Shown one piece after another: positions 1 through 64,000 of a DNA stretch of 64,000 bases (position 1 is its first letter; each line of letters opens with the position of its first letter). Position numbers and translations under genes: made by a program. The DNA lies in contig NZ_BAEI01000088.1 in assembly GCF_000241325.1 (NCBI RefSeq), forward strand, positions 1-64,000, in the 5' to 3' direction. The stretch is from Gordonia polyisoprenivorans NBRC 16320 = JCM 10675 (lineage in GTDB: Bacteria > Actinomycetota > Actinomycetes > Mycobacteriales > Mycobacteriaceae). The notes under the pieces are model-generated. The model saw nothing but the letters and a program-made list of their open reading frames with translations, was not told the origin of the DNA and made no database searches.

Positions 1-32
1 ATCCGGGGGAACCGCCTGTGCCAAAGCTGGTT

Positions 33-1883
33 TCAGGCCACCGGCCGAGCACACACCCGCGTGACCAGCGCTGCGGTGTCGCGCCGCAATACCTCTTCGA
101 GATCATCGGCGCGTCCGGCGGAGAGCAGACGTGAGCGGGCGGTGGCGTCGGGGTCGGGGATCACGACGAGCACGTCGTCGGTGGCGGTGAGGCCGTCGAC
201 GTAGTCGGTGATGGCATCGACGATCGAGTCTTCGTCAACGGCGTACAGGGTTTCCAGTGGCACCATCGGATGTCGCTCGCGCCAGCACGTCGCGAAACCT
301 CCATCAGGGGACACCGCGACCTCGACGTGCACCACCCGGACCTCCCGCCCGAAGGATCGGGCCCGGCGCAGCGCGTCGTCGACCGCGGTGCACGGCTGTG
401 ATACCGGCACCACGGCGATCCCCTGTCCGGCAAAGGAGCGGTGGGTGAGCGTCTTTCGTACGAGATCGGCGTGATGGTCGGCGGCGGCCGCGGCGACCCG
501 ACGCTTACGGTATGCATGCGAGACCGCCGACATCGACGCAACCAGCACGACGAGCACCACGATGACCCACAACGATCCCTCGTCGGCCTTCATCACGGTC
601 ACCACCACTGTGGCCAGGCCGGTCGCTGTGGCGCCGATCGCGTTGAGCGCCAAACGCCATCGCCACCCGCGAGTGCGCGCTGTCCACCAGTGCCGCACCA
701 AACCCAGTTGGGCCAGCGTGAATCCGATGAACACACAGATCGCGAACAACGGCACGAGCAGATTGACGTTGCCCTCGGTCACCGCGATCAGGATGCCGGC
801 GGCAACAGCGAGTACGAGCACGCCTTCGCGGTAGACACCGTGGGTGGCGCGGGTGAGCCGATGCGGCAGATAGTCGTCGGCGGCGACCACCTTCATCAGC
901 TGCGGCAGTCCACCGAAGCTGGTGTTGGCGGCCAACGCAAGCAGGATGACCGTCGCCGCCTGAATGACGTAATACAGTGCACCACGCCCGAATACGCCCT
1001 CGGTGATCTGCGAGAGCACGGTCACCCCGTCGCGCGGTTCGATGTGCAGGACCTCCACCAGCGCGGCCACCCCGAGCATCATGACGCCCAGCAGCACACC
1101 GAGTGCCACCTCGGCGTGCTGGGCACGTCGAACCCGATTCTGCCGGAACTGCGGGGTGGCGTTGGCGATGGCCTCGACACCGGTCAATGCGGCGCATCCG
1201 TTGGCGAATGCCTTGAGCACCAACAGGAGTCCGACGGTGGTGAGGGTGCCGGTGGTGTGTTCGACCGAGGAGTGGGTCGGGTGCCCGCCGGTGATCAGTC
1301 CGACGACGATGAGCGAGAGGATCGACACGATGAAGATCACCGTGGGCGCCATGAACACCATTGCGCTGCTGACGATGCCGCGGAGGTTCACCGCGGTGAT
1401 GAGCACCAGAACACCCAGACCGATCCACACGGTGTACGGCCGAGCCGCGGGGATCGCCGACGTCAGCGCCGCGGTCCCGGCCGCCACCGACACCGCGACG
1501 TTGAGCACGTAGTCGATGACCAGGGACGCCGCCGCCACCAGCGCCGGGCGCCGTCCGAGATAGCGCTTCGACGACGCATACGCCCCTCCCCCGTCGGGGA
1601 AGACCGCGATCAGCTGCCGATACGACGCGATCAGGATGGCGAGCAGGGCGACGATGGCCGCGCTGACCGGCAGCGTCAGCCCGAGGGCGTGGCTACCCGC
1701 GGCGGCCAGAACCACCACGATCGCCTCAGGGCCGTAGGCCACCGACGCCATCGCATCCAGCGACAGTGCGGCGAGTCCGGTGGTCGCGGTCAGACGACGT
1801 TTCTCGGCGGGGTCGGGCGGCTCCGGGGTCTGCGGTGTCGATCCGGAATCCGTCGGGGCGGTACGGGTGGCGATGTTCAGCAC
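33..1883 (-). CDS. APC-superfamily permease with C-terminal cytosolic domain
   Basis: A 616-residue integral membrane protein, GTG start at 1883. Residues about 30-460 carry roughly 12 hydrophobic segments. The first contains SLDAMASVAYGPEA, typical of APC permeases, and the loop SYRQLIAVFPDGGGAY resembles the KimA (YdaO) type of APC transporter. Residues about 470-616 are a soluble tail with alternating beta/alpha composition, as in KimA-like proteins. The family imports amino acids or, for KimA, K+ by proton symport; the substrate cannot be read from sequence. The gene stands alone, pointing out of the window's left end, 90 bp from the start of the neighbouring lipoprotein's 3' end. Confidence 0.85.
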   Translation of the reverse strand: MLNIATRTAPTDSGSTPQTPEPPDPAEKRRLTATTGLAALSLDAMASVAYGPEAIVVVLAAAGSHALGLTLPVSAAIVALLAILIASYRQLIAVFPDGGGAYASSKRYLGRRPALVAAASLVIDYVLNVAVSVAAGTAALTSAIPAARPYTVWIGLGVLVLITAVNLRGIVSSAMVFMAPTVIFIVSILSLIVVGLITGGHPTHSSVEHTTGTLTTVGLLLVLKAFANGCAALTGVEAIANATPQFRQNRVRRAQHAEVALGVLLGVMMLGVAALVEVLHIEPRDGVTVLSQITEGVFGRGALYYVIQAATVILLALAANTSFGGLPQLMKVVAADDYLPHRLTRATHGVYREGVLVLAVAAGILIAVTEGNVNLLVPLFAICVFIGFTLAQLGLVRHWWTARTRGWRWRLALNAIGATATGLATVVVTVMKADEGSLWVIVVLVVLVASMSAVSHAYRKRRVAAAAADHHADLVRKTLTHRSFAGQGIAVVPVSQPCTAVDDALRRARSFGREVRVVHVEVAVSPDGGFATCWRERHPMVPLETLYAVDEDSIVDAITDYVDGLTATDDVLVVIPDPDATARSRLLSAGRADDLEEVLRRDTAALVTRVCARPVA

Positions 1884-1973
1884 TGTGCCGTTCTACGTCC
1901 GCCAAGCGGGCGATACCGCGTTCCATACGATCTTTTGACGCTGCGCCGGTCATCGTTCACGGCAGCATGACGC

Positions 1974-3026
1974 TCAGCCCACCCGATACCGTGTGAAGCC
2001 TTGCCGGGCCAGAGTGAAGCCGTAGCCATGCGGGTTCTCGCAGGCGAGACCGGCCGAGCGCGAGTAGCAGATGATCGTCAGGTCGGGGCGGGGATTCCAG
2101 GTGACGGCGGTGCCGTAGTTCAACGTCGCTCCGACCTGGCGGTAGGCGCCCTGCACCAGCGACGCGCACACCGGCTTGTCGAAGTCCGCCCAGCCGAACA
2201 TCGTCGCGTTCGTCTCGTCCTGTCGGTCGTACACACCACAGGTGTCTTCGAGGGGTACCGGCACGCTGAACTTGGTCTCGCACAGCAGACTCGTCGACGT
2301 GCCGGAGCAGATGACGTTTCCCGATGGCAGGGCGAAGCCGAACGTCGAACCCGGACCGCCGTCGGCGAACTGGGAGGCGGGCAGCATTCGGTAGCTGCCT
2401 CGATCGATCACCGGATCGGCCGCGGTGGTCGTCGTGGTGGTTGATGTCTGTGGGCTCAGTTCCAGCCAGAGCCTGCCGTCGGCGATGACGTCGAGATCCG
2501 GAGTGGGCGTGACGGTTCCGTCCGAGACGGTGAACGTGACGTTCTTCCACGCGGGTTGCTCGACACCGCTGGATCGGGTGTCGACCGACGCGACGATGCG
2601 ATCAGGGGTGGCCGACGAGATCCGGATCTCGCGGAACTCGTACGGGCGGATCGCCGACAGTTTGCCGTCGACGAAGATCGCGAGTGCCTCGAACAGACTC
2701 GAGCCGGTACCTGCGGGGCGGTCCCGGTCACCGTTCTGGCCGGCGAGGATGGCGTAACCCAATCCCTTTTGGCAGGCGTCGAAGTTGGTGGCCTTCGGAT
2801 GAGTGTCGAGATGAGCCCACGTGTCCGGAGACGGTCCGCCGGTGGGCACCACGCCGCCGGCCAGCCAGCTCGGTGTGGGTGCACACGACGTGCTCGACGA
2901 TGCGGTGGCGGTTGCCGTCGCAGTGTGAGTGATCGTTGATGGCGCGGCCTGTTGCGAGCTGTGGCAGCCCGCCGTCACCACGAGCACACCGAGCATCACC
3001 GCCGATACACAGAGTCGCCGGAGCAC
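1974..3026 (-). CDS. Secreted lipoprotein of unknown function
   Basis: GTG start at 3026, chosen because AAAGGGAGG lies 5 nt upstream and the protein then begins with a basic residue pair, a hydrophobic stretch and the lipobox VVTAGC (Cys about residue 21). The mature protein (350 codons) starts with a Ser/Thr/Ala linker (about 22-50). A middle domain follows, then a short Thr-rich linker near residue 245 (TSTTTTTTAA). The C-terminal Cys-containing domain (about 255-350, with SGNVICSGT and AGLACENPHGYGF) resembles domains of unknown function in secreted actinobacterial proteins. I do not recognise a biochemical role. Probably anchored on the outer face of the cytoplasmic membrane. The longer reading frame upstream of 3026 runs through repeat DNA and is not coding. 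Confidence 0.8.
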   Translation of the reverse strand: MLRRLCVSAVMLGVLVVTAGCHSSQQAAPSTITHTATATATASSSTSCAPTPSWLAGGVVPTGGPSPDTWAHLDTHPKATNFDACQKGLGYAILAGQNGDRDRPAGTGSSLFEALAIFVDGKLSAIRPYEFREIRISSATPDRIVASVDTRSSGVEQPAWKNVTFTVSDGTVTPTPDLDVIADGRLWLELSPQTSTTTTTTAADPVIDRGSYRMLPASQFADGGPGSTFGFALPSGNVICSGTSTSLLCETKFSVPVPLEDTCGVYDRQDETNATMFGWADFDKPVCASLVQGAYRQVGATLNYGTAVTWNPRPDLTIICYSRSAGLACENPHGYGFTLARQGFTRYRVG

Positions 3027-3160
3027 GAGGCCTCCCTTTCGTCGACGCTTGTGGTCACAGTATCGTGCTTTCGCGGACGTATTCTCGATCTGCCTTCTCG
3101 CGCGTCGTTCGTCGATCTCTCCGAACGACAGAAGGGGTTGGAACCAGCTCTGACACAACA

Positions 3161-3551
3161 GGTCTCGAGGATCGGCGCTAGCGCGCCTCACACCTCGACC
3201 ACCGGGAGGAAGGGACCGGCGGGTTGGCCAATGTCGGACGATCGAATGACGTCGGTGGTGCGGCACCAGCAGTGGCGCAGGAGGTCTCGAGGCTCGGCGC
3301 TGGCGCGCCTCACACCTCGACCAGCGGGAGGAAGAGCCCGGCGGGTTGGCCAATGTCGGACGATCGAATGACGTCGGTGGTGCGGCACCAGCAGTGGCGC
3401 AGGAGGTCTCGAGGCTCGGCGCTGGCGCGCCTCACACCTCGACCAGCGGGAGGAAGGCGCGGTACCATACGGCGCGACAGCGGAAGTACGGAACCAGCAG
3501 CAGCACAGGAGGTCTCGAGGCTCGGCGCTGGCGCGCCTCACACCTCGACCA
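3161..3551. repeat. Four copies of a 41-bp element, partly in 122-bp tandem units
   Basis: Copies at 3161-3201, 3283-3323, 3405-3445 and 3511-3551, spaced 122, 122 and 106 bp apart. Each begins GGTCTCGAGG and ends CACCTCGACCA, so the ends are roughly complementary and can fold around a GC-rich centre. The spacer between copies 1-2 and 2-3 (with GGCCAATGTCGGACGATCG) is almost identical, so this is a true 122-bp tandem duplication. A divergent fifth copy is at 29824-29870. The array lies between the 3' end of a glycosyltransferase and the lipoprotein promoter. Nothing else coding is visible in the 3027-3571 gap; the many reading frames across it are by-products of the repeat. Confidence 0.9.
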
Positions 3552-3571
3552 CCGACTATAGGGGGCGGGCG

Positions 3572-4702
3572 TCAGTGACCGGGGGTCGGGGGGCGACGCA
3601 GGATGAGGGATTCGACGGCCTCGTGAGGGACGCGGTCGTGCCACCGGGCGGCGTTGGTGTCGTAGAGTCGCTCGCCTTCCTTGCGGGCCATCTCGGCGTC
3701 GAGGAGGTATTCGCGGCAGCGGGCCACGAATTCGGCGTCGTCGTCGTACGGGGTGAGGCCGAAAACCGGACCCAGGGAGCCGATGGCGGCCGAGGTCCCG
3801 ACGACGGGCAGACCGATGCTCGCGGAATCGAGGAGTTTCACGCGCACCCCACCGCCGGTGCGCACGGGGGCGATAAGTGCACGACAGGTGCTCAGGAAGG
3901 CGGTGATGTCGTCGACAAAGCCGAGGTCGCGGACGCCGTCCGGCAGGGTCGGTTGTTTGGCGCCGGCTTTCGGGGCGCCGATGACGCAGAGTTCAGCTCC
4001 GTCGATGCCCTTCGAGATCTCCGGCCACAGACGCAGTGCCTCGAGGAAGGCTTCCTGGTTCGGCGGCCATCCCCGAGTACCCATGAATGCCAGTCGCGGG
4101 GGCGCGATGTCGCGATGGGCAGGAACCCCGGGCGGCAGGGTGAGATCGATCCATCGTGCGTTCGGAACACCGTTGTCGCGGTAGTACTGCGCTTCGTCGA
4201 GGTCGTAGCCACCGAGTGCGTCGGCCTTGCGGGCGACCCGCAACTCGTCGGCGGTGATGCGCGGCGCCTCGAGCCGACCGATGGTCCCGCGGGTCAGCTT
4301 CCACACCGACGACTCCGGATTGACGGTGCTGATGACGAACGGTGCCGAGACACTGTGGCGCGAACGCAGAAACGCTTCCGCCATGTACGAGTGCTCGGCG
4401 AAATAGACGTCGCTGCAGGTGGCGTCGAGAGCATCAACCAACTCGTCGACGTCGTAGCGGACGTGGCACAGACTGCGGCGCGTCGTCACGCTCTGCCACG
4501 CCAAGGACGGGCCCTTCACCGCCGGTTTGGGCACCCGGACGATACTGCCGTCGGCGTTCGGTCCAATCCCCTTGCCCGACAGACACACCGCACGCACATC
4601 GAAGTTCTCCCGGGCGATGTCCATCACGACCCGCGACAGCGCGATGTCTCCGCCGTGCTCGTGCTCGGGGTCCTTCGACAACAGAAAGGTCACCGACGTC
4701 AT
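3572..4702 (-). CDS. GT-B glycosyltransferase (family 4-like)
   Basis: Start ATG at 4702, one base after the upstream flippase stop (TGA-G-ATG), giving 376 residues that begin MTSVTFLLSKDPEHEHGGD. The C-terminal half has the GT4 donor-binding layout: APKAG, then GFVDDITAFLSTCRALIAPV, then a Gly-rich GGGVRVKLLDSASIGLPVV segment. In the family this domain binds a nucleotide-sugar donor. There is no signal peptide, so it is probably cytosolic or membrane-peripheral and extends a lipid-linked oligosaccharide. It is the last gene of a run of five tightly spaced genes (8918 to 3572) with a flippase and two more sugar-modifying enzymes. Donor and linkage are unknown. Longer upstream reading would overlap the flippase and is rejected. 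Confidence 0.85.
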   Translation of the reverse strand: MTSVTFLLSKDPEHEHGGDIALSRVVMDIARENFDVRAVCLSGKGIGPNADGSIVRVPKPAVKGPSLAWQSVTTRRSLCHVRYDVDELVDALDATCSDVYFAEHSYMAEAFLRSRHSVSAPFVISTVNPESSVWKLTRGTIGRLEAPRITADELRVARKADALGGYDLDEAQYYRDNGVPNARWIDLTLPPGVPAHRDIAPPRLAFMGTRGWPPNQEAFLEALRLWPEISKGIDGAELCVIGAPKAGAKQPTLPDGVRDLGFVDDITAFLSTCRALIAPVRTGGGVRVKLLDSASIGLPVVGTSAAIGSLGPVFGLTPYDDDAEFVARCREYLLDAEMARKEGERLYDTNAARWHDRVPHEAVESLILRRPPTPGH

Positions 4703-4703
4703 C

Positions 4704-5921
4704 TCATTCACCCTCTCTGACAGTCTGTTCCGGCACTGCCACAGCCTGCTCGGCTTCCACCGCGGGAATCGGACGGCGCACTGCGGCGAGGTAGATGGCC
4801 AGCAGTAGCGCATCGGTCACCACCGACGCAATACATGCACCGATCGATCCCCAGTGCGCCAACGCGAACACGAGCAGCAGCTTGATCGGGGCGAGCACGC
4901 CGGCGGCAACGCTGCGGACGATGTCGCGTCGTTGCACGTACAACACCGTCATCAGGACGAAGTTGACCACCCGCATCGCGACGAACACCCCGATGATCAC
5001 CAGCGACCACGCCAGCTGTGTCGAGAACGGTGTGGCCAACATGACCAGGCCTGCGGCAATCACCGATCCGGATGTCGCCACCGCCACGGCGGCAATGTGT
5101 TTCGTGGGTGGACCGGCGCTCAGCGCACCTCCGGCCGCGCGTAGCGGCTCGTGATAGGTGTTGCCCAACGCCATGCCGAGTTGGGCTGCAGCCCAACCGA
5201 CGGTGCTGGCGATCGCGTAGTACCCGGCGATGTCGGAATCGGTGAGGGCACCGAGCAGCAGGATGTCGCCCTGCATGTACGCGGCGTTGGCCAGGTGCTC
5301 GGCGAACAGCACTGCGATCAGCCGCGGATGGCCGGGAATGCCGGGGCGGTTGCCCGGCACCAGCATCAGCCCACGCGCGGCGACCACCACGTACGGCAGG
5401 GCGTAGAGCATGCTGGCGGCCGTCAGGTTCGGATGCGGTGCCACCAGAAGGTATCCGGCGCCGAGAACGATGCTGGAGAACTGGCGGATGGTGTCCATCC
5501 GCATCACCCGATCGGGGTGTCCGTCGCGCAGCGGGGCGCTCTTGACCGCGTTGAACACGATCTCGCCGCCACCGACGACCAGCGCGAACCACGCGAGATA
5601 GGAGAACGGCGAGCATGCCGCGCCGGCAATCATCAATCCGATGCCGAGCAGTGCCCGGGAGGCGCGTTCGGTGAGGAAACGTTCCTTGGACTCGCGGATC
5701 GCGCGGACGTTGAACGGATTGTCCAGTGGCGCGGCGATGATCGCGCCCAAAGCGAAACCCATCGCGTACTGTCCGTACGATCCGACACCGAGGTGGGCGA
5801 CGACCACAATGGTCCACAGCAACCCGGAGGCACGGCCACCGTAGGCCCACCCGGCGGCGACCACCGCCTTGATCACGTTGCGGCGACCATCAACGGGAGC
5901 AGGGGCGTCGGTCACCGTCAC
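4704..5921 (-). CDS. Wzx-like polysaccharide flippase (MVF/MOP superfamily)
   Basis: A 405-residue multispanning protein with about 12 hydrophobic segments, e.g. LLWTIVVVAHLGVGSYGQYAM near the N-terminus, as in PST/Wzx flippases that move undecaprenyl-linked repeat units across the membrane. I place the start at GTG 5921, which overlaps the upstream TGA as GTGA, a translational-coupling arrangement. A start at 5984 would overlap the upstream gene by 67 bp. The residue context (YGQYAMGFALGAIIAAPLDNPFN) is typical of the first two helices. It lies between two glycosyltransferases, consistent with a Wzx/Wzy pathway. Family assignment is by topology and context; MATE-like drug export is unlikely here. 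Confidence 0.78.
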   Translation of the reverse strand: MTVTDAPAPVDGRRNVIKAVVAAGWAYGGRASGLLWTIVVVAHLGVGSYGQYAMGFALGAIIAAPLDNPFNVRAIRESKERFLTERASRALLGIGLMIAGAACSPFSYLAWFALVVGGGEIVFNAVKSAPLRDGHPDRVMRMDTIRQFSSIVLGAGYLLVAPHPNLTAASMLYALPYVVVAARGLMLVPGNRPGIPGHPRLIAVLFAEHLANAAYMQGDILLLGALTDSDIAGYYAIASTVGWAAAQLGMALGNTYHEPLRAAGGALSAGPPTKHIAAVAVATSGSVIAAGLVMLATPFSTQLAWSLVIIGVFVAMRVVNFVLMTVLYVQRRDIVRSVAAGVLAPIKLLLVFALAHWGSIGACIASVVTDALLLAIYLAAVRRPIPAVEAEQAVAVPEQTVREGE

Positions 5922-7072
5922 CGCGACCCCGCAGGCTTCGGTGAACTCTCTGACGCCGATGACTTTTCGAGCACCGACGACCACACCGAGACATAGCCCC
6001 CGATCACGGTGTCGGGTTCACGCAGCTTGCGCATACCTTCCACGCTCGCGGCCATCACCGCCAAACGCTCGGTGTCGTCGATGATCTCGACGATCTTGCC
6101 GGCGAGCGCTGCGGGTGTCTGCTCAGCCGTGACGCCCTCGTCGATCGCCACAGCCCCACCCTCGGCCCCCAACTCTCGCAGCGCACCGTGACCGGTGGTG
6201 ACGATCGGCGTCAGGTGACTGATGGCGTCGGCGACGACACCCGACGACGGATACGCGGTGCCGTACGGGCTGCGATCGCCGTACGGCACCACCAGCGCCC
6301 GGATGGACGCGAAGTAGCCGGCCATCTCCTCCTCGGCCAGCCCGCCGAGGATCTCGATGCCGTCACGGCGTGGCAGGTTTTCGGTCCCGCGGCCGGCGAT
6401 CCGGATCGCGATGTCGTCGGGCAATTCGTCGCGCAGTCGTTCGACGTGCTCGAATCCCTTGCCCCGGTACACGAGTCCGAAAAGCCCGACGGCGCGCGGA
6501 CGGCCGGGTGCGGCTGGCATCTCCGGCATGGCGCGCACCGTCAGGGGTGCGACGTGCACCGTGGCGTCCGGATACCGCTCCCGCAGCGATTGTGCACCGA
6601 TCACGCTGGTGCCGAACAGAATCCGATCACCGAACACACCTCGCTCGACACGACGTGACACCGCCCGCATCGGGAAGTGCAGGCCATGGTTGAGCAGTCG
6701 CCGGCGCTGAAGGAATCGGGTGCGCGCAGGCCACCACACCAGTCCGGGCGGGTCGTGCACCGTCGCGGAGATCGCCAGCTTGGCCGACGCCACGAAACCA
6801 GCTGTAGGCCAGAAGGATTCCACCGACCCGCCGGAGAACTCGGCATGCAGTACGGTCGGCCGGTCGGACGCCGCGATCAACTCGGTCAGGTGTCGACGCC
6901 GACGACGCAGGTCGGCCACGGTGTCGGACCCCGGGCTCCCGTGTCGGACCTCGATCACCTCGGCAACGTGGCCACGTAACGTCTCGGCAAATCGCACCGA
7001 ATAGGAGCCCACCCCACCGCATTCGGCGCGCGGGCCCACGTGGATCACCCGTAGATCCGCCAACTCTGCCAT
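5918..7072 (-). CDS. GT-B glycosyltransferase
   Basis: ATG at 7072 gives 384 residues starting MAELADLRVIHVGPRAECGG; the Gly-rich GGVGSYS turn is the usual acceptor-side loop of GT4 enzymes. The C-terminal half contains GLFGLVYRGKGFEHVERL, then IRIAGRG, then ALVVPYGDRSPYGTAYPSSGVVADA, matching the donor-binding domain of this fold. The upstream acetyltransferase stops 11 bp before this start. Together with its neighbours it should assemble a cell-surface oligosaccharide in the cytoplasm. The specific sugar is not readable. The longer frame up to 7276 is antisense-like, Arg/His-rich noise inside the neighbouring gene. Confidence 0.83.
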   Translation of the reverse strand: MAELADLRVIHVGPRAECGGVGSYSVRFAETLRGHVAEVIEVRHGSPGSDTVADLRRRRRHLTELIAASDRPTVLHAEFSGGSVESFWPTAGFVASAKLAISATVHDPPGLVWWPARTRFLQRRRLLNHGLHFPMRAVSRRVERGVFGDRILFGTSVIGAQSLRERYPDATVHVAPLTVRAMPEMPAAPGRPRAVGLFGLVYRGKGFEHVERLRDELPDDIAIRIAGRGTENLPRRDGIEILGGLAEEEMAGYFASIRALVVPYGDRSPYGTAYPSSGVVADAISHLTPIVTTGHGALRELGAEGGAVAIDEGVTAEQTPAALAGKIVEIIDDTERLAVMAASVEGMRKLREPDTVIGGYVSVWSSVLEKSSASESSPKPAGSR

Positions 7073-7083
7073 CACAGTCGGCG

Positions 7084-7713
7084 TCAGTAGAACAGCGGCC
7101 GGTACTTGGGCCGGTATCGGAGCGCGGTCTCGGGACGTTTGGAGATGACGCGGGCGGGCACCCCACCGACGATGTCGAGATCGGCGACATCCTTGCCGAC
7201 CATGGCGCACGCCGCGACCACCGCACCGCGACCGATGCTCACACCGCTGACAATGGTTGCACGACTGGCGATCCACACGTAGTCACCGATGTAGACCGGC
7301 TCGATGACGGGCACGAACTCCGGGCTGGCCGGGTCGTGTTTGCCGGCGATGATCTGGGTGTCGCTGGCGATCACCACGTTGTCGCCGATGCAGATCCCCG
7401 ACCGGGCGTCGAAGAGCACCCGGAATCCGATGGAGCAGGCCTCGCCGATCCGGATCTGATCGATGTCGAAGACCTGGCAGCCACGCAGGATCGAGGTGTC
7501 CTTGCCGATCTTGGCGCCGAACAGCCGCAGGAAGGCCTGCCGGATGGTGTGCGACGGGATGAAGGTGATGAGGTTGTTGTACAGCAGGATTCCGACGCGA
7601 TTGCGCGCCTTGGCGATCGTGGAGATGTCGTTGAACGAGTATCTCGGCGTGAAATCGTCCCGTTCGGGGACGGTGACGCTCGCCGGGGCGGCCACGGTCT
7701 CGTTGTCGCTCAC
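7084..7713 (-). CDS. Hexapeptide-repeat acyltransferase (WcaF-like)
   Basis: A 209-residue protein with a left-handed beta-helix signature in the C-terminal two thirds: GKDTSILRGCQVF, IGEACSIGFRVLF, IGDNVVIASDTQI, IGDYVWIASRATIV and IGRGAVVAA. A catalytic-type His is in AGKHDP, and the end is GGVPARVISKRPE, the standard closing loop of sugar O-acetyltransferases such as WcaF and NodL. It probably transfers acetyl from acetyl-CoA to a sugar of the growing repeat unit. The ATG at 7713 overlaps the upstream glycosyltransferase stop (ATGA), so the two are co-translated. Acetyl is inferred from family habit. Confidence 0.85.
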   Translation of the reverse strand: MSDNETVAAPASVTVPERDDFTPRYSFNDISTIAKARNRVGILLYNNLITFIPSHTIRQAFLRLFGAKIGKDTSILRGCQVFDIDQIRIGEACSIGFRVLFDARSGICIGDNVVIASDTQIIAGKHDPASPEFVPVIEPVYIGDYVWIASRATIVSGVSIGRGAVVAACAMVGKDVADLDIVGGVPARVISKRPETALRYRPKYRPLFY

Positions 7714-8918
7714 ACCATCTCCTTTGCCGATGCTGCCGGTCCGAGGTCGGTCGGGCGGAGTTCTGTCGCTCCGGGCTCTGCAGGTTTGGGGCCGGGAGTG
7801 CTCTCGTCGATCACCCGTCGGATCTCACTGATGAAGGCGCTCTCGTCGAACTTGTGCACGTGATGGCGGATGACGTCGGTATCCCAGTCCATCGCCACCA
7901 CCCGGTCCACCGCGTCACGGATCTGCTCTGGTTCGGGCTCGTCGAAGAATTCACCGTTGATGCCCTCGACGACGGTGTCGAGGAATCCACCCCATCGCAA
8001 CACCACACACGGCTTGCCGTACATCCCGCCCTCGAGTGGGGTCAGCCCGTAATCCTCGTAACTCGCCGCGACGACCGCGGCGCAGTGCTGATACAGCCAC
8101 GCCATCTCGGCGTCGGTGAGGTCTTGCAGCATGGTCACATTGTCGGGGCAGATCGCTTGCAGTGCATCTTTTTCCGGACCTCGTCCAACGACGACGAGGC
8201 GACGCCCGCTGCCCCGGAAGGCCTCGATGACCTTGTCGACGTTCTTGTAGGACAGCAGCCGCGAGATACACAGGAAGAAGGGGGCGTCGGTCAGCGACGC
8301 GTCGGGCGATACCGCACCCTCGACCGGGGCGGGCGCGGTGACCGGCGCGGAGACCACGGTCGAGCTGAGTCCATAGGTGGTGCGGATGCGGTCACGGACC
8401 GCATTGGAGATCGCCAGGTAGCGATCGCAGCTGTAGGCGGCGCGACGGTCCCACCGTTTGAGTCCCGGTCCCATCGCCGACATGGCGAACCGTTTGAGTG
8501 TGCTCGGCGTCTCCCCGAGGTACACGTCGGTCTGATACAGCCAGCGCGCAGGCGAATAGCAGTAGACGATCTTGGTTCCGGTCGTGGAGAAGCCGTGCGC
8601 CCACCCGCTGGTGCTGGTGAGCACGATGTCGGCGTCGATGACCATTCGTGATGCGGCAAACGGCAAGAGCGGCAACGCAGCCCGATGATTCTTGCGCAGG
8701 AATCCGATTCGGTTCACCGGCGAGGTCACGACGGTCTTGTCGGCGAACTCCGGATAGGTCTGATCGGGTTCGAAGAGCAGCGTGTGGATCACCGCGTCCG
8801 GGAAGGCCCGGCTCAGCGACAGCACCACCTTCTCCGCTCCCCCGCGCTGGGTCAGATAGTCGTGCGCTATGGCGATCCTTGGACGAGGAGCGTCATCAGT
8901 AACCACGGGTCCATCCAT
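7710..8918 (-). CDS. Family 4 glycosyltransferase, probable mannosyltransferase type
   Basis: ATG at 8918 gives 402 residues (MDGPVVTDDAPRPRIAIAHDY...). The N-terminal domain has the RGGAEKVVLSLSRAFPDA motif common in GT4 enzymes of O-antigen and exopolysaccharide clusters. The C-terminal domain has FFLCISRLLSYKNVDKVIEA, VVGRGPEKDAL and the EDYGLTPLEGGMYGKPCV donor-binding segment with the E-x7-E spacing that binds the nucleotide sugar. Similar proteins near gmd genes often use GDP-mannose, so a mannosyl donor is plausible but inferred. First gene of the five-gene run ending at 3572; 280 bp of non-coding DNA separate it from the upstream glycosidase, so a promoter probably lies at 8919-9198, where I see no further gene. 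Confidence 0.86.
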   Translation of the reverse strand: MDGPVVTDDAPRPRIAIAHDYLTQRGGAEKVVLSLSRAFPDAVIHTLLFEPDQTYPEFADKTVVTSPVNRIGFLRKNHRAALPLLPFAASRMVIDADIVLTSTSGWAHGFSTTGTKIVYCYSPARWLYQTDVYLGETPSTLKRFAMSAMGPGLKRWDRRAAYSCDRYLAISNAVRDRIRTTYGLSSTVVSAPVTAPAPVEGAVSPDASLTDAPFFLCISRLLSYKNVDKVIEAFRGSGRRLVVVGRGPEKDALQAICPDNVTMLQDLTDAEMAWLYQHCAAVVAASYEDYGLTPLEGGMYGKPCVVLRWGGFLDTVVEGINGEFFDEPEPEQIRDAVDRVVAMDWDTDVIRHHVHKFDESAFISEIRRVIDESTPGPKPAEPGATELRPTDLGPAASAKEMV

Positions 8919-9198
8919 TCTCTGTGAGTACGCAGCAACACCGATCGCCGTGGCAGGCCAAGGCAGATGCACACGACCGCCACCTACGGGCGCATGCACA
9001 ATTCGAACCACGGAATCGGTCAGTGCGTGCTGGGAATGCCACCGCATCCCTGGGACAGGGGAAACGCTAACACCGCTTCGGATGATCGGCATCTCGAATG
9101 CATTGTGACCGGCATCTCTCGCGCATTCTGTAACGCCACTTACACGCGGTACGAAAACCATTCTTTGTTTCACATTCGGATTCCGAAGAATCCGGCGA

Positions 9199-10260
9199 TC
9201 ACCCCGCGAGAACGGACGCGGCGTATTTCGGTGTCCAATCGTTGGTGAACAGCGCCCCGAAGTTCTGCTCGCGGTCGGTGGTGCTGGTCCCCGAGTCGCG
9301 GATCGTGTAGATCAGCGTCGGACCGGCGAACCCGCAGTTGGCGGCGTACCAGAGCATGTCGGTGATCTGCTTGGCCTGCTCGACCTGACTCACCCCGTCG
9401 GGCGAATCGGCGGCGGTGGGTGCACCGATCTCGGTGAACCAGATCTTCTTGGCGCCGTCACCCCGCGCGATCATCAGGTTGCGCAGGCCGACGGTGTCGC
9501 TGATGACATTCTCCGGGTTGGTCGTGATTCCGCCGGGAAAGACGTACGGATGCATTGCGGCCGCGTCGAAGTAGCCTTGCACGCCGTTGTTGTACATCGC
9601 GGTGTAGTACGAGAGCGGAGAATACGGACCAACCGAACGCGCCAGACCGGCACTGATGACCGTCGCGCCGGGTTGGGCCGCCTTGACCGCCGTGTAGGCG
9701 GACTTGAGCAGCGAGGTGTAGCGGGCGGCGTCGACGCTACCGCCGAAGAACAGCGGCAGATTCACCTCGTTCCAGATCTGATAGTTCGACACGTTGGCCT
9801 TGTACCGTGCGATCAGGGCACGCAGGAAGGTCGAGAGGTCACCGTTGTCGGTGGGCGGAGCGGTGAAGAAGCTGCCCGCCGGACGTGACCAGGCCGGCGA
9901 CGACACCACCGTGGCCAGCACTTTCAGTCCGTGCGCGCGGGCGGAGTTGATCAGTCGGTCGGGCGTCGCCCAGTTGTAGGTGCCCTGGGTCGGCTCGATG
10001 GTGTTCCAATCGATGACCACTCGCAGCCAACTCGCCTTGGTCTTGGTGACGCCGTCGAGTTCGCGGTTCAGGTCGGCCTGCGACAACCACAACATGTCGC
10101 TGCCGCCGGCGAACCCGTACCCGTCCGGCGGAATGGACACCTCCGCGCTCGCGCGGCCCGGCTCGGCGCCGACCATTCCCGCACCGAGGACGGCGATCAC
10201 GACGAGAACGATTGAGAAAAACCGCAAACGGCGCACCGCGCGAGACATGACATGTTTCAT
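9199..10260 (-). CDS. Secreted PslG-like clan GH-A glycoside hydrolase
   Basis: Start ATG 10260 (a second in-frame ATG at 10248) gives 353 residues with a signal peptide: [15 protein letters not shown], a hydrophobic core, then GRASAE near residue 40. The rest is one TIM-barrel domain. The acid/base Glu is in YQIWNEVN (E165) and the nucleophile Glu in IWFTEIGAP (E277), the clan GH-A spacing, with HPYVFPGG between them. Among characterised proteins it most recalls PslG, a GH39-type endoglycosidase encoded in the Psl exopolysaccharide operon of Pseudomonas. It is divergent from the GDP-mannose dehydratase pair, sharing a 213-bp promoter region. It probably trims or releases the local polysaccharide outside the membrane; the substrate is unknown. 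Paralogues are at 24483, 26659 and 39552, with a remnant at 31830. Confidence 0.85.
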
Positions 10261-10362
10261 GCACGCATCGTAACCAGAGCTTCTGACACATTCTTCATCA
10301 GAGATGAAATACATGTGAATTGCGTGACAATCGCCCGAATGCTGTCCAATTCCGGTAACTCG

Positions 10363-10374
10363 GCGCGCCAATTC
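10363..10374. promoter_or_regulatory. GCGCGCCAATTC motif in divergent promoter region
   Basis: This 12-mer begins exactly 111 nt upstream of the gmd ATG. The identical 12-mer begins exactly 111 nt upstream of the 24483 glycosidase ATG. Here it also forms part of an inverted repeat, GGCGCG (10362-10367) against CGCGCC (10376-10381). It lies 103 bp upstream of the divergent glycosidase at 10260. It may be a regulator site shared by polysaccharide genes, but with only two occurrences that is speculative. Confidence 0.3.
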
Positions 10375-10473
10375 TCGCGCCGCATGCGAACATCTCTTTG
10401 TCGGACCCGAGGCACGGGCTCGCCGACGATGCTGCGTCCACGGCATCCACACACATCAGAAATCGGGGTTGGC

Positions 10474-11469
10474 ATGAAAACCGCGCTCATCACCGGGATC
10501 ACCGGTCAGGACGGCCTCTATCTGTCCGAATTGCTGCATTCCAAGGGCTATCGGGTCGTGGGACTGGTTCGGGGGCAGAACAATCCGAAGGCCGACGGCC
10601 TGGCCGCGTCCCATCCCTTCGTGGAGATCGTCTCCGGGAATCTGCTCGACCTGTCGAGCCTGATGCGGGCGATGGCCTTCGCCGATCCCGACGAGGTCTA
10701 CAACCTCGGTGCGGTCTCGTTTGTCGCGTACTCGTGGCAGAACGCCCGCCTGACCAGCGACGTGACCGGTACGGGCGTACTCAATGTGCTCGAAGCCGTG
10801 CGCCTGCACCAGGACACCACCGGCAAGCAGATCCGTTTCTACCAGGCCTCCAGCTCGGAAATGTTCGGCAAGGTGCAGGAAGTTCCGCAACGCGAATCGA
10901 CGCTGCTGTGGCCGCGCTCGCCATACGGGGTGGCCAAGGTCTTCGGTCACTACATGACCATCAACTACCGCGAGTCCTACGGCATGCATGCCAGTTCGGG
11001 TGTTCTGTTCAATCACGAGTCTCCGCGTCGCGGACCGGAATTCGTGACACGCAAGGTCAGCCGTGCGGTCGCACGCATCCACCTCGGCCTCCAGGAGTCG
11101 CTGGCGCTGGGCAACCTCGACGCCAAACGCGATTGGGGTTTCGCCGGCGACTACGTGCGAGCGATGTGGCTGATGCTGCAGCAACCCGAGGCCGACGACT
11201 ATGTGATCTCCACCGGCGAGACCCACTCCATCCGCGAACTCCTCGACGTGGCCTTCGACGAGGTGGGCATCAGCGACTGGGAGCGCTATGTGCACATCGA
11301 TCCGCGCTTCTTCCGTCCGGCCGAGGTGGACCTGCTGATCGGTGACTCCAGCAAGGCGCGTGCGCAACTCGGCTGGAAGCCGGAGGTCGACTTCGACGCT
11401 CTCGTCCGGATGATGGTGCGTTCGGACGTCGCGGCCGAATCCGGCTCCGTGACACGCGAAGTGGCGTGA
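10474..11469 (+). CDS. gmd: GDP-mannose 4,6-dehydratase
   Basis: Start ATG 10474 (preceded by GGGGTT) gives 331 residues opening with the NADP-binding [21 protein letters not shown]. The catalytic region has SSSEMFGK followed by SPYGVAK, i.e. the Ser/Thr-Glu and Tyr-x3-Lys set of the extended SDR dehydratases. The family signature [10 protein letters not shown]...[13 protein letters not shown] and [17 protein letters not shown] is clear. The enzyme converts GDP-mannose to GDP-4-keto-6-deoxymannose, precursor of D-rhamnose, fucose, talose or perosamine. The next gene is a diverged paralogue overlapping its stop codon. Slightly shorter than the usual 345-370 residues. The extended frame from 10252 is upstream non-coding DNA. 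Confidence 0.92.
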
Positions 11470-12479
11470 TGCCCCACCGCGCGCTGATCACCGGCGCGAG
11501 CGGCCAGGACGGCCGGCTGCTCCTCGCGGCACTCACCGAACGCGGATGGACGACCACCGGAGTGGTCGGTCCGAGCCGTCATCGGGAACTCGACATCGCC
11601 GCGCCCGGAGACGCCGAGTGCGTGGCGGTCGATCTCGGCGACGTCGACGCATGCGCGTCGGTGGTCGAGATGGTGCGGCCCGACGTCATCTTCCATCTCG
11701 CCGCGGTGTCGTCGGTCGGTCAGAGCTGGCAGGACCCGGTACACACCGGTCAGGTCAACGCCCAGGCGACGGCCGCATTGCTCACCGCGGCCCGGGATCT
11801 GGTGCGTGACGGCCATCCGGTGCACGTGGTCAACGCCTCCAGCGGAGAGATCTTCGCCGGCACACACAGTGCGCCGCAGAACGAGTCGACCCCGATCTGC
11901 CCGACGTCACCGTATGGGGTGTCGAAGGCCTATGGTCATCTGCTTGCCGCGGCGTTCCGCGCGCAGGGGGTGGGCGTGTCGAACGCGATTCTCTATCCGC
12001 ACGAGTCGCCGCTGCGGGCTCCGCACTTCGTCACCCGCAAGATCACCCGGGCGGTCGCCGAGATCGCTGCCGGAACGAGATCCGAACTCGCGCTGGGCAA
12101 TCTCGCCGCCCGACGGGACTGGGGTTGGGCGCCGGACTATGTCGAGGCGATGATCTCGATGGCCACCGAGCGGGCCGACGACGACTTCGTGGTCGCCACC
12201 GGCGTCTCCCACAGCGTCGCCGACTTCGCCGGGGCGGCGTTCGCGGCCGCGGGCATCGCCGACTGGCATCGTCACGTCCGCACCGACAAGTCGTTGTTCC
12301 GGCCCGCCGACAGCATCGACCTGGTGGGCGACAGCACTCGGCTGCGGACCACGCTGGGCTGGCGCCCCACCAAGACCTTCAGTGAGGTGGTGGCGGCGAT
12401 GGTCGAGCATGACATGACGTCGGTCGAGCATGCCGACGCCGCGGCTCAGCCCGCCGGGTCGGGCCGGACCGTGGCGTAG
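11469..12479 (+). CDS. Second GDP-mannose 4,6-dehydratase-family SDR enzyme
   Basis: ATG 11469 overlaps the gmd stop as TGATG; a GTG one codon earlier is possible. About 336 residues with ALITGASGQDGRLLLAAL (nucleotide binding), SSGEIFAG and SPYGVSKAYG (catalytic Glu, Tyr, Lys). The GMD signature is present but altered: LYPHESPLRAPHFVTRKITRAVAEI and LGNLAARRDWGWAPDYVEAM. It shares fold and order with its neighbour, so the pair arose by tandem duplication. Because pathways need a reductase or epimerase after Gmd, this copy could have taken over reduction of the 4-keto sugar, but the sequence does not prove a changed activity. Its last 34 bp overlap the 3' end of the convergent esterase gene at 12446. 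Confidence 0.82.
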   Translation: MPHRALITGASGQDGRLLLAALTERGWTTTGVVGPSRHRELDIAAPGDAECVAVDLGDVDACASVVEMVRPDVIFHLAAVSSVGQSWQDPVHTGQVNAQATAALLTAARDLVRDGHPVHVVNASSGEIFAGTHSAPQNESTPICPTSPYGVSKAYGHLLAAAFRAQGVGVSNAILYPHESPLRAPHFVTRKITRAVAEIAAGTRSELALGNLAARRDWGWAPDYVEAMISMATERADDDFVVATGVSHSVADFAGAAFAAAGIADWHRHVRTDKSLFRPADSIDLVGDSTRLRTTLGWRPTKTFSEVVAAMVEHDMTSVEHADAAAQPAGSGRTVA

Positions 12480-13336
12480 GCACGGAACATCCGCTCCCCC
12501 AACACCTGGGCTCCGGCCGCGTTGTAGTGGATGGCCTCACCGGGGTTGTGCATCCCCTCGGGGCCCTCGACGAAGACACACATCGCATGGCGCGCCGGTG
12601 TATCTCGGTGTACGGCATCGATTCCGGGGTAACGGTCGTGGCCGGTGGTGATCTCCTCGGGCACCATCTGCCCGAGGACGAACGGCACGGTGCCGAAGCG
12701 GTCACGCAGCCGCCGGATGAGTGTGTCGAGCCGGTCCCGATAGGTCTCCGGTGCCGTCAGCGGTACGTCGCTCTCCCCCTGATGCCACAGCACCGCAACG
12801 AGTTCGGACTCGGGACCGGCGGCCCGGAGCGCGCCGGCGATCTGGGCGACGGCCCGGTCGAACAGATTGACGCGCACCGATCTCTGGTCGGGGTCCCAGC
12901 TGAATCCGTTCTTCGGGTGGAAACTGGTGTCGCCGCGGGCCGCGGGAACGAGCAACACGGAGCCGTCGATGTCCTCGGCGAGCAGCCGGCCGAAGGTGGT
13001 CCCGAATCCGACGCCTGCACCGGGGGTTCCGTGCAACAGCGGATCCTCGGCGAGCAGGATCTGTCCGCGGCGGCGTCCGCACCCGGGCCATTGATGCACC
13101 CGCGGATCGGTGACCGGTGCGGCCGAGGGATCGAGGAGCCGGCCCGCACCATGGGCGTTGGACTGGCCGAGGACGGCAACGACCTGATAGGGCGGTGTCG
13201 GCGTGACCGGTGTGCCCGAGGCCAGTGCCCGTTTGACGGTGTCCTTCGCGCGGGTACGCCACTGTGCGGCCTTCGCGGCGTCGCCGTGAAGCCGCAGGTC
13301 GGCGGCCGTCGGGGTCTGATCGGTCTGATCGGTCAT
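12446..13336 (-). CDS. SASA-type carbohydrate esterase (SGNH fold)
   Basis: ATG 13336 has a textbook AGGAGG 8 nt upstream, giving 296 residues starting MTDQTDQTPTAADLR. Block I is VLGQSNAHG with the catalytic Ser, a later block is LWHQGESD, and the end has GMHNPGEAIHYNAAG, where the His of the DxxH-type block would lie. This pattern fits the SASA/axe-type acetylesterases (sialate or xylan O-acetylesterase relatives). No signal peptide is visible, so deacetylation may happen in the cytosol or export may be non-classical. It is the last gene of the coupled lipase-Wzz operon (4-bp gap to the lipase) and overlaps the convergent dehydratase gene by 34 bp. Confidence 0.8.
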   Translation of the reverse strand: MTDQTDQTPTAADLRLHGDAAKAAQWRTRAKDTVKRALASGTPVTPTPPYQVVAVLGQSNAHGAGRLLDPSAAPVTDPRVHQWPGCGRRRGQILLAEDPLLHGTPGAGVGFGTTFGRLLAEDIDGSVLLVPAARGDTSFHPKNGFSWDPDQRSVRVNLFDRAVAQIAGALRAAGPESELVAVLWHQGESDVPLTAPETYRDRLDTLIRRLRDRFGTVPFVLGQMVPEEITTGHDRYPGIDAVHRDTPARHAMCVFVEGPEGMHNPGEAIHYNAAGAQVLGERMFRAYATVRPDPAG

Positions 13337-13340
13337 GGGG

Positions 13341-14558
13341 TCATCCTCCTGCGCAGGTGTCGGGAGCGGTTGCGCCCGTGAATCTCTGGCCGATCCATCC
13401 GAGGACGGCATCCCCGTTGAGGTCGCCGTGTCCCTTGTCCGGCTGGAAGTCGGCGTCGACGACGGTGCCGGCCGCACACAGTTCACCGATGTAGGCGCGA
13501 GTCCAGTCCGGATCGATGAAGGTGTCCTTGCCGCCGTAGGCGATGAGCAGCGGCACCGGTGTGTGGGTGACGGGCGCGCGGGATCGCATCAGTCGGGCGG
13601 CCAGCCGGTTCTGTGCGTCGATGGTGCGTGGCCCGATGTCGGTGGGGCGCAGTTGTGTGGCGACGGCCTCGCGTCGGGCACCGGCCGACGGTGCGCACTG
13701 CGACAACGCATCCCAGCCCGCCACGGCGGCGCCGGCGCGGTAATCGTCGAGGGCAACGGTGTGATCGCCACGTGCCCACGATTCGATCACCCATTGCAGC
13801 ATCAGTCGCTGATCGGGGGTGGCGATGCCGGCGCGTGCCTTCGCGGCCACACCGACGACGTCGGCGGCCGGGGCGAGCGCGGCGGCACCGAGCATCTCGA
13901 GTCCCGCACCGTAGGTGGGGAATTCGGTGGCGGCGGCGACCACAGCCCCGCCGCCCTGGGAGCCACCGTAGGCGACGAACCGCGGTGAGGTGTCGGCGAG
14001 CACCGCACGCGCGGCGCGCACACTGTCGATGACGTTGAATCCGGCGGTGGGGGCGTCGAGATACGGGTGTATCCCGGGTGCGCCGAGTCCCTGATAGTCG
14101 GGCAGCGTCACCACATATCCTTGTCGGGCGAGGTTGCCGGCGAGCGCCCCGAGACCGTACATGCCCTTGGTGACCGACGGCGCACATGGCGTGTTGATCC
14201 CGGTGGTGCCGTGGGCGAAGGCGATCACCGGCCGGCCACCGCGCGGTGGGTCACCGGTACCGGCCACGACGACGGCGCTGACCACCGTGGGTGTGTTCGT
14301 GGTGGCGTCGGTGGACCGATAGGTCACGCGAAAGGCTTTGACCCCGGCGAGTTTCGTCGAGATCGGCAGCCCGTTGAACGTCTCCGCCGTCACCACCGAT
14401 CCCGGGCCCTGACCGGGCCGGAATCCCACCGACTCCTTGCCGACGACGAGGATCGAGGCGAGTCGCACCGAGATCACCACCACCAGAACGAGGAGCACGA
14501 TCACCGCGACTGCGAGCAGACCGAACAACACCCGGTGTCTACGGATGACTCCCGTCAT
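13341..14558 (-). CDS. Secretory-lipase-family protein (copy 1)
   Basis: ATG 14558 overlaps the acyltransferase stop (ATGA). The 405-residue product starts MTGVIRRHRVLFG and has one N-terminal hydrophobic segment (about 10-32), so it is a membrane-anchored or secreted alpha/beta hydrolase. Catalytic elements: oxyanion-side HGTTGI, nucleophile in YGGSQGG, Asp in YGGKDTFID, His in KGHGDLNG. This matches the secretory lipase (LIP) family. It is the sixth gene of a run in which lipases alternate with Wzz and acyltransferase genes. The natural ester could be lipid, mycolyl or an O-acyl group on polysaccharide; context favours the last two but that is inference. The long frame extending to 15920 is a shadow of the acyltransferase gene. 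Confidence 0.85.
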   Translation of the reverse strand: MTGVIRRHRVLFGLLAVAVIVLLVLVVVISVRLASILVVGKESVGFRPGQGPGSVVTAETFNGLPISTKLAGVKAFRVTYRSTDATTNTPTVVSAVVVAGTGDPPRGGRPVIAFAHGTTGINTPCAPSVTKGMYGLGALAGNLARQGYVVTLPDYQGLGAPGIHPYLDAPTAGFNVIDSVRAARAVLADTSPRFVAYGGSQGGGAVVAAATEFPTYGAGLEMLGAAALAPAADVVGVAAKARAGIATPDQRLMLQWVIESWARGDHTVALDDYRAGAAVAGWDALSQCAPSAGARREAVATQLRPTDIGPRTIDAQNRLAARLMRSRAPVTHTPVPLLIAYGGKDTFIDPDWTRAYIGELCAAGTVVDADFQPDKGHGDLNGDAVLGWIGQRFTGATAPDTCAGG

Positions 14559-15838
14559 CGCACCTTGAACCGACGCGCATAGGTCATGGCCGGCTTCTCC
14601 ACGAGATGGAAGGTCACGCCGGCCAGCGCGAAGCTCACCGCGCTGCATGCCACGATGTTGACCGCCAACCCGGCCCAGGAATCCCCCTGCAGCACACCGA
14701 GCCTGATCAGCACGATGATCACCGGGAAATGCCACAGGTAGATGCTCAGCGAGATCCGCCCAAGATATTCCAGGGGCCGCCAGTCCAGGGCGCGAGCGAA
14801 GACGCTGTCGCCGCCCGCCGCCATCGGCAACACGATGATCAGGATGAGCAGACCGGAGGCGAGTGCGGTGAAGGTGGACTGGAAGTTGGAGCCGGCGGCG
14901 ATGAGTACCAGCATGATCAGCAGGCTCGGCACGATGGCGACGATCGCCGCGATCCGGATCGGACGTACCCGGCGGGCGTCGATCATTCCGACGCCGACGG
15001 CCACGAACACCACCGTCGCCAGCATCCCGAAGGCGAAGTTGTCGCTGGAGGCCAGGAAGCTGCGCAGTACGACGGCCGCCCAGTTGGGTCCCCAGTTGGC
15101 CTCGATGGTGGTGGTGATGCCCGCGCGGTCGGTGAGCCAGGCGGCCAGGATCTTCCCGGCGATCCCGAGCACGATGAGGATCGCCGGTGGTGCGAGGACG
15201 AGCACGGCGAGGTTGGTGCCGAATCGTCGCCGCAGGAACCACATTGCCGCGCCGAACACCGGAAGGCAGGCGTAGAAGACGAGTTCGAGGGTCAGCGACC
15301 AGGACGGGCTGATGCCGGTCTGCAGATAGTGCGGGAAGTAGGACTGCAGCAGGGTCAGGTTGGTGGCGAGCAGTCCGGGGTCGGTGATCATGCCGGTGCC
15401 CGCGTCCGTGCCGGTGTGGCTCGACGCCCACTCGTTGTGCAGGAACGAGGCCTGCAGCGCGAAGTTCACGATGAGGAAGATGACGAGATAGCCCGGGAAC
15501 ACCCGCAGCAGCCGATGGATGACGTAGGCGCGGGTGTCGGGCTGGGTCTGCTTGTGCTGCAGCAGGGCTCGCACATACGGCAGATACAGCAGGAAACCCG
15601 ACAGCGCGAAGAAGAAGATCAGTGCCTGCCCGAGCATCGCCAGACCGCCCTTGGCCATCGTGTCCGGGGAACACTGATTGGCCACGTGCACGATGAGGAC
15701 CGCCCAGCACGCCACACCGCGCGGTCCGTCGAGTCCGCGGATGCGGCCGGCCTTGTAGGTCGGAGGGCTCACGGGGTCCGCGGACGGCGCGGCGGGCGTG
15801 ACGGGTGGCTGCCGTCGGTCGGCGAGTTCTTCGGTCAT
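14555..15838 (-). CDS. Acyltransferase-3 (OafA/NodX-like) membrane O-acyltransferase
   Basis: A 427-residue polytopic protein. After a Pro-rich cytosolic start (about 1-34) comes the family opening RGLDGPRGVACWAVLIVHVAN, with the catalytic His, then about 10 hydrophobic segments including FFFALSGFLLYLPYVRALL and the conserved SPSWSLTLELVFY. Such proteins move acetyl or other short acyl groups across the membrane onto surface glycans. Overlaps both neighbours by 4 bp (ATGA at 15838 and 14558), placing it between two lipase-family genes, which invites an acylation/deacylation pair. No SGNH domain is attached, unlike the 33114-35186 protein. Confidence 0.88.
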   Translation of the reverse strand: MTEELADRRQPPVTPAAPSADPVSPPTYKAGRIRGLDGPRGVACWAVLIVHVANQCSPDTMAKGGLAMLGQALIFFFALSGFLLYLPYVRALLQHKQTQPDTRAYVIHRLLRVFPGYLVIFLIVNFALQASFLHNEWASSHTGTDAGTGMITDPGLLATNLTLLQSYFPHYLQTGISPSWSLTLELVFYACLPVFGAAMWFLRRRFGTNLAVLVLAPPAILIVLGIAGKILAAWLTDRAGITTTIEANWGPNWAAVVLRSFLASSDNFAFGMLATVVFVAVGVGMIDARRVRPIRIAAIVAIVPSLLIMLVLIAAGSNFQSTFTALASGLLILIIVLPMAAGGDSVFARALDWRPLEYLGRISLSIYLWHFPVIIVLIRLGVLQGDSWAGLAVNIVACSAVSFALAGVTFHLVEKPAMTYARRFKVR

Positions 15839-17124
15839 CGTTGCTCACTCCCGGGGGCGGTGCCGCATGTGGAGAAGGCCGGCTCGTCGTCGAACCTGTT
15901 GAGAATCCAGCCGACAACACTGTCGCCGGCGACGCCGCCGTGGTCGGCGTCCGGTTGGAATTGCGATTGCAGCGTGGCGCCGTTGGCGCATGCCGACCCG
16001 ATCGCGGCGGCGGTCCACCGCGAGTCGATCAACTGGTCGCGCCCGCCGTAGAGCACCAGCATCGGTGCGGCCGGGCGCTGGTCGGGCACCGCGCGCCGGG
16101 CCAGCAATGCGGTGAGGGCGGCGGCGTCGGCCGGTGAGTCCGGCGTCAGATCGTCGGGACTCAACGATCGCAGGATGCTCGCCCGCGCCTGTGCGTGCAC
16201 CGGAAGGCATTGGGCGAGTTCATCCCAATGGCTCTTGGCCGCACCGCGCACGTACTTGCCGAGGTCGAATCCGGGGTTCTCCTGTTGCACGGCGAGGATC
16301 AACCAGGTGTAGAGGCCGTACTGGTCGAGGGTCAGTTGCCGCCGGGTGGCCAGATCGACCAGACCGGAGAACTGCGCGGCCGGCGACAGGCTCGCCGTCC
16401 CCCGCAGATCGAGTCCCGCTCCGTATGTGCCGGCCAGCGTGTTGGCCGCCCACACCGCTTGTCCGCCTTGGGAACCGCCGAGCGCGGCCCACCGGGTGGA
16501 GACGCCGGGCACCAGCGCCCGGGCGGCCCGGACACCGTCGATGACGTTCATCCCCTCGGTGCGCGCGTCGAGGTAGGGGTGGGTGGGATCGCTGCTGCCG
16601 GGGTAACCGAGGCCCTGATACTCCGGCACGACCACCACATAGCCCTGCTCGAGCCACGCCGCGGCGGTGGCGGCGAGATCGCCGAGAGTGGGGTCGAGGG
16701 TCACGCCGCATTCGCCGAGAAGTCCGGTGGTGCCGTGGGCGAGGACGACGGTGTCCCACCCATCGGCGGGACGCGCCGAGGACGGGACGAACACCGCACC
16801 CCACACCGTCGTCGGGGCTCCGGTGCGACCGTCGGTGGACGCGTACCGGATTCGCAGCGCGGTGCTCGCCTGCGCGGTCACGCGGCGGTCGAGGTACGGC
16901 ATGGTCTGCGCGGCGCGCAGCGCGCCCGGTCCGGTCCCACTGGTGTTGACGTCGTAGGCCACACCGGGGTCGCCGGAGTCGGTGGGAGCGGGGTCGGGGT
17001 TCGACGAGCATCCGGTGGCGACGACGGCGACGATCACCAGGATCGCCAGCCACCATCCCGCGAGACGGCGCGATGGTGCGGCGCCGACCGCTGTTTGGCC
17101 GGACGGCTCGCGAATGTCTGTCAT
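15835..17124 (-). CDS. Lipoprotein of the secretory-lipase family (copy 2)
   Basis: 429 residues with a cytosolic start, a hydrophobic segment and the lipobox VVATGC (Cys about residue 39), followed by a Pro/Asp/Ser linker. Catalytic elements: HGTTGL, nucleophile in LGGSQGG, Asp in YGGRDQLID, His in DADHGGV. Same fold and order of motifs as the lipase copies at 13341, 17810 and 37236. The product should sit on the outer face of the cytoplasmic membrane. Start and stop both overlap neighbours by 4 bp, between a short Wzz-like protein and the acyltransferase. Substrate unknown; cell-envelope lipids, mycolate esters or acylated polysaccharide are candidates. Confidence 0.87.
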   Translation of the reverse strand: MTDIREPSGQTAVGAAPSRRLAGWWLAILVIVAVVATGCSSNPDPAPTDSGDPGVAYDVNTSGTGPGALRAAQTMPYLDRRVTAQASTALRIRYASTDGRTGAPTTVWGAVFVPSSARPADGWDTVVLAHGTTGLLGECGVTLDPTLGDLAATAAAWLEQGYVVVVPEYQGLGYPGSSDPTHPYLDARTEGMNVIDGVRAARALVPGVSTRWAALGGSQGGQAVWAANTLAGTYGAGLDLRGTASLSPAAQFSGLVDLATRRQLTLDQYGLYTWLILAVQQENPGFDLGKYVRGAAKSHWDELAQCLPVHAQARASILRSLSPDDLTPDSPADAAALTALLARRAVPDQRPAAPMLVLYGGRDQLIDSRWTAAAIGSACANGATLQSQFQPDADHGGVAGDSVVGWILNRFDDEPAFSTCGTAPGSEQR

Positions 17125-17813
17125 CGGTCGGCCCCCATCGCCGGTTCACGCACGCGGACAACTGCTTCCCGCGGTGCCTCGATGACGTCGCGGGAGATCC
17201 CGACGCCCAGGACGCACACGCTCGAGAGCACCACCCCGAGGACCAGCGCGGTCAGCAGCGTCGTCGAAATCCCGGGTGACACCGACGTAGCGGACGAGCC
17301 GGCGTCGATCACCTCGGCGTCGTATTGCGGCATGCCGTCGGTGCGGCTCCATTCGAGTTCGGTGACCAACCCGGCAAGGTTCGTGCCGACCCCGCGGGCC
17401 AACGTCTGCGCGGCGTCGGCGGTCGGGCCCTTCGCGACGACGGTGAGCACGGCTCCGTCGCCGTAGGGCAGCACCGTGATCCGGCTGCGCAGCGTGGCGA
17501 TGTCGGCGCCGCCGAGGGCGCCGGTGGCGTCGGCGAGCCGGGTCCGACCGAGGACCTGATCGGAGACGGCGAGGTCGCTGTAGCTCGAGATACGCAGTCG
17601 CCCTGCCAGATCGGAGGCCTGTGCCGCCGAGACCGTCGCCGGTCCGGTCGCGGTGACCAGCAGCCGTGCCTGCGACTCGTAGGAGTGCGGCAGGAAGATG
17701 AAGGCCACGAGTCCGGCCACCACCGCCCCGAGGGTCGCGGCGGCGATCACCGGCAGACCACGGACCCACAGTGCGGCGTAGTCGGCGGGTGTGCGGTCGC
17801 TGGGGGATCTCAT
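17121..17813 (-). CDS. Wzz-type chain-length/co-polymerase protein without kinase domain
   Basis: 230 residues: a membrane segment at about 22-41 (LPVIAAATLGAVVAGLVAFI), an extracytoplasmic region starting SYESQARLLVTATGP, and a second membrane segment at about 182-202 (TTLLTALVLGVVLSSVCVLG) with a short basic tail. This two-helix layout is the polysaccharide co-polymerase fold; the loop is shorter (about 140 residues) than in enterobacterial Wzz. No ATPase domain follows. It is sandwiched, with 4-bp overlaps, between two lipase-family genes. It likely tunes chain length or assembly of the polymer made with the Wzy-like protein at 20806, possibly with the larger Wzz at 19114. Confidence 0.8.
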   Translation of the reverse strand: MRSPSDRTPADYAALWVRGLPVIAAATLGAVVAGLVAFIFLPHSYESQARLLVTATGPATVSAAQASDLAGRLRISSYSDLAVSDQVLGRTRLADATGALGGADIATLRSRITVLPYGDGAVLTVVAKGPTADAAQTLARGVGTNLAGLVTELEWSRTDGMPQYDAEVIDAGSSATSVSPGISTTLLTALVLGVVLSSVCVLGVGISRDVIEAPREAVVRVREPAMGADR

Positions 17814-19117
17814 GGCAGGTCACCACAATTCGCCGGTGGGGTGGGTCCGCCGTTGACGAGGCTGCGCATCCAGGCGACCGACTGGCTGGAATCGAGTGTG
17901 GCGTGGGTTTCACCGATACGTTTGATGGCCTGTATGTGACCGCCCTGCCGACAGGACTGCGCGATCACGCGGGCGGTCCACGGCCAGTCGATCAGCGGGT
18001 CGTCGGAGCCGTACATGATGAAAAACGGTTTGCCACCGAAGTTCCCGGTACCCAGCGGGAGACCGGTGCGATCGAGCCAGTCGTAGAGGCGCTGCCCGGC
18101 GGCAGCGGTCCTGGGTCGCAGATCTTGTGGCCCCAGCGACGCCGTGGCACGCAACTGACCCGCGAAATTGCCTGCGGGGATGCAATTCAGCACCTCTTCC
18201 CACACCGACTTCGCATAGGACGACCGGTAGTCGTCGGCGTTGAACTGATCGGGCAGCACCCGCGACAACGCGTCGATGAGATACGCGAGCAGCGGGTACT
18301 GATCCCGGGTGAGGGTCCCCGCCTCGGCCTTGGTGACCAGATCCCGCATGTTCGACACCGGAACCAACCCGACCGTACCCAACAGGTCCAGACCACCGCC
18401 GTAGGAGTCGGCGAGATCGCCTGCGGCCCAGGCGGCCATCCCACCGAGTGACACCCCGTAGGAGATCCACTTGTCCGACAGCGACGGGTAGGTGGCGCGG
18501 GCGGCGCGAACCGCGTCGATCATGTTGTACCCATAGGTGCGCGCATCGAGGAACGGGTTGTCGGCGTCGTCCATACCGAGGCCCTGATAATCGGTCATGG
18601 CGACGGCGAAACCGTTGTACAACAACGCCGCGATGATCACGTCGTTGCCCAACAGATTGGTGTAGAGCGAGGGACCGCACTTGTGGCGGACGCCGGAGTT
18701 GCCGTGGCCCAGTGCGACGGTCACCCATCCACCGGCGGGGGGTCGGCCGCCGGGAACCGCGACGACCCCGGACACGACGGTCGGTTGGCCGGTGATCCCG
18801 GAGGTGGATCGGTATTCGACACGATGCACGACCGCACCCAGTTCGGTGATCGGCGCGATGTCCTCGGAACCCGCCATCCCCACGGTCAGCACCGAACCCG
18901 GCGCCGATCCGCCGGCGGCACGATCGACGCTCGGCGCAGGCTCCGGCGTCACCAATGGTGACCCGGAGACGTCGGGGGCCAGGGCGATCGCCCCGGGTTG
19001 GTCGTCATGGGCGGCACACGCCGACGCACCGAGAATCATGGTGGCCGCCAGGACGATCACCGTCCTCCATCGCCGACGCGGCCCACCCGGGGTGCTGTGA
19101 AGCCGGTGCTGGTTCAC
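17810..19117 (-). CDS. Lipoprotein of the secretory-lipase family (copy 3)
   Basis: 435 residues with an Arg-rich n-region (GGPRRRWRTV), a hydrophobic stretch and lipobox ILGASAC (Cys about residue 34). Nucleophile in YGVSLGG (other copies have GGSQGG), Asp in YGSDDPLIDWPWT, His in GETHATL. The motif order is identical to the other lipase copies, although sequence identity looks moderate. Overlaps the upstream Wzz-kinase-like gene and the downstream short Wzz gene by 4 bp each (ATGA), so it is translated with both. Acts outside the membrane; substrate unknown. That polymer-length proteins flank it on both sides suggests that its ester substrate is on or near the nascent polysaccharide, an inference. 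Confidence 0.87.
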   Translation of the reverse strand: MNQHRLHSTPGGPRRRWRTVIVLAATMILGASACAAHDDQPGAIALAPDVSGSPLVTPEPAPSVDRAAGGSAPGSVLTVGMAGSEDIAPITELGAVVHRVEYRSTSGITGQPTVVSGVVAVPGGRPPAGGWVTVALGHGNSGVRHKCGPSLYTNLLGNDVIIAALLYNGFAVAMTDYQGLGMDDADNPFLDARTYGYNMIDAVRAARATYPSLSDKWISYGVSLGGMAAWAAGDLADSYGGGLDLLGTVGLVPVSNMRDLVTKAEAGTLTRDQYPLLAYLIDALSRVLPDQFNADDYRSSYAKSVWEEVLNCIPAGNFAGQLRATASLGPQDLRPRTAAAGQRLYDWLDRTGLPLGTGNFGGKPFFIMYGSDDPLIDWPWTARVIAQSCRQGGHIQAIKRIGETHATLDSSQSVAWMRSLVNGGPTPPANCGDLP

Positions 19118-20565
19118 CGCGACTCACGCAGTGCGGGCTCGGGCCGTGTCGACCCGGTGGCCGTGGGTTCGGGAGTCGGCTCCGGGGAGTCCGCGGACGG
19201 TTGGCCGGCGTCGGTCCTCGCCGGGGTGCCGGCGTCCGCCGATGATGCACGGCGAGCCGGTGCACCGAAGGTCAGTACCGTGCCGATCACCGTGCCGACG
19301 GTGGCAACGGACTCCACAGCGGCACGCAGCGCAGAGCGGGTGGTGCGGCCGCGACGGGCGACGACGACGACACCGTCGGCCAGCCCTGCGATGGCGCGTG
19401 CGTCCGGGCCGACCGCCCCGGCGTCGACGACCACCACATCGAAGTGCTGACGTGCCTGTGCGAGAACCGTTTCCAGTCGGTGCGAACCCAGGAGTTCCCC
19501 TGGCGACGGGGGCACGGGACCGGCCGGCAGGAAGGCCGGCGTGGTGGTGGTGCGGACCTGCCCGAGCAGGTCGGACTCTCCGGTCAGGATAGTCGACAGG
19601 CCGGCATTCGCCCCGGCGGCGAGGTGCGCCGTGAGGGACGGGTCGCGCAGATCGCCGTCGATGAGCACCACCGATTGACCCGACCCGCCGATCTCGGCGG
19701 CGAGATTGGCCGCGACACTCGACGTGCCGACGTCGGGGCCGGAGCCGACGACCGCGAGAACTCGTGGTGCCGCGCCGTCGGGAGTGCGTTTTGCGCCGAT
19801 GAACCTGACGTTGGTGCGCAGGTCGCGGTAGGCGTCGCCCTGGGGATCGTGCGCGAGGTCGGTGATGAGTGGGGCCTCGGCGCGGGCCGGTTCATCGGCG
19901 ATCACCGCGAGGACCGGAAGGTCTGCGGTATCGGCAAGTGCGAGTGGGTCGTTGACGCGTCGGCGGGCCCGCAGGCCGAGCAGGAGCGCGACGACGAGAC
20001 CGAGGAGTAGACCCACCACGGCGCCGAGGGCGGTCAGCAACCACCACGCCGGCCCGGCGGGCGCACCGGGCAGCGATGCCTCGTCGTAGACGATGGCGGT
20101 GGCCGCGGGTTCACCACCGCGCCGGGAGGTCTCGAGTTCCTGGACGACGGCGACCGTCTCCCGGGTGACCGCCGCGGCCTCCGACTGGGCGCGGGCGGCG
20201 GAGGCGGCACTCACCGAGATGTCGAGGATGACGGTCTTGTCGATCGGGGTGGCCGTCGTCGACGCCTTCAGGTCGGCGGCACTCACCTGGCCGTTGAGGG
20301 CACGTGAGGCACGTTCGGCGACCTGGTCGCTGGTGGCGACCTGGGCATAGGAATTGACCCGAGCCTCGGCGAAAAGGTTGTTCTGGTACGACTCCCCAAC
20401 CGATGTGCCGCCCTCCGCGGAGACGAACAGCTTTGCCGTCGACACATATTTGACAGGCTGGATGAACATTCCGTAAACAAATCCGGCAGTGGCGAGAATC
20501 ACCATTCCGGCAATCAGCACCCACCAGAACTTCACGAGAATGTGAACGTATTCCCGAACAGCCAC
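19114..20565 (-). CDS. Wzz protein fused to degenerate BY-kinase-like ATPase domain
   Basis: GTG 20565 with AAAGGAG about 7 nt upstream gives 483 residues. Two membrane segments (about 14-33 and 175-197) bracket a Wzz-type loop that begins YVSTAKLFVSAEGG and contains ARVNSYAQVATSDQVAERAS. The cytosolic domain (about 205-430) has the BY-kinase order AYRDLRTNVRF, Walker-A region, Walker A' VVLIDGDLRDPS. The Walker-A loop reads GPDVGTSS (about 276-283) where kinases have PGEGKST: the nucleotide-binding Lys is a Thr. The tail is Pro/Ser/Glu-rich with no Tyr cluster. It may therefore regulate chain length without phosphotransfer. First gene of the coupled run down to 12446, divergent from the Wzy-like gene. 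Confidence 0.83.
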   Translation of the reverse strand: MAVREYVHILVKFWWVLIAGMVILATAGFVYGMFIQPVKYVSTAKLFVSAEGGTSVGESYQNNLFAEARVNSYAQVATSDQVAERASRALNGQVSAADLKASTTATPIDKTVILDISVSAASAARAQSEAAAVTRETVAVVQELETSRRGGEPAATAIVYDEASLPGAPAGPAWWLLTALGAVVGLLLGLVVALLLGLRARRRVNDPLALADTADLPVLAVIADEPARAEAPLITDLAHDPQGDAYRDLRTNVRFIGAKRTPDGAAPRVLAVVGSGPDVGTSSVAANLAAEIGGSGQSVVLIDGDLRDPSLTAHLAAGANAGLSTILTGESDLLGQVRTTTTPAFLPAGPVPPSPGELLGSHRLETVLAQARQHFDVVVVDAGAVGPDARAIAGLADGVVVVARRGRTTRSALRAAVESVATVGTVIGTVLTFGAPARRASSADAGTPARTDAGQPSADSPEPTPEPTATGSTRPEPALRESR

Positions 20566-20635
20566 CGGGCAAGCTCCTTTCAGTCGGCCGGACCCACCTC
20601 TAAGCCTCAGCCGCAGTGACCTTTTCGGGTCCAAC

Positions 20636-20657
20636 CGGCGAATTCAGACATTCGCCG
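20636..20657. promoter_or_regulatory. Inverted repeat in wzz-wzy divergent promoter region
   Basis: CGGCGAAT (20636-20643), 6-nt spacer, ATTCGCCG (20650-20657), flanked by further complementary CGGGT and ACCCG. It sits 71 bp upstream of the Wzz-kinase-like start and about 150 bp upstream of the Wzy-like start, in the only non-coding stretch (20566-20805) between these divergent units. A candidate operator for joint control; no regulator gene is adjacent. Confidence 0.35.
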
Positions 20658-20805
20658 ACCCGGATGGCACTTTCGCAGACCATAGTCCACAACCGCCGAC
20701 AACGCACTCGGAGAGTTGAACGCCCAAGAAAACACCCTCACCAATACGTCGGGCGCCATTGGTCCGGCATTCTTCGGCATGTGATCGCGGCTCGATCATG
20801 TAAGG

Positions 20806-22260
20806 ATGCTCACCGTGGGAACAGTGCGCGCAGCGACAATCGTGGGCGCGGTGTCGGCGATCACTTTTGCCGCCGTCATCGCCGGGCCGACGCCGACCCA
20901 ACTGGTGATGCTGCTTGCCATCGTCATCGTGGGTACCTACATCGGACTGGCGCATCCCACCTGGTTGTTGTGGGCGCTGGCCGCCGTGCTCGCCTGCCTG
21001 CCCGCCGGATATGTGCCCGGCGTGCATCTGCCGCTCATCTTCGCGATGACCTCGGCGGTGTTGCTCGCCACCGTCATTCATCCCCCAGCCGGGTCGTCCA
21101 CTACCTGGTCGTCCACTACCTGGTGGTCCACTGCCGGGTCCCCCACTGCACGGTCTCGCATCGAGCTGCAGCCGTTGGACCGGTTGCTGATCCTGTTCGC
21201 GCTGATCGCGATTCCGTCGGTGGTGTTGACGATGACCGGACTCGCCGACATCGTCGAATACGCGAAATGGGCGACGGCGGTGTTGTTGATCGTCGCCCTG
21301 CGTCGCCTTCCCGGATCGCAGCTGGCCACCTTCGGGCGGGTGTTCGTCGGCGCCACCGCGGTGTCCGGCCTGATCGGCCTCATCATGCTGACCGTCGACA
21401 CCGGCGGCAAGACCTTCAGCCTGCTCTCGCCGTTCGGGTACACCCCGGCATCGGCGGGACGATTCGTCTACACCGGCGCCACCGCGATCCCGCGTCTGTC
21501 GGGGACATTCATCGACCCGAACGCCGCGGGCATCGGTCTGCTCGCGGCACTGATGATCTGCCCACTGGTGTTCCGCGGACGCACCCGCTGGCTGCTGGGC
21601 CTGTTCCTGCTGGCGTGCATCGCCGGCACCCTCAGCCGTGCGGCGTTGTTCTCGGTGGTCCTCGGCGTCATCCTGATGCTGGTGTTCCACACCATGTCCG
21701 GACGCGCTCGCGGATACATCGCCGGATCGATGGTCGCGGGAATGGTGGTCCTCGCCGCGGTCCCGGCGTCGCGACACCGGATCTTCTCGTCGTTCGGTTC
21801 CGGCGACACCGGCTCGTCGGCGCGCGGTGACGCGTTACGCGACTATCCGGCGAACATGGCCGGCCACTGGCTTCTCGGGCATGGCTGGGGCATACCGGAG
21901 TTCAAGGATCCCTCGCTGGCGTTCACCATCAACTACGTCGCCAACGCACCATTGCTTGCGATTTATCGTGGTGGTCTGTTCGTCGGGATCGCGTTCACCG
22001 TGGTCATGCTGTACTGCTGCTGGCTGGCGTATCGATGCCTGCGACACGCCCGCTGGGAGCCGGCTTTCTTCGGCGGGTGTTTCATCGGGTTCTTCGTCCT
22101 GGGCATGCAACTGGACTTCAGTACCGTCACCATCCCCGTGTCGGTGACCGATCTGTCGGTGATGATCGCGTTTCTCGCGTTCGCCCAGCGGTTTTCGACG
22201 TCCGACGAGTCCGTCTCGGCCCGCGCGACGGCCCGGGCGACATCGGTCGGCGCCGGTTAG
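20806..22260 (+). CDS. Wzy/O-antigen-ligase-like membrane polymerase
   Basis: 484 residues with about 11-12 hydrophobic segments. The diagnostic part is RLSGTFIDPNAAGIGLLAAL followed by LSRAALFSVVLG, then a large extracytoplasmic loop with SARGDALRDYPANMAGHWLLGHGWG; this is the Wzy_C/O-antigen ligase pattern (GxGxG-like motif after a loop with R residues). Such enzymes join undecaprenyl-linked repeat units on the outer side of the membrane. A soluble loop near residue 97-120 is built from 15-bp DNA repeats. Start ATG 20806 follows TAAGG closely; GTG 20815 is an alternative. It lies back-to-back with the Wzz operon, and ydcF-like and antigen-85-like genes follow. Confidence 0.85.
   Translation: MLTVGTVRAATIVGAVSAITFAAVIAGPTPTQLVMLLAIVIVGTYIGLAHPTWLLWALAAVLACLPAGYVPGVHLPLIFAMTSAVLLATVIHPPAGSSTTWSSTTWWSTAGSPTARSRIELQPLDRLLILFALIAIPSVVLTMTGLADIVEYAKWATAVLLIVALRRLPGSQLATFGRVFVGATAVSGLIGLIMLTVDTGGKTFSLLSPFGYTPASAGRFVYTGATAIPRLSGTFIDPNAAGIGLLAALMICPLVFRGRTRWLLGLFLLACIAGTLSRAALFSVVLGVILMLVFHTMSGRARGYIAGSMVAGMVVLAAVPASRHRIFSSFGSGDTGSSARGDALRDYPANMAGHWLLGHGWGIPEFKDPSLAFTINYVANAPLLAIYRGGLFVGIAFTVVMLYCCWLAYRCLRHARWEPAFFGGCFIGFFVLGMQLDFSTVTIPVSVTDLSVMIAFLAFAQRFSTSDESVSARATARATSVGAG
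21093..21152 (+). repeat. 15-bp tandem repeat inside the Wzy-like gene
   Basis: Four 15-bp units at 21093-21107, 21108-21122, 21123-21137 and 21138-21152; the first two are identical (GTCGTCCACTACCTG) and the others decay. They encode a Ser/Thr/Trp-rich stretch in a predicted loop. Whole-codon units keep the frame, so copy number could vary without loss of the gene. Confidence 0.75.
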
Positions 22261-22266
22261 GGCCGA

Positions 22267-22863
22267 ATGCGCGCGTACCTACGGCGGCATCGCACCCTGC
22301 GTCGGGCGTTGATCGTCGGTGTGGTGACCGCGCTCCTGCTCGGTTCGGCGTTCTGGGTCGTCGGGTATTTCCTGTTCTACCGGTCCCACGAGGACACCCT
22401 GCGCCGCGCCGACGCCATCGTGGTCCTCGGCGGCGAACACGACGGGCGGGAACAGTACGGGATCGACCTCGCCCGACGCGGCTACGCGCCGGTGGTGCTG
22501 CTCTCGGACCCGTACAACCGCTTCGAGGGGAAGGTCCCTGACCCGGTGATGGATCGCGCGTGCGCCGCGAGTACTGCTGCGGTGCAGGTGATCTGCTTCG
22601 TCCCGGAGCCGGGCACCACGGTCGGTGAGGCGATGTTCGCGACCAGGATGGCACGCGAACACCGGTGGCATTCGATGATCGTCATCAGCTGGCGCTTCCA
22701 CCTCGTGCGTGCCCGGATGATCTTCGATCAATGCGGTGCCGACGGTGTGGTGATGCGGGCGGTGCCCCGCGACTATCCGTCGTCGGTCCTGTACTGGGGC
22801 GCCAACTTCGCGTACCAGTACGCGGGTCTGGCGAAGGCCGCGGTCGTCGGGTGCGATCGGTGA
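22267..22863 (+). CDS. YdcF/DUF218-family membrane-anchored protein
   Basis: 198 residues with a basic start (MRAYLRRHRTLRRALIVG), one membrane helix (about 15-38) and a DUF218 domain: RADAIVVLGGEHDGREQYG, RRGYAPVVLLSDP, EPGTTVGEAMFATRMARE and a final WRFHLVRARMIFDQ. Members of this family (SanA, YdcF, ElyC) act in envelope polysaccharide or isoprenoid-carrier homeostasis, some through unknown chemistry. The ATG is 4 nt after the Wzy-like stop, so they are co-transcribed. A role in polyprenyl-carrier turnover during polymerisation fits but is inference. Confidence 0.82.
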   Translation: MRAYLRRHRTLRRALIVGVVTALLLGSAFWVVGYFLFYRSHEDTLRRADAIVVLGGEHDGREQYGIDLARRGYAPVVLLSDPYNRFEGKVPDPVMDRACAASTAAVQVICFVPEPGTTVGEAMFATRMAREHRWHSMIVISWRFHLVRARMIFDQCGADGVVMRAVPRDYPSSVLYWGANFAYQYAGLAKAAVVGCDR

Positions 22864-22906
22864 GATCACGAGCAGCGAGATCACGAGCAGTGAGACTACG
22901 AGCAAG
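22862..22906 (+). repeat. Three 15-bp direct repeats upstream of the antigen-85-like gene
   Basis: Units at 22862-22876, 22877-22891 and 22892-22906, each beginning GAGA and containing ACGAGCA. They start within the stop codon of the YdcF gene and end directly before the AAGGGGA ribosome-binding site at 22917. They lengthen an intergenic spacer that would otherwise be a few bases. Confidence 0.7.
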
Positions 22907-22916
22907 GGGATCAGTC

Positions 22917-24296
22917 ATGCGACGACGCATTTCCAGCGTGTCCCGCCGAGCGGTCCAGGCCGCCACCGCCGTCGCGGTGTGCGCTGCCGCGGCGTTCGTG
23001 GCCGCACCGCCCGCCGCGGCGCTCAGCCCGGATCAGTTGCGCCCCAACTGCACCTGGGCGAGCGAGGCCGACGAGGCAGCCGCTGTGCAGACCTGCGCGG
23101 TGTACTCGGCAGCGATGAACCGGATCGTCCTGGTGCAGATCCGGCCGTCGACGTTGGCGGCCGGGTCCGCCGAGCACGCCGTCTACCTGCTCGACGGCAT
23201 CAGCGTCCCCGATACCCGCAGCACCTGGGCCGACGCCGACAGCGGCGCCCTGGCCGCCTACAGCAACTCGTACAACCTGGTGATGCCCGCGGGTGGGGCC
23301 GGAACGTGGATGACCGACTGGCAGTCCACACCGGCCGGCGCGACCGGCACCCCGGGGGCGTCGGCCGAGTGGGAGACCTTCCTGTCGACCGAGTTACCCG
23401 CCTACCTCGCCGACGACTTCTCCGTCGAGCCCGGCGGCAACGCGATCGTCGGCCTGTCGATGTCGGGTGGGCCCGCACTCACCATCGCACTCGATCACCC
23501 CGAGATCTTCACTGTCGCGCAGTCACTTTCCGGTTTCTACCAAACCAATAATCCCGTCGGATGGTTCGTGATCCCGGCCATCCAGAGTTACGTCACCGGC
23601 ATCGCCAACGGCAACACCGCGATGTGGGGAGATCCGCTCGGCCCGACGAGCACGTGGTCGGCGCACGATGTCTCGGCCCGAATCGGCGAGATCACCGCCT
23701 CGGGTCAACGCATACTCATCACCACCGGCATCGGAGTGCCACTGCCGCAGGACTTTCTGATCATGGCCATCACCGGCAACCCCGTGGCCTTCGTCAGCGG
23801 CGTGGCGATCGAACTCGGGGCGCTCGCCTCCACGCTGGCCCTCAACGCCCAGGCCGTCCTCTACGGGTTGCCCGTCGATTTCTCCTACACCGTCGGATTG
23901 CACAGCTGGACGCAATGGTCGGCGAATGCCGGGGCCAATGCGGCGGCGGTGGAGTCCGCTCTCGCGGCAGCGGATTCGCCGACGACATCGAGCACAGCGC
24001 CCCGTACGTCGACCGCCAGTGCCGCAGCGATCGTGAGTACCACGGCGGTCGTGACCACCACGCCCCCCGTGCAGACGAGTGCGGCAGTGAGCTCTGCGGG
24101 GACAACAGCCACGGGGAGCAGTGCGTCGTCCGGCGACGCCGGCCCGGTCGTGGCGTCGGCGTCGGCGGAGTCGGAGTCGGCCGTGTCGAGCACGGTGAGG
24201 CAGACATCGACGACGCCCTCGGTACCGTCCGCTGACCCGATCCTCGCGCCCGGTACCGACTCCGCGTCGGTGCCCACCGCTTCGACGGCTCACTGA
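22917..24296 (+). CDS. Antigen-85/mycolyltransferase-like secreted esterase with Ser/Thr tail
   Basis: ATG 22917 with AAGGGGA 6 nt upstream gives 459 residues. Signal peptide about 1-38 (ending PPAAALS). The catalytic domain (about 50-335) follows the Ag85 order: VYLLDGISV, YNLVMPAGG...WMTDW, nucleophile elbow GLSMSGGPAL, and the late His-Trp motif HSWTQWSANAG. These enzymes transfer mycolic acids to arabinogalactan or trehalose; relatives act as mycolyl esterases. Residues about 345-459 are Ser/Thr/Ala/Val-rich low complexity, likely unfolded and possibly O-mannosylated. Its presence inside a polysaccharide locus is unusual. Co-directional with the Wzy-like and YdcF genes. Confidence 0.82.
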   Translation: MRRRISSVSRRAVQAATAVAVCAAAAFVAAPPAAALSPDQLRPNCTWASEADEAAAVQTCAVYSAAMNRIVLVQIRPSTLAAGSAEHAVYLLDGISVPDTRSTWADADSGALAAYSNSYNLVMPAGGAGTWMTDWQSTPAGATGTPGASAEWETFLSTELPAYLADDFSVEPGGNAIVGLSMSGGPALTIALDHPEIFTVAQSLSGFYQTNNPVGWFVIPAIQSYVTGIANGNTAMWGDPLGPTSTWSAHDVSARIGEITASGQRILITTGIGVPLPQDFLIMAITGNPVAFVSGVAIELGALASTLALNAQAVLYGLPVDFSYTVGLHSWTQWSANAGANAAAVESALAAADSPTTSSTAPRTSTASAAAIVSTTAVVTTTPPVQTSAAVSSAGTTATGSSASSGDAGPVVASASAESESAVSSTVRQTSTTPSVPSADPILAPGTDSASVPTASTAH

Positions 24297-24371
24297 ACCT
24301 CGGCGGGTACTTCGCACCGGCATTCATTCTCTGTTCACGAAAAACAACGGAAATGGGCGGCTCTCGATAGC

Positions 24372-24383
24372 GCGCGCCAATTC
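24372..24383 (+). promoter_or_regulatory. GCGCGCCAATTC motif upstream of glycosidase
   Basis: Identical to the 12-mer at 10363-10374 and at the same 111-nt distance from the downstream start codon. A 10-bp palindrome, TTGATATCAA, follows at 24416-24425. The 24297-24482 gap is otherwise AT-richer than its surroundings and presumably holds the promoter of the 24483 gene. Function unproven. Confidence 0.3.
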
Positions 24384-24482
24384 ACAGCATTCCGTGTGGC
24401 GCATTCTCACGCCATTTGATATCAATTGACATCAGAGGCGGACCGGCAGTCCACGTACGGTCCATTCATTTGAGGACAGTCC

Positions 24483-26210
24483 ATGCGGAATCGTAGTCCA
24501 GTCATGTCGTCCACACGGGTCGCCGCATTGTGTGCCACCGCAATTCTCGGATTCGGGACGGTGTCGAGCGCCCCCTTCCTCACCATCCCGCCCGTCGCGT
24601 CGGTGATCAGCCAGGCGTCGCCGGTACCGATTCGCCTGGTGGCCGTGATCGATCAGAGTTCGACGACCATCGGCATCGCCGATTCCTCGCTGTACGGCCT
24701 CGACTCGGCCACGCTGGACACCACGCTGGACCACATCGCCTCACTCGGGGTGACCAGTGTCCGGGTGGCGATCCCGTGGATGAGCGTGGAGGCCAGGGAA
24801 GGGACCTACGACTGGACGCAACTCGATGCGCTCGTATCGGCGGCACAATCGCGCGGAATCAGCATCGTCGCCACCCTCACCGGAACGCCGGCGTGGGCGG
24901 GAAATATCATCAATGGCCATTTCGATCCCGACGAGTACGCCGATTTCGTCAGTGCGGTGGCCACCCGGTACAAGAATGAGATCAGCGGCTACGAGATCTG
25001 GAACGAACCGAATGCCGCACTGTTCTACAATCCGATCGACCCGACGTCGTATACCGCATTCCTCAAAGACGCCTACACCGCGATCAAAGCCGCCGACCCG
25101 AACGCCCTCGTGATCGCGGGAGTCCTCGGGGCGACGACCACCACCGGCGCCGCCCTCGATCCCGTGACCTTCGTCCAGGAAATGTATGCCGCCGGGGCCG
25201 CGGGCTACTTCGACGCGTTGTCGTTTCACCCGTACCAGTTCTCCGAGGAGTACAGCGAGAACGATCACGCGGACTCCCCGGCCAGCCAGGTGACCGCCAT
25301 CCAGGCGCTGATGGCCCAGTACGGGGATGCGGCGAAGAAGATCTGGATCACCGAGTACGGCGAGCCGACCACCGGGAGCTACACCCAAGCGCAGCAGGCG
25401 GCGTTCATCCAGGACTTCATCGAGGCGTGGCAGAACCAGACCGGTGCGGGACCGATCTACATCTACACCACGCGTGACACCGATACCGGATCGTCGAACA
25501 TCGAGGACAACTTCGGTCTGTACGAGACCGACTGGACCCCCAAACCCGCCGCCCAGGTCCTCGCCGATCTGATCGCCCAATACTCCGGAAGCGGCTCGGC
25601 CACCCACGATCTCGGGCAAGCACTGGCGACCGCGCTGCAACAGTGGGTCACCCAGCTCGCGCAGTCGCAACTCGCCGCGATCCAGCAGCTCTGGCAGGAC
25701 CTGGCAAGTGCACTGCAATCGATGTTCGGTGCCTCCGCGACGACCACGACCCAGACGGTGGCCACGGCCGCGGCGCTGAGCACCGCGGCCGGAGCCACTG
25801 CGGCGACGTCGGCCGCTGTGACACCTGTTGCCACGACATCTGCTGCTTCGACATCTGCTGCGGCGTCGACGACCTCGACGACGACCGAGAGTTCTGTGCC
25901 CACCACGACGGCTGCGGCGTCGACGACCTCGGCGGCGCCCACCGCGTCGAGTTCTTCGTCGGCAACGACGACCGGGACCGCTGCTCCGGAGACCGCTGCT
26001 CCGGAGACCACTGTTCCGGTGACCACTGTTCCCGAGACGACTGTTCCCGAGACCTCGGCGCCGGACAGCTCGGCCACTGCGTCGAGTGCCACCTCCGCCC
26101 CCACTGCCGACGCGACCCCCTCAGCCGCCGACAAGTCCTCCGCCACAAGCGAAACGGCCTCCCCCGCGGGTGGTTCGGCGACCGTGCCCACCGCGTCGAG
26201 TGCGTCGTAG
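24483..26210 (+). CDS. PslG-like glycoside hydrolase with long Ser/Thr-rich C-terminal tail
   Basis: 575 residues; ATG 24483 follows GAGGACA. Signal peptide about 1-40. The clan GH-A barrel (about 60-365) carries the acid/base Glu in YEIWNEPNA (E175) and nucleophile in KIWITEYGEPT (E291), with SFHPYQF between. A Gln/Ala-rich linker (about 370-420) precedes a Ser/Thr/Ala/Pro tail (about 425-575) with ETTVP-type repeats. The tail resembles wall-spanning or O-glycosylated stalks, so the enzyme may be displayed rather than released. Closest in-window relative is the half-barrel protein at 39552 (shared Leu/Asp-rich N-terminal motif ATLDxxxxxLGVT). Predicted target is the cell's own exopolysaccharide; substrate unproven. 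Confidence 0.85.
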   Translation: MRNRSPVMSSTRVAALCATAILGFGTVSSAPFLTIPPVASVISQASPVPIRLVAVIDQSSTTIGIADSSLYGLDSATLDTTLDHIASLGVTSVRVAIPWMSVEAREGTYDWTQLDALVSAAQSRGISIVATLTGTPAWAGNIINGHFDPDEYADFVSAVATRYKNEISGYEIWNEPNAALFYNPIDPTSYTAFLKDAYTAIKAADPNALVIAGVLGATTTTGAALDPVTFVQEMYAAGAAGYFDALSFHPYQFSEEYSENDHADSPASQVTAIQALMAQYGDAAKKIWITEYGEPTTGSYTQAQQAAFIQDFIEAWQNQTGAGPIYIYTTRDTDTGSSNIEDNFGLYETDWTPKPAAQVLADLIAQYSGSGSATHDLGQALATALQQWVTQLAQSQLAAIQQLWQDLASALQSMFGASATTTTQTVATAAALSTAAGATAATSAAVTPVATTSAASTSAAASTTSTTTESSVPTTTAAASTTSAAPTASSSSSATTTGTAAPETAAPETTVPVTTVPETTVPETSAPDSSATASSATSAPTADATPSAADKSSATSETASPAGGSATVPTASSAS

Positions 26211-26243
26211 TCGGTCGAACGCGCCGTAGGCGGCGAGACCGGT

Positions 26244-26657
26244 TCAGCGCGCGGAGGTCACCGTCACGATCGCCGACGGTTCGCTGTTGGTGCACAGTGC
26301 CGAGGTCATCGTCCGCTGATTCGCGGTGCCGTGGATCGGACCGCTGAAACACAGCCACGAACCCGACTTGTGTCGATGGTCGCCGTCGCCGCGAAGTGCG
26401 GCCGCAAAGACCTCGTCCATCACTCGATTGGCCTCGGCGCACGTGACACCGTCCGCGACGACCACATGCCCTGCCGGATCGCCGTGGAGCGGGTTGCAGG
26501 TCGTCGGCGTCCCGACCGCGATCGTGGATATCGCTGTGTCGGAGGCATTGTCGGCCTTGGTCGGTGCACCACACGACGCCACGGCCAGCGTCACGGCCGC
26601 CGCGGTCAGTGCGGTGACGGCCCACGCTGCGGTGCCGGGCACGGTGTGTCGCGGCAT
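26244..26657 (-). CDS. Small lipoprotein of unknown function
   Basis: ATG 26657 lies one base after the upstream glycosidase stop (TGA-C-ATG), giving 137 residues. Signal peptide with lipobox LAVASC (Cys about 29), followed by a domain with three further Cys (TTCNPL, VTCAEANRVMDEVF, WLCFSGP) and a last one in SALCTNS; an even number suggests two disulphides. It resembles small secreted actinobacterial proteins with no known function. Co-transcribed with the 26659 glycosidase, it could be an accessory or inhibitor of it, which is only a contextual guess. The convergent gene ends 33 bp away. Confidence 0.75.
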   Translation of the reverse strand: MPRHTVPGTAAWAVTALTAAAVTLAVASCGAPTKADNASDTAISTIAVGTPTTCNPLHGDPAGHVVVADGVTCAEANRVMDEVFAAALRGDGDHRHKSGSWLCFSGPIHGTANQRTMTSALCTNSEPSAIVTVTSAR

Positions 26658-26658
26658 G

Positions 26659-27756
26659 TCAGCGCCGCAACACCGTCGCGGCATACTTGGGCTTCCAGTC
26701 GATCGTCAGCAGGGCACCGAAGTGGTCTTCACGATTGGCCGGGGAGGTGCCCGCGTCGCGCACCGAGTAGATGAAAGCCGGTCCGCAGTAACCGGCCCGG
26801 GCAGCGGCAGCCAGGACGTCGGTGATCTGGCGGGCCTGCGCACGCTGGGTCACCATGTCGGTGACGCCGAATCCGATCGGTGCGGTACCCCCGGCGGGCA
26901 GGGTGGGCGCGCCGATCTCGGTGAGCCAGATCTTCTTACGGGCGTCGCCGTGGCGCATCATCACCGCGCGGATTCCGCCGACCTCGGTCCACCCGTTGGG
27001 GGTGGCGGTGATACCGCCCGGGAACACATAAGGGTGCATGGCGAGCGCGTCGAAGAAGCGTTGTGCACCGGCGGCATACATGGCCGCGACGAATCCCGTC
27101 GCGCCGGCACCGGGGCTCAGCCCGGCCGCGACGACCGTCGAATTCGGTTGCACCGCTTTGATGGCGACATATGCTGCCCGCAGGAGCGCGGTGTACCGCA
27201 CGGGATCGGGTGCCTGTGCACCCCAGAACAACGGAAGGTTCGGCTCGTTCCAGATCTCGTGGTCGGTGACGTCGGGGTATCGGCCGATGAATGCCTTCAT
27301 GAACCTGCCCAGGGCGGCCGGATCGGCGGGCGGGGCATAGATACCGAGCGGAGCGGAACCACGAGCCCACTGCGGAGTGGTCAGCACGTTGGAGAGCACC
27401 CGCAGATGGTGTCGGCGGGCGGCGCCGATGACGCGGTCGGGGACGCTCCAGTCATACTGTCCACGAACGCGTTCGATGGTGGACCAATCGACCATCACCC
27501 GCAGCCAACCGGCACCGGTCCGCGACACCGCGTCCAACTCCCGGTTGATGGTCGCTGCAGACTGAGTCAGCGGCGAACTGCCCTGCGCGAAGCCGTATCC
27601 GGCGGCGGGGGCGAGGACCGAGGCCTGCGCGCGTGGTGCTCCGGAGACCATGCCGGCCACGATCGCCAGGACCATGGCACAGATCATCAACGGGGCAGCG
27701 ATTCTCCGGGTTCTCGACGCATGACGCGGTCGACACGATCCTCTGAGGTGTGGCAC
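26659..27756 (-). CDS. Secreted PslG-like glycoside hydrolase
   Basis: GTG 27756, 365 residues; the signal peptide has a basic n-region (RTRRIA), core LMICAMVLAIVAGMVSG and cleavage near APRAQAS (about 45). Clan GH-A barrel with acid/base Glu in HEIWNEPNL (E171) and nucleophile in KIWLTEIGAPT (E280). [10 protein letters not shown] and GPAFIYSVRDAGTS match the 9199 paralogue and the remnant at 31830. It stops at the end of the barrel, without the stalk found on the 24483 protein. Divergent from the initiating sugar transferase (28240), so the two may share regulation. Probably releases or trims the polymer outside the cell; specificity unknown. Confidence 0.86.
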   Translation of the reverse strand: MPHLRGSCRPRHASRTRRIAAPLMICAMVLAIVAGMVSGAPRAQASVLAPAAGYGFAQGSSPLTQSAATINRELDAVSRTGAGWLRVMVDWSTIERVRGQYDWSVPDRVIGAARRHHLRVLSNVLTTPQWARGSAPLGIYAPPADPAALGRFMKAFIGRYPDVTDHEIWNEPNLPLFWGAQAPDPVRYTALLRAAYVAIKAVQPNSTVVAAGLSPGAGATGFVAAMYAAGAQRFFDALAMHPYVFPGGITATPNGWTEVGGIRAVMMRHGDARKKIWLTEIGAPTLPAGGTAPIGFGVTDMVTQRAQARQITDVLAAAARAGYCGPAFIYSVRDAGTSPANREDHFGALLTIDWKPKYAATVLRR

Positions 27757-28239
27757 GCCGGACAGTGTATCGGCGATGGGGTGTTTCGGCGCGTCGAGAC
27801 GGCGGTACCAGACCGATATCGCCGAGACCTATCTCACTGGATTTCCGCGGCCATTTCCGTAACGTTCGGACCCCCGCCGACGAATGGCCCGCGCGAAGGC
27901 GGTCGGTGCCCGCCCCGCTTCTCCGGTATGGCCGGTTTCTCCTGTACAGAGAGCGGCATCGCGGGTTCGGCATCCGACCATGTTTCCATTTCGCAGGGGT
28001 CGCCGATCGGCAATCGAACATCATATTCGTCGGCACTGCGGTCGCATTACCGAGAATTCATTGTCGGCCTTTTCCGACCGGTCTCCCAGCGGTTGAGGAA
28101 ACCACGTTGCCCTCGTAATCTTCACTCGTACGGCGGACGTCGCGGGGTGACGCCGCATCCGTTTCTCCCGCACGACTCCACCTGCACCGAGGCGCCTGGT
28201 GGCGACATGTCGGGAAATGACTCACTTCCGGAGGTCGTC
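27757..28239. other. Divergent intergenic region, 483 bp
   Basis: Separates the glycosidase (27756, minus) from the initiating sugar transferase (28240, plus). I see no convincing gene. It is AT-richer than its flanks between about 27990 and 28110 and contains a small inverted repeat, GTCGG (28062-28066) and CCGAC (28073-28077). An in-frame ATG at 28207 is a weaker start option for the plus-strand gene. Confidence 0.6.
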
Positions 28240-29793
28240 ATGGCTGGTGATCCCGCTCTCGAGTGGCCGGCACCCGACCGGTCCTCGCGCGAGGACGTGG
28301 CTCGTCGGATTCGGTTCGGCATGCGCAAGCGAGAGACCTCACGGTCGTGGGTTCATCGTTACCAGCGACTGCTCACCGTCTCCGACGTTCTCATCGTCTG
28401 CGCCACGGTGGTCGGAGCCCAGGCAGCCCGATTCGGTTGGGGCAGCGGCCCGGTACTCAACGGGGTCAAGCTCACCGCCGACGCCGTGTCACTGCTTCTC
28501 ATCGTCGCGTGGGTCGTGGCGCTTCGGGTGTTCCAGACCCTGGACCGTCGGATTCTGGGTGCGGGGGCGCAGGAGTACAGCCGGGTGGTCACCGCATGCC
28601 TGACGGTGTTCGGCACACTCGCGATCGTCGATCTCCTGTTTCGCCTCAGCGTCGCCCGCGGATATGTGGCCGTCGCCCTGCCTGTCGGGACGGCCGCCCT
28701 GGTGCTGTCCCGCTGGTTGTGGCGACGGCGCCTGGTCTCGGCACGCAAAGCCGACCCCGACGCAGCGCGCGCCTACCTCGACCGGCTCCTGGTGATCGGT
28801 GAGATCCCTTCGGCGACAGCACTCATCGCCCGCCTGATGCGCAATCCCGCGTTGGGGTACACGGTCGTCGGAGTGTGCTCCCCGGACAGCAGTCGGCTGG
28901 GACAGCCGGGCGTCGGGACATCGGTGCGTGTGGACGACCACGAGGTTCCCCGGTGGGGTGACTTCGACGACGTGGCCGCCGCCGTGGACGAATGTGGCGC
29001 GACCGCGGTCGCGGTGACCTCCGCGGAAGCTCTCGGTCACGAGGCGATGCAGGAGTTGTCGTGGGACCTCGAGGGACGTGACGTCGAGATGCTGGTCGCG
29101 CCCGGCGTCACCGACGTGGCCGGGCCGCGAATGATGGTGCGACCGGTCGCCGGGCTTCCGCTGCTCCACATCGACAAGCCGAGATATGAAGGGGCGAACC
29201 GCTTTCGGAAGGCAGCTCTCGACCGGGTCGGAGCGTTGTCGGCGCTGCTGATGTTGCTGCCCGTGATGGTGGTGATCGCGATTGCCGTCAAGCTGGATTC
29301 ACGCGGGCCGATCTTCTATCGCGCCACCCGAATCGGACTGAACAATACGCCGTTCCAGATGTGGAAGTTCCGATCGATGGTCACCGACGCCGACGCCTTG
29401 CGACCGCAGATCGCCGCCTTGAACGAGGGCGCCGGTGTGTTGTTCAAGGTGCGTGATGATCCGCGGGTCACCCGGGTCGGCAAGTTCATTCGGCGCTACA
29501 GTCTCGACGAACTCCCGCAGCTGTTCAATGTGGTCGGCGGGTCGATGAGCCTGGTCGGCCCCCGACCCCCATTACCCGACGAGGTGGAGCGCTACGACGG
29601 CCGCGTCGCACGGCGAATGCTCGTCAAACCGGGGATCACCGGACTGTGGCAGGTGTCGGGGCGCTCGGACCTCTCGTGGGAGGAGTCGGTGCGGCTGGAC
29701 CTCTCCTACGTCGAGAACTGGTCCATCATGCAAGATCTCACCATCCTGTGGCGCACCGTCTGGGCGGTGGCCCGCAAGGACGGGGCGTACTGA
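28240..29793 (+). CDS. Initiating polyprenyl-phosphate sugar phosphotransferase (WbaP/WcaJ type)
   Basis: ATG 28240 has GGAGG 5 nt upstream, giving 517 residues. N-terminal four hydrophobic segments (about 55-165), a CoA-binding-like middle domain (about 175-300), a fifth hydrophobic segment (about 333-355), and the catalytic bacterial sugar transferase domain: MWKFRSMVTDAD, RVTRVGKFIRRYSLDELPQL, GSMSLVGPRPPLPDEVERY, KPGITGLWQVSGRSDLSWEE. These enzymes load the first sugar-1-phosphate onto undecaprenyl phosphate on the cytosolic face. It is the only such initiator in the window. The first sugar (glucose or galactose in known relatives) cannot be read here. The much longer frame upstream is antisense to a glycosidase. 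Confidence 0.92.
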   Translation: MAGDPALEWPAPDRSSREDVARRIRFGMRKRETSRSWVHRYQRLLTVSDVLIVCATVVGAQAARFGWGSGPVLNGVKLTADAVSLLLIVAWVVALRVFQTLDRRILGAGAQEYSRVVTACLTVFGTLAIVDLLFRLSVARGYVAVALPVGTAALVLSRWLWRRRLVSARKADPDAARAYLDRLLVIGEIPSATALIARLMRNPALGYTVVGVCSPDSSRLGQPGVGTSVRVDDHEVPRWGDFDDVAAAVDECGATAVAVTSAEALGHEAMQELSWDLEGRDVEMLVAPGVTDVAGPRMMVRPVAGLPLLHIDKPRYEGANRFRKAALDRVGALSALLMLLPVMVVIAIAVKLDSRGPIFYRATRIGLNNTPFQMWKFRSMVTDADALRPQIAALNEGAGVLFKVRDDPRVTRVGKFIRRYSLDELPQLFNVVGGSMSLVGPRPPLPDEVERYDGRVARRMLVKPGITGLWQVSGRSDLSWEESVRLDLSYVENWSIMQDLTILWRTVWAVARKDGAY

Positions 29794-29823
29794 CCGGGTC
29801 CCGGCACCAGCACCGGCGCACCA

Positions 29824-29870
29824 CGTCTCGAGGCTCCTCGCCTGGCGGTTCGTCACACCTCGACGACCGG
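29824..29870. repeat. Divergent copy of the 41-bp element
   Basis: Begins GTCTCGAGGCTCCTCGCC and ends CACACCTCGACGACCGG, matching the outer parts of the four elements at 3161-3551 with a changed centre. It lies 30 bp after the sugar transferase stop codon, so it may act as part of a 3' structure. Confidence 0.75.
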
Positions 29871-29886
29871 GGAAGGAACCGCCGAC

Positions 29887-29969
29887 TACGAATACAGATG
29901 ACACCGGAGCGGGCCCCCGACCCCGAAAATCGCGGTTTTCAGCCTGATTCGGTGGAAGCTGTATTCGTA
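29887..29969. repeat. Long-spaced inverted repeat A
   Basis: TACGAATACAG (29887-29897) and its perfect complement CTGTATTCGTA (29959-29969) enclose 61 bp. Inside, GAAAATCGCGGTTTTC (near 29925-29940) is itself a short hairpin. It lies between convergent genes and is followed by a second, longer inverted repeat. No reading frame with coding character covers it. Confidence 0.7.
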
Positions 29970-30002
29970 CTCGCCAGGCGCCGAGGCCCGCGGCTCATGC
30001 CT

Positions 30003-30092
30003 CGCCTGTTTTCAGTCATTCGCGATGTAGCACCCGACCCGCGACCTGGGGTTTTTCCGTCAGGCTACTCGGGAAATGACTGAAAACAGGCG
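30003..30092. repeat. Long-spaced inverted repeat B with 18-bp perfect arms
   Basis: CGCCTGTTTTCAGTCATT (30003-30020) and the exact complement AATGACTGAAAACAGGCG (30075-30092) enclose 54 bp. The right arm ends 5 bp from the stop codon of the membrane protein at 30098. No transposase or target duplication is seen. It could be a terminator for converging transcription, a structured RNA or a decayed small mobile element. Confidence 0.8.
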
Positions 30093-30097
30093 AATGG

Positions 30098-30925
30098 TCA
30101 CTGCGCCGGGCTCACCTGCCCGCCGGACAACACGCGGTAGGCGTAGGTCGAGGCGATGAGGGTGACCGGACCGGTCACCAGGAGCCCGACGAGGCACAGG
30201 AGGGCGCCGACGAGGTTCAGGACGATCACCACGATGGCCAACAACAGCAGACTGCCGACGTTCTTCGACGTCAGTTCGAAACTGCCCTTGATCGCGTCGG
30301 TCGCCGACAGATTGCGGTCGATCGCGAAAGCAAGGGTGTACCAGAGCAAGAACGTGGCAATGAGTCCCGGGATGATGATGAGGATGAAGCCGATGGTCGT
30401 GATGACCCAGACGAGAATCGCGGCGATGAACACCTGAGCCAGATTGTTCCAGGTGAAGAAGTCCGCGAAGGACGGCTTGTTTCCATCGAGTTCGTTGAGC
30501 GCACCTCGGGTGAACGCCGCCTGCACGAGGACGCTGAGGATGCCGGACACGAGCGACCCGATGATCCCCTGCGCGTTGAGCACCGACGTGTCGTAGTGAA
30601 ATCCGCGCGCCGCGCTGTCGATCAGGCCGACGACCACGAATGTGACGATGGCGAACAGAATCCAGTTGAGCGCGTTGGCCTTGTACTTGTTCCAGCCGTA
30701 GCTCAGAGCGGCGCCGAGGTCGAGCTGGGCAGGCGCCGGCGCGTAACCGGGTACGCCACCTGGCGGGTACTGACCGGCCGGCGGCGGGTATGCCCCTGGC
30801 CCGGGTGGCGGATAGGAGCCGCCTTGCGGCGCTTCGTATCCACCCGGAGGAGGTGTGTAGCCCTGATTCTGCGGGTCCTCCCCCGGGTACGGGGGCTGGT
30901 CGGGTCCGCCTGGCGTACTGGTCAT
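30098..30925 (-). CDS. Membrane protein with Pro/Gly/Tyr-rich N-terminus
   Basis: 275 residues; ATG 30925 follows GAGGAG at good spacing. Residues 1-68 are Pro/Gly/Tyr-rich and probably cytosolic. The rest has about five or six hydrophobic segments, e.g. ALNWILFAIVTFVVVGLI and VLVWVITTIGFILIIIPGLI, with NLSATDAIKGSFELTSKNVG between helices. That arrangement is common in actinobacterial DUF975/GlpF-like membrane-domain proteins of unknown function that often sit near stress or envelope genes. I cannot assign a role. It is monocistronic, with its own promoter in 30926-31122. Confidence 0.82.
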   Translation of the reverse strand: MTSTPGGPDQPPYPGEDPQNQGYTPPPGGYEAPQGGSYPPPGPGAYPPPAGQYPPGGVPGYAPAPAQLDLGAALSYGWNKYKANALNWILFAIVTFVVVGLIDSAARGFHYDTSVLNAQGIIGSLVSGILSVLVQAAFTRGALNELDGNKPSFADFFTWNNLAQVFIAAILVWVITTIGFILIIIPGLIATFLLWYTLAFAIDRNLSATDAIKGSFELTSKNVGSLLLLAIVVIVLNLVGALLCLVGLLVTGPVTLIASTYAYRVLSGGQVSPAQ

Positions 30926-31122
30926 GACACTCCTCGCGTTTGATCAGTGACTGTCAGCGACAGTGACACGGCCCCGGCGAGAAAGCAATGGCATCGGCGA
31001 GAAATGCCCATGACGAAATAATCAAGAATGCGCCACAGTTGGCAGACCCTGGCGCCTTGCCTCGGCGACAACGAATCTCGTTCGCACACCTAAGAAATGA
31101 CGGGGTGGGAGCAGAATTCGCA

Positions 31123-31476
31123 CTAACCGGTACCGAGTATTTCGCGGCACTCATCAGTGGTGTGCGTCTGAATGCACTCGGTCCACTCGCGTTGATCGTC
31201 AGCCCACGGATGTTGGGGTGTCTGACCGGTGTTGGGCACCCATTGGTAGTTGTCACACACGATCGCTGTGCCGTTGGGGTCGGTGGCGGTGCGGCCGATG
31301 TCGGCGCCGATGCATGACTGGCCGATGGTCGGCGCCGCAGTCGTCGTCGGCGTCTGCGTCTGGGGTGGAGCGGGATTCGGGGCCACAGCGGTGGTACCCG
31401 TCTCGACCGTGCTCGGCGGAGCCGCGGCCGTGGCCGGGACCGAACTGCTCGGCGTTGTGGAGGCAGAGGCATACAC
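31123..31476 (-). CDS. Small Thr/Pro-rich Cys-containing protein, possibly 5'-truncated
   Basis: GTG 31476 is the only start before an upstream in-frame stop at 31501-31503, giving 117 residues. The first half is a Thr/Ala/Pro linker (PPQTQTPTTTAAPTIG). The second half has four Cys (QSCIG, IVCDN, TECIQ, DECRE) and Trp/Asn residues like small secreted actinobacterial domains. The Thr/Pro linker and Cys pairs suggest an exported protein, yet no signal peptide is visible. It may be the surviving 3' part of a longer gene, or the start may be misjudged. No function is proposed. Confidence 0.5.
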   Translation of the reverse strand: MYASASTTPSSSVPATAAAPPSTVETGTTAVAPNPAPPQTQTPTTTAAPTIGQSCIGADIGRTATDPNGTAIVCDNYQWVPNTGQTPQHPWADDQREWTECIQTHTTDECREILGTG

Positions 31477-31562
31477 CGTGACCGTCTTACGTGGCGGTCG
31501 TCACGACACGTCAGATGGCCGAATGGTGCGTTCATGGAGGTGAATCGACATACTTGTTCACG

Positions 31563-31847
31563 ATGCGTTCACCCGATCTTTTCCACGCCCTCGTCCTGCT
31601 CAACCTGCTTTTCGCCTGCGGGCTGTGGACTCTGCTGCGCCCGACTGTGCGGGCGGCGGTGGCGTTGGTGGTGGTCGGCGCGGCCTGGCTCTACTGGAAC
31701 AAGCCCCTGGAGGGGGCCACGCTGATCAGCCTCACCGGCAGGCACGGCATCACCGAATCGGATCTGTTGTCATTCGTCGCGGTCGGGATCGCGGTCTGGG
31801 CTCTCGTGCGTTCGCGCAAGCGAGCACCGCTATCTGGCGAGGATTGA
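31563..31847 (+). CDS. Small multispanning membrane protein
   Basis: 94 residues from ATG 31563 (MRSPDLFHALVLLNLLF), with three hydrophobic stretches (about 8-24, 30-45, 65-82) and a basic end (RSRKRAPLSGED). A GGAGGTGA at about 31536 is too far from this ATG and is better placed for TTG 31554, so the start is uncertain by three codons. No recognisable family. Its last 18 bp overlap the glycosidase remnant on the other strand. Confidence 0.6.
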   Translation: MRSPDLFHALVLLNLLFACGLWTLLRPTVRAAVALVVVGAAWLYWNKPLEGATLISLTGRHGITESDLLSFVAVGIAVWALVRSRKRAPLSGED

Positions 31848-32030
31848 GGCGGTGATCTTGGGTTTCCAGTCGTGGGTGAGCAGTGCGCCGAAGTTGTCCT
31901 CGCGGTTGGTGGCCGAGGTCCCCCAGTCGCGCACCGAGTAGATGAACGCGGGACCGCAGTAGCGGGCGTCGGCGGCGGCGCGCAACACGTCGACGATCTG
32001 GGTGGCCTGCTGTTGCTCGTGGTGGCCCAC
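31830..32030 (-). pseudogene. 3' remnant of a PslG-like glycoside hydrolase
   Basis: The 66 codons end exactly as the intact paralogues do: CGPAFIYSVRDWGTS, NREDNFGALLTHDWKPK, then ASILAR. The intact copies have GPAFIYSVRDAGTS/NREDHFGALLTIDWKPK (26659) and [24 protein letters not shown] (9199). The frame is closed by a stop at 32031-32033, and nothing upstream resembles the other 280 residues, including both catalytic Glu. The remnant is therefore about the last fifth of a gene, truncated by deletion or rearrangement next to the GH26-like gene at 32097. Its strong conservation suggests the loss was recent, or that the fragment is the donor or scar of gene conversion. Confidence 0.85.
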
Positions 32031-32096
32031 TCATTGCCGGGTTCGCCGGTCCAGCACACGCCGTGAGGATCGGCGGGTTCGGCTTAGCATGACCGG

Positions 32097-33086
32097 GTGA
32101 CCCTTCCGGCGCTCTCGCGACGCGACGTGATGCGGCTGGCGCTGCTCGGGTCGGCCGGCGCGATGAGCGCGTGCGCGTCGACCGGACCTGTGACGATGCC
32201 GTCCCCGTCGTCGGTGTCGCCGGATGAGCGGCGGTGGGGCGCGTTCATCCCATCGGTGACACCGGCACAGGGCGCGACACGAACTCCGCTGCAACAACTG
32301 ACGAATCTCGCGGGCACGGCACCGAGGTACGTCCACCGCTTCTGTGCGCTCGGTGATCCGGTGCCTGTCGGCGACCTCGACGCCGTCGTCGCCTTCGGCG
32401 CCACCCCCCTGCTGACGCTGGAGCCATGGAAGCCCGACGGCGGAACCGGACAACCCGAGTTCGCGTTGTCGCGCATCGCCTCCGGTGACTTCGACACCGA
32501 ATTCGCGCGATGGGGAACACAACTCGCGTCGTGGGGAAAGCCGATGCTGGTGCGGTTCGCGCAGGAGATGAACGGCACCTGGTACCCGTGGGCGGTCGGG
32601 GTGAACGGCAACACCGCCGCCGACTATCGCGCTGCGTGGGCGAGGATGCGCTCGGTGATCACCGACCGACATTCCGACAACGTACGTTTCGTGTGGGCAC
32701 CGAATGCACTCACGCTGGGCACCAACCCTTTTGGGGAATGCTATCCCGGCCGCGACCAGATCGACGTGCTGGGTCTGGACGGCTACAACTGGGGTGAGGC
32801 ACCCGGCCATCACTGGCAGCCGGCCGCCGACCTGTTCGTGCCGAGTCTCGAAACGTTACGGGCGCTCGATGCGACGCACCCCATCCTGCTCACCGAGGTC
32901 GGATGTGCTGACGGACTCACCGCGCAGGACAAGGCGTCGTGGATCCGGGACTTCTTCTCCATCGTCGACAACCAATCGCGCGTCGAGGGTTTCGTCTGGT
33001 TCCAGATGGACAAGGAACGGGACTGGCGGTTCAACTCCACCACCGCGAGTACGGCGGCGTTTCGGGCGGGGGTGGCGGGCTGGTGA
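32097..33086 (+). CDS. GH26-like (beta-mannanase family) lipoprotein
   Basis: GTG 32097 gives 329 residues. The N-terminus has a twin-arginine-type SRRDVMRLALLG followed by a lipobox-like GAMSAC (Cys about 26). The barrel has MLVRFAQEMNGTWYPWAVG, where E is the expected acid/base and the EMNGxWYPW run is typical of GH26, and ILLTEVGCADG near the nucleophile position. VEGFVWFQMDKERDWRFNS closes the barrel. GH26 enzymes cleave beta-1,4-mannan or mixed glucans. In this window it would act outside the membrane on an envelope or self-made polymer, perhaps one containing mannose given the gmd genes nearby; this is inference. Confidence 0.83.
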   Translation: MTLPALSRRDVMRLALLGSAGAMSACASTGPVTMPSPSSVSPDERRWGAFIPSVTPAQGATRTPLQQLTNLAGTAPRYVHRFCALGDPVPVGDLDAVVAFGATPLLTLEPWKPDGGTGQPEFALSRIASGDFDTEFARWGTQLASWGKPMLVRFAQEMNGTWYPWAVGVNGNTAADYRAAWARMRSVITDRHSDNVRFVWAPNALTLGTNPFGECYPGRDQIDVLGLDGYNWGEAPGHHWQPAADLFVPSLETLRALDATHPILLTEVGCADGLTAQDKASWIRDFFSIVDNQSRVEGFVWFQMDKERDWRFNSTTASTAAFRAGVAGW

Positions 33087-33113
33087 GGGGCCTGCTCATC
33101 CTGCGGACACCGC

Positions 33114-35186
33114 TCAGCGGGCGTTGTAGTCGAAGCGGCGTTTGTCCAGTTGACGGGTGAGGGCGGGTTCGAGAACGTGTGCGGCGGTGGCGGTCAGATG
33201 AGATTCGTCACGGTACAGCAGGATCTTGTTGCGGGCCGGGACGCAGGTGTCGTTCTCGCAGAGCAGGTTGTTGACCGACAGGGTGATGATGTCCTTGTCG
33301 CGGCCGCGGGCTTGTTCGGTGAGGATCGGTTCGTGACGGGTGACGTCGTCGAGGCGGAAATCGCAACGCGCCCAGTCGTCGAGGGCACCGGACATGCAGT
33401 CGGCGATCTGGAAGTTCGGGTACGGGGTGTCGGCGATGTAGACCAGTCGGGCACCCGTGGCGCGCAATGCGGCGAGGGTGTCGTCCCACGCTCGTGCCGA
33501 TTCGCCGTAGTCGGGAACGTAGGTCGACAGTGACGAGAAGATGATGATCTTCGGTGCGAGCGCGGCGATCTGGTGCAGGGCATCGTCTCGCCAACGAACA
33601 CAGTCCTCGGCGTTGAACGGGTCAGGGCGACCGGGTCGGGGCCGGAGATCCTGCGCCGGACACGCCGCCTTGGTGAACTGGTAGATCCGCCAGCCGTGCG
33701 CATTGCCGATGTCGCGCACGGTTTCCGACCATTGTTCGGCGTGTGAATCGCCGAAGAGGACGACGGGGATACCGTCGCCGGGACCGAAGGCATATTCGCG
33801 TCCGGGGCCGTACTCACCGACGCGGACCAGACAGTCGTTGGGCTCGGGGCGATCGTCGTAGGCCTGGAACGGGTTCGGCACCACGGGCCCTGAGGTGGCG
33901 GCATTCTCCTGCCCGAACACCGACTGATAGCTCAGCGCGGCGTTGCTGACGGTGTCGCGACTGGCCACCTTCACGGTGATCACGCCGGCGGTCATCGCGA
34001 CCGCGAGGCCGACGACGAGCCCGGTGAGCCCGACCGACAGCGACGCCGAATGATTGCGTCGCAGTTCGGTGTTGGCGATGATCGGTTCTTCGAAGAAGAG
34101 CGTCGAGGCGGTGGCGATCGCCAGTGACACCCCGCCGACAGCCAGCAGCGCCGGCCACGACGTCATGCCGGTCTGTGTCTCGAACAACACCAACGCCGGC
34201 CAATGCCACAGATACCACGCGTAGGAGACGCGTCCGAGGAAACGGATCGGCGCCAGCGACAGCAGGAATCCCGGGGTGAACATGTTGCCGGCGCGGGCGC
34301 CGATGTCGGCCGGAATCACCTGTCCGGACGCGATGATCAGGGCCGTCGACACGGTCGGGAGCAGAGCGGCGGTGCCCGGGTACGGGGTGCTCGCGCTGAT
34401 CGTCACCACCGAGGCGACGATGCCCGCGAGACCCGCCCAGCCCAGCGCGGCCGCCAGCCACCTCGTGGGCCGGGCACGTCGGGCCGCACCGATCAGCAGC
34501 GGCTCGGCCACGGCGAGTAGGCCGCCGACCCCGAATTGCCAGGCGCGGGTGTAGGTGGCCATGTAGGCGGTCGCCGGGTCGACCGGGGTGAGCCGGATGG
34601 CCCAGACGAGTGAGCCGACGGTGACCGCCCCGACCACCAGCAGGATCGACCAGCGGATCGAGACATGTTTGCGCAGTGGGGTTCTCGCAATGAGGACCGC
34701 GGCACCGAAGATGGTCAGCGGCCAGACGAAGTAGAGTTGCTCCTCGATCGCCAGGGACCAGAAGTGGGTGGCCAGGCTGCCGTCGATCGCGCCGGCGAGA
34801 TAGTCGGCATTCTGGGCGATGAAGTGCCAGTTGGCCAGATTCGCTGCCGCAGCAAGCAGATCGATGGACTGTTTGAACACCCGGAGCAGCGGCATCGTCA
34901 GCGCCGCACCGATCAACGACACCACGATCACCAGCGCCGCGGCGGGAATGATCCGTCGGGCGCGGCGTGCGTAGAACCCCTTGAACGACAACGTCCCCGA
35001 TCGTTCGAACTCGCGGATGAGCAGTCCGGTGATGAGGAAGCCCGAGATGACGAAGAACACGTCGACGCCGACGAAGCCGCCGCCGAAGCCGGGTACCCGG
35101 GAGTGGAAGACGACGACGAGAAGTACCGCCACACCCCGCAATCCGGCGATGTCGGTGAAGAACGCCGAGGTCTGGGGTCGGGTCAC
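33114..35186 (-). CDS. Acyltransferase-3 fused to C-terminal SGNH domain (OafA-like)
   Basis: GTG 35186 overlaps the upstream stop (GTGA) and gives 690 residues. The N-terminal acyltransferase-3 domain (about 1-370) starts DIAGLRGVAVLLVVVFHSRV with the catalytic His, and has GVDVFFVISGFLITGLLI, RRARRIIPAA and SLAIEEQLYFVWPL. About 11 membrane segments lead to an extracytoplasmic SGNH domain (about 430-690) with VVLFGDSHAEQW (Ser) and DESHLTATAAH (Asp/His). This architecture acetylates surface polysaccharides or peptidoglycan-linked sugars. It forms a coupled three-gene operon with a small one-helix protein and a GT2 synthase, so its target may be the GT2 product. Confidence 0.9.
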   Translation of the reverse strand: MTRPQTSAFFTDIAGLRGVAVLLVVVFHSRVPGFGGGFVGVDVFFVISGFLITGLLIREFERSGTLSFKGFYARRARRIIPAAALVIVVSLIGAALTMPLLRVFKQSIDLLAAAANLANWHFIAQNADYLAGAIDGSLATHFWSLAIEEQLYFVWPLTIFGAAVLIARTPLRKHVSIRWSILLVVGAVTVGSLVWAIRLTPVDPATAYMATYTRAWQFGVGGLLAVAEPLLIGAARRARPTRWLAAALGWAGLAGIVASVVTISASTPYPGTAALLPTVSTALIIASGQVIPADIGARAGNMFTPGFLLSLAPIRFLGRVSYAWYLWHWPALVLFETQTGMTSWPALLAVGGVSLAIATASTLFFEEPIIANTELRRNHSASLSVGLTGLVVGLAVAMTAGVITVKVASRDTVSNAALSYQSVFGQENAATSGPVVPNPFQAYDDRPEPNDCLVRVGEYGPGREYAFGPGDGIPVVLFGDSHAEQWSETVRDIGNAHGWRIYQFTKAACPAQDLRPRPGRPDPFNAEDCVRWRDDALHQIAALAPKIIIFSSLSTYVPDYGESARAWDDTLAALRATGARLVYIADTPYPNFQIADCMSGALDDWARCDFRLDDVTRHEPILTEQARGRDKDIITLSVNNLLCENDTCVPARNKILLYRDESHLTATAAHVLEPALTRQLDKRRFDYNAR

Positions 35187-35524
35187 GAGGCGGTCCACGG
35201 CAGCATGATGTCGAAGACCCCGAGCGCCACGGCGGCGAGGAAGACGATGGCCACGGTGTAACCGACGACCTCCCACGCGGTGATCCGGTTCCAATTGGGT
35301 GCGCTCGGGCGGCGTTCGGTGATCGGCGGCCGCGGCAGGCCGTCCGCAACGGGCAGGCGGTCGGTGGTGGGACCGCTCGCAGGGCCGGGATCCGGGTGGC
35401 CGGATGCGTGATCGCCGGGCTCCGGCGCACTGGGGTCAGGGGCACTGGGGTCAGGGGCACTGGGGTCAGGGGCGCTGGGATCAGGGCCGTCGAGATCCTC
35501 CGGAGCGGTCCACTCCCCTGTCAT
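35183..35524 (-). CDS. Small single-helix protein with Asp-Pro-Ser-Ala-Pro repeats
   Basis: ATG 35524 overlaps the GT2 stop (ATGA) and the stop overlaps the acyltransferase start (GTGA), giving 113 residues. Residues about 11-35 are repeats of DPSAP encoded by 15-bp DNA units at 35425-35493; the middle is Pro/Gly/Asp-rich; one membrane helix near the C-terminus (VVGYTVAIVFLAAVALGVFDIML) ends three residues before WTAS. Probably an anchored, flexible partner of the flanking synthase and acyltransferase, as small helper proteins are in cellulose- and alginate-type systems. No family recognised. Confidence 0.75.
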   Translation of the reverse strand: MTGEWTAPEDLDGPDPSAPDPSAPDPSAPDPSAPEPGDHASGHPDPGPASGPTTDRLPVADGLPRPPITERRPSAPNWNRITAWEVVGYTVAIVFLAAVALGVFDIMLPWTAS

Positions 35525-37173
35525 GCGAGGGTCCTTCGGTCGCGTGCGATGAGCACCCGCAGGAATTCGACGAGCAGCGGCACCGCCAGATAGCTGTAGA
35601 CGCCGGCGAACCCGATCATCATCCAGAACATCGGCAGTCCGCGGTCGGCGACGTCGATGATCGCGAATACCCAGAACCCGATGAGCGAGGCGCTCAACGA
35701 CACCGCGCCGAGCGCGCTGATGCTGCGTGCGAGGGTGTTGCTCACACCGACGGCACCGGTGGGTACCCAACCGATTTCGCGTCCGATGAGCTTGTGCACG
35801 ATGGCCACCGCATGCGCGAAACTGTAGGCCATCTGGATGCGCAGCACCTCCAGGCGCCAGCGTGTCCGCGACACCAGCGGGAACACCACCACATATACCC
35901 AGAAGCCGGCGAGGAAGGGAACGAGTTGGGCCGGCCGGATGTCCTCGGGGAATGCCGCCAGCATGATGATGCCCGGCACGAAGAACAAGAAGACGTTCAG
36001 CGCCGTCGTCAGATAGTAGAAGACACCGGCCCAGTGGGCCATCGACTGGCCGAGCGTCATTCGCCGACGATCCTGCGCCAGAGCCGGATTGGCGATCCGC
36101 GACAGTGATCCCATACACCAGCGATACTGCTGGTTCAGGAAGCCGGCGAGATCGGTGGGACAGAGCCCGCGCGAAAGCACCACCGGCACATAGCGAATCC
36201 GGAATCCCGCCTGTTGCAGGTGTCGGCCGGTGTGCAGGTCTTCGCTGTGTTCGATGGGCGCGAAGCCGCCGATACGCTGCAGCGCCGAGCGTCGATAGAG
36301 CGCCGAGGTGCCCACGCAGTTGGCGGCGTCGAGACGATCACGCGACGGCAGCACCCACCGATAGAAGAACTCCTGGGTGGCGCCGGCGGTCCGTTGGATC
36401 CATCCCATCCGTTCGGTGGTGGCGAAGCTCTGCGGGCTCTGCACGACGGCGACCTGCGGGTCGTCGAGGTAGGGCATCAGATGTGCGAGAAAGTCTCGGC
36501 GCGGACAGAAGTCGGCGTCGAAGATGACCACGACGTCACCGTCGGTGCGGTCGAACGCGTGCCGCAGATTGCCCGCCTTGCGGAGATGCCCGCGGTCGCC
36601 GCGCACGTGGTAGCCGAAACCGAATTCGGCCGCGAGACCGGCGACCTGAGGACGGTCGGCGTCGTCGAGGACGTGGACGGCCAGGGCGCCCGGCCACCCG
36701 AGACGACGGACGTGGGTGTAGGTGTTGCGCAGGATGTCGAGGCTCTCGCCGCAGGTCGGCAGGAACACATCGACGGAGACGAACCGGCCGCCGTCGGGAA
36801 CCCATGTGGCAGCGAGCCGTTGGTGTGTGCGCCAGGTCACACGTCGGGTGCCGAGTCCGGTGGCCAGGGACGCCACGGTGCCGACGACGTTGACGGCGAG
36901 GACGATCAGCGCCGGCCACAGCACGGGATGGGCCGTGGCGAACGCGGTCAGCGACCACGCCGCCAACCCGAACGCGACGAGCATGAGGAGGTGAATCCAG
37001 CGCATCTGCGGGCCGAGGTACTCATAGACCTCGTTGTCGGCGGGCGGGGTGACCGCGTGCGGCGGCGCGGGCTCGGGTGGCGCGCCGGCGCGGCGGCGGC
37101 CGGCCGCGCTCGCGGCGGCATCGAGCGTCGCGGCGTCGACGTCTGTGCCCCCGAGTGTGAGTCCCACGCCCAA
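35521..37173 (-). CDS. Cellulose-synthase-like processive GT2 glycosyltransferase
   Basis: 550 residues (TTG 37173; GTG 37167 is an equally possible start). Two membrane segments precede the GT-A domain: VHVLDDAD (first Asp), VVIFDADF (DxD, about 219-221), IEHSEDLHTGRHL (third Asp) and NQQYRW (Q(Q/R)xRW, about 348-352), then four more membrane segments. This is the BcsA/hyaluronan-synthase pattern, which both polymerises and exports a beta-linked glycan. No PilZ domain is seen at the C-terminus, so c-di-GMP control is not expected. Coupled to a small protein and an acyltransferase-SGNH gene. Polymer and donor (UDP-glucose, GDP-mannose or other) are unknown. Confidence 0.9.
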   Translation of the reverse strand: MGVGLTLGGTDVDAATLDAAASAAGRRRAGAPPEPAPPHAVTPPADNEVYEYLGPQMRWIHLLMLVAFGLAAWSLTAFATAHPVLWPALIVLAVNVVGTVASLATGLGTRRVTWRTHQRLAATWVPDGGRFVSVDVFLPTCGESLDILRNTYTHVRRLGWPGALAVHVLDDADRPQVAGLAAEFGFGYHVRGDRGHLRKAGNLRHAFDRTDGDVVVIFDADFCPRRDFLAHLMPYLDDPQVAVVQSPQSFATTERMGWIQRTAGATQEFFYRWVLPSRDRLDAANCVGTSALYRRSALQRIGGFAPIEHSEDLHTGRHLQQAGFRIRYVPVVLSRGLCPTDLAGFLNQQYRWCMGSLSRIANPALAQDRRRMTLGQSMAHWAGVFYYLTTALNVFLFFVPGIIMLAAFPEDIRPAQLVPFLAGFWVYVVVFPLVSRTRWRLEVLRIQMAYSFAHAVAIVHKLIGREIGWVPTGAVGVSNTLARSISALGAVSLSASLIGFWVFAIIDVADRGLPMFWMMIGFAGVYSYLAVPLLVEFLRVLIARDRRTLA

Positions 37174-37235
37174 CAGAATCGGTTACCGGCAACACCAATG
37201 CAATCCGGGACGCCTCCGGGCGCTACCGTTCTCGT

Positions 37236-38453
37236 GTGGTGTGGCCCTCTCCCCGATTTCGACGCCGAGCGATCCTCGGCGTCGTCGCCGTGCTGTGCGC
37301 TCCGGCGCTCGGTGCGTGCACGCCCACCGCGACGACCGTCTCGTCGGCGGCGTACTCCTCGCCCGCGCCGAGCGCCGACGCGCTCGCGGTCCGCGGGCAG
37401 CTCGTGAGCACCACCGAGGCGCCGGACGAGTGGGTGATGAGTCTTCCGTCGGGAACGCGGGCGAGCCGTATCGTCTATCGGTCGGTGTCGGGTGTCGACG
37501 GGACGAGCACGACGGTCTCCGGGGCGGTGTTCGTGCCCGACGGGACCCGCCCGGCCGGCGGCTGGCCGTTGATCGCGTACGCGCACGGCACGACCGGGAT
37601 CACCCGCGACTGCGGGCCCTCCGACCGGCCCGACATGCTCGGCGATCTCAAAGCGGTTGCGGCATTCCTCAACTCGGGCTATGCGGTGGCGACCACCGAC
37701 TACCAGGGGCTCGGGCTGCGGACCACCACGGCACCGCATCCCTACCTCGAGCCGCGGACCGCGGCCTACAACGTGATCGACGCCGTCCGCGCCGCCCGGT
37801 CCAAGGAACCGACGATCGGTGCGCGCTGGGTGGCCGTCGGCGCGTCGCAGGGCGGTGCGGCGGCGTGGGCGAGTGCCGAACAGTTCGCCGGGTACGGACG
37901 GGGCAGTGGAGCGATGCTCGGCGCGGTGGCCTCGGTCCCGTTGCTCGATGCGAGCTACCTCGTCGAACGCGCGCAATCGGGGGAACTGACCCCGGCTCAG
38001 CGCTGGTTGTATCCGATCCTCATCGAGGGTGTGGCACAGGCGAATCCGCAGATCGATCCCGACGACTACCTGCACGGCGTGGCCGCCGAGCGGGAGGCCA
38101 CGCTGGTGTCGTGTGCGGCGAACACGTCGGCGTTGACGGCGCGAATCCAGGCCGCCGACACCTCCGCCTTCACCCCGAGCACCGCCGCGGCCGCGGAGCT
38201 ACGTGGCGTCCTCGAGTCGATGTCGTTGCCCCGCAGCCACACTGACATACCCATCCTGGCGATGTACGGCAGCGTCGACGAGATCATCCCGGTCGACCGC
38301 ATGGAGGCGACGTTGCGCAAAGGCTGCGCGCTCGGCGACTCCGTGCAGCGCGTCCGGCGCGAGGGCGCCGGCCATTCCCTGGACCCCGGTCCACTGCTGG
38401 GCGAGTGGATCGCCGACCGCTTCGCGAATCGTCCGGCGGCGGGGAATTGCTGA
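37236..38453 (+). CDS. Secretory-lipase-family lipoprotein (copy 4)
   Basis: GTG 37236 (a second GTG follows at 37239), 405 residues. The signal peptide has basic FRRRAILG and lipobox LGAC (Cys about 28). Motifs as in the other lipase copies: HGTTGI, nucleophile VGASQGG, Asp in YGSVDEIIP, His in GAGHSLD. It is divergent from the GT2 synthase with only 62 bp between, so the two promoters must overlap. This copy stands apart from the other three, which are in the Wzz operon. Substrate unknown; a surface ester is the general expectation. Confidence 0.86.
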   Translation: MVWPSPRFRRRAILGVVAVLCAPALGACTPTATTVSSAAYSSPAPSADALAVRGQLVSTTEAPDEWVMSLPSGTRASRIVYRSVSGVDGTSTTVSGAVFVPDGTRPAGGWPLIAYAHGTTGITRDCGPSDRPDMLGDLKAVAAFLNSGYAVATTDYQGLGLRTTTAPHPYLEPRTAAYNVIDAVRAARSKEPTIGARWVAVGASQGGAAAWASAEQFAGYGRGSGAMLGAVASVPLLDASYLVERAQSGELTPAQRWLYPILIEGVAQANPQIDPDDYLHGVAAEREATLVSCAANTSALTARIQAADTSAFTPSTAAAAELRGVLESMSLPRSHTDIPILAMYGSVDEIIPVDRMEATLRKGCALGDSVQRVRREGAGHSLDPGPLLGEWIADRFANRPAAGNC

Positions 38454-38581
38454 GAAAGAATTCGTCCGACCGGACGACAGCGACACCGGTGCGCCGATCC
38501 GCGACGCGCGAGCGGCGGCGGTGGCCGCTATCGTGATGACCACTTGTCGGGAGTTGTGGGTGTGAGTGGAGTCATGCGCGG

Positions 38582-39433
38582 ATGAAAAACCTGGTGAAGC
38601 GAATTTACGACTCTGCACCGTTGTGGGCGTGGATCGTGATGGTCGTGTGCGTGATCGTGTTGGTGGTCGGTCTGGTGATCTCCTCGAATCGCACGGCACC
38701 GGCGTCGTCGAACGCTGCCAGCACCCCATCGGTGCCGAGCGCCACCGAACCGGCCGGCACCCCGGCGACCGTCGAGTTCATCGACTCCGCCAAGGCGGAC
38801 CAGAAGCAACCGAAGACGCTGCTGCTCCTCGGTGATTCGACGGGCGCCTCCCCCAACGGATGGGCGCCGCAGCTCGGGCAGGCGATCAGCACATCGCTCG
38901 ACCGGCCCGTGGCGACCGCGTACTGGAACACCCAGACCGCCAAATACGGGGCTCCCGTCGGACTCGGTTCGGGCCCCAACGGCGCCGTCGGATATTGGAA
39001 CGGCTCGGCCGCGGGTAAGAACGTGCAGTATGCGGTCGACAACCTGACCGCGCTGACCACCTCGCCGAGCGGTGCGGCGATCACCCCGGACCTGATCCTG
39101 GTGAACTTCGGGCTCACCGAGGACGCGAACGCGCCGTTGGCCACGAAGGTGCAGCCGCTGATCGCGGCATTGCAGAAGAAGTTCCCCGACGCCGGTATCG
39201 CCGTCATCAAGCAGAACCCACCACGCGACTCCGACAACAGCGATCAGGTGTCGGGGTATGCGTCGGCGATGGATGCGCAGGGTATTCAGGTGATCGACGT
39301 GTATTCGGCGTTTCCCGCCGATCCGGCTGCTCGGGCGTCGCTGATGTCCGACGGGGTCACCCCCAACGCGGCGGGCCAGAAATTGTGGGCCAAGTCGGTA
39401 CTCGCGGCGTTCGGTCTCCCCACCCCCACCTGA
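38582..39433 (+). CDS. SGNH-fold protein with missing catalytic residues
   Basis: 283 residues: one N-terminal membrane helix (WAWIVMVVCVIVLVVGLVI), a Ser/Ala/Pro linker (about 40-65), and an SGNH-like domain. Block I TLLLLGDSTGA has the usual Ser. The late block is DGVTPNAAGQK, where active SGNH enzymes have His in the Thr position (compare ITVHPNARGHE in the 60839 protein), and the usual GxND of block III is replaced by FGLTED. It may therefore bind rather than hydrolyse acyl sugars, or use another His. It is followed by the half-barrel glycosidase paralogue, itself lacking catalytic elements. Confidence 0.72.
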   Translation: MKNLVKRIYDSAPLWAWIVMVVCVIVLVVGLVISSNRTAPASSNAASTPSVPSATEPAGTPATVEFIDSAKADQKQPKTLLLLGDSTGASPNGWAPQLGQAISTSLDRPVATAYWNTQTAKYGAPVGLGSGPNGAVGYWNGSAAGKNVQYAVDNLTALTTSPSGAAITPDLILVNFGLTEDANAPLATKVQPLIAALQKKFPDAGIAVIKQNPPRDSDNSDQVSGYASAMDAQGIQVIDVYSAFPADPAARASLMSDGVTPNAAGQKLWAKSVLAAFGLPTPT

Positions 39434-39551
39434 GGGAATCTCCCGGGACACGCTTTTCACCCGGCCGAAGGACACCCTGTCACTTCCGTGTCGCGCGCTT
39501 TTACGGAACAATTCTGAGGAACGTCCATATCGAACCTGAGAAAGTCCTGTC

Positions 39552-40592
39552 ATGCACGCGCTCGCCACACCTCTTGCGCGCCGGATCGGCGCGGGTGTGT
39601 TGGCGGTCGGCATCGCCGGGACGATGGTCGGGGCGACGATGTGGTCACTGCCCAGTGCCGAACCGGCGACCACCACCAACCTGCAGGTCGCGCTGTCCTC
39701 GGTGGCCGAGGAACCGACCCAACTGGGCGTCACCGACGACCAGATCTATCGCATGTCCGACGCCCAGCTCAACGCCACGCTCGACGATCTGCAAGCCCTC
39801 GGCGTCACCGACCTGAGGGTCGGGGCCCCGCTGAGTTTCCTCCATCAGGACGGCGACGGGTGGGCGCGGCTCGATGCCATCGTCGACGGGGCACGCGCGC
39901 GTGGGATGACCGTGGTGATCGTGGCGTCGCTGAACTCCCCGTGGACGCCGTCCTCCGGACCGGCGGCGTCGTCGCCCGCAGAATTCGCCAACTTCGCGAA
40001 ACTGCTGGCCAGCCGATATCGCGGCAAGGTCGCCGGGTACGAGGTCTGGAACGAGGTGGGCACGACGATCAGCGCGTTCGTGCCGGCCGACGTCCTGCAG
40101 GATCTGCTCGACGCGGCCAGTGCCGCGATCCAGGCCGCCGACCCAGGTGCGCTGGTCCGAACCCAGCAGGTGCTCAGTCTGCTGTTGCCGACGCCGTCGG
40201 CGCCGGTTCCCGACGTCGTACAAACGGTCGTGCCGATGCCGTCGAGCGCGCCCGTGGTGCCGTCGGCTGCCCCCGCGGCGCCCGCCCCGGAGACCACACC
40301 GGACACCGATGCCACGCAAACACCGGGCGGTGGTGATGGCGCCGGTGGTGGCGATGCCGGTGGTGGCGATGCCGGTGGTGGCGCGACAAGCACGACGGCC
40401 ACCGCGACGCCGAGTGAGACCTCACAGACACCGACGGCGACGTCACCGGCGACGAATTCCCCTGCGACACAAACCGTTACACCCGACAGCGATCCACCCG
40501 ACGGCCAGCCCGGCGACGATCCGGGCGACACCGCAGCACGCCACGGCACCGTCGTCGACGGTCCGACCCCCGAGGTGGCGGCCGCGCACTAG
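39552..40592 (+). CDS. Half-barrel PslG-like paralogue with low-complexity tail
   Basis: 346 residues with a signal peptide (about 1-38). Residues 57-200 align with the first half of the 24483 glycosidase (ATLDDLQALGVTDLRVG, then VAGYEVWNEVG with the acid/base Glu at 168). The second half of the barrel, including the nucleophile Glu, is absent; it is replaced from about residue 205 by a Pro/Ala/Thr tail with GGGDAGGGDAGGG and TATPSETSQTPTATSP runs. The reading frame is open and coding in character throughout. A single-Glu half barrel should not hydrolyse glycosides by the family mechanism, so it may be a glycan-binding or structural protein, or a decaying gene with a replaced 3' end. Confidence 0.72.
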   Translation: MHALATPLARRIGAGVLAVGIAGTMVGATMWSLPSAEPATTTNLQVALSSVAEEPTQLGVTDDQIYRMSDAQLNATLDDLQALGVTDLRVGAPLSFLHQDGDGWARLDAIVDGARARGMTVVIVASLNSPWTPSSGPAASSPAEFANFAKLLASRYRGKVAGYEVWNEVGTTISAFVPADVLQDLLDAASAAIQAADPGALVRTQQVLSLLLPTPSAPVPDVVQTVVPMPSSAPVVPSAAPAAPAPETTPDTDATQTPGGGDGAGGGDAGGGDAGGGATSTTATATPSETSQTPTATSPATNSPATQTVTPDSDPPDGQPGDDPGDTAARHGTVVDGPTPEVAAAH

Positions 40593-40696
40593 GGACCCGC
40601 GCGTCGGCCAATTGCTGCGTTCGGCGATGTGCTCGGGTGATGATTCTCGGCAGACACGGCGCGAACCGTGGGCGTACCGAGAGCGAATGAGGCGAG

Positions 40697-41467
40697 ATGA
40701 CCACATCCCGAGACCACCGCGTCGATCTGCTCGCCGGATGGGAGCACCGCGCCGAGTGGCCCCTGGCGATCATTGCGACAATCTTCTTGGTTGCGTACTC
40801 CTTTCAGATCCTCGGACACCCCGACAGCGTCTGGATCGCGGTGCTGCGCGTCGTGCTGGTGGCGTCGTGGTTGGCCTTCGCCGTGGACTACGCGGTGCGC
40901 CTGGTGATCGCTCCCGAACGAGGGCGCTGGTTTGTCCGGCACCTGTTCGACCTCGCGGTGGTCGTCCTGCCGATGCTGCGGCCGCTGCGACTGATCAGTC
41001 TCGTCGTTCTGGTCGGCGCGTTGCAGAAGGCGATCGGCGGCGCCATCCGCGGGAAGGTGATCGTCTACACCGCGGCGAGCTCGGTGTTGCTGATCTATGT
41101 TGCCTCCCTTGCGGTTTACGACGCCGAGCGGGGGCACGCCGGTGCGACGATCACCTCGTTCGGCGATGCGGTGTGGTGGTCGTTCGTCACGGTCACGACC
41201 GTCGGCTATGGCGATTTCGCGCCGGTGAGCATCACCGGCCGAATCGTGGCCGTGCTGTTGATGCTCGGCGGGATCAGCCTCATCGGTGTCATCACCGCCA
41301 CCATCGCCTCCTGGATCGTGCAGCGGGTCGCCGAGGAGGACGACGCCGAACGCGCGGCGACCGCCGCCGAGATCCGGGAGCTGCGGGACGAGATCCGTTC
41401 GCTGCGAGATGCTCTCACCGACGGCGGGGTGGCCGGACGCACTGACCCAACGACAGAATTCACCTGA
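40697..41467 (+). CDS. Voltage-gated-type potassium channel
   Basis: 256 residues; ATG 40697 follows GAGGCGAG. Several hydrophobic segments, including an Arg-containing stretch (PMLRPLRLISLVVLV) like an S4-type helix, then VIVYTAASSVLLIYVASLAVY, the pore loop FGDAVWWSFVTVTTVGYGDFAP with the K+ selectivity filter TVGYGD, and a last helix (AVLLMLGGISLIGVITATIAS). A cytosolic tail, AEEDDAERAATAAEIRELRDEIRSL, has heptad spacing and probably forms a coiled coil that tetramerises the channel. No RCK domain. It is not related to the polysaccharide genes beside it. Confidence 0.9.
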   Translation: MTTSRDHRVDLLAGWEHRAEWPLAIIATIFLVAYSFQILGHPDSVWIAVLRVVLVASWLAFAVDYAVRLVIAPERGRWFVRHLFDLAVVVLPMLRPLRLISLVVLVGALQKAIGGAIRGKVIVYTAASSVLLIYVASLAVYDAERGHAGATITSFGDAVWWSFVTVTTVGYGDFAPVSITGRIVAVLLMLGGISLIGVITATIASWIVQRVAEEDDAERAATAAEIRELRDEIRSLRDALTDGGVAGRTDPTTEFT

Positions 41468-41510
41468 TCGGCCGAGTGTACCGTCCGAGTCGGGCTCCTA
41501 TGCTGGGCGG

Positions 41511-41909
41511 ATGTATCGGAGGATCGGCCTGGTGATCGCCCTGATCACCGTCGCGCTCGGCGCCGGCGCATGCGCCTCCGACGACGAATCCGTGCTCGGG
41601 ACAACGACATCCGCTGCCCCGGTCACCGAGATCGTGCTGGCACCCCAGCGCGACCCGCTGGCGACGACGTCGGTGGCCGACCTGTGCCGGGCGTATGACG
41701 CCGCGGCGGCCGTAACCGTCGAGAACGGCGGTGCGGATCGTGCCGCGATCGGTCCAGCGCTGCGTCATCTGGCACACCTCGCCTACACGTTCCCGGATGC
41801 CGCGGTGCGAGAGGACGCCGGATATGTGCAGAGCGTCGCCCACAACGGCTACACCGCCCCGCGCGACTTCTACGGCAGTACCGTCGCGATCAGCACGAGA
41901 TGCCGCTGA
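41511..41909 (+). CDS. Small lipoprotein of unknown function
   Basis: 132 residues from ATG 41511. Signal peptide with lipobox LGAGAC (Cys about 21), then an acidic/Thr linker and a domain with VADLCRAYDAAAAV and a final Cys in ISTRCR, which may form a disulphide. Similar short exported proteins are common in the order; function unknown. It lies 43 bp after the K+ channel and may be co-transcribed with it. The convergent menA stop is 12 bp away, and no strong terminator is visible between them. Confidence 0.78.
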   Translation: MYRRIGLVIALITVALGAGACASDDESVLGTTTSAAPVTEIVLAPQRDPLATTSVADLCRAYDAAAAVTVENGGADRAAIGPALRHLAHLAYTFPDAAVREDAGYVQSVAHNGYTAPRDFYGSTVAISTRCR

Positions 41910-41921
41910 GGCATATCTGAT

Positions 41922-42803
41922 TCAGCCGATGGCCAACGCGATCGCAGCGAGGATCGACCACACGAGCATCGCGATACCGGTGGCACCCAGGGAGGGAATG
42001 AGACCCGGGCCCACCGCCTTTCGCAGGACCGGGCGGGCAGCGAGCCAGATGACGGGCGCGACGGCGAGACCGATCAGTGACCACGGGGTTGCCAGGGCAA
42101 GAACGCAACTCGCGATGAGGGGTACCGCCAGCAGGCCGACGTAGAGGCCACGGGTACGTCGATCCCCGAGACGCACGGCGAGGGTGATCTTGCCCGACTC
42201 GGTGTCGCTGGGGATGTCGCGCAGATTGTTGACGACGAGCACCGCCGTCGAGATCGAGCCCACCGCGATCGCGCACACCAGACCGACCCAGTCGACCCGG
42301 CCCGACGTGACGTACTGCGTGCCGAGTACCGCAACCAGACCGAAGAAGGTGAACACGGCGATCTCACCGAGGCCGTAGTAACCGTACGGTTTGGACCCGC
42401 CGGTGTAGAACCACGCCCCGGCGATGCAGATCGCGCCGAGGACAACCAGCCACCAGGCCGTCGTCACCGCGAGGACCAGTCCGGCGATCGCGCCGACCCC
42501 GAAGCACAGGAATGCGGCGGCCTTGACCGCCGACGGCTGGGCCGCTCCCGACCCGACGAGCCGCATCGGGCCGACCCGCTCGTCGTCGGTGCCGCGGATG
42601 CCGTCGGAGTAGTCGTTGGCGAAGTTCACGCCGATGATGAGCGCGATCGCGACGACGAGCGCCAACGCGGCCTTCCACCAGACGACGTCGGAGGAGTTAC
42701 CGCCGGCAAAGAGCGCGGCACCGACCCCGGCAACCACCGGGGCGATCGCGTTGGGGAGGGTGCGCGGTCGGGCGCCTGCTATCCACTGCGTTGCGGTTGC
42801 CAC
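41922..42803 (-). CDS. menA: 1,4-dihydroxy-2-naphthoate polyprenyltransferase
   Basis: GTG 42803 gives 293 residues with about nine membrane segments. The UbiA-family Asp-rich motif is [16 protein letters not shown], and the second is [14 protein letters not shown], both specific for the MenA branch. It prenylates 1,4-dihydroxy-2-naphthoate to demethylmenaquinone, the main respiratory quinone precursor in this order. Length matches actinobacterial MenA. It stands just downstream of the MFS gene in the same direction but with a different role; the cytochrome c block lies about 12 kb away. Confidence 0.93.
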
Positions 42804-42825
42804 GCACTCGATCGTGCCATGCGGA

Positions 42826-44211
42826 TCACGGCGCGGTGCCTGCGACCTCGTGGCGCGGCAGGACCGCCCAGGCGATGACGCTGCCGACGAGAAGGAAGAC
42901 AGCCCCGACAGCGAATCCGAGATGGTAGCCGTCGGCCGGGACGCTCTGACTCGCCGCGATCGTCACGAGCACCGCGAGCCCGATCGTGCCGCCGAGTTGC
43001 CGCGAACTGTTGAGCACGCCGGAGGCGACACCGACCTCTGCGGAGTCGACGCCGCTCGTGCCCACCGCGCCGACGAGGACCATCGATCCGCCGATGCCGA
43101 TCGCCGCGATGAGCGACGGCGCCAGGATGCCACGCCAGAAATCGAACTCGTCGGGCATCACTGCGAACAATCCGAGTCCGGCGGCGCCGAGGAGACCGAG
43201 GACACCGATACTGTTGCGGGCACCGATCTTCGGCGACAGCTTTCCCGAAAGAACTATCCCGAGAACAACTCCGGCGCAGAACGGGAGGAACAGCAACCCG
43301 GCGACGTCGGAGTCGACGTCCCACACGGTCTGCACGTAGAGCGAGGCGAAGTAGAAGGCGGCGAGCTGGCCGGCGGCGAGCATGAATCCGAAGATGTTCG
43401 CCCCCATGATGCTTCGGGTCATGAGTAGCCGGGGCGGCATGAGTGGATGGTCGGCGGTGCGCTCGACGACGGCGAATCCGGTGAGCAGTACTGCCGCGGC
43501 GGCGAAGCCGATCAGGGCGCGCGCCGAGGACCACCCGTGGTCACCTGCAGCAGCGACCGCGAACACGAGCGAGGCGACGCCTGCGGTGACGAGGACCGCA
43601 CCCGGCACGTCGAGACGCCCGACGCTGCGCCGATGCCCGGCGTCGACACCGCGCAGTGCGGCGAGGAGTGCGATGACGACGATCGGTACGTTGACGAAAA
43701 GCACAGCACGCCAAGACCACCAGTCGGTGAGCAGCCCGCTGAGTACCACGCCGACGGCGCCGCCGGCAGCTCCGGCGCCGCCCCAGAAGGCCATCGCGGT
43801 CTTGCGGACGGCCGGGTCGGCGCTCGAGGCGAGCGCCAGTGATGCGGGGGCGAGCAGGGCGGCCGCGACCCCCTGAATCGCTCGGGCGGCAACGAGAATG
43901 GTTGGGTTGGTGGCGAATCCGCCGATCATGCTCGCGACGGCGAACACCGTGAGCCCGGTGAGGATGACGGTCCGGCGGCCCCAGAGATCGCCGAGCCGGC
44001 CGCCGAGGAGCATGAACCCGGCGAACGTCAGCAGGTAGGCGTTGACGACCCACTGCAGTCCCGAGGCGGTGAACCCGAGGTCGGCGCGCATGGCAGGCAA
44101 GGCGATGTTGACCAGCGACATGTCGAGCGCGACCAGGAATTGCAGGGTGAAGACGGTTGCGACCAGGGCGCGGTGATGGGTGGGAGTCGTCGTCGGCGGC
44201 GTGAGGGTCAT
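42826..44211 (-). CDS. DHA2-type MFS drug exporter
   Basis: 461 residues with 14 hydrophobic segments. It has the MFS motif A-type loop [13 protein letters not shown], motif C-like [24 protein letters not shown], and the DHA2 signature [18 protein letters not shown] near the N-terminus. The EmrB/QacA subfamily exports hydrophobic drugs with protons. A near-perfect palindrome at 44236-44269 overlaps its promoter 25-58 bp upstream of the ATG, and a TetR gene lies immediately upstream in the same orientation. This is a typical TetR-controlled, drug-inducible pump arrangement; the inducer is unknown. Confidence 0.9.
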
Positions 44212-44235
44212 TGACGGTGAGGCCTCTCGGATGGA

Positions 44236-44269
44236 TTCGGTACGCGTACGTTTACGTACGCGTACCGAA
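44236..44269. promoter_or_regulatory. 34-bp palindromic operator upstream of MFS exporter
   Basis: TTCGGTACGCGTACGT (44236-44251) and ACGTACGCGTACCGAA (44254-44269) are exact complements around a TT. The site is 25-58 bp upstream of the MFS start codon and about 98 bp downstream of the TetR gene's stop. It is long enough for two TetR dimers. The MFS core promoter presumably overlaps it, so bound TetR would repress. Confidence 0.85.
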
Positions 44270-44298
44270 GGCTAGCCTAAGTTGGGATGGGTGTCGAG

Positions 44299-44361
44299 GG
44301 CGCTCGGGTTGTCGCCGACGGCGCTCTGGTTGGCGCCGACAGCGCCCGGAGATCCGGACGG
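44299..44361. repeat. 21-bp tandem repeat at the TetR gene 3' end
   Basis: Units at 44299-44319, 44320-44340 and a decayed one at 44341-44361, sharing GGCGCTC/GGCGCTCT starts and GCCGAC ends. The array ends 5 bp before the TetR stop codon. It belongs to the same 21-bp-period family as 45031-45114 and 48374-48415. Confidence 0.75.
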
Positions 44362-44366
44362 TCGGA

Positions 44367-44999
44367 TCAGTCGTTCAGATGGGACAGCACGCCGTCGATC
44401 TGCGCCGCCACCGCGTCGCGAACCCGGAACTCGCGCGAGTACTCGATCAGATGCGGCAGCAGTCGCGCGATGGTGGGCACGTCGGTAAGGAGGTCGGGGT
44501 CGATCGTCTGGTGCCACGACTTCTCACCCGGCCGACGTCGGGCCAAGGTGTCCTGCCACTGCAGCTCGGAGGCGACGATGTACCAGACCGAGCGCCACGT
44601 CGACATCGCGGTCACCTCGTCGACGCCGAGTTCGATTGCGGCAGAGACGAAGGTATCGGCGAGGACGAGCGCAGGCGCGCCGACGGTGGTGCCCTCACGC
44701 AGGATGGGGACGATCCAGGAGATCGCGGCGAGCTCGTTGTACATGTCGACGGCGACGGTGATCATCCGCTCGCGTGGAGGCCCTTCGGGTCGGGTCCACG
44801 GGATGCGCGCGGCGACCTCGGTGAGGACGAGTTGCAGCAGTTCGGATTTGTTGTCGACGTAGTTGTAGAGCGTCATCGGTTTGGACCCGAGTTCGCCCGC
44901 GAGCCGCCGCATGCTCAGGCCCTCGACACCATCACGTTCGATGAGTCGGATCGCGGCGTCGACGATGTCGTCGCGCTGCAGGGACGGGGCGGGCGGCAT
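44367..44999 (-). CDS. TetR/AcrR-family regulator
   Basis: 210 residues. The N-terminal HTH (about 8-55) reads DDIVDAAIRLIERDGVEGLSMRRLAGELGSKPMTLYNYVDNKSELL, typical of TetR recognition helices; only part is quoted in order. A ligand-binding all-helical region follows (about 60-200), with C-terminal features of the TetR_C_1-type repressors (drug pump regulators). ATG 44999. It most likely binds the 34-bp palindrome at 44236-44269 and represses the MFS exporter 155 bp downstream. No palindrome of comparable quality is seen before its own start, so autoregulation would have to act through the same site. Confidence 0.88.
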   Translation of the reverse strand: MPPAPSLQRDDIVDAAIRLIERDGVEGLSMRRLAGELGSKPMTLYNYVDNKSELLQLVLTEVAARIPWTRPEGPPRERMITVAVDMYNELAAISWIVPILREGTTVGAPALVLADTFVSAAIELGVDEVTAMSTWRSVWYIVASELQWQDTLARRRPGEKSWHQTIDPDLLTDVPTIARLLPHLIEYSREFRVRDAVAAQIDGVLSHLND

Positions 45000-45030
45000 G
45001 ATGACCAGTTCTACCAGCCGCCGCCGAAGC

Positions 45031-45114
45031 GAGCGCCGTCGATGGTGAGACGGGCGCTGTCGGCATCAGGGTGGGCGCTGTCGGCGTCAGGGAGGGCGCT
45101 GTCGGCGAGGTGGT
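45031..45114. repeat. Four 21-bp tandem units at the 3' end of the SIP gene
   Basis: Units at 45031-45051, 45052-45072, 45073-45093 and 45094-45114; the middle two share GGGCGCTGTCGGC plus TCAGGG. The array abuts the stop codon of the gene at 45116 and fills nearly the whole gap to the TetR gene. Period and core match the arrays at 44299-44361 and 48374-48415. Confidence 0.85.
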
Positions 45115-45115
45115 G

Positions 45116-46903
45116 TCAGCCGGGCTGGGTCGGCGACAACTCCAGGCACTCGACTCCCCAGCCGAGGGCAGTGGCCGAGGCGACGGACCAGCCGGCGGCG
45201 TGTGCGAGGCGTTTGAGGTCGGCACCGGTGCGCGGCGGCGCCCCGACGGCTCCGAGCGCGACCACCGCCATCTCGGCGGCCCGGGCGTTCAGGGCGTCGG
45301 CTTCGGTCGACTCGACCAGCAACACGATGTCGGTGGCGGCATGGACCCGGTCGAGATACTCGATGATCTCGTCGTCGGTGCGATGCTCGACCGCACCCGC
45401 GAGCACGACGGCGTCAGCGGTCCCCCAGTCTTCGGCGAAGTCGACGCCGGGCGGCGGGTCGTCGCTGCGCAACGCGGCCAGCGGGGCCGGCTCCTCCACC
45501 ACGGTCAGTGCCGCGCGCACCCCGCCGGTGCGCAGTCCGTCGGCGACGACGAGCGCGGCCGGGCCGCCGATGGCGATTCGAGAGTACCTGGACCACAGGG
45601 GAAGTGCGGCAAGCGCGGGCATCAGGAAGACGAGCCCCTCGGCCTCCTCGACCAGTTCGGCATAGTTCTCCGCCGACGTGGCCACATGTGTCCGCAAGGT
45701 GTCACCCGTGCGCTCCGACCAGGCCGGTCGCCCGGCCTGCAACGCGTCGGCGAGTCCACCGAGGGCGAGCACCTGCTCGGCGTAGAGACCGTCGAATTCC
45801 TCACGCGCGTGCTCGTCGTCGAGGAACCGCTCCCCCACCGGGCCGAGGACGATCTCGTCGCCGCGAACACCGAGCACACCGCAGGGGACAAGAACACCCA
45901 GCAGCGAATCCAGGCTTGCCACAGGGATTGTGGTGGCCGTGGCGACCTCTCCGCGGGAGCGACCTCCGCCGGCGAGTGCGTCGATCACCCCGAGCCGCAG
46001 GGCCGCGCGGGTGGCCATCCACGCCACCGGCGACCCGATCGGCATGACGGGTACACCCGCAGTGTGTGATTCGCCGTCTGCTGCAACATCGGCGGGTTCG
46101 TCACGAATGTGCCAGTATCCGGTGATGTCGGTGTGGGACTTGGGAATACCCCAATCGCGTGTCACGAGTCGGCGCAGCGGGAGCAGCGCCCGGCTCTCCG
46201 CCGACGCCCACACATAGGCGGGACGACGGACAGGCGCAGCATCGGTAACCGCCGCCAGCAACTCGTCACGGTCGCCGGGTGTACCGATGACCCAGTCGAG
46301 TCGGTCGCCGTCACCGATCGCGATGTCCTGCATCGCATTCTGCGAGGCGACGACGAGGATCGCCCGGGTCGGCACATCGAGCGGACGCTCGGCGAAGAAG
46401 CGGGCGATCGCGGGAATCGCCGTCTCGTCGCCGACGAGCAGCAACTCGGCGACGTCGTCGGGGATCACGGTGGAGGCCTTGGGTCCGGCGAACCAGAGGT
46501 CGTCGCCCGGTTGCGCCGAACGCACCCACTGTTCGGCCGGGCCCGACGCGTCGCCGTCGGTGTGGACGACGAAGTCCAGTTGCATCTCGAGCGCCCGCGG
46601 ATCGTGGTGGTGCGGAGTGTAATCGCGCGTCACCCGGTGCTCCGACGGCAACCAGTCGATGCCGTTCTCCTGTTGGCGGGGCAGCGCGTCGGTGATGTCG
46701 GCACCGGGGGCGAAGATGAGCTTGATGTGGTCGTCGAACGCGGGAGCGGCGAAGGCGGGGAACGACATTCCGTCGCGGGTGAAGGCGCCGAGTTGCTCAC
46801 CGCCGACGGTGACGCGCCGCATGCGCGGCGTGACGTCGGTGACCGCGCGCACCTGGACGCATCGCAGGACGAGCGGGTGGGCGCGATATCGGGACCGGCT
46901 CAT
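45116..46903 (-). CDS. Siderophore-interacting protein fused to methyltransferase-like domain
   Basis: 595 residues. The N-terminal SIP part (about 1-265) begins VRAVTDVTPRMRRVTVGGEQLGAF and holds the FAD-binding RDYTPHHHDPR and the NAD(P)-binding end with VWASAESRALLPLRR and TGYWH; such proteins reduce ferric siderophores with NAD(P)H. Residues about 290-595 add a winged-helix/O-methyltransferase-like region: ATRAALRLGVIDALAGGGRS, SLDSLLGVLVPCGVLG, IAIGGPAALVVADGL. A clear Gly-rich SAM loop is hard to see, so methyl transfer is not assured. The fusion suggests iron-siderophore handling with an attached regulatory or modifying domain. The 21-bp repeat array begins 2 bp after its stop. Confidence 0.82.
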   Translation of the reverse strand: MSRSRYRAHPLVLRCVQVRAVTDVTPRMRRVTVGGEQLGAFTRDGMSFPAFAAPAFDDHIKLIFAPGADITDALPRQQENGIDWLPSEHRVTRDYTPHHHDPRALEMQLDFVVHTDGDASGPAEQWVRSAQPGDDLWFAGPKASTVIPDDVAELLLVGDETAIPAIARFFAERPLDVPTRAILVVASQNAMQDIAIGDGDRLDWVIGTPGDRDELLAAVTDAAPVRRPAYVWASAESRALLPLRRLVTRDWGIPKSHTDITGYWHIRDEPADVAADGESHTAGVPVMPIGSPVAWMATRAALRLGVIDALAGGGRSRGEVATATTIPVASLDSLLGVLVPCGVLGVRGDEIVLGPVGERFLDDEHAREEFDGLYAEQVLALGGLADALQAGRPAWSERTGDTLRTHVATSAENYAELVEEAEGLVFLMPALAALPLWSRYSRIAIGGPAALVVADGLRTGGVRAALTVVEEPAPLAALRSDDPPPGVDFAEDWGTADAVVLAGAVEHRTDDEIIEYLDRVHAATDIVLLVESTEADALNARAAEMAVVALGAVGAPPRTGADLKRLAHAAGWSVASATALGWGVECLELSPTQPG

Positions 46904-47031
46904 CGGTGGTGCTCATCTCCTGGTGTGGGGTCGTCTGATCGGGCGTCGGCGTGACCGACGGGTCCGTGCGCCCATCACCGTACCCGCGCGTGCGGGCGTC
47001 CGATACGCCCGGTTCCGGCTCAGCGGACACC

Positions 47032-47070
47032 GAAAGCCGGCCGTACGCGTGGTGCGTACGACCGGCTTTC
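47032..47070 (-). terminator. Stem-loop terminator after the Clp_N gene
   Basis: GAAAGCCGGCCGTACG (47032-47047) and CGTACGACCGGCTTTC (47055-47070) pair with one mismatch around a 7-nt loop. It lies 20-58 bp 3' of the Clp_N gene stop and upstream of the next gene's start. The T-rich end is short, as usual in high-GC actinobacteria. Confidence 0.8.
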
Positions 47071-47089
47071 TCGTCGGCGCGGCGAGGTG

Positions 47090-48037
47090 TCAGACCCCGG
47101 CCGGCGCCTCCGGCAGGCTCGCGAGGATCGCGGCCTTGAGATCGTCCGGCGTGGTCGCCGAGATGATCACGGCCACCGACGCGGGGTCGGCGACCTCGAT
47201 GATGCCGAGCAGCAGGTACTCGGCGCGGAGCCCGCGGTCGTTGCGTTCACGGGCGATGCGGACCGCAGCCTCGAGCGCCTGACGCGTCTCGGGGGCGAAA
47301 CGCGGACGCATGCCACGACCGCGCGGCCCGCGTCGGCCGCGTCCGGGTTCGAAGGGTCCGCCGGGGCCGAATCCAGGTCCGTCCCAGCCGCGTCCGCGGC
47401 GGTCGGGGCCCCAGCCCTCGGAATGTCCGTCCTCGGCGTCGGCATCCTGCGGTGCCCAGGGCGCCGGGCCCCAGCCCTGTGGTCCGTAACCCTGGGGTCC
47501 GTAACCCTGTGGCCCGTAACCCTGGGGTCCCCAGGCTTGCGGTCCCCACGGTTGAGGGCCCCAGGCCTGCGGTCCGTAGCCGCCGCGTCCGCGACCACGA
47601 CCGTGGCCATGTCCGCGGCCCCGTCCGCCTCGGGGGCCGCAGTCCCCGCGTCCGCGTCCGCGGCCCCGGTTCGGGCGCTCGGCCCAGCCGTCGGCGAGGT
47701 CGTCGCCGAAGCGGTCGCGGACCGCGGCACGTACCTTGTCGAGGTCGATTCCGATGGAGCGCAACGCTTCTCGGTCTTCCTCGTAGCGGTCGGCGGCGCT
47801 CTGCTCGGCAGCGTCGTCGTCGGTGTCGTTCTCGTCGTGATAGGCGCGGGAGGCGTCTCGCGCGTCGATCAGGTTCAACCCCGCCTCGGTGAGCACGCCG
47901 TACAGCGGCGTCCGTGCGTTGCACAGCATCCCGAGGATGAGGTGGTCGTTGCCGAGCCGGTGGTGTTCCAGGTCGGCGGCTTCTTGCGTGGCGAATGCCA
48001 GCAGCATCTTGTCGTCTCGAGTGAATCGACCGAACAT
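47090..48037 (-). CDS. Clp_N-domain protein with Gly/Arg and WGPQ/YGPQ repeats
   Basis: ATG 48037 has AAGGAG 7 nt upstream and gives 315 residues. The N-terminal Clp_N half-repeat (about 1-75, EAADLEHHRLGNDHLILGMLC) and a second one at the C-terminus (about 250-310, ALEAAVRIARERNDRGLRAEYLLLGII) are separated by a Gly/Arg-rich block and tandem WGPQ, YGPQ repeats. No AAA+ domain is present. Actinobacterial ClpC2 is a Clp_N-only decoy or sensor for ClpC-targeting compounds, and this may be a relative, but the insert is unusual. The upstream HTH gene (31 bp away) makes it a likely two-gene operon. Confidence 0.82.
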   Translation of the reverse strand: MFGRFTRDDKMLLAFATQEAADLEHHRLGNDHLILGMLCNARTPLYGVLTEAGLNLIDARDASRAYHDENDTDDDAAEQSAADRYEEDREALRSIGIDLDKVRAAVRDRFGDDLADGWAERPNRGRGRGRGDCGPRGGRGRGHGHGRGRGRGGYGPQAWGPQPWGPQAWGPQGYGPQGYGPQGYGPQGWGPAPWAPQDADAEDGHSEGWGPDRRGRGWDGPGFGPGGPFEPGRGRRGPRGRGMRPRFAPETRQALEAAVRIARERNDRGLRAEYLLLGIIEVADPASVAVIISATTPDDLKAAILASLPEAPAGV

Positions 48038-48068
48038 GATGGTTCTCCTTACGAAGTCGTGCGGCCCA

Positions 48069-48311
48069 TCACTGGGCATCGCGTTGTGAGTGCTTCTGGT
48101 GCACGGCCTGCCGGCTGATCTGCAGAACATCTGCAATCGCCTGCCAGCTCCAGCCCTGGTCACGGGCGTTGGCGACCTGAACTTCCTCGAGGCGGTCGGC
48201 CAGGGTGCGCAGGGCGCGTACCGCGGCCAGACCTCGAGAAGGGTCGTCGCTCGCGGCGGCCCCGGCGAGGCGGTCGGCCTCGGTGGGTTCGTTGGTCTGT
48301 TCGTCGTGCAT
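48069..48311 (-). CDS. Small helix-turn-helix protein upstream of the Clp_N gene
   Basis: 80 residues, ATG 48311. The C-terminal half, DQGWSWQAIADVLQISRQAVHQKHSQ, is a helix-turn-helix of the type used by small actinobacterial regulators; the N-terminal half is acidic and helical (ALRTLADRLEEVQVANA). The promoter puts the predicted transcript start at the ATG itself, so the message is probably leaderless. Several TTGAC half-sites surround it, consistent with autoregulation of this gene and the Clp_N gene 31 bp downstream. Confidence 0.83.
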   Translation of the reverse strand: MHDEQTNEPTEADRLAGAAASDDPSRGLAAVRALRTLADRLEEVQVANARDQGWSWQAIADVLQISRQAVHQKHSQRDAQ

Positions 48312-48317
48312 GGTGTC

Positions 48318-48369
48318 AGGTTATGTTGACGTCGAGGCATTGTCAAGAATTATTGACGAGAAGCTTGAC
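48318..48369 (-). promoter_or_regulatory. Leaderless promoter with repeated TTGAC half-sites
   Basis: Read on the minus strand: TTGACA (48346-48341), 17-nt spacer, TAACCT (48323-48318), then 6 nt to the ATG at 48311. GTCAA-TAATTC-TTGAC within it is an inverted repeat, and other TTGAC copies are at 48326-48330, 48353-48357 and 48365-48369 on the plus strand. It is likely bound by the HTH product, giving feedback. Confidence 0.65.
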
Positions 48370-48373
48370 GGGT

Positions 48374-48415
48374 GGGCGCCGTCGGCGATGGGGAGGGCGC
48401 TGTCGCGAGAGTGGG
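48374..48415. repeat. 21-bp tandem repeat at the 3' end of the FtsX gene
   Basis: Units at 48374-48394 and 48395-48415, both starting GGGCGC and containing GTCG; a third, decayed unit continues from 48416 into the final codons of the gene ending at 48419. It is the third gene 3' end in the window to carry this 21-bp family. Confidence 0.75.
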
Positions 48416-48418
48416 GCG

Positions 48419-50983
48419 CTACTCGTTGGCGATGGACTCGGTGATGTTCATGCGCGCGGCCCGGCGGGCGGGCACGAGCGCGCCGACGAGACAGAGCACC
48501 ACCGACACCCCGACGAACACCAGCGTGATCGGCCGGGGCGAGTACACGATGTCCAATGAGGTGGTGGCACTGAGTATCTCGTCGCTCAGCAGGTGCAGGA
48601 CAACGCCGATGACGAGTCCGAGGAGTGCGCCGACGACGGCGACCGCCCCGGCTTCGGCGAGCACCATCTGGGACAGGAATCGTCGGGAGGCGCCCATGGC
48701 GCGCAGGACGCCGAGTTCGCGTCGGCGTTCGATCACCGACAACAACAGGGTGTTGAGCAGCGCCACGGCGGCCGCCACCGACACGATCCACTGGATGGCG
48801 ACGGTGAAGCCGCCGGCCTGCTGGGCTTGGCGTTGGGTGGCGGCCAGCGCCTCGGCCCCGGTGTAGACGTGGGCGTGCAGTCCGCCGTCGAGCTGGATCT
48901 GCGCAGCGATGCGATCGAGGGCCGCGCGCACCTGGGTCTTGTCGGCGCCGGGCACGGTGATCACCTGCAGATAGGTGTCGCCGGGCCGGTTGAACCAGCG
49001 GCCGAGCAGGGCGCTCGAGACCGCGGCGGTGCCGGAGTCGATGGCGACGTAGTCGACGGTGTCGCGGACCACCGTCTGCTGGTAGCCCGTCGGCGTGGCG
49101 ATGCGCAGGACGTCGCCGGTGTGGACGCCGAGGGCACGGGCGAGCACATTCGACAGGATGATCCCGTTGCCGGCGAGGACCTGACGGACCGCGTCGGGAC
49201 TCGCCTTGCGCATGAACGGGGCGCGTGAGCCGGGCACCAGTCCCTGGACGAGGGCACGGTCCTCACCGATGTTGACGTTGGCCCACTGGCCGCCGATCAC
49301 CGCACTCACCCCGGGCACGGCGGCGACCTCGGTGGCGATCCGCGGCGGCAGGACAGGGCCCAGTGGCACCTCGTCCGAGGTGGAGGAGGACACGTAGTAG
49401 TCCGGATCGCCGAGACCGTCGAGGGATGTGGAGATCGACGAGACGAGATTGTCCAGGGCACCGGAGGTTCCCATACCGACGGCGATCGCCACGGCCACCG
49501 TCATCAGGGTGGCCCACGCACGACGCGGGGCGCGCCCGTTGTTCACCGACGCCAGGCGGCCCGGGCCGCGGAATGCCCTGGCCAACAGCACGACTGCGGT
49601 GACCAGTGGTCGGGTGAACGCGAAGCAGATCAGCAACGCACCGATGGCGTAGACGGCGCCGGCGACGATGGCCGGCCTACCGGGGACGGTGAACACGATG
49701 ATCCAGGCGCCGATCACCGCGGCGACGCCGACGAGTCCCGCCACCCACACCGCCACACCACGACGGGGCACGCCGTCGGCGACCTCGCCGGGACTCATCG
49801 CCTCCACCGGGGACACCGAGAACACCGATCGCGCAGCCAGACTCGTCGCACCGACGCAGGAGACGACGCAGGCGAGGATCGCGACGACCGGTACATACGC
49901 AGGCAAGTGGTACGTGATCGCGATGGTCACCCCGTCCCGGGTGGTCTCCGGGACTTGGGAGACCGCCCAGCGTCCGGCGAGAACTCCGACGGGTACCCCG
50001 ATCGCACCGCCGACGATGCCGAACAACGCTGCCTCGCCGAGCATGTCACCGACGAGGTGGGTGCGGCGGGCACCCAACGCGCGCACCATCGCCAGGGATC
50101 GGCGCCGGGCGGCCACCGCCATGTTCATCGTGTTGAACACCAGGAAGGCAGCAATGACCAGCGACACCAACGCCACCAGCAGCGTCGAGTCGCGGGTCAC
50201 CGAGCTCGCCAATTCCGCTTGCTTGGCCCGGAAGTCGGGGTTCACCACGACAGCTCGACCGTCGACGACGCGAGTGGCCTCCGCGCGCAGATGTCCGACG
50301 TCGGCTCCCGGCTTGGCGACGAGGAGGATCGACGTCACCCGCCCCGCAGTGCCCGCCGGGCCGGCCAGGTCGGTGAGACGTTGCGCCAGCGGCAGATACG
50401 CGAACACGTACCTACCCTCGTTGAGCTTGTCGGCGTCGGGCCCGGAGACCACCCGGGCGACGCGCACCTCGTCGTCACCGATCGTGAGTTGTTGTCCCTC
50501 ACGTAGTCCGGTGGCGGGTCCGGCGATGATCCCGTCCTCCAGGTCGGCCGGTGAGATCGACACCCCGCCCTGCGCGGCGGCGAGATCCCCCGACAACGCC
50601 GTGACCCGAAAGTCCGATCCCAGCAACGGGATCTGCGTGCCGCCCACGGTGATCGACCCGCGGATCAGCGGGACCACGGCCTTGGCGTCGGGCAGGTCAC
50701 GACGCAGTTCGGCGGCCAGGCCCGCGTCGACACCGGAGTCGGCGATGGCGGCGACCTCGAGGTCGGCGGCACCGGAGATCGCCGAGTTGAAGGCCCGCAC
50801 CGACGCGGTGAACGAACCGTAGGTGCCCAATACCGCGACCAGCAGTGCCGACGACACCACGACCACACTGAGCGAGGTGAACACGCGCATCCGGTGGGTC
50901 CGGATCTCGCGCAGATTGAGCACCCGGATGCGGGTGAAGCCGGCGAGGAACCCGGCGACGAGACCACCGGCGCCTGCGCTCAC
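48419..50983 (-). CDS. MacB/FtsX-type ABC permease
   Basis: 854 residues; GTG 50983 overlaps the ATPase stop by 4 bp. A first membrane segment (about 32-55), a large extracytoplasmic region, three membrane segments with NTMNMAVAARRRSLAMVRALGARR, then four more, another extracytoplasmic domain and a final three-helix FtsX block with IERRRELGVLRAMGASRR. This is the two-FtsX layout of MacB-like lipoprotein or peptide exporters, which use mechanotransmission. Partner of the ATPase just upstream. Substrate unknown. Its 3' end overlaps the 21-bp repeat array. Confidence 0.9.
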   Translation of the reverse strand: MSAGAGGLVAGFLAGFTRIRVLNLREIRTHRMRVFTSLSVVVVSSALLVAVLGTYGSFTASVRAFNSAISGAADLEVAAIADSGVDAGLAAELRRDLPDAKAVVPLIRGSITVGGTQIPLLGSDFRVTALSGDLAAAQGGVSISPADLEDGIIAGPATGLREGQQLTIGDDEVRVARVVSGPDADKLNEGRYVFAYLPLAQRLTDLAGPAGTAGRVTSILLVAKPGADVGHLRAEATRVVDGRAVVVNPDFRAKQAELASSVTRDSTLLVALVSLVIAAFLVFNTMNMAVAARRRSLAMVRALGARRTHLVGDMLGEAALFGIVGGAIGVPVGVLAGRWAVSQVPETTRDGVTIAITYHLPAYVPVVAILACVVSCVGATSLAARSVFSVSPVEAMSPGEVADGVPRRGVAVWVAGLVGVAAVIGAWIIVFTVPGRPAIVAGAVYAIGALLICFAFTRPLVTAVVLLARAFRGPGRLASVNNGRAPRRAWATLMTVAVAIAVGMGTSGALDNLVSSISTSLDGLGDPDYYVSSSTSDEVPLGPVLPPRIATEVAAVPGVSAVIGGQWANVNIGEDRALVQGLVPGSRAPFMRKASPDAVRQVLAGNGIILSNVLARALGVHTGDVLRIATPTGYQQTVVRDTVDYVAIDSGTAAVSSALLGRWFNRPGDTYLQVITVPGADKTQVRAALDRIAAQIQLDGGLHAHVYTGAEALAATQRQAQQAGGFTVAIQWIVSVAAAVALLNTLLLSVIERRRELGVLRAMGASRRFLSQMVLAEAGAVAVVGALLGLVIGVVLHLLSDEILSATTSLDIVYSPRPITLVFVGVSVVLCLVGALVPARRAARMNITESIANE

Positions 50984-51684
50984 GCGATCTTTCCGTCCCG
51001 GACGGTGATCGTGGTGTCGGCGACCGCCGCGGCGTGCTCGTCGTGGGTCACCATGACGACCAGCCGACCGCCGTGCTCGTCATGAGCGCCGGAACCGTGG
51101 GCGACGTCGGAGAGCAGTTGCAGCACAGACTGTCCGGTGGTGGAGTCGAGATTGCCGGTCGGCTCGTCGGCGAGCAGGATCGACGGTTCCATGATGAGCG
51201 AGCGGGCGATCGCCACGCGCTGCATCTGCCCGCCCGACAGCTCCGATGGCCGGTGGTTGATGCGGTCACCGAGACCGACCCGCTCCAACAGCTCGACGGC
51301 GCGCGGTTTGGCCCGGCGCAGCGACTTGGAGTCGAGAAGTTGGGGCAGCGCAACGTTTTCCCACGCCGACATCGTCGGGACGAGATTGAAGAACTGGAAG
51401 ATGAAGCCGACGCGATGGCGCCGGAACTCGGAGGCGGCGTTGTCGTCGAGGGCACCGAGATCGACGCCGTCGACGCGGATGGACCCCGAGGTGGGGGTGT
51501 CGAGTGCGCCCATCACGTGCAGCAGCGTCGATTTGCCGGCTCCCGAGGGGCCGACGATCGACACGAACTGCCCGCCCGGCAGGGTCAGGTTCACCCCGTC
51601 GAGGGCGCGTACCCGCTCCTGTCCCAACTGGTATTCCCGGACGACGTCGACTGCCTCGACGAGGTTGCGCTCCCCCACGGCCAT
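50980..51684 (-). CDS. LolD/MacB-type ABC ATPase
   Basis: 234 residues, ATG 51684. Walker A GPSGAGKST, Q-loop in FIFQFFNLVP, signature LSGGQMQRVAIARSL, Walker B ILLADEPTGNLD, H-loop VVMVTHDEHAA; the EPTGNLD form is typical of MacB/LolD/FtsE ATPases. It powers the FtsX-type permease encoded next, which overlaps by 4 bp (GTGA). Intergenic DNA upstream (51685-51786) is short and without other features. Confidence 0.95.
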   Translation of the reverse strand: MAVGERNLVEAVDVVREYQLGQERVRALDGVNLTLPGGQFVSIVGPSGAGKSTLLHVMGALDTPTSGSIRVDGVDLGALDDNAASEFRRHRVGFIFQFFNLVPTMSAWENVALPQLLDSKSLRRAKPRAVELLERVGLGDRINHRPSELSGGQMQRVAIARSLIMEPSILLADEPTGNLDSTTGQSVLQLLSDVAHGSGAHDEHGGRLVVMVTHDEHAAAVADTTITVRDGKIA

Positions 51685-51786
51685 GGGTCGATGGTAGCGA
51701 GCGCGCAGGTGCGGCCGTCGGCGTACGTCGCGGTGACATTCGACCCGCTCGCTGCGCTCCCGGCGTCGGTGGCCGGCGTTCCCGGA

Positions 51787-52917
51787 TCAGCCGGTGAATC
51801 GGCCGGTGGCGAAGAACTCGTCGAGGACCGTTGTCGGCGCGGTGAGGTCGAGCTGTTGGGCGGCAAGCCAGTCGTCGTCGAAATATGTTGTGCTGTACCG
51901 CTCTCCGGGGTCACACAGCAGCGTGACAACGCTGCCGGACTGTCGTCCGCCGACCATCTCCGAGACCAGTTTCAGTGCGCCCCACATGTTGGTGCCGGTG
52001 GACCCGCCCACGCGGCGGCCCAGTCGTTCGCTGACGCAGCGGGCGGTGGCGATGGAGGCGGTGTCGGGGACGCCGATCATGCGGTCGATGACCTGGGAGA
52101 CGAAGGAGGGCTCGACGCGCGGGCGGCCGATTCCCTCGATGCGCGAACCGATCTCGGAGGTCAGGGTGCCGTCGCCGCTCTCGTAGGCGGGCAGGAACAC
52201 CGAGTTCTCCGGGTCGACGACGGCCAGCCAGGTGGGGTGACGGCGGTAGCGCAGGTAGCGGCCCAGGGTCGCCGACGTGCCGCCGGTGCCCGCGCCGACC
52301 ACGATCCACGTCGGGATCGGGTACTCCTCGTCGGCCATCTGCGCGAAGATCGACTCGGCGATGTTGTTGTTGCCACGCCAGTCGGTGGCACGCTCGGCCA
52401 TCGTGAACTGGTCGATGAAATGTCCGCCGAGTTCGGCCTCGAGACGCAACGCCTCGGCGTACACCTGCGCCGGCCGTTCGACGAAATGGCAACGGCCGCC
52501 CTCTCGTTCGATCAGGGAGGTCTTGGCGGGCGAGGTCGACGACGTCATCACCGCGAGGAACGGCACGCCGATCAGATGCGCGAAATAGGCTTCGCTGACC
52601 GCGGTCGATCCCGACGACGCCTCGATGACGGTGGTGCCTTCGGTGATCCAGCCGTTGCAGATCGCATACAGGAACAGCGATCGCGCCAGGCGATGCTTGA
52701 GCGAGCCGGTCGGGTGGGTGCTCTCGTCCTTGAGATAGAGGTCGACGCCGCCCGGTGTGCCGTCGGCGTCGGTCCAGCGCGACCACTCGGGTAGCTCCAC
52801 CCGCAGCAGATGGGTGTCGGCGCTACGGCGCGCGTCGGCCTCGATCAGCCGGACCGCGTTGTCGGCCCAGGAGCGGTCGGCGCGACGATCGATGTCGATG
52901 GTGCGTGCGGGGCTCAT
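51787..52917 (-). CDS. PLP-dependent cysteine synthase-family enzyme (Cds1-like)
   Basis: ATG 52917 gives 376 residues; a GTG at 52947 would overlap the upstream gene. The PLP Lys lies in [19 protein letters not shown], the pyridoxal phosphate pocket is [19 protein letters not shown], and substrate loop [17 protein letters not shown] is the Ser/Asn-containing family motif. The closest family in this order is the L-cysteine desulfhydrase Cds1 (Rv3684 in M. tuberculosis), which releases H2S, pyruvate and ammonia from cysteine; cysteine synthase activity is an alternative. It follows a DUF4229 gene by 19 bp. Confidence 0.85.
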
Positions 52918-52936
52918 CGTCTCGGGTCGGCTCGGG

Positions 52937-53239
52937 TCAGCTGCCACGCAGCTTCGACTGCAGCTCGTCGTGGCGCTTGCGGCGCTGCTCGTCGACGGCG
53001 GAGATCTGGGTGTTGACGCGGGTGCGCAGCGATTTGAACACGACCATGCCCAGCGGCAGCGCGATCAGGACCCCGAACACCGCGGCCACCAGCAGCGGCA
53101 CGTTGACACCCGCGAGCTTGCCGATGCCGATGATGATCGCGGCGACCACGACCACCAACACGAGACGGGCCAGGGTGTACAGGCCGATGGACGCCAGGAG
53201 GCTGCCCATACCGACCTGCGGTTTACGCTCTTCACTCAC
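52937..53239 (-). CDS. DUF4229 membrane protein
   Basis: GTG 53239 gives 100 residues: a short Lys-containing start (EERKPQVGM), two hydrophobic helices ([24 protein letters not shown] and [21 protein letters not shown]) and a basic, helical C-terminal tail with [14 protein letters not shown]. This is the common DUF4229 pattern in Mycobacteriales; function unknown. A longer frame from 53455 is made of the 21-bp repeat DNA and is not counted. The next gene (Cds1-like) starts 19 bp after the stop. Confidence 0.83.
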
Positions 53240-53288
53240 GGCGACCAGCGTACGTTGTGGCGCGGCCCGGCGGCCCGCCCCGGTCTGC

Positions 53289-53435
53289 CCCGGTCGGTGA
53301 GGGGCGAGCGCCCGATGGACGCGGATCGACGCACAGTCGACGGGATTGAGCGCACGGTCGACGAAATCGGACGCCCGATGGGAGGAAATGGGCACCCGAT
53401 CGACGCAAAACCACGCCCGGTCGGCGTGCACGTCG
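53289..53435. repeat. Seven 21-bp tandem units upstream of DUF4229
   Basis: 147 bp divide cleanly into seven 21-bp units (53289-53309 to 53415-53435). Consecutive units share GTCGACG or GTCGGCG cores and start GC(A/C)C. Both strands read open through it because 21 is a multiple of three; neither resembles a protein. The 21-bp period and GTCGRCG core relate it to the arrays at 44299, 45031 and 48374. Confidence 0.85.
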
Positions 53436-53672
53436 AGGAGCGGTCGAGGGCCCACTTTGTACCAAGGGTGTCACCGGGGTCGGCAAAGGGGACGTAAAAG
53501 GCACTGGTCGGACGTGTGCGCAGGTCACAGGCTTCTTTGCACTCTCTTTACCTACCGCTGACGGTTCGAGTACCTGGGCGTTTTGCGTGTATTCATTGAG
53601 TCAGCGCGCGACTGCGCGCAAAGGGTCCGAGAGCGTCAGGTTCTCGGCACGGACACACGAGGGAGTCCTCCC
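53436..53672. other. Non-coding promoter region upstream of bldC
   Basis: A 237-bp stretch with no gene. It is AT-richer near 53525-53600. The GAGGGAG ribosome-binding site immediately precedes bldC. No clear operator is visible. Confidence 0.5.
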
Positions 53673-53894
53673 ATGACCGCAATTCACTCCAACCCGCTGT
53701 CGATGATCACCCCGGGCATGGCGAGCCAGCACACGCTGACCCCCGGACAGGTGGCGGCAATGTTCAATGTGAACCCCAAGACCGTCGCGCGGTGGGCCAG
53801 CTCGGGAATCCTCGGCTCCATCCGTACGCCGGGCGGGCATCGTCGCTTCCGCGAAGAAGACGTCGTCGCCCTGCTGAACCGTCGCGTGCCCTGA
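53673..53894 (+). CDS. bldC: BldC-family MerR-like DNA-binding regulator
   Basis: ATG 53673 with GGGAG upstream gives 73 residues. The MerR-type winged HTH reads TPGQVAAMFNVNPKTVARWASSG, followed by the invariant RTPGGHRRFREEDVVALL. BldC in Streptomyces is 68 residues and binds direct repeats to control development and secondary metabolism; homologues occur throughout actinobacteria. No dimerisation helix is present, as expected for BldC. The downstream gene (54089) is on the same strand, 194 bp away. The longer frame from 53583 adds unrelated residues. Confidence 0.93.
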   Translation: MTAIHSNPLSMITPGMASQHTLTPGQVAAMFNVNPKTVARWASSGILGSIRTPGGHRRFREEDVVALLNRRVP

Positions 53895-54088
53895 GACGCC
53901 GCCGCAGCGGCCGGCTCGGCCGTGTCGCCGTCCACACGACGCCGACCGAGCCGCGCCATGAGGTGGATGCAATGAGCACACGCCCCACTACCTCAGTGCC
54001 GACGCCGCCCGACACCTGCTGTTTTGACGTCGGTTGGACGACGCATCCCCCGTCTACCGTCGCGTAATGTGGTGAGTGGGAGGTTGCC

Positions 54089-54301
54089 ATGGCATTTCTG
54101 CTCACGTTGGTCGGCATCATGGCCGTCGGTTTTCTGTTGTGGCGCGTTTTCGGTTCCAGCCTGATCGATGACGACGGCGCACGCGTACCGGCCGCCAAAC
54201 GCGGCCCGGTCGGTCCCGACGACGATCCCGAGTTCCTGATGGACCTCGACCGTCGCAGCCGCGGTACCAACGGGTCCGACCCGGACGATCACCAGCACTG
54301 A
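54089..54301 (+). CDS. Short membrane protein of unknown function
   Basis: 70 residues; ATG 54089 has GGGAGG 6 nt upstream. One membrane helix (AFLLTLVGIMAVGFLLWRVF) is followed by an acidic, Asp-rich cytosolic tail (GPDDDPEFLMDLDRRSRG). Similar small proteins sit close to the ccs/hemL block in related genomes, so it could accompany cytochrome c assembly; no motif supports a function. A strong hairpin at 54334-54376 ends its transcript. Confidence 0.78.
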   Translation: MAFLLTLVGIMAVGFLLWRVFGSSLIDDDGARVPAAKRGPVGPDDDPEFLMDLDRRSRGTNGSDPDDHQH

Positions 54302-54333
54302 CGACCACTGACCGACCTCGTCCCGATACCACA

Positions 54334-54376
54334 ACGAACGCGCCCCCGGAGTTCTCCGCTCCGGGGGCGCGTTCGT
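54334..54376. terminator. Strong bidirectional stem-loop terminator
   Basis: ACGAACGCGCCCCCGGAG (54334-54351) and its exact complement CTCCGGGGGCGCGTTCGT (54359-54376) around a 7-nt loop: an 18-bp perfect stem. It sits between convergent genes ending at 54301 and 54425, so it should stop transcription from both sides. Confidence 0.9.
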
Positions 54377-54424
54377 GTCGGTGTGGGGCTGCTCGGTCCT
54401 TTGCGGATCAGAGTCCCGCGCTAC

Positions 54425-55453
54425 TCACAGTCCTGCATAGGAGTGCAGGCCGGAGACCACCAGGTTGATGATGAACAGGTTGAATAGCATCGCGACGAAG
54501 CCTGCGACGTTGATCCAGGCAGCCGCGGTGTTGCGCCAGCCGGCCGTGGCACGTGCGTGCAGGTAGGCCGCGTAGATCACCCAGGCGATGAACGAGACGG
54601 TCTCCTTGGGGTCCCAGCCCCAGAAGCGTCCCCACGCGGATTCGGCCCAGATGGCGCCGCAGATGACGCCCAGACCGAACAGCGGGAAGCCGAAGACCAC
54701 GCATTTGTAGGCGAGACGATCGAGGGCGTCGGCGCCCGGGATGTGCGCGACCAGACGCATCACCGCACCCTTGGCGCCGGTCTCGGTGCGCTCGAGGGAC
54801 TCGGCCTTCTCGCCCCACGCCATCTTGACGAGGTAGAGCATGCTCGACACCCCCGACACCAGCAGGACGCCGGAGCTCACCGAGATGATCGAGACATGGA
54901 TGGCCAGCCAGTACGACTTGAGCGCGGGCACCACCGGGGCGGCCTGGGTGTAGAGCTCGGTGCCGGCGATGAACATCAGCAGCGCGACCGGGACCAGCAC
55001 GAACGACAGCAGCGGCCGGTTCGCGGGTTTACGGAGCACGACGACGCCGGCGACGACGCCGGCCGCACAGGTCAGCGAGATGAACTCGTACATGTTGCCC
55101 CAGGGCGCACGATCGACGGCCATCCCGCGGCAGACGATGGACGCGATGTGCGCGGCCAGGCCGACGAAGACCACCGGATAGGCCATGGCGCCGAGGGTCT
55201 CGGAGAAGGTCCGACGGCTCGCGGTGTCGGCGATCTTGCCGGGGGTACGGTCCCCGGAGGCACCGGCTCCGGTGGCGCTCGACCCGACGGCCGCCCCGAC
55301 GAGTTCCTTCGACGCCAGGCGCCTGGTCCTCGCGCCGGCGAGGGCCGCGAGGAACAACAGCATCGCCAGCACGTACACGGTGATGGCGGTTCCGAACAGC
55401 AGGTCGGAGTACCGGGCGAGCGTCTCGTCGACGTGCTCTGTACCAGTGTTCAT
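54425..55453 (-). CDS. ccsB: Cytochrome c biogenesis protein CcsB (CcsA/ResC type)
   Basis: 342 residues, about eight membrane segments. The haem-handling Trp-rich WWD-type motif is SAWGRFWGWDPKET in the C-terminal third; conserved His residues flank it (AIHVSIISVS, LHSYAG). A cytosolic loop after the first helix (about 42-85) has Lys/Arg and TASRRTF. With ResB it forms the System II haem exporter/cytochrome c synthetase, attaching haem to CXXCH apocytochromes outside the membrane. It follows resB after a 56-bp gap and matches the hemL-Rv0525-Rv0526-ccdA-resB-ccsA order of mycobacteria. Confidence 0.94.
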   Translation of the reverse strand: MNTGTEHVDETLARYSDLLFGTAITVYVLAMLLFLAALAGARTRRLASKELVGAAVGSSATGAGASGDRTPGKIADTASRRTFSETLGAMAYPVVFVGLAAHIASIVCRGMAVDRAPWGNMYEFISLTCAAGVVAGVVVLRKPANRPLLSFVLVPVALLMFIAGTELYTQAAPVVPALKSYWLAIHVSIISVSSGVLLVSGVSSMLYLVKMAWGEKAESLERTETGAKGAVMRLVAHIPGADALDRLAYKCVVFGFPLFGLGVICGAIWAESAWGRFWGWDPKETVSFIAWVIYAAYLHARATAGWRNTAAAWINVAGFVAMLFNLFIINLVVSGLHSYAGL

Positions 55454-55509
55454 CGATTCACCTCATCAGTCCTGCGGAAGAACGTGCGGCCGCCGTGGGT
55501 GCGCCCGTC

Positions 55510-57219
55510 TCAGAGTTTGCGCCATCTCGACATGCGTTTCGCCGAGCCACCGCCGGGCTCCACCAACCCGGCCGCCTGCTCCTCGAAACCCTCGCCCCAA
55601 CCGGCCTGATCGGTCCGGGCGAGGCCGCCGATTTCTACTACCGTACGTCGTTTGCCGTCGGCGATGCCCGTCCGGTCCGGATCGGCCGGCACCAGCCGCA
55701 CCCAGATCCGGCGTCGGCGCACCAGCAGCGACACCAGCAGACCGATCAGCATCGCCACCGCCGACACCAGCACCCAGTCCTGGGCCGGGTCGTGCGAGAC
55801 CTGCACCGACACCCACCGCTGGTAGCCGTCGAAGCTGACGACGGTGCCGTCGGCCAGGGTCGTGCTGGCGCCCTTGGCGAGGTTCACCTGGGCCTGTCGT
55901 TGCAGCCTGCCCTGGTTGATGAGGCTCTGATCGAGCGAATAGGCGTTCTGCGGGAGACCGGTGTCGAGTCCGGTGTCGCCCTTGTAGATGCGGATTGCGA
56001 CCTGCGGGTCGTGCGGCACGGGCGACGACGAACTCAGCAGGGTCCCTTGGTAATCCGCGGTCGGGGCGAACAGTCCCTCGATGGCGATCTGGTTCTTGCG
56101 GCGCACGTCCTCGTCGGGGTAGAGGCCCGCCGGGGTGTCGAACCGCACCGCGCCGGAGGAGAGCATCGTCTGCAACTCGTCGGGGATGAACAGGGCGGTC
56201 TGGGTGCGCTTCTCCCCGTTGGGGAAGGTGACGGTGAACGTCGGGGCGAATCCGTTGCCGAGGACGTAGACGCGGTCGCCGGCGACCCGCAGCGGGTCGT
56301 TGACCTTCACCGACGTCTGATGCCAGTCACCGGCGGAGGTGCCGGCGCCCTTGGTGTAGGACATCGTCGCGTCGTACATGTCGGGCTGACCGTTGGGCAG
56401 GAAGGTCGCCGAGAACGCGTCGACCTTGAAACAGAAGTGATTGAGGTCGGTGCCGTCGACCATCGCGCCGGCCCGGAACGAGTCGTACACCGCGGTCGAG
56501 GTGTTGCACAGTCCCTCGCCGTCGGCGACGAGACTTCGGGTGCCCTCGTAGCCGTAGAGCTTGCCGAGCGCGATCGACACCAACAGGGCGAGTAGGGCGA
56601 AATGGAAGACCAGGTTGCCGAATTCGCGCAGATACCCCTTCTCCGCGGAGACCTCGACGACCTTGCCTGTTGCCGCGTCGTCGCCTGTTGCTGCGTCGTT
56701 ACGGACGACGATGTTGCGTCGCCAACCCCGCAGGTTCGTCGAGACCCGCTCGGCGATCTCCTCGGGATCACCGTCGACGGTGGTGGTGAGGTGGCGCGGC
56801 AGGCGACTCAGATTGCGGGGCGCGGCAACCGGTTTGGCGCGCAGACTCTTGGCGTGCTCGATCAGCCGCGGGGTCAGGCATCCCACCAGCGAGACGAACA
56901 GCAGCACATAGATCGCGGTGAACCAGGCGCTGGAGAACACGTCGAACAGCTGCAGCTTGTCCATCCACGTGCCCAGGGTGCCGTGGTCGGAGATGTACTT
57001 GAGCGTCTTCTGCTCGTTGAGCTCGCGCTGTGGGAGCAGAGCGCCGGGGATCGCGGCGAGCGCGAGCAGGAACAGCAGCACCAGCGCGGTGCGCATCGAG
57101 GTCAGCGACCGCCACAGGTTGCGCAGCGGCCACAGCACCCGACGCAGCACCCAATGCGGGCGGCGGGGCGGGGTGGGCTGGGCCGGGCGGTCGGCGAGCG
57201 CGGTGTCGGCGCGGGTCAT
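55510..57219 (-). CDS. resB: ResB-like cytochrome c biogenesis protein
   Basis: ATG 57219 overlaps the ccdA stop by 4 bp; 569 residues. Three membrane helices near the N-terminus ([56 protein letters not shown]), a large extracytoplasmic domain (about 225-475) with [10 protein letters not shown] and [15 protein letters not shown], and a final helix ([19 protein letters not shown]) with a basic, cytosolic C-terminus. ResB partners CcsB in System II. Longer frames seen above it are antisense to ccdA. Confidence 0.92.
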
Positions 57220-58004
57220 ACCGGCAACACCTGATCGGTGATGAAGGCGTCGCGCACCCAGACGATGAACTGATCCCACAGTCCGGTGACCAGCGCAATA
57301 CCGACGAGGATCAACATGACACCTCCGAAGACCTGGATGGCGCGTGCATGATTGCGCAGCCAGGCGAGGCTGCGCAACGCCCACGCCGAGGAGAACGCGA
57401 GCACCACGAACGGGATACCCAGTCCCAGGCAGTACGCGATGATCAGGGTGACGCCCTTGGCGGCGGTCGCCCCCTCGGTGCCCGACGCGGTGGCGATGAC
57501 CGCGGCCAGCGTCGGCCCGAGACACGGCGTCCAGCCGAGCGCGAAGACCGCACCGAGCAACGGGGCACCGACGATGTTGGACACCATCCGCGGGGCCAGT
57601 CGCACCTCGTGCTGCATCATCGGGATCAGGCCGATGAAGACCAACCCCATCACGATGGTGACCACCCCGCCGATGCGTTGCAGCAGTTCGTGATTGACGA
57701 TGACGGTGCTGGTGAAACCGATCACCGTCGCGGTGGCGGCGACGAAGACGACGGTGAACCCGAGGACGAACAGCAGGGCGGCCATCGCCACGCGAGAGCG
57801 ACCGCGTTTGGCGGGTTCGCCGACGGTGACCGCGGGGGCCTCGGCACCGACGAGTCCGGCGAGATACGACAGATAACCCGGGACCAGCGGCACCACACAC
57901 GGTGAGGCGAACGACACCATCCCGGCGACCGCCGCCGCGGCCACCCCGAGCAGCAGCGGCCCGGAGGACACCGTGTCGGCGAAGGTCTGTCCGATACCGC
58001 TCAC
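57216..58004 (-). CDS. ccdA: CcdA-type thiol-disulphide membrane transporter
   Basis: 262 residues; GTG 58004 overlaps the TlpA-like gene stop. Six membrane helices; the two redox Cys are in [14 protein letters not shown] and [15 protein letters not shown], with flanking Pro residues as in CcdA/DsbD. It carries electrons from cytosolic thioredoxin to extracytoplasmic TlpA-like proteins, keeping apocytochrome CXXCH motifs reduced. Context with tlpA upstream and resB downstream fits exactly. Confidence 0.94.
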
Positions 58005-58678
58005 TGGGGCACCTCGGCAGACGACGGAGCGGCAGACGCAGGGGTGGACGACGCGGGCGCCGTGGAAGTGCTTGACGCCGCGGAACCACCGGGTGCCGGG
58101 TCCTCGGCGATCACCTTGCCGACCATCGCGCCGAGTTCGTCGGCGCTGACCGCGCGCAGGAACACCGCGGCCGGACGATGCTGCCGGTCGAGCACGATCG
58201 TCGTCGGCACCACCGACGTCGGGGTGGTCAGCGCGGCCAGCGAGGCCCCGGCGAAGTCGTAGATCGACGGATACCCGACGTGGCGGTCGTCCACGAAATC
58301 CTGTGCCGATTGCCGATTGTCACGCAGATTGATGCCGAGGAAGTTGACGCCCTGGCCCTGGTATTGCTCGTAGACCTGCTCGAGGGCGGCGGCCTCACCG
58401 CGGCACGGGCCGCACCACGAGCCCCACACATTGATCACGACGGCTTTGTCGGCGAACTCGGGATCACTGAGCGACAACGGTTTTCCGGTCGTCAGGTTCT
58501 CGCCGGAGACATCGGCGATGTGTTTGCGGTCGGCCTGGTCGTAGGTGATGACGGTCTGCCCACCGGGCGAGACGAACTGGAAGGTGTCGCCCTGCGAGAC
58601 CGCGTCGTCACCGGTACCGCACGCGGTCAACGCCACGCCGAGCGCGAGCGAGACCAGCAGTGCGGCAATGATTCTCAT
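58001..58678 (-). CDS. TlpA/ResA-like thioredoxin-fold lipoprotein
   Basis: ATG 58678 (GTG 58681 one codon earlier also possible) gives 225 residues. Lipobox ALTAC (Cys about 20). A thioredoxin-fold domain (about 60-195) has [20 protein letters not shown] with the CGPC redox pair, and a cis-Pro loop [13 protein letters not shown]. The C-terminal 25 residues are Ser/Ala/Pro-rich. It should reduce the apocytochrome Cys pair outside the membrane, receiving electrons from CcdA encoded next with a 4-bp overlap. Corresponds to Rv0526 in M. tuberculosis. Confidence 0.9.
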
Positions 58679-58805
58679 CACTCGTGCGTTTACGACAAGT
58701 CGGACGCGGGGTCGCGAGGGGTGCCGGTGGCCTCGTTCCGACGGCGTCGGACACACGTCACGACCACCACGATCTCGCACCCTCACGCGTTCAACACTCT
58801 CCTGC

Positions 58806-59432
58806 TCAAGCCCCGGTCACGAGTGGATCCGACGCACCGGCCGGCTCGGAATAGATGATGTCGACGAGGGCGTCGTCGTCGTAGATGAGGCTGGTCAACG
58901 ACGCGAGCGAGCACTGGCGACGACGCGGGTCGTGCCAGAGCCGCTGGCCCTCGAGGAAGCGGCGCAACGTGTACACCGGCAGCTGATGACTCACGCAGAC
59001 GGCCTCGTGGCCGCGGGCGGCGTCGCGGGCCTTGTTGGCCGCGGCCAGCATCCGGTGCGCGAGCTGGATGTACGGCTCGCCCCAGGACGGGGTGAACGGG
59101 TCGCGCAGCTTGGGCCAGTGCCGCGGCTTGCGCAGCGCGCCGTCGCCGACCGAGACCTTGAGTCCCTCGAAGATGTTGTCGGCCTCGATGAGCTCGTCGT
59201 TGGTGAGGATCGGCAGGTCGTGCGCGGCGGCAATCGGTCCGGCGGTCTCCTGTGCGCGCTGCAGCGGGGAGGCGAACACGGCGGTGATGTCGTGGTCGGC
59301 CAGCGCGTCGGCGACCTTGCGGGCCTGAGCGCGACCGGTGTCGGAGAGATGGAAGCCGGGCAGCCGTCCGTAGAGGATGGCGTCGGGATTGTGCACCTCA
59401 CCATGGCGCATCATGTGAACGATCGTGTGCAT
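58806..59432 (-). CDS. Histidine phosphatase-family protein (Rv0525-like)
   Basis: 208 residues. The catalytic MRHGEVHNPD loop with nucleophilic His is at the N-terminus, FASPLQRAQETA provides the second Arg, and AVCVSHQLPVYTLRRFL the second His, as in the phosphoglycerate mutase-like superfamily. Substrate unknown; not a glycolytic mutase by context. ATG 59432 overlaps the hemL stop by one base (TGATG). The 127 bp to the TlpA-like gene hold no other gene. Confidence 0.9.
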   Translation of the reverse strand: MHTIVHMMRHGEVHNPDAILYGRLPGFHLSDTGRAQARKVADALADHDITAVFASPLQRAQETAGPIAAAHDLPILTNDELIEADNIFEGLKVSVGDGALRKPRHWPKLRDPFTPSWGEPYIQLAHRMLAAANKARDAARGHEAVCVSHQLPVYTLRRFLEGQRLWHDPRRRQCSLASLTSLIYDDDALVDIIYSEPAGASDPLVTGA

Positions 59433-60769
59433 CAGCTCTCCCCGGGAGTGGGCGCGGTTGCCGCGGCCCGCGCAGCGGCCGGCAACGCGTCGGCAATTCG
59501 AGTGAAAGCATCCTCGTCGAGCGCCGCCGAGACAAACCAGGCCTCGAACGCGCTGGGCGGCGGGTACACACCGGCGTCCAGTAGCGCGTGGAAGAACGGC
59601 GCGAAACGCCAGGTCTGGGTTGCCTTCACGCCCGCGTAGTCGACGATGCGGGTGTCGGCGGCGCCGTCTGTGGTGAAGAACACACTGAGCAGGTTGCCGG
59701 CCTTCTGCACGCGGTGTGCCACCCCGGCGGTGTGCAGGGCGTCGGTGAGCAGGCCGGCGAGGCGGTCGGCGTTGGCGTCGAGGGCCGAGTAGACCGCCGC
59801 GTCGGCGGTCCGCAGCGTCGCCAGGCCGGCGGCGACGGCCACCGGATTACCCGACAACGTGCCCGCCTGATAGACGGGACCGGTCGGCGCGAGGCGCTCC
59901 ATGACGTCGGCGCGACCGCCGAAGGCCGCGGCGGGCAGGCCGCCGCTCATCACCTTGCCGAAGGTGTAGAGGTCGGCGCCGACACCCTCGAGCCCGAACC
60001 AGCCGGCCGGGCTGACCCGGAATCCGGTCATCACCTCGTCGATGATCAGCAGGGCGCCGTGCCGGCGGGTGAGGTCACGCAGACCGGCATTGAAACCGTC
60101 GATGGGCGCGATCGCACCCATGTTGCCCGCGGCGGCCTCGGTGATCACCGCGGCGATGTCGTCACCGAATTCCTCGAAGGCCTTCGCGACGGCATCGAGG
60201 TCGTTGTAGGGCAACACGAGGGTGTCGTGGGCGGCGGCGCCGGTGACACCGGGGCTGGTCGGCAGGCCGAGGGTGGCCACACCAGAGCCGGCGTCGGCGA
60301 GCAGTGCGTCGACGTGGCCGTGGTAGCAGCCGGAGAACTTGATGATCTTGGGGCGGCCGGTGAAGCCGCGGGCCAGCCGGATCGCCGACATGGTCGCCTC
60401 GGTGCCGGAGTTGACCAACCGCACCCGCTGCACCGGGTCGACGCGGTCGATGATCTCCTCGGCCAGCTCGACCTCGGATTCGGTGGGCGCGCCGAACGAC
60501 AGTCCACCCGCGGCGGCACGCTGCACGGCCTCGACGACGGCGGGATGGGCATGACCGAGGATCATCGGCCCCCACGACGACACCAGGTCGACGTAGTCGT
60601 TGCCGTCGACGTCGGTCAGAGTGCAGCCGGTGGCCGAGGCGATGAACCGGGGATCGCCGCCGACGGCGGAGAACGCACGCACCGGTGAGTTGACCCCACC
60701 GGGGATCGCATGTTGCGCCCGTTCGAACAGCTCACTGGACTTCACGGCGACGTCGGCGGATCTGCTCAC
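59432..60769 (-). CDS. hemL: Glutamate-1-semialdehyde 2,1-aminomutase
   Basis: GTG 60769 gives 445 residues; GTG 60793 is the longest option and GTG 60745 would match the E. coli start, so the start is uncertain by up to 16 codons. [12 protein letters not shown] opens the fold, [18 protein letters not shown] holds the substrate region, [12 protein letters not shown] has the PLP Asp, and [17 protein letters not shown] the Schiff-base Lys. It makes 5-aminolevulinate, first tetrapyrrole precursor, suiting its place in front of the cytochrome c genes. Confidence 0.95.
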
Positions 60770-60838
60770 GGCCTCCAGTGTTCCAAATGGCACCGAGTGA
60801 GAGAAATTCGGCCTGGTCAGGGCACTGCCGGGGCGTGC

Positions 60839-61735
60839 TCACCGCCCCAGCGCAGCCTCGATCTGCGCCGCGATGGCCTCGTGGCCGCGGGCGTTGGGAT
60901 GCACCGTGATCCGCGCCGTGGTGCCCTGCTGCGGTTCGATCCAGCGCGCCGCACCCGCGCACGCGTCGTGGCCCTGCGACACCTGCGACATGTCGACGAA
61001 GGTGACGCCGGTCTTCTCGGCGGCGCGGCGCACGGCGTCGTTGAGGTCGGCCTGCAGTCCACGCAGATACGGCACGTCACCGGGCGCGACGCGCATCGCC
61101 GGGTAGCAGCCCTGCGTGGCGGGCAGAATCCACGGATAGCCCACGATGACGACGCGGGCATTCGGGGCGTGGGCGCGAATCCGGGTGAGGCCGTCGACGA
61201 GGGCCGGATAGATCTCGGCGTCGATGGGTGCGGTCAACTCCGAGCCGTAACGATCCCGGCACGGCGAACCGGTGGGGACTCCGGGGCTGTCGGCGATCGC
61301 GTCGCCGCATTTGCTGATCGCCCCGCCGAAGGTGTTCTCGTCGTTGCCGCCGAGCATCAGCGTCACCAGCCGTGTCTGTGGTCCGAGCGCGTCGAGTTGT
61401 GGTGGTATGCCGAAGTATTGGCTGGTGGTGAGGTCGGCGGTGTCGGCGCCCGAGCAACTCACGTCGGTGAGCGGCAGCCGACGTTGCGCGGCGACGAGGT
61501 GGGCGAAGTTGATCGCCGACCGCTGACACAGGAACGGCGAATCCGATTGCACCGGAAGGACTCCGGCGCCCGCGGCGTAACTGTCGCCGAGATTGACATA
61601 TGCGGTCGCGGCCGGAGCGGTGCCGGTCGAACTCGGGGCCGACGACGACGGCGCGGGAGATCCGTCGTCGGCGCCGCAGCCGACCACGAGGATCAGCAGC
61701 GCCGCCAGCATCGTGGCGAGCGCCCCGCGCCTCAT
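60839..61735 (-). CDS. Secreted SGNH hydrolase lipoprotein
   Basis: ATG 61735 overlaps the PucR stop (ATGA); 298 residues. Lipobox LVVGC (Cys about 20), then a Ser/Pro-rich linker and an SGNH domain: AYVNLGDSYAAGAG (Ser), LMLGGNDENTFGG (Gly/Asn), and ITVHPNARGHEA with the Asp/His position. Four Cys (LCQR, SCSG, KCGD, PCRD) plus two later may form disulphides, as in secreted actinobacterial SGNH esterases/lipases. It probably cleaves acyl esters outside the membrane. Unlike the 38582 protein, its catalytic motifs are intact. Confidence 0.87.
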   Translation of the reverse strand: MRRGALATMLAALLILVVGCGADDGSPAPSSSAPSSTGTAPAATAYVNLGDSYAAGAGVLPVQSDSPFLCQRSAINFAHLVAAQRRLPLTDVSCSGADTADLTTSQYFGIPPQLDALGPQTRLVTLMLGGNDENTFGGAISKCGDAIADSPGVPTGSPCRDRYGSELTAPIDAEIYPALVDGLTRIRAHAPNARVVIVGYPWILPATQGCYPAMRVAPGDVPYLRGLQADLNDAVRRAAEKTGVTFVDMSQVSQGHDACAGAARWIEPQQGTTARITVHPNARGHEAIAAQIEAALGR

Positions 61736-63258
61736 GCGTCGGCCCCGAGCATCATCAGCAGCAGTTCGGCGCGGGTGCGGGCATCGGCGAGGTCGATGGC
61801 GAGCATGTCCTCGACCCTCTCGATCCGGCTGCGCAGGGTGTGCCGGTGCACGCCGAGTGCGGTGGCCGCACTCCCCCAGTTGCCATTGGCCTCCAGATAC
61901 GCCAGCAGACTCCGGTGCAGCGCGGTGCCCTGGAGGCGATCGTGGTCGAGGATCGGCGCGAGACGCCGATCGTGGTTGTCGGCCAACGCTTGTCGCACCG
62001 GGTCGACCGCCAGCAGCGACTGTGCGTCGTCGAGGTCGACGAGTTGCCCCACCGCGGCCGAGCGACAGGCCAGGCGGGCCTGCGTCACCGATGTGGCGAC
62101 GGCCGCGGCGTCGGGCGTCTCCGCCGCGTCGGCCAGGCGGACCGGCGGGCCGATCCCGCCGCGCACCGTCGCAGCGGTCGCGAGCACGCTCAGCAGGCCG
62201 ATCGCCACGTCGACGGGGTCGTCGCCGCGTAGCAGGGTCGCCACCTCGGTTCCGGCCCGGTGCACGAACACCGGGCGCCACCGGCGTTCGAGTTCGTCGG
62301 TCAGGCGTGCCTGCCCCCGCTCGGCATCGGCGTCGCCGGCGAAGGTGAACACCACCGCCCGCACCGCGTCGTCGGGGCTGGCGGCGCGCCGCAACACCCG
62401 CAGCGCGGTGGGCCCGACTACTCCGTCGAGTGCCGATCCGAGCACGTCGGTTTGCAGCAGGGCCATCTCCCGACGCACCTCCTGCGGTTTGGCGTATTCG
62501 ATGGCCAGCAGCGAGGTGGCGTGGCCGACGAGCATCCGGTTGACCTCGTCGAGAGGTGCTCCGACAACGCCGAGGAATCCGAATGTCCTTGTGGCCGAGC
62601 CGATCCGGGTGACCATGAAGGTGACGTCGTCGGCGACGAACACCGCGCCCGCCGACGCGGGATCGCGGGCGACGAGGGCGCGGACCCGGGCGAGATCATC
62701 GGGGTCGGGCGGAGCGGGCGAGGACGCCACCTCGGCATGGTTGGCGTCGAGGAGCAGCACGCGACGTTCGATCGCGTCGGCGAGTTCGCCGACCACCGCG
62801 GCCGGACCACGGGCCACCGCGGCACGTGTCATGCGGGGTTGCGCGCGGGTCGCCGACACCAGGCGGGCCGAGCGGCCGGCGGCGATCTGGTCGAGCAGGG
62901 CGCGGGTGATCGCCGAGAACGGGATGTGCAGCGGAACCTCGAACAACGGAAGGCCCGCCTCGTCGGCGGCACTGATCATCGCCTGCGGTATGGCGTCGAA
63001 GCCCAGGCCCACCCCGAAACCGAGGGCGGCGACCCCGACCTCATCGAGGGAGCGGACGTAGCGTTGCTGCTCGGCGAGGTCGTCGGTGAGTCGGAGTCCG
63101 GTGGTGAGCAGCACCTCGCCGCCCACCATCCACTCGGCGGCGGTGAGCAGCTCGGAACTGACCGCGCTGTCGATGGGGCGTTCGAGGCCCGCACCGCCGG
63201 CATGCAGCACCAATTCGAGGCTGCGTTGGGCGATCAGCCAGCGAACGGACGTCGACAC
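61732..63258 (-). CDS. PucR-family transcriptional regulator
   Basis: GTG 63258, 508 residues. N-terminal PucR ligand-type domain (about 15-130), a GGDEF-like/central domain (about 290-400) and the C-terminal HTH_30 (about 440-505): LLAYLEANGNWGSAATALGVHRHTLRSRIERVEDML. PucR regulators control purine, GABA or amino-acid degradation genes, mostly as activators. The divergent gene at 63442 is gabT, with 183 bp between them, so it is the likely GABA-catabolism regulator. It is followed, with a 4-bp overlap, by the SGNH gene, possibly only by chance. Confidence 0.9.
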   Translation of the reverse strand: MSTSVRWLIAQRSLELVLHAGGAGLERPIDSAVSSELLTAAEWMVGGEVLLTTGLRLTDDLAEQQRYVRSLDEVGVAALGFGVGLGFDAIPQAMISAADEAGLPLFEVPLHIPFSAITRALLDQIAAGRSARLVSATRAQPRMTRAAVARGPAAVVGELADAIERRVLLLDANHAEVASSPAPPDPDDLARVRALVARDPASAGAVFVADDVTFMVTRIGSATRTFGFLGVVGAPLDEVNRMLVGHATSLLAIEYAKPQEVRREMALLQTDVLGSALDGVVGPTALRVLRRAASPDDAVRAVVFTFAGDADAERGQARLTDELERRWRPVFVHRAGTEVATLLRGDDPVDVAIGLLSVLATAATVRGGIGPPVRLADAAETPDAAAVATSVTQARLACRSAAVGQLVDLDDAQSLLAVDPVRQALADNHDRRLAPILDHDRLQGTALHRSLLAYLEANGNWGSAATALGVHRHTLRSRIERVEDMLAIDLADARTRAELLLMMLGADA

Positions 63259-63292
63259 CCGTTCACCGTACGCCCGGACTGGACATCGTGGA

Positions 63293-63317
63293 GTGTCACC
63301 GAGAAATCGGTGTACAC
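63293..63317. promoter_or_regulatory. Inverted repeat between pucR-like gene and gabT
   Basis: CACCGA-GAAA-TCGGTG (63297-63312) is a perfect 6-bp-armed repeat, extended by GTGT to the left and ACAC to the right with one bulged base. It lies 39 bp upstream of the PucR start and about 125 bp upstream of gabT, a suitable place for PucR binding. Unproven. Confidence 0.45.
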
Positions 63318-63441
63318 ATTGTCAGGCGCGTGAACCGGGTCACTGGGCGAACACTGATGACCAGCAGCGCCCAGTGCGGCCGCGCACTCCAGGCCCCACA
63401 CAACAACAGGCCCCCACACATCGAGCACGAGGTGACACCCG

Positions 63442-64000
63442 ATGACCGCTTCCGCCACCGAAATCGTCTACCGCCTGCCCCAGGAGCGACGGCTGGTGAC
63501 CGACCTGCCGGGCCCACGGTCGATCGAGCTGGGTGCTCGCCGATCCGCCGCGGTGGCCGCCGGGGTCAGTTCGATCCTGCCGTCCTACGCCGCCGACGGT
63601 GACGGCGGCGTCCTCGTCGACGTCGACGGGAACTCGCTGATCGACCTCGGCTCGGGTATCGCGGTGACCTCGGTCGGATCGGCCAACCCCGCGGTGGCCG
63701 CGGCCGTCGGTGACCAGGCCGCCCATCTCATCCACACCTGCTTCATGGTGGCGCCCTACGACAGCTACGTCGCGGTGGCCGAGAAGCTCAACGCGCTCAC
63801 CCCCGGTGATCACGACAAGCGCACCGCCCTGTTCAACTCGGGCGCCGAGGCCGTCGAGAATGCGGTGAAGATCGCGCGGCTGGCGACCGGGCGGGACGCG
63901 GTGGTCGCTTTCGACCACGCCTATCACGGCCGCACCAATCTGACGATGGCGTTGACCGCGAAGAGCATGCCGTACAAGGCGCACTTCGGTCCGTTCACCC
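63442..64000 (+). CDS. gabT: 4-aminobutyrate aminotransferase, 5' part (runs off window)
   Basis: ATG 63442 preceded by GAGGTGA. The 186 visible codons read as a class III aminotransferase N-terminus: IDLGSGIAVTSVGSANPAVAAAV, TCFMVAPYDSYVAVAEKLN, NSGAEAVENAVKIARLATGR and VVAFDHAYHGRTNLTMALTAK. This is characteristic of GabT, which transfers the GABA amino group to 2-oxoglutarate. The PLP Lys lies beyond the window edge. A succinate-semialdehyde dehydrogenase or transporter gene might follow outside. Divergent from the PucR regulator. Confidence 0.9.
   Translation, partial: MTASATEIVYRLPQERRLVTDLPGPRSIELGARRSAAVAAGVSSILPSYAADGDGGVLVDVDGNSLIDLGSGIAVTSVGSANPAVAAAVGDQAAHLIHTCFMVAPYDSYVAVAEKLNALTPGDHDKRTALFNSGAEAVENAVKIARLATGRDAVVAFDHAYHGRTNLTMALTAKSMPYKAHFGPFT

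Follow-up and report, generated by a model that had tools for sequence, protein, structure and literature searches.

We found two palindromic elements, designated A and B, side by side between convergent genes of Gordonia polyisoprenivorans. They belong to two dispersed families whose copies are nearly constant in length and conserve their arms more than their spacers, and each family flanks a gene of its own, in a layout that recurs in other Gordonia. We favor, with modest confidence, the reading that each palindrome family is the DNA partner of its own AbiEi-DUF559 gene, with the encoded protein recognizing the arms and its nuclease having provoked the past spread of the copies.

Two palindromes and their families

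The window, a 64-kb stretch of the G. polyisoprenivorans genome (G000), contains a gap of 304 bp as measured from the stop of a plus-strand gene for a bacterial sugar transferase (28321–29793; domain match, start from our own gene caller) to the end of a minus-strand gene (30098–30925) for a protein of 275 amino acids without a Pfam match at E ≤ 0.001. The initial annotation had described two long-spaced inverted repeats in this gap, and an inverted-repeat search recovered both. Element A is 83 bp long (29887–29969), and its perfect arms of 11 bp (left, plus strand, 29887–29897; right, minus strand, 29959–29969) enclose 61 bp. The inward continuation of the left arm is imperfect, and a central stretch (29918–29941, alignment columns 32–55) was taken as the core in comparisons. 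Element B is 92 bp long (30002–30093) and ends 4 bp from the stop codon of the convergent gene. Its perfect arms (left, plus strand, 30002–30020; right, minus strand, 30075–30093) enclose 54 bp and measure 19 bp rather than the 18 bp annotated; the length of the gap, the arms of A and both interiors were as described. A conserved core motif of B, with the consensus GACCTGGGSTTTTG, lies at 30043–30056 on the plus strand (alignment columns 42–55). With mismatches allowed, the arms of A reach 32 nt at 78% and those of B 30 nt at 83%.

The repeats had been judged unlikely to arise by chance. Taken alone, the 11-bp arms of A do not bear out this judgment, because 13 inverted repeats in the window have perfect arms of at least 11 bp around an interior of at most 120 bp. 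The arms of B are the longest perfect arms in the window, and the loops of the two other pairs of more than 13 bp measure 2 and 7 bp. Judged by the genome search, in which each proved to be a member of a dispersed family, both elements are nevertheless beyond chance.

A copy of a 41-bp element that had also been placed in the gap could not be substantiated, given that the 27-mer at 29837–29863 was not found again in the window with up to three mismatches allowed. Sequence similar to this part adjoins a further A copy, L008, and occurs at two places in the sister species G029. A different intergenic repeat, rich in CTCGAGGCTCCTCGCC, adjoins A copies in the window (29827–29873) and at L008, L142, L024 and L132, and A in the window is enclosed by one more inverted repeat, the third, with imperfect arms of 19 nt (79%; 29829–29847 and 29972–29990). 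Locus L142 (G029:C1:1750787-1757315) is the G029 counterpart of window positions 29750–30110, and there a second A copy, at a distance of about 240 bp, belongs to a duplication in which the end of the sugar-transferase gene recurs.

The genome-wide search of the arms that the initial annotation had suggested placed A and B in dispersed intergenic families. A similarity search of the G000 genome gave 69 matches with both strands counted. With covariance models built from the copies, and with both strands of one place counted once, family A occupied 16 places of 82–83 bp each and family B nine places of 91–92 bp each. None of the 23 copies outside the window lies inside a predicted gene, with L023 overlapping a predicted gene end by 65 bp. 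Of 19 B-arm matches in G000, 18 pair into the nine B units and the remaining one is a match with three mismatches; the same pattern search revealed no long-range arm pair in G000 such as would mark an autonomous element with the same ends.

Among 59 Gordonia genomes, B was present in seven, occupying nine places in G000, eight in G029, eight in G. oryzae (G001), seven in G. jacobaea (G009), five in G. aichiensis (G017), eight in G. sputi (G079) and two in G070; the other 52 gave no B match at E ≤ 0.01. Family A was clear in three genomes (16 places in G000, 18 in G029 and seven in G. oryzae) and borderline in three more, with one match each at E values of 0.001–0.005. Exceptions to the near-constant length were B copies of 107–108 bp in G. 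jacobaea and G. oryzae. A short tandem duplication around the core was seen in the interior of the G. oryzae B copy L055 (G001:C2:163206-163313). The 22 stretches obtained by similarity search comprised 13 from Gordonia and nine from others (Flavobacterium, one Flavobacteriaceae, Nitrospira and Rothia). All nine of the latter lacked the B core, and no relative of the A or B protein was encoded within the 8 kb fetched around them. In Rothia nasimurium (L077:2408-2490), a palindrome with B-like outer arms and an inner hairpin, again without the B core, was observed.

Genes flanked by their own palindromes

Comparison of neighbors showed that, elsewhere in G000, two B copies flank one gene and two A copies flank its paralogue. 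The B gene is flanked on both sides by B in G000, G029 and G. oryzae, and the A gene on both sides by A in G000 and G029. Both proteins, which are 37% identical, have an AbiEi-like (winged-helix) domain at the NH2-terminus and a nuclease-type domain (DUF559/REase_MTES_1575) at the COOH-terminus. Measured by Pfam cut-offs, the A protein exceeds those of AbiEi_4 and DUF559. The G000 B protein only equals the DUF559 cut-off and is under the others, and two B-type orthologues are under all of them. At E ≤ 0.01, 20 of 27 family proteins match MTES_1575, 15 match DUF559 and 15 match AbiEi_4. Acidic and histidine positions are invariant in the family, and we read them as a putative nuclease active site. 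The dN/dS ratio of the partner genes is 0.11–0.16. A weak match (E = 0.57) was obtained to the mobile-intron nuclease chain 3r3p, which we take to be I-Bth0305I, and structure prediction for two family sequences gave a mean pLDDT of 32.8 and no usable fold.

With a family profile at E ≤ 1e-12, members were detected in 57 of the 59 Gordonia genomes. G000 and G029 each have two members, the A and B genes, and G. oryzae has one, the B gene only; for G000, 41 of 48 first-look candidates were scored, so that weaker family members could be missed. B-type orthologues in G. jacobaea, G. aichiensis and G. sputi are 57–61% identical and have a B copy just upstream, on that side of the gene only. Palindromes also occur without their partner: G. 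oryzae carries seven A copies and no A gene, and G070, with B at two places, lacks a B-type gene and has only a more distant member of the family. Relatives of the family were absent from viral contigs, gave one distant match in phages and were present in four plasmid records. An example of a name derived from RefSeq is "type IV toxin-antitoxin system AbiEi family antitoxin domain-containing protein." Among open PubMed Central papers, we found no described role for an AbiEi-DUF559 fusion and no such repeat-plus-enzyme partnership. The terms "AbiEi" and "DUF559" together yielded no paper in that collection, and queries for DUF559 with palindromic repeats and for extragenic palindromes of Gordonia yielded only papers unrelated by title.

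The generality of the layout was assessed with one family-gene locus, that of the best member, from each of 30 Gordonia genomes, the 30 loci not being independent. Sequence before the gene matched sequence after it at 16 loci and did not at 14, with the cut-off set above the 95th percentile of 870 cross-pairings, a null that is inflated by related species. The sequences of the palindromes differ between Gordonia lineages. Long-spaced inverted repeats with a score of at least 12 were present upstream of 15 of the 30 family genes versus 27 of 531 controls, and downstream of 8 of the 30 versus 42 of 531; the latter control supersedes a smaller downstream set of 29 genes (4/29 at a score of at least 12; Mann-Whitney p = 0.017, Fisher not significant). 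Arm similarity rose with protein similarity (Spearman 0.55, Mantel p = 0.0001, 21 genes), a relation confounded by species relatedness. The 21 genes were those of 20 of the 30 loci plus the A gene, with arms picked by eye, and this set excludes loci without a recognized palindrome, irregular gene calls and the near-duplicate L197. Within a single genome, A arms and B arms resemble each other no more closely than do those of other distant pairs. Stray copies of other such palindromes were found once in 340 kb of G028 and twice in 400 kb of G032, and 400 kb of G005 contained none.

In Tsukamurella tyrosinosolvens, a palindrome upstream of a family gene matches six other records of the strain, with five of these matches covering at least 85% of the query at E ≤ 0.01; a search with a second Tsukamurella palindrome gave no other copy. 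Of the two loci inspected besides L228, L227 has no clear flanking palindrome and L229 has a palindrome downstream only. Records NZ_LR134454.1 and NZ_LR134461.1 (L228 and L232) of T. tyrosinosolvens NCTC13231 are labeled as plasmids and carry pheA and rpsO, and the "plasmid" records of this strain are probably pieces of the chromosome.

One locus, which adjoins a pterin-dehydratase/glyoxalase gene and a malic enzyme gene (domain matches), differs among species. It has the arrangement palindrome-gene-palindrome in G028, G080 and G003, a gene with only a downstream palindrome recognized in G010, and one solo B without a gene in G000, G029 and G. oryzae. In G. jacobaea, G. aichiensis and G. sputi, it contains a B-type gene with one B, followed by a GntR gene that in G029 lies beyond the malic enzyme gene. 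A gene able to enter or leave a palindrome would give rise to such states; the three states come from a comparison between species, by which the direction of change is not proven.

Movement, if any, would be old, because nearly all compared copies are common to several species, and no fresh insertion was caught among the compared loci of related Gordonia. Target-site duplications of at least 5 bp accompany 1 of 16 A and 0 of 9 B copies, versus 8% and 6% by cross-pairing. Three candidates for an empty site were rejected. The L019 site in G029 is rather a deletion between short repeats, given that the element is present in G. oryzae. For L020, the same gene pair in G063 is separated by about 26 bp with no element in between, and the flanks are too diverged for a boundary to be placed. 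The A cassette yielded no clean empty site in G. oryzae, where the neighborhood differs. By eye, two extra A copies in G029 sit in larger duplicated segments.

Conservation, position and explanations

Conservation of the pairing in relatives was the testable half of what the initial annotation had made its reading depend on, and A and B do lie at the same place in the sister species G029. The best match of 23 of 25 G000 query loci was an element-carrying G029 locus, the exceptions being L019 and L020, and 15 of the 25 had a strong match in G. oryzae; given that the comparison loci were selected for carrying elements, absences are under-counted. The copies of a family are nearly identical in their arms and variable in their spacers, with B also having a conserved off-center core. 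Between G000 and G029, the eight B copies compared differ at 1 of 288 arm, 32 of 334 spacer and 132 of 2247 flank positions, the flanks being partly coding, and the 14 A copies at 17 of 504 arm and 27 of 322 spacer positions, with a gapped alignment for L008. Protection of the arms is weaker between G000 and G. oryzae, with differences at 21 of 287 arm and 60 of 335 spacer positions for B and at 23 of 251 and 32 of 160, respectively, for A. In the seven B copies common to the three species (252 sites), 16 arm changes fall on the G. oryzae side and one in the other two species; A has no such excess. The weaker constraint in G. oryzae is not tied to gene loss, because the B arms are relaxed there with the B gene intact.

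One base is altered, identically in both arms, in the B copies that adjoin the B-type gene of G. jacobaea, G. aichiensis and G. sputi. Within a single A copy, the left and right arms often hold different variants that do not pair, which suggests that each A arm is read as DNA.

From this evidence we infer binding, cutting and movement as follows. The winged helix would bind each arm of approximately 18–20 bp, two copies of the protein would sit on one palindrome with their nuclease domains near its middle, and past breaks at or near palindromes, followed by repair, would have moved the palindromes and the gene between them. A tentative further possibility is a kind of bacterial repeat system not yet described, in which the protein, with an AbiEi-like reader and a Vsr-like cutter, is a homing-type enzyme whose gene moves between palindromes that it seeds itself. 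The palindromes would then co-evolve with the gene in each lineage, and solo copies would be landing or vacated sites taken over by the host at gene ends.

The present copies are old, common to several species and mostly close behind stop codons. They lie nearer to the 3' than to the 5' ends of genes (medians of 30 versus 104 bp, p = 5e-5), as determined from 25 3' and 20 5' distances of 23 copies with our own gene caller and genes of at least 250 nt. All five T. tyrosinosolvens copies inspected are within 2–12 bp of a stop codon, and 4 of the 23 copies outside the window sit between divergent genes. In the complete genome of G029, all 26 A and B copies fall within 36% of the chromosome (G029:C1:74955-2257386), a region that includes dnaA at 0.54 Mb; the clustering has a p value of approximately 6e-7 after merging to 18 clusters. 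Copies of A cluster near the A gene, with 6 of 16 non-flanking copies within 250 kb (p = 0.001); those of B do not cluster near theirs (1 of 6 non-flanking copies within 250 kb).

Such positions bear on the main alternative, a rather doubtful one, namely that the palindromes are not mobile DNA but host-selected binding sites of a domesticated regulator, a roadblock terminator factor or a chromosome organizer, with the pair beside the gene serving autoregulation. The bias toward 3' ends, including the distances of 2–12 bp in Tsukamurella, and the confinement of the G029 copies to a region around dnaA are in keeping with host sites, as is the description of AbiEi proteins that bind inverted repeats at their own promoter (PMC7319586). 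Constraint also acts on the arms of old solo copies distant from the gene, where host use explains it more naturally. On the other hand, the many independent palindromes, one for each gene lineage, and the difference between solo and cassette at a single locus look like mobile DNA, and the lack of a B match in 52 of 59 Gordonia genomes also argues against host sites.

The initial annotation had offered a MITE-like relic, a structured RNA or paired terminators as explanations. The first came nearest, in that A and B are dispersed families of non-coding inverted repeats; the word "relic" fits less well, because two of three species still show constraint on the arms and the intact partner genes have a low dN/dS. 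It is improbable that the elements are ordinary MITEs of a lost DDE insertion sequence with the nuclease gene lying between copies by accident. Their short length, dispersal and terminal inverted repeats of approximately 20–30 bp would suit such an origin, as would the genome without an autonomous long-range arm pair. Against it, target-site duplications do not exceed the cross-pairing rate, A and B each lie around one of two paralogues, and many other genes of the family to which these paralogues belong have palindromes of their own.

The folding check proposed with the annotation showed that both elements fold far better than shuffled sequences, with z scores of −7.0 (B) and −5.7 (A) as single-stranded DNA and of −4.0 to −6.9 for both strands as RNA. 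By eye, an ordinary hairpin is found behind the convergent gene in several relatives where G000 has B, and one pair of B is changed on both sides in the G. jacobaea group; these points would favor structured RNAs or terminators. A structured RNA is not specifically supported, with no Rfam match in the window and A arm variants that often break pairing. In either family, two-sided changes are confined to 2 of the 18 predicted pairs, and most pairs of B are invariant. The suggestion of paired terminators fares unevenly: neither promoter nor intrinsic-terminator patterns were detected in the 304-bp gap, and copies between divergent genes do not suit it; the copies may still have a side role in termination, given that they sit close behind stop codons. 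Structured RNAs or paired terminators without a protein partner are the least probable account, one that also leaves the sequence shared with the flanks of the nuclease genes unexplained.

Comparison with known systems

The partnership that we favor, between each palindrome family and its AbiEi-DUF559 protein, shares features with several known systems. Like MITEs, A and B are short, dispersed and non-coding and have terminal inverted repeats; unlike MITEs, they have no target-site duplication, and no autonomous element with the same ends was found in G000. DUF559 has been linked to Vsr-like endonucleases (PMC12907096), and I-Bth0305I is described as dimerizing on a target of nearly 60 bp (PMC3943268). 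The A and B proteins resemble Vsr-like/EDxHD homing endonucleases in their DUF559/REase_MTES_1575 domain, but they are not associated with an intron or intein, and flanking palindromes and solo copies are foreign to that kind of enzyme. As for type IV toxin-antitoxin (AbiE) systems, AbiEi is reported to bind 23-bp inverted repeats at its promoter (PMC7319586). The A and B proteins likewise have an AbiEi-like domain at the NH2-terminus and inverted repeats upstream of their genes, whereas their COOH-terminal part is nuclease-like instead of an antitoxin domain.

REPINs, such as those of Pseudomonas fluorescens and its relatives, are defined by two inverted conserved arms around a variable spacer, an extragenic location and a vertically inherited RAYT partner (PMC8049555, PMC3116915). 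A and B also consist of conserved inverted arms around a variable spacer and are extragenic, hairpin-capable, dispersed and non-autonomous, and their partner gene, which belongs to another protein family, is inherited vertically, is present in few copies and is flanked by the repeats. Their partner is not a Y1 tyrosine transposase, however, they number 9–18 copies rather than hundreds, and on inspection their arms are not REP hairpins with an end tag. A search for RAYT-type transposases (PF01797) was negative in all 59 Gordonia genomes and positive, as a control, in 5 of 14 reference genomes. Given this negative search for the defining transposase, we reject membership of A and B in the REPIN-RAYT system; the likeness is one of layout. 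The link to palindromes accounts for a class of unexplained intergenic repeats and gives each protein of a family common in Gordonia (57 of 59 genomes) a testable DNA target. If confirmed, it would represent a REPIN-RAYT-like partnership built on an unrelated enzyme.
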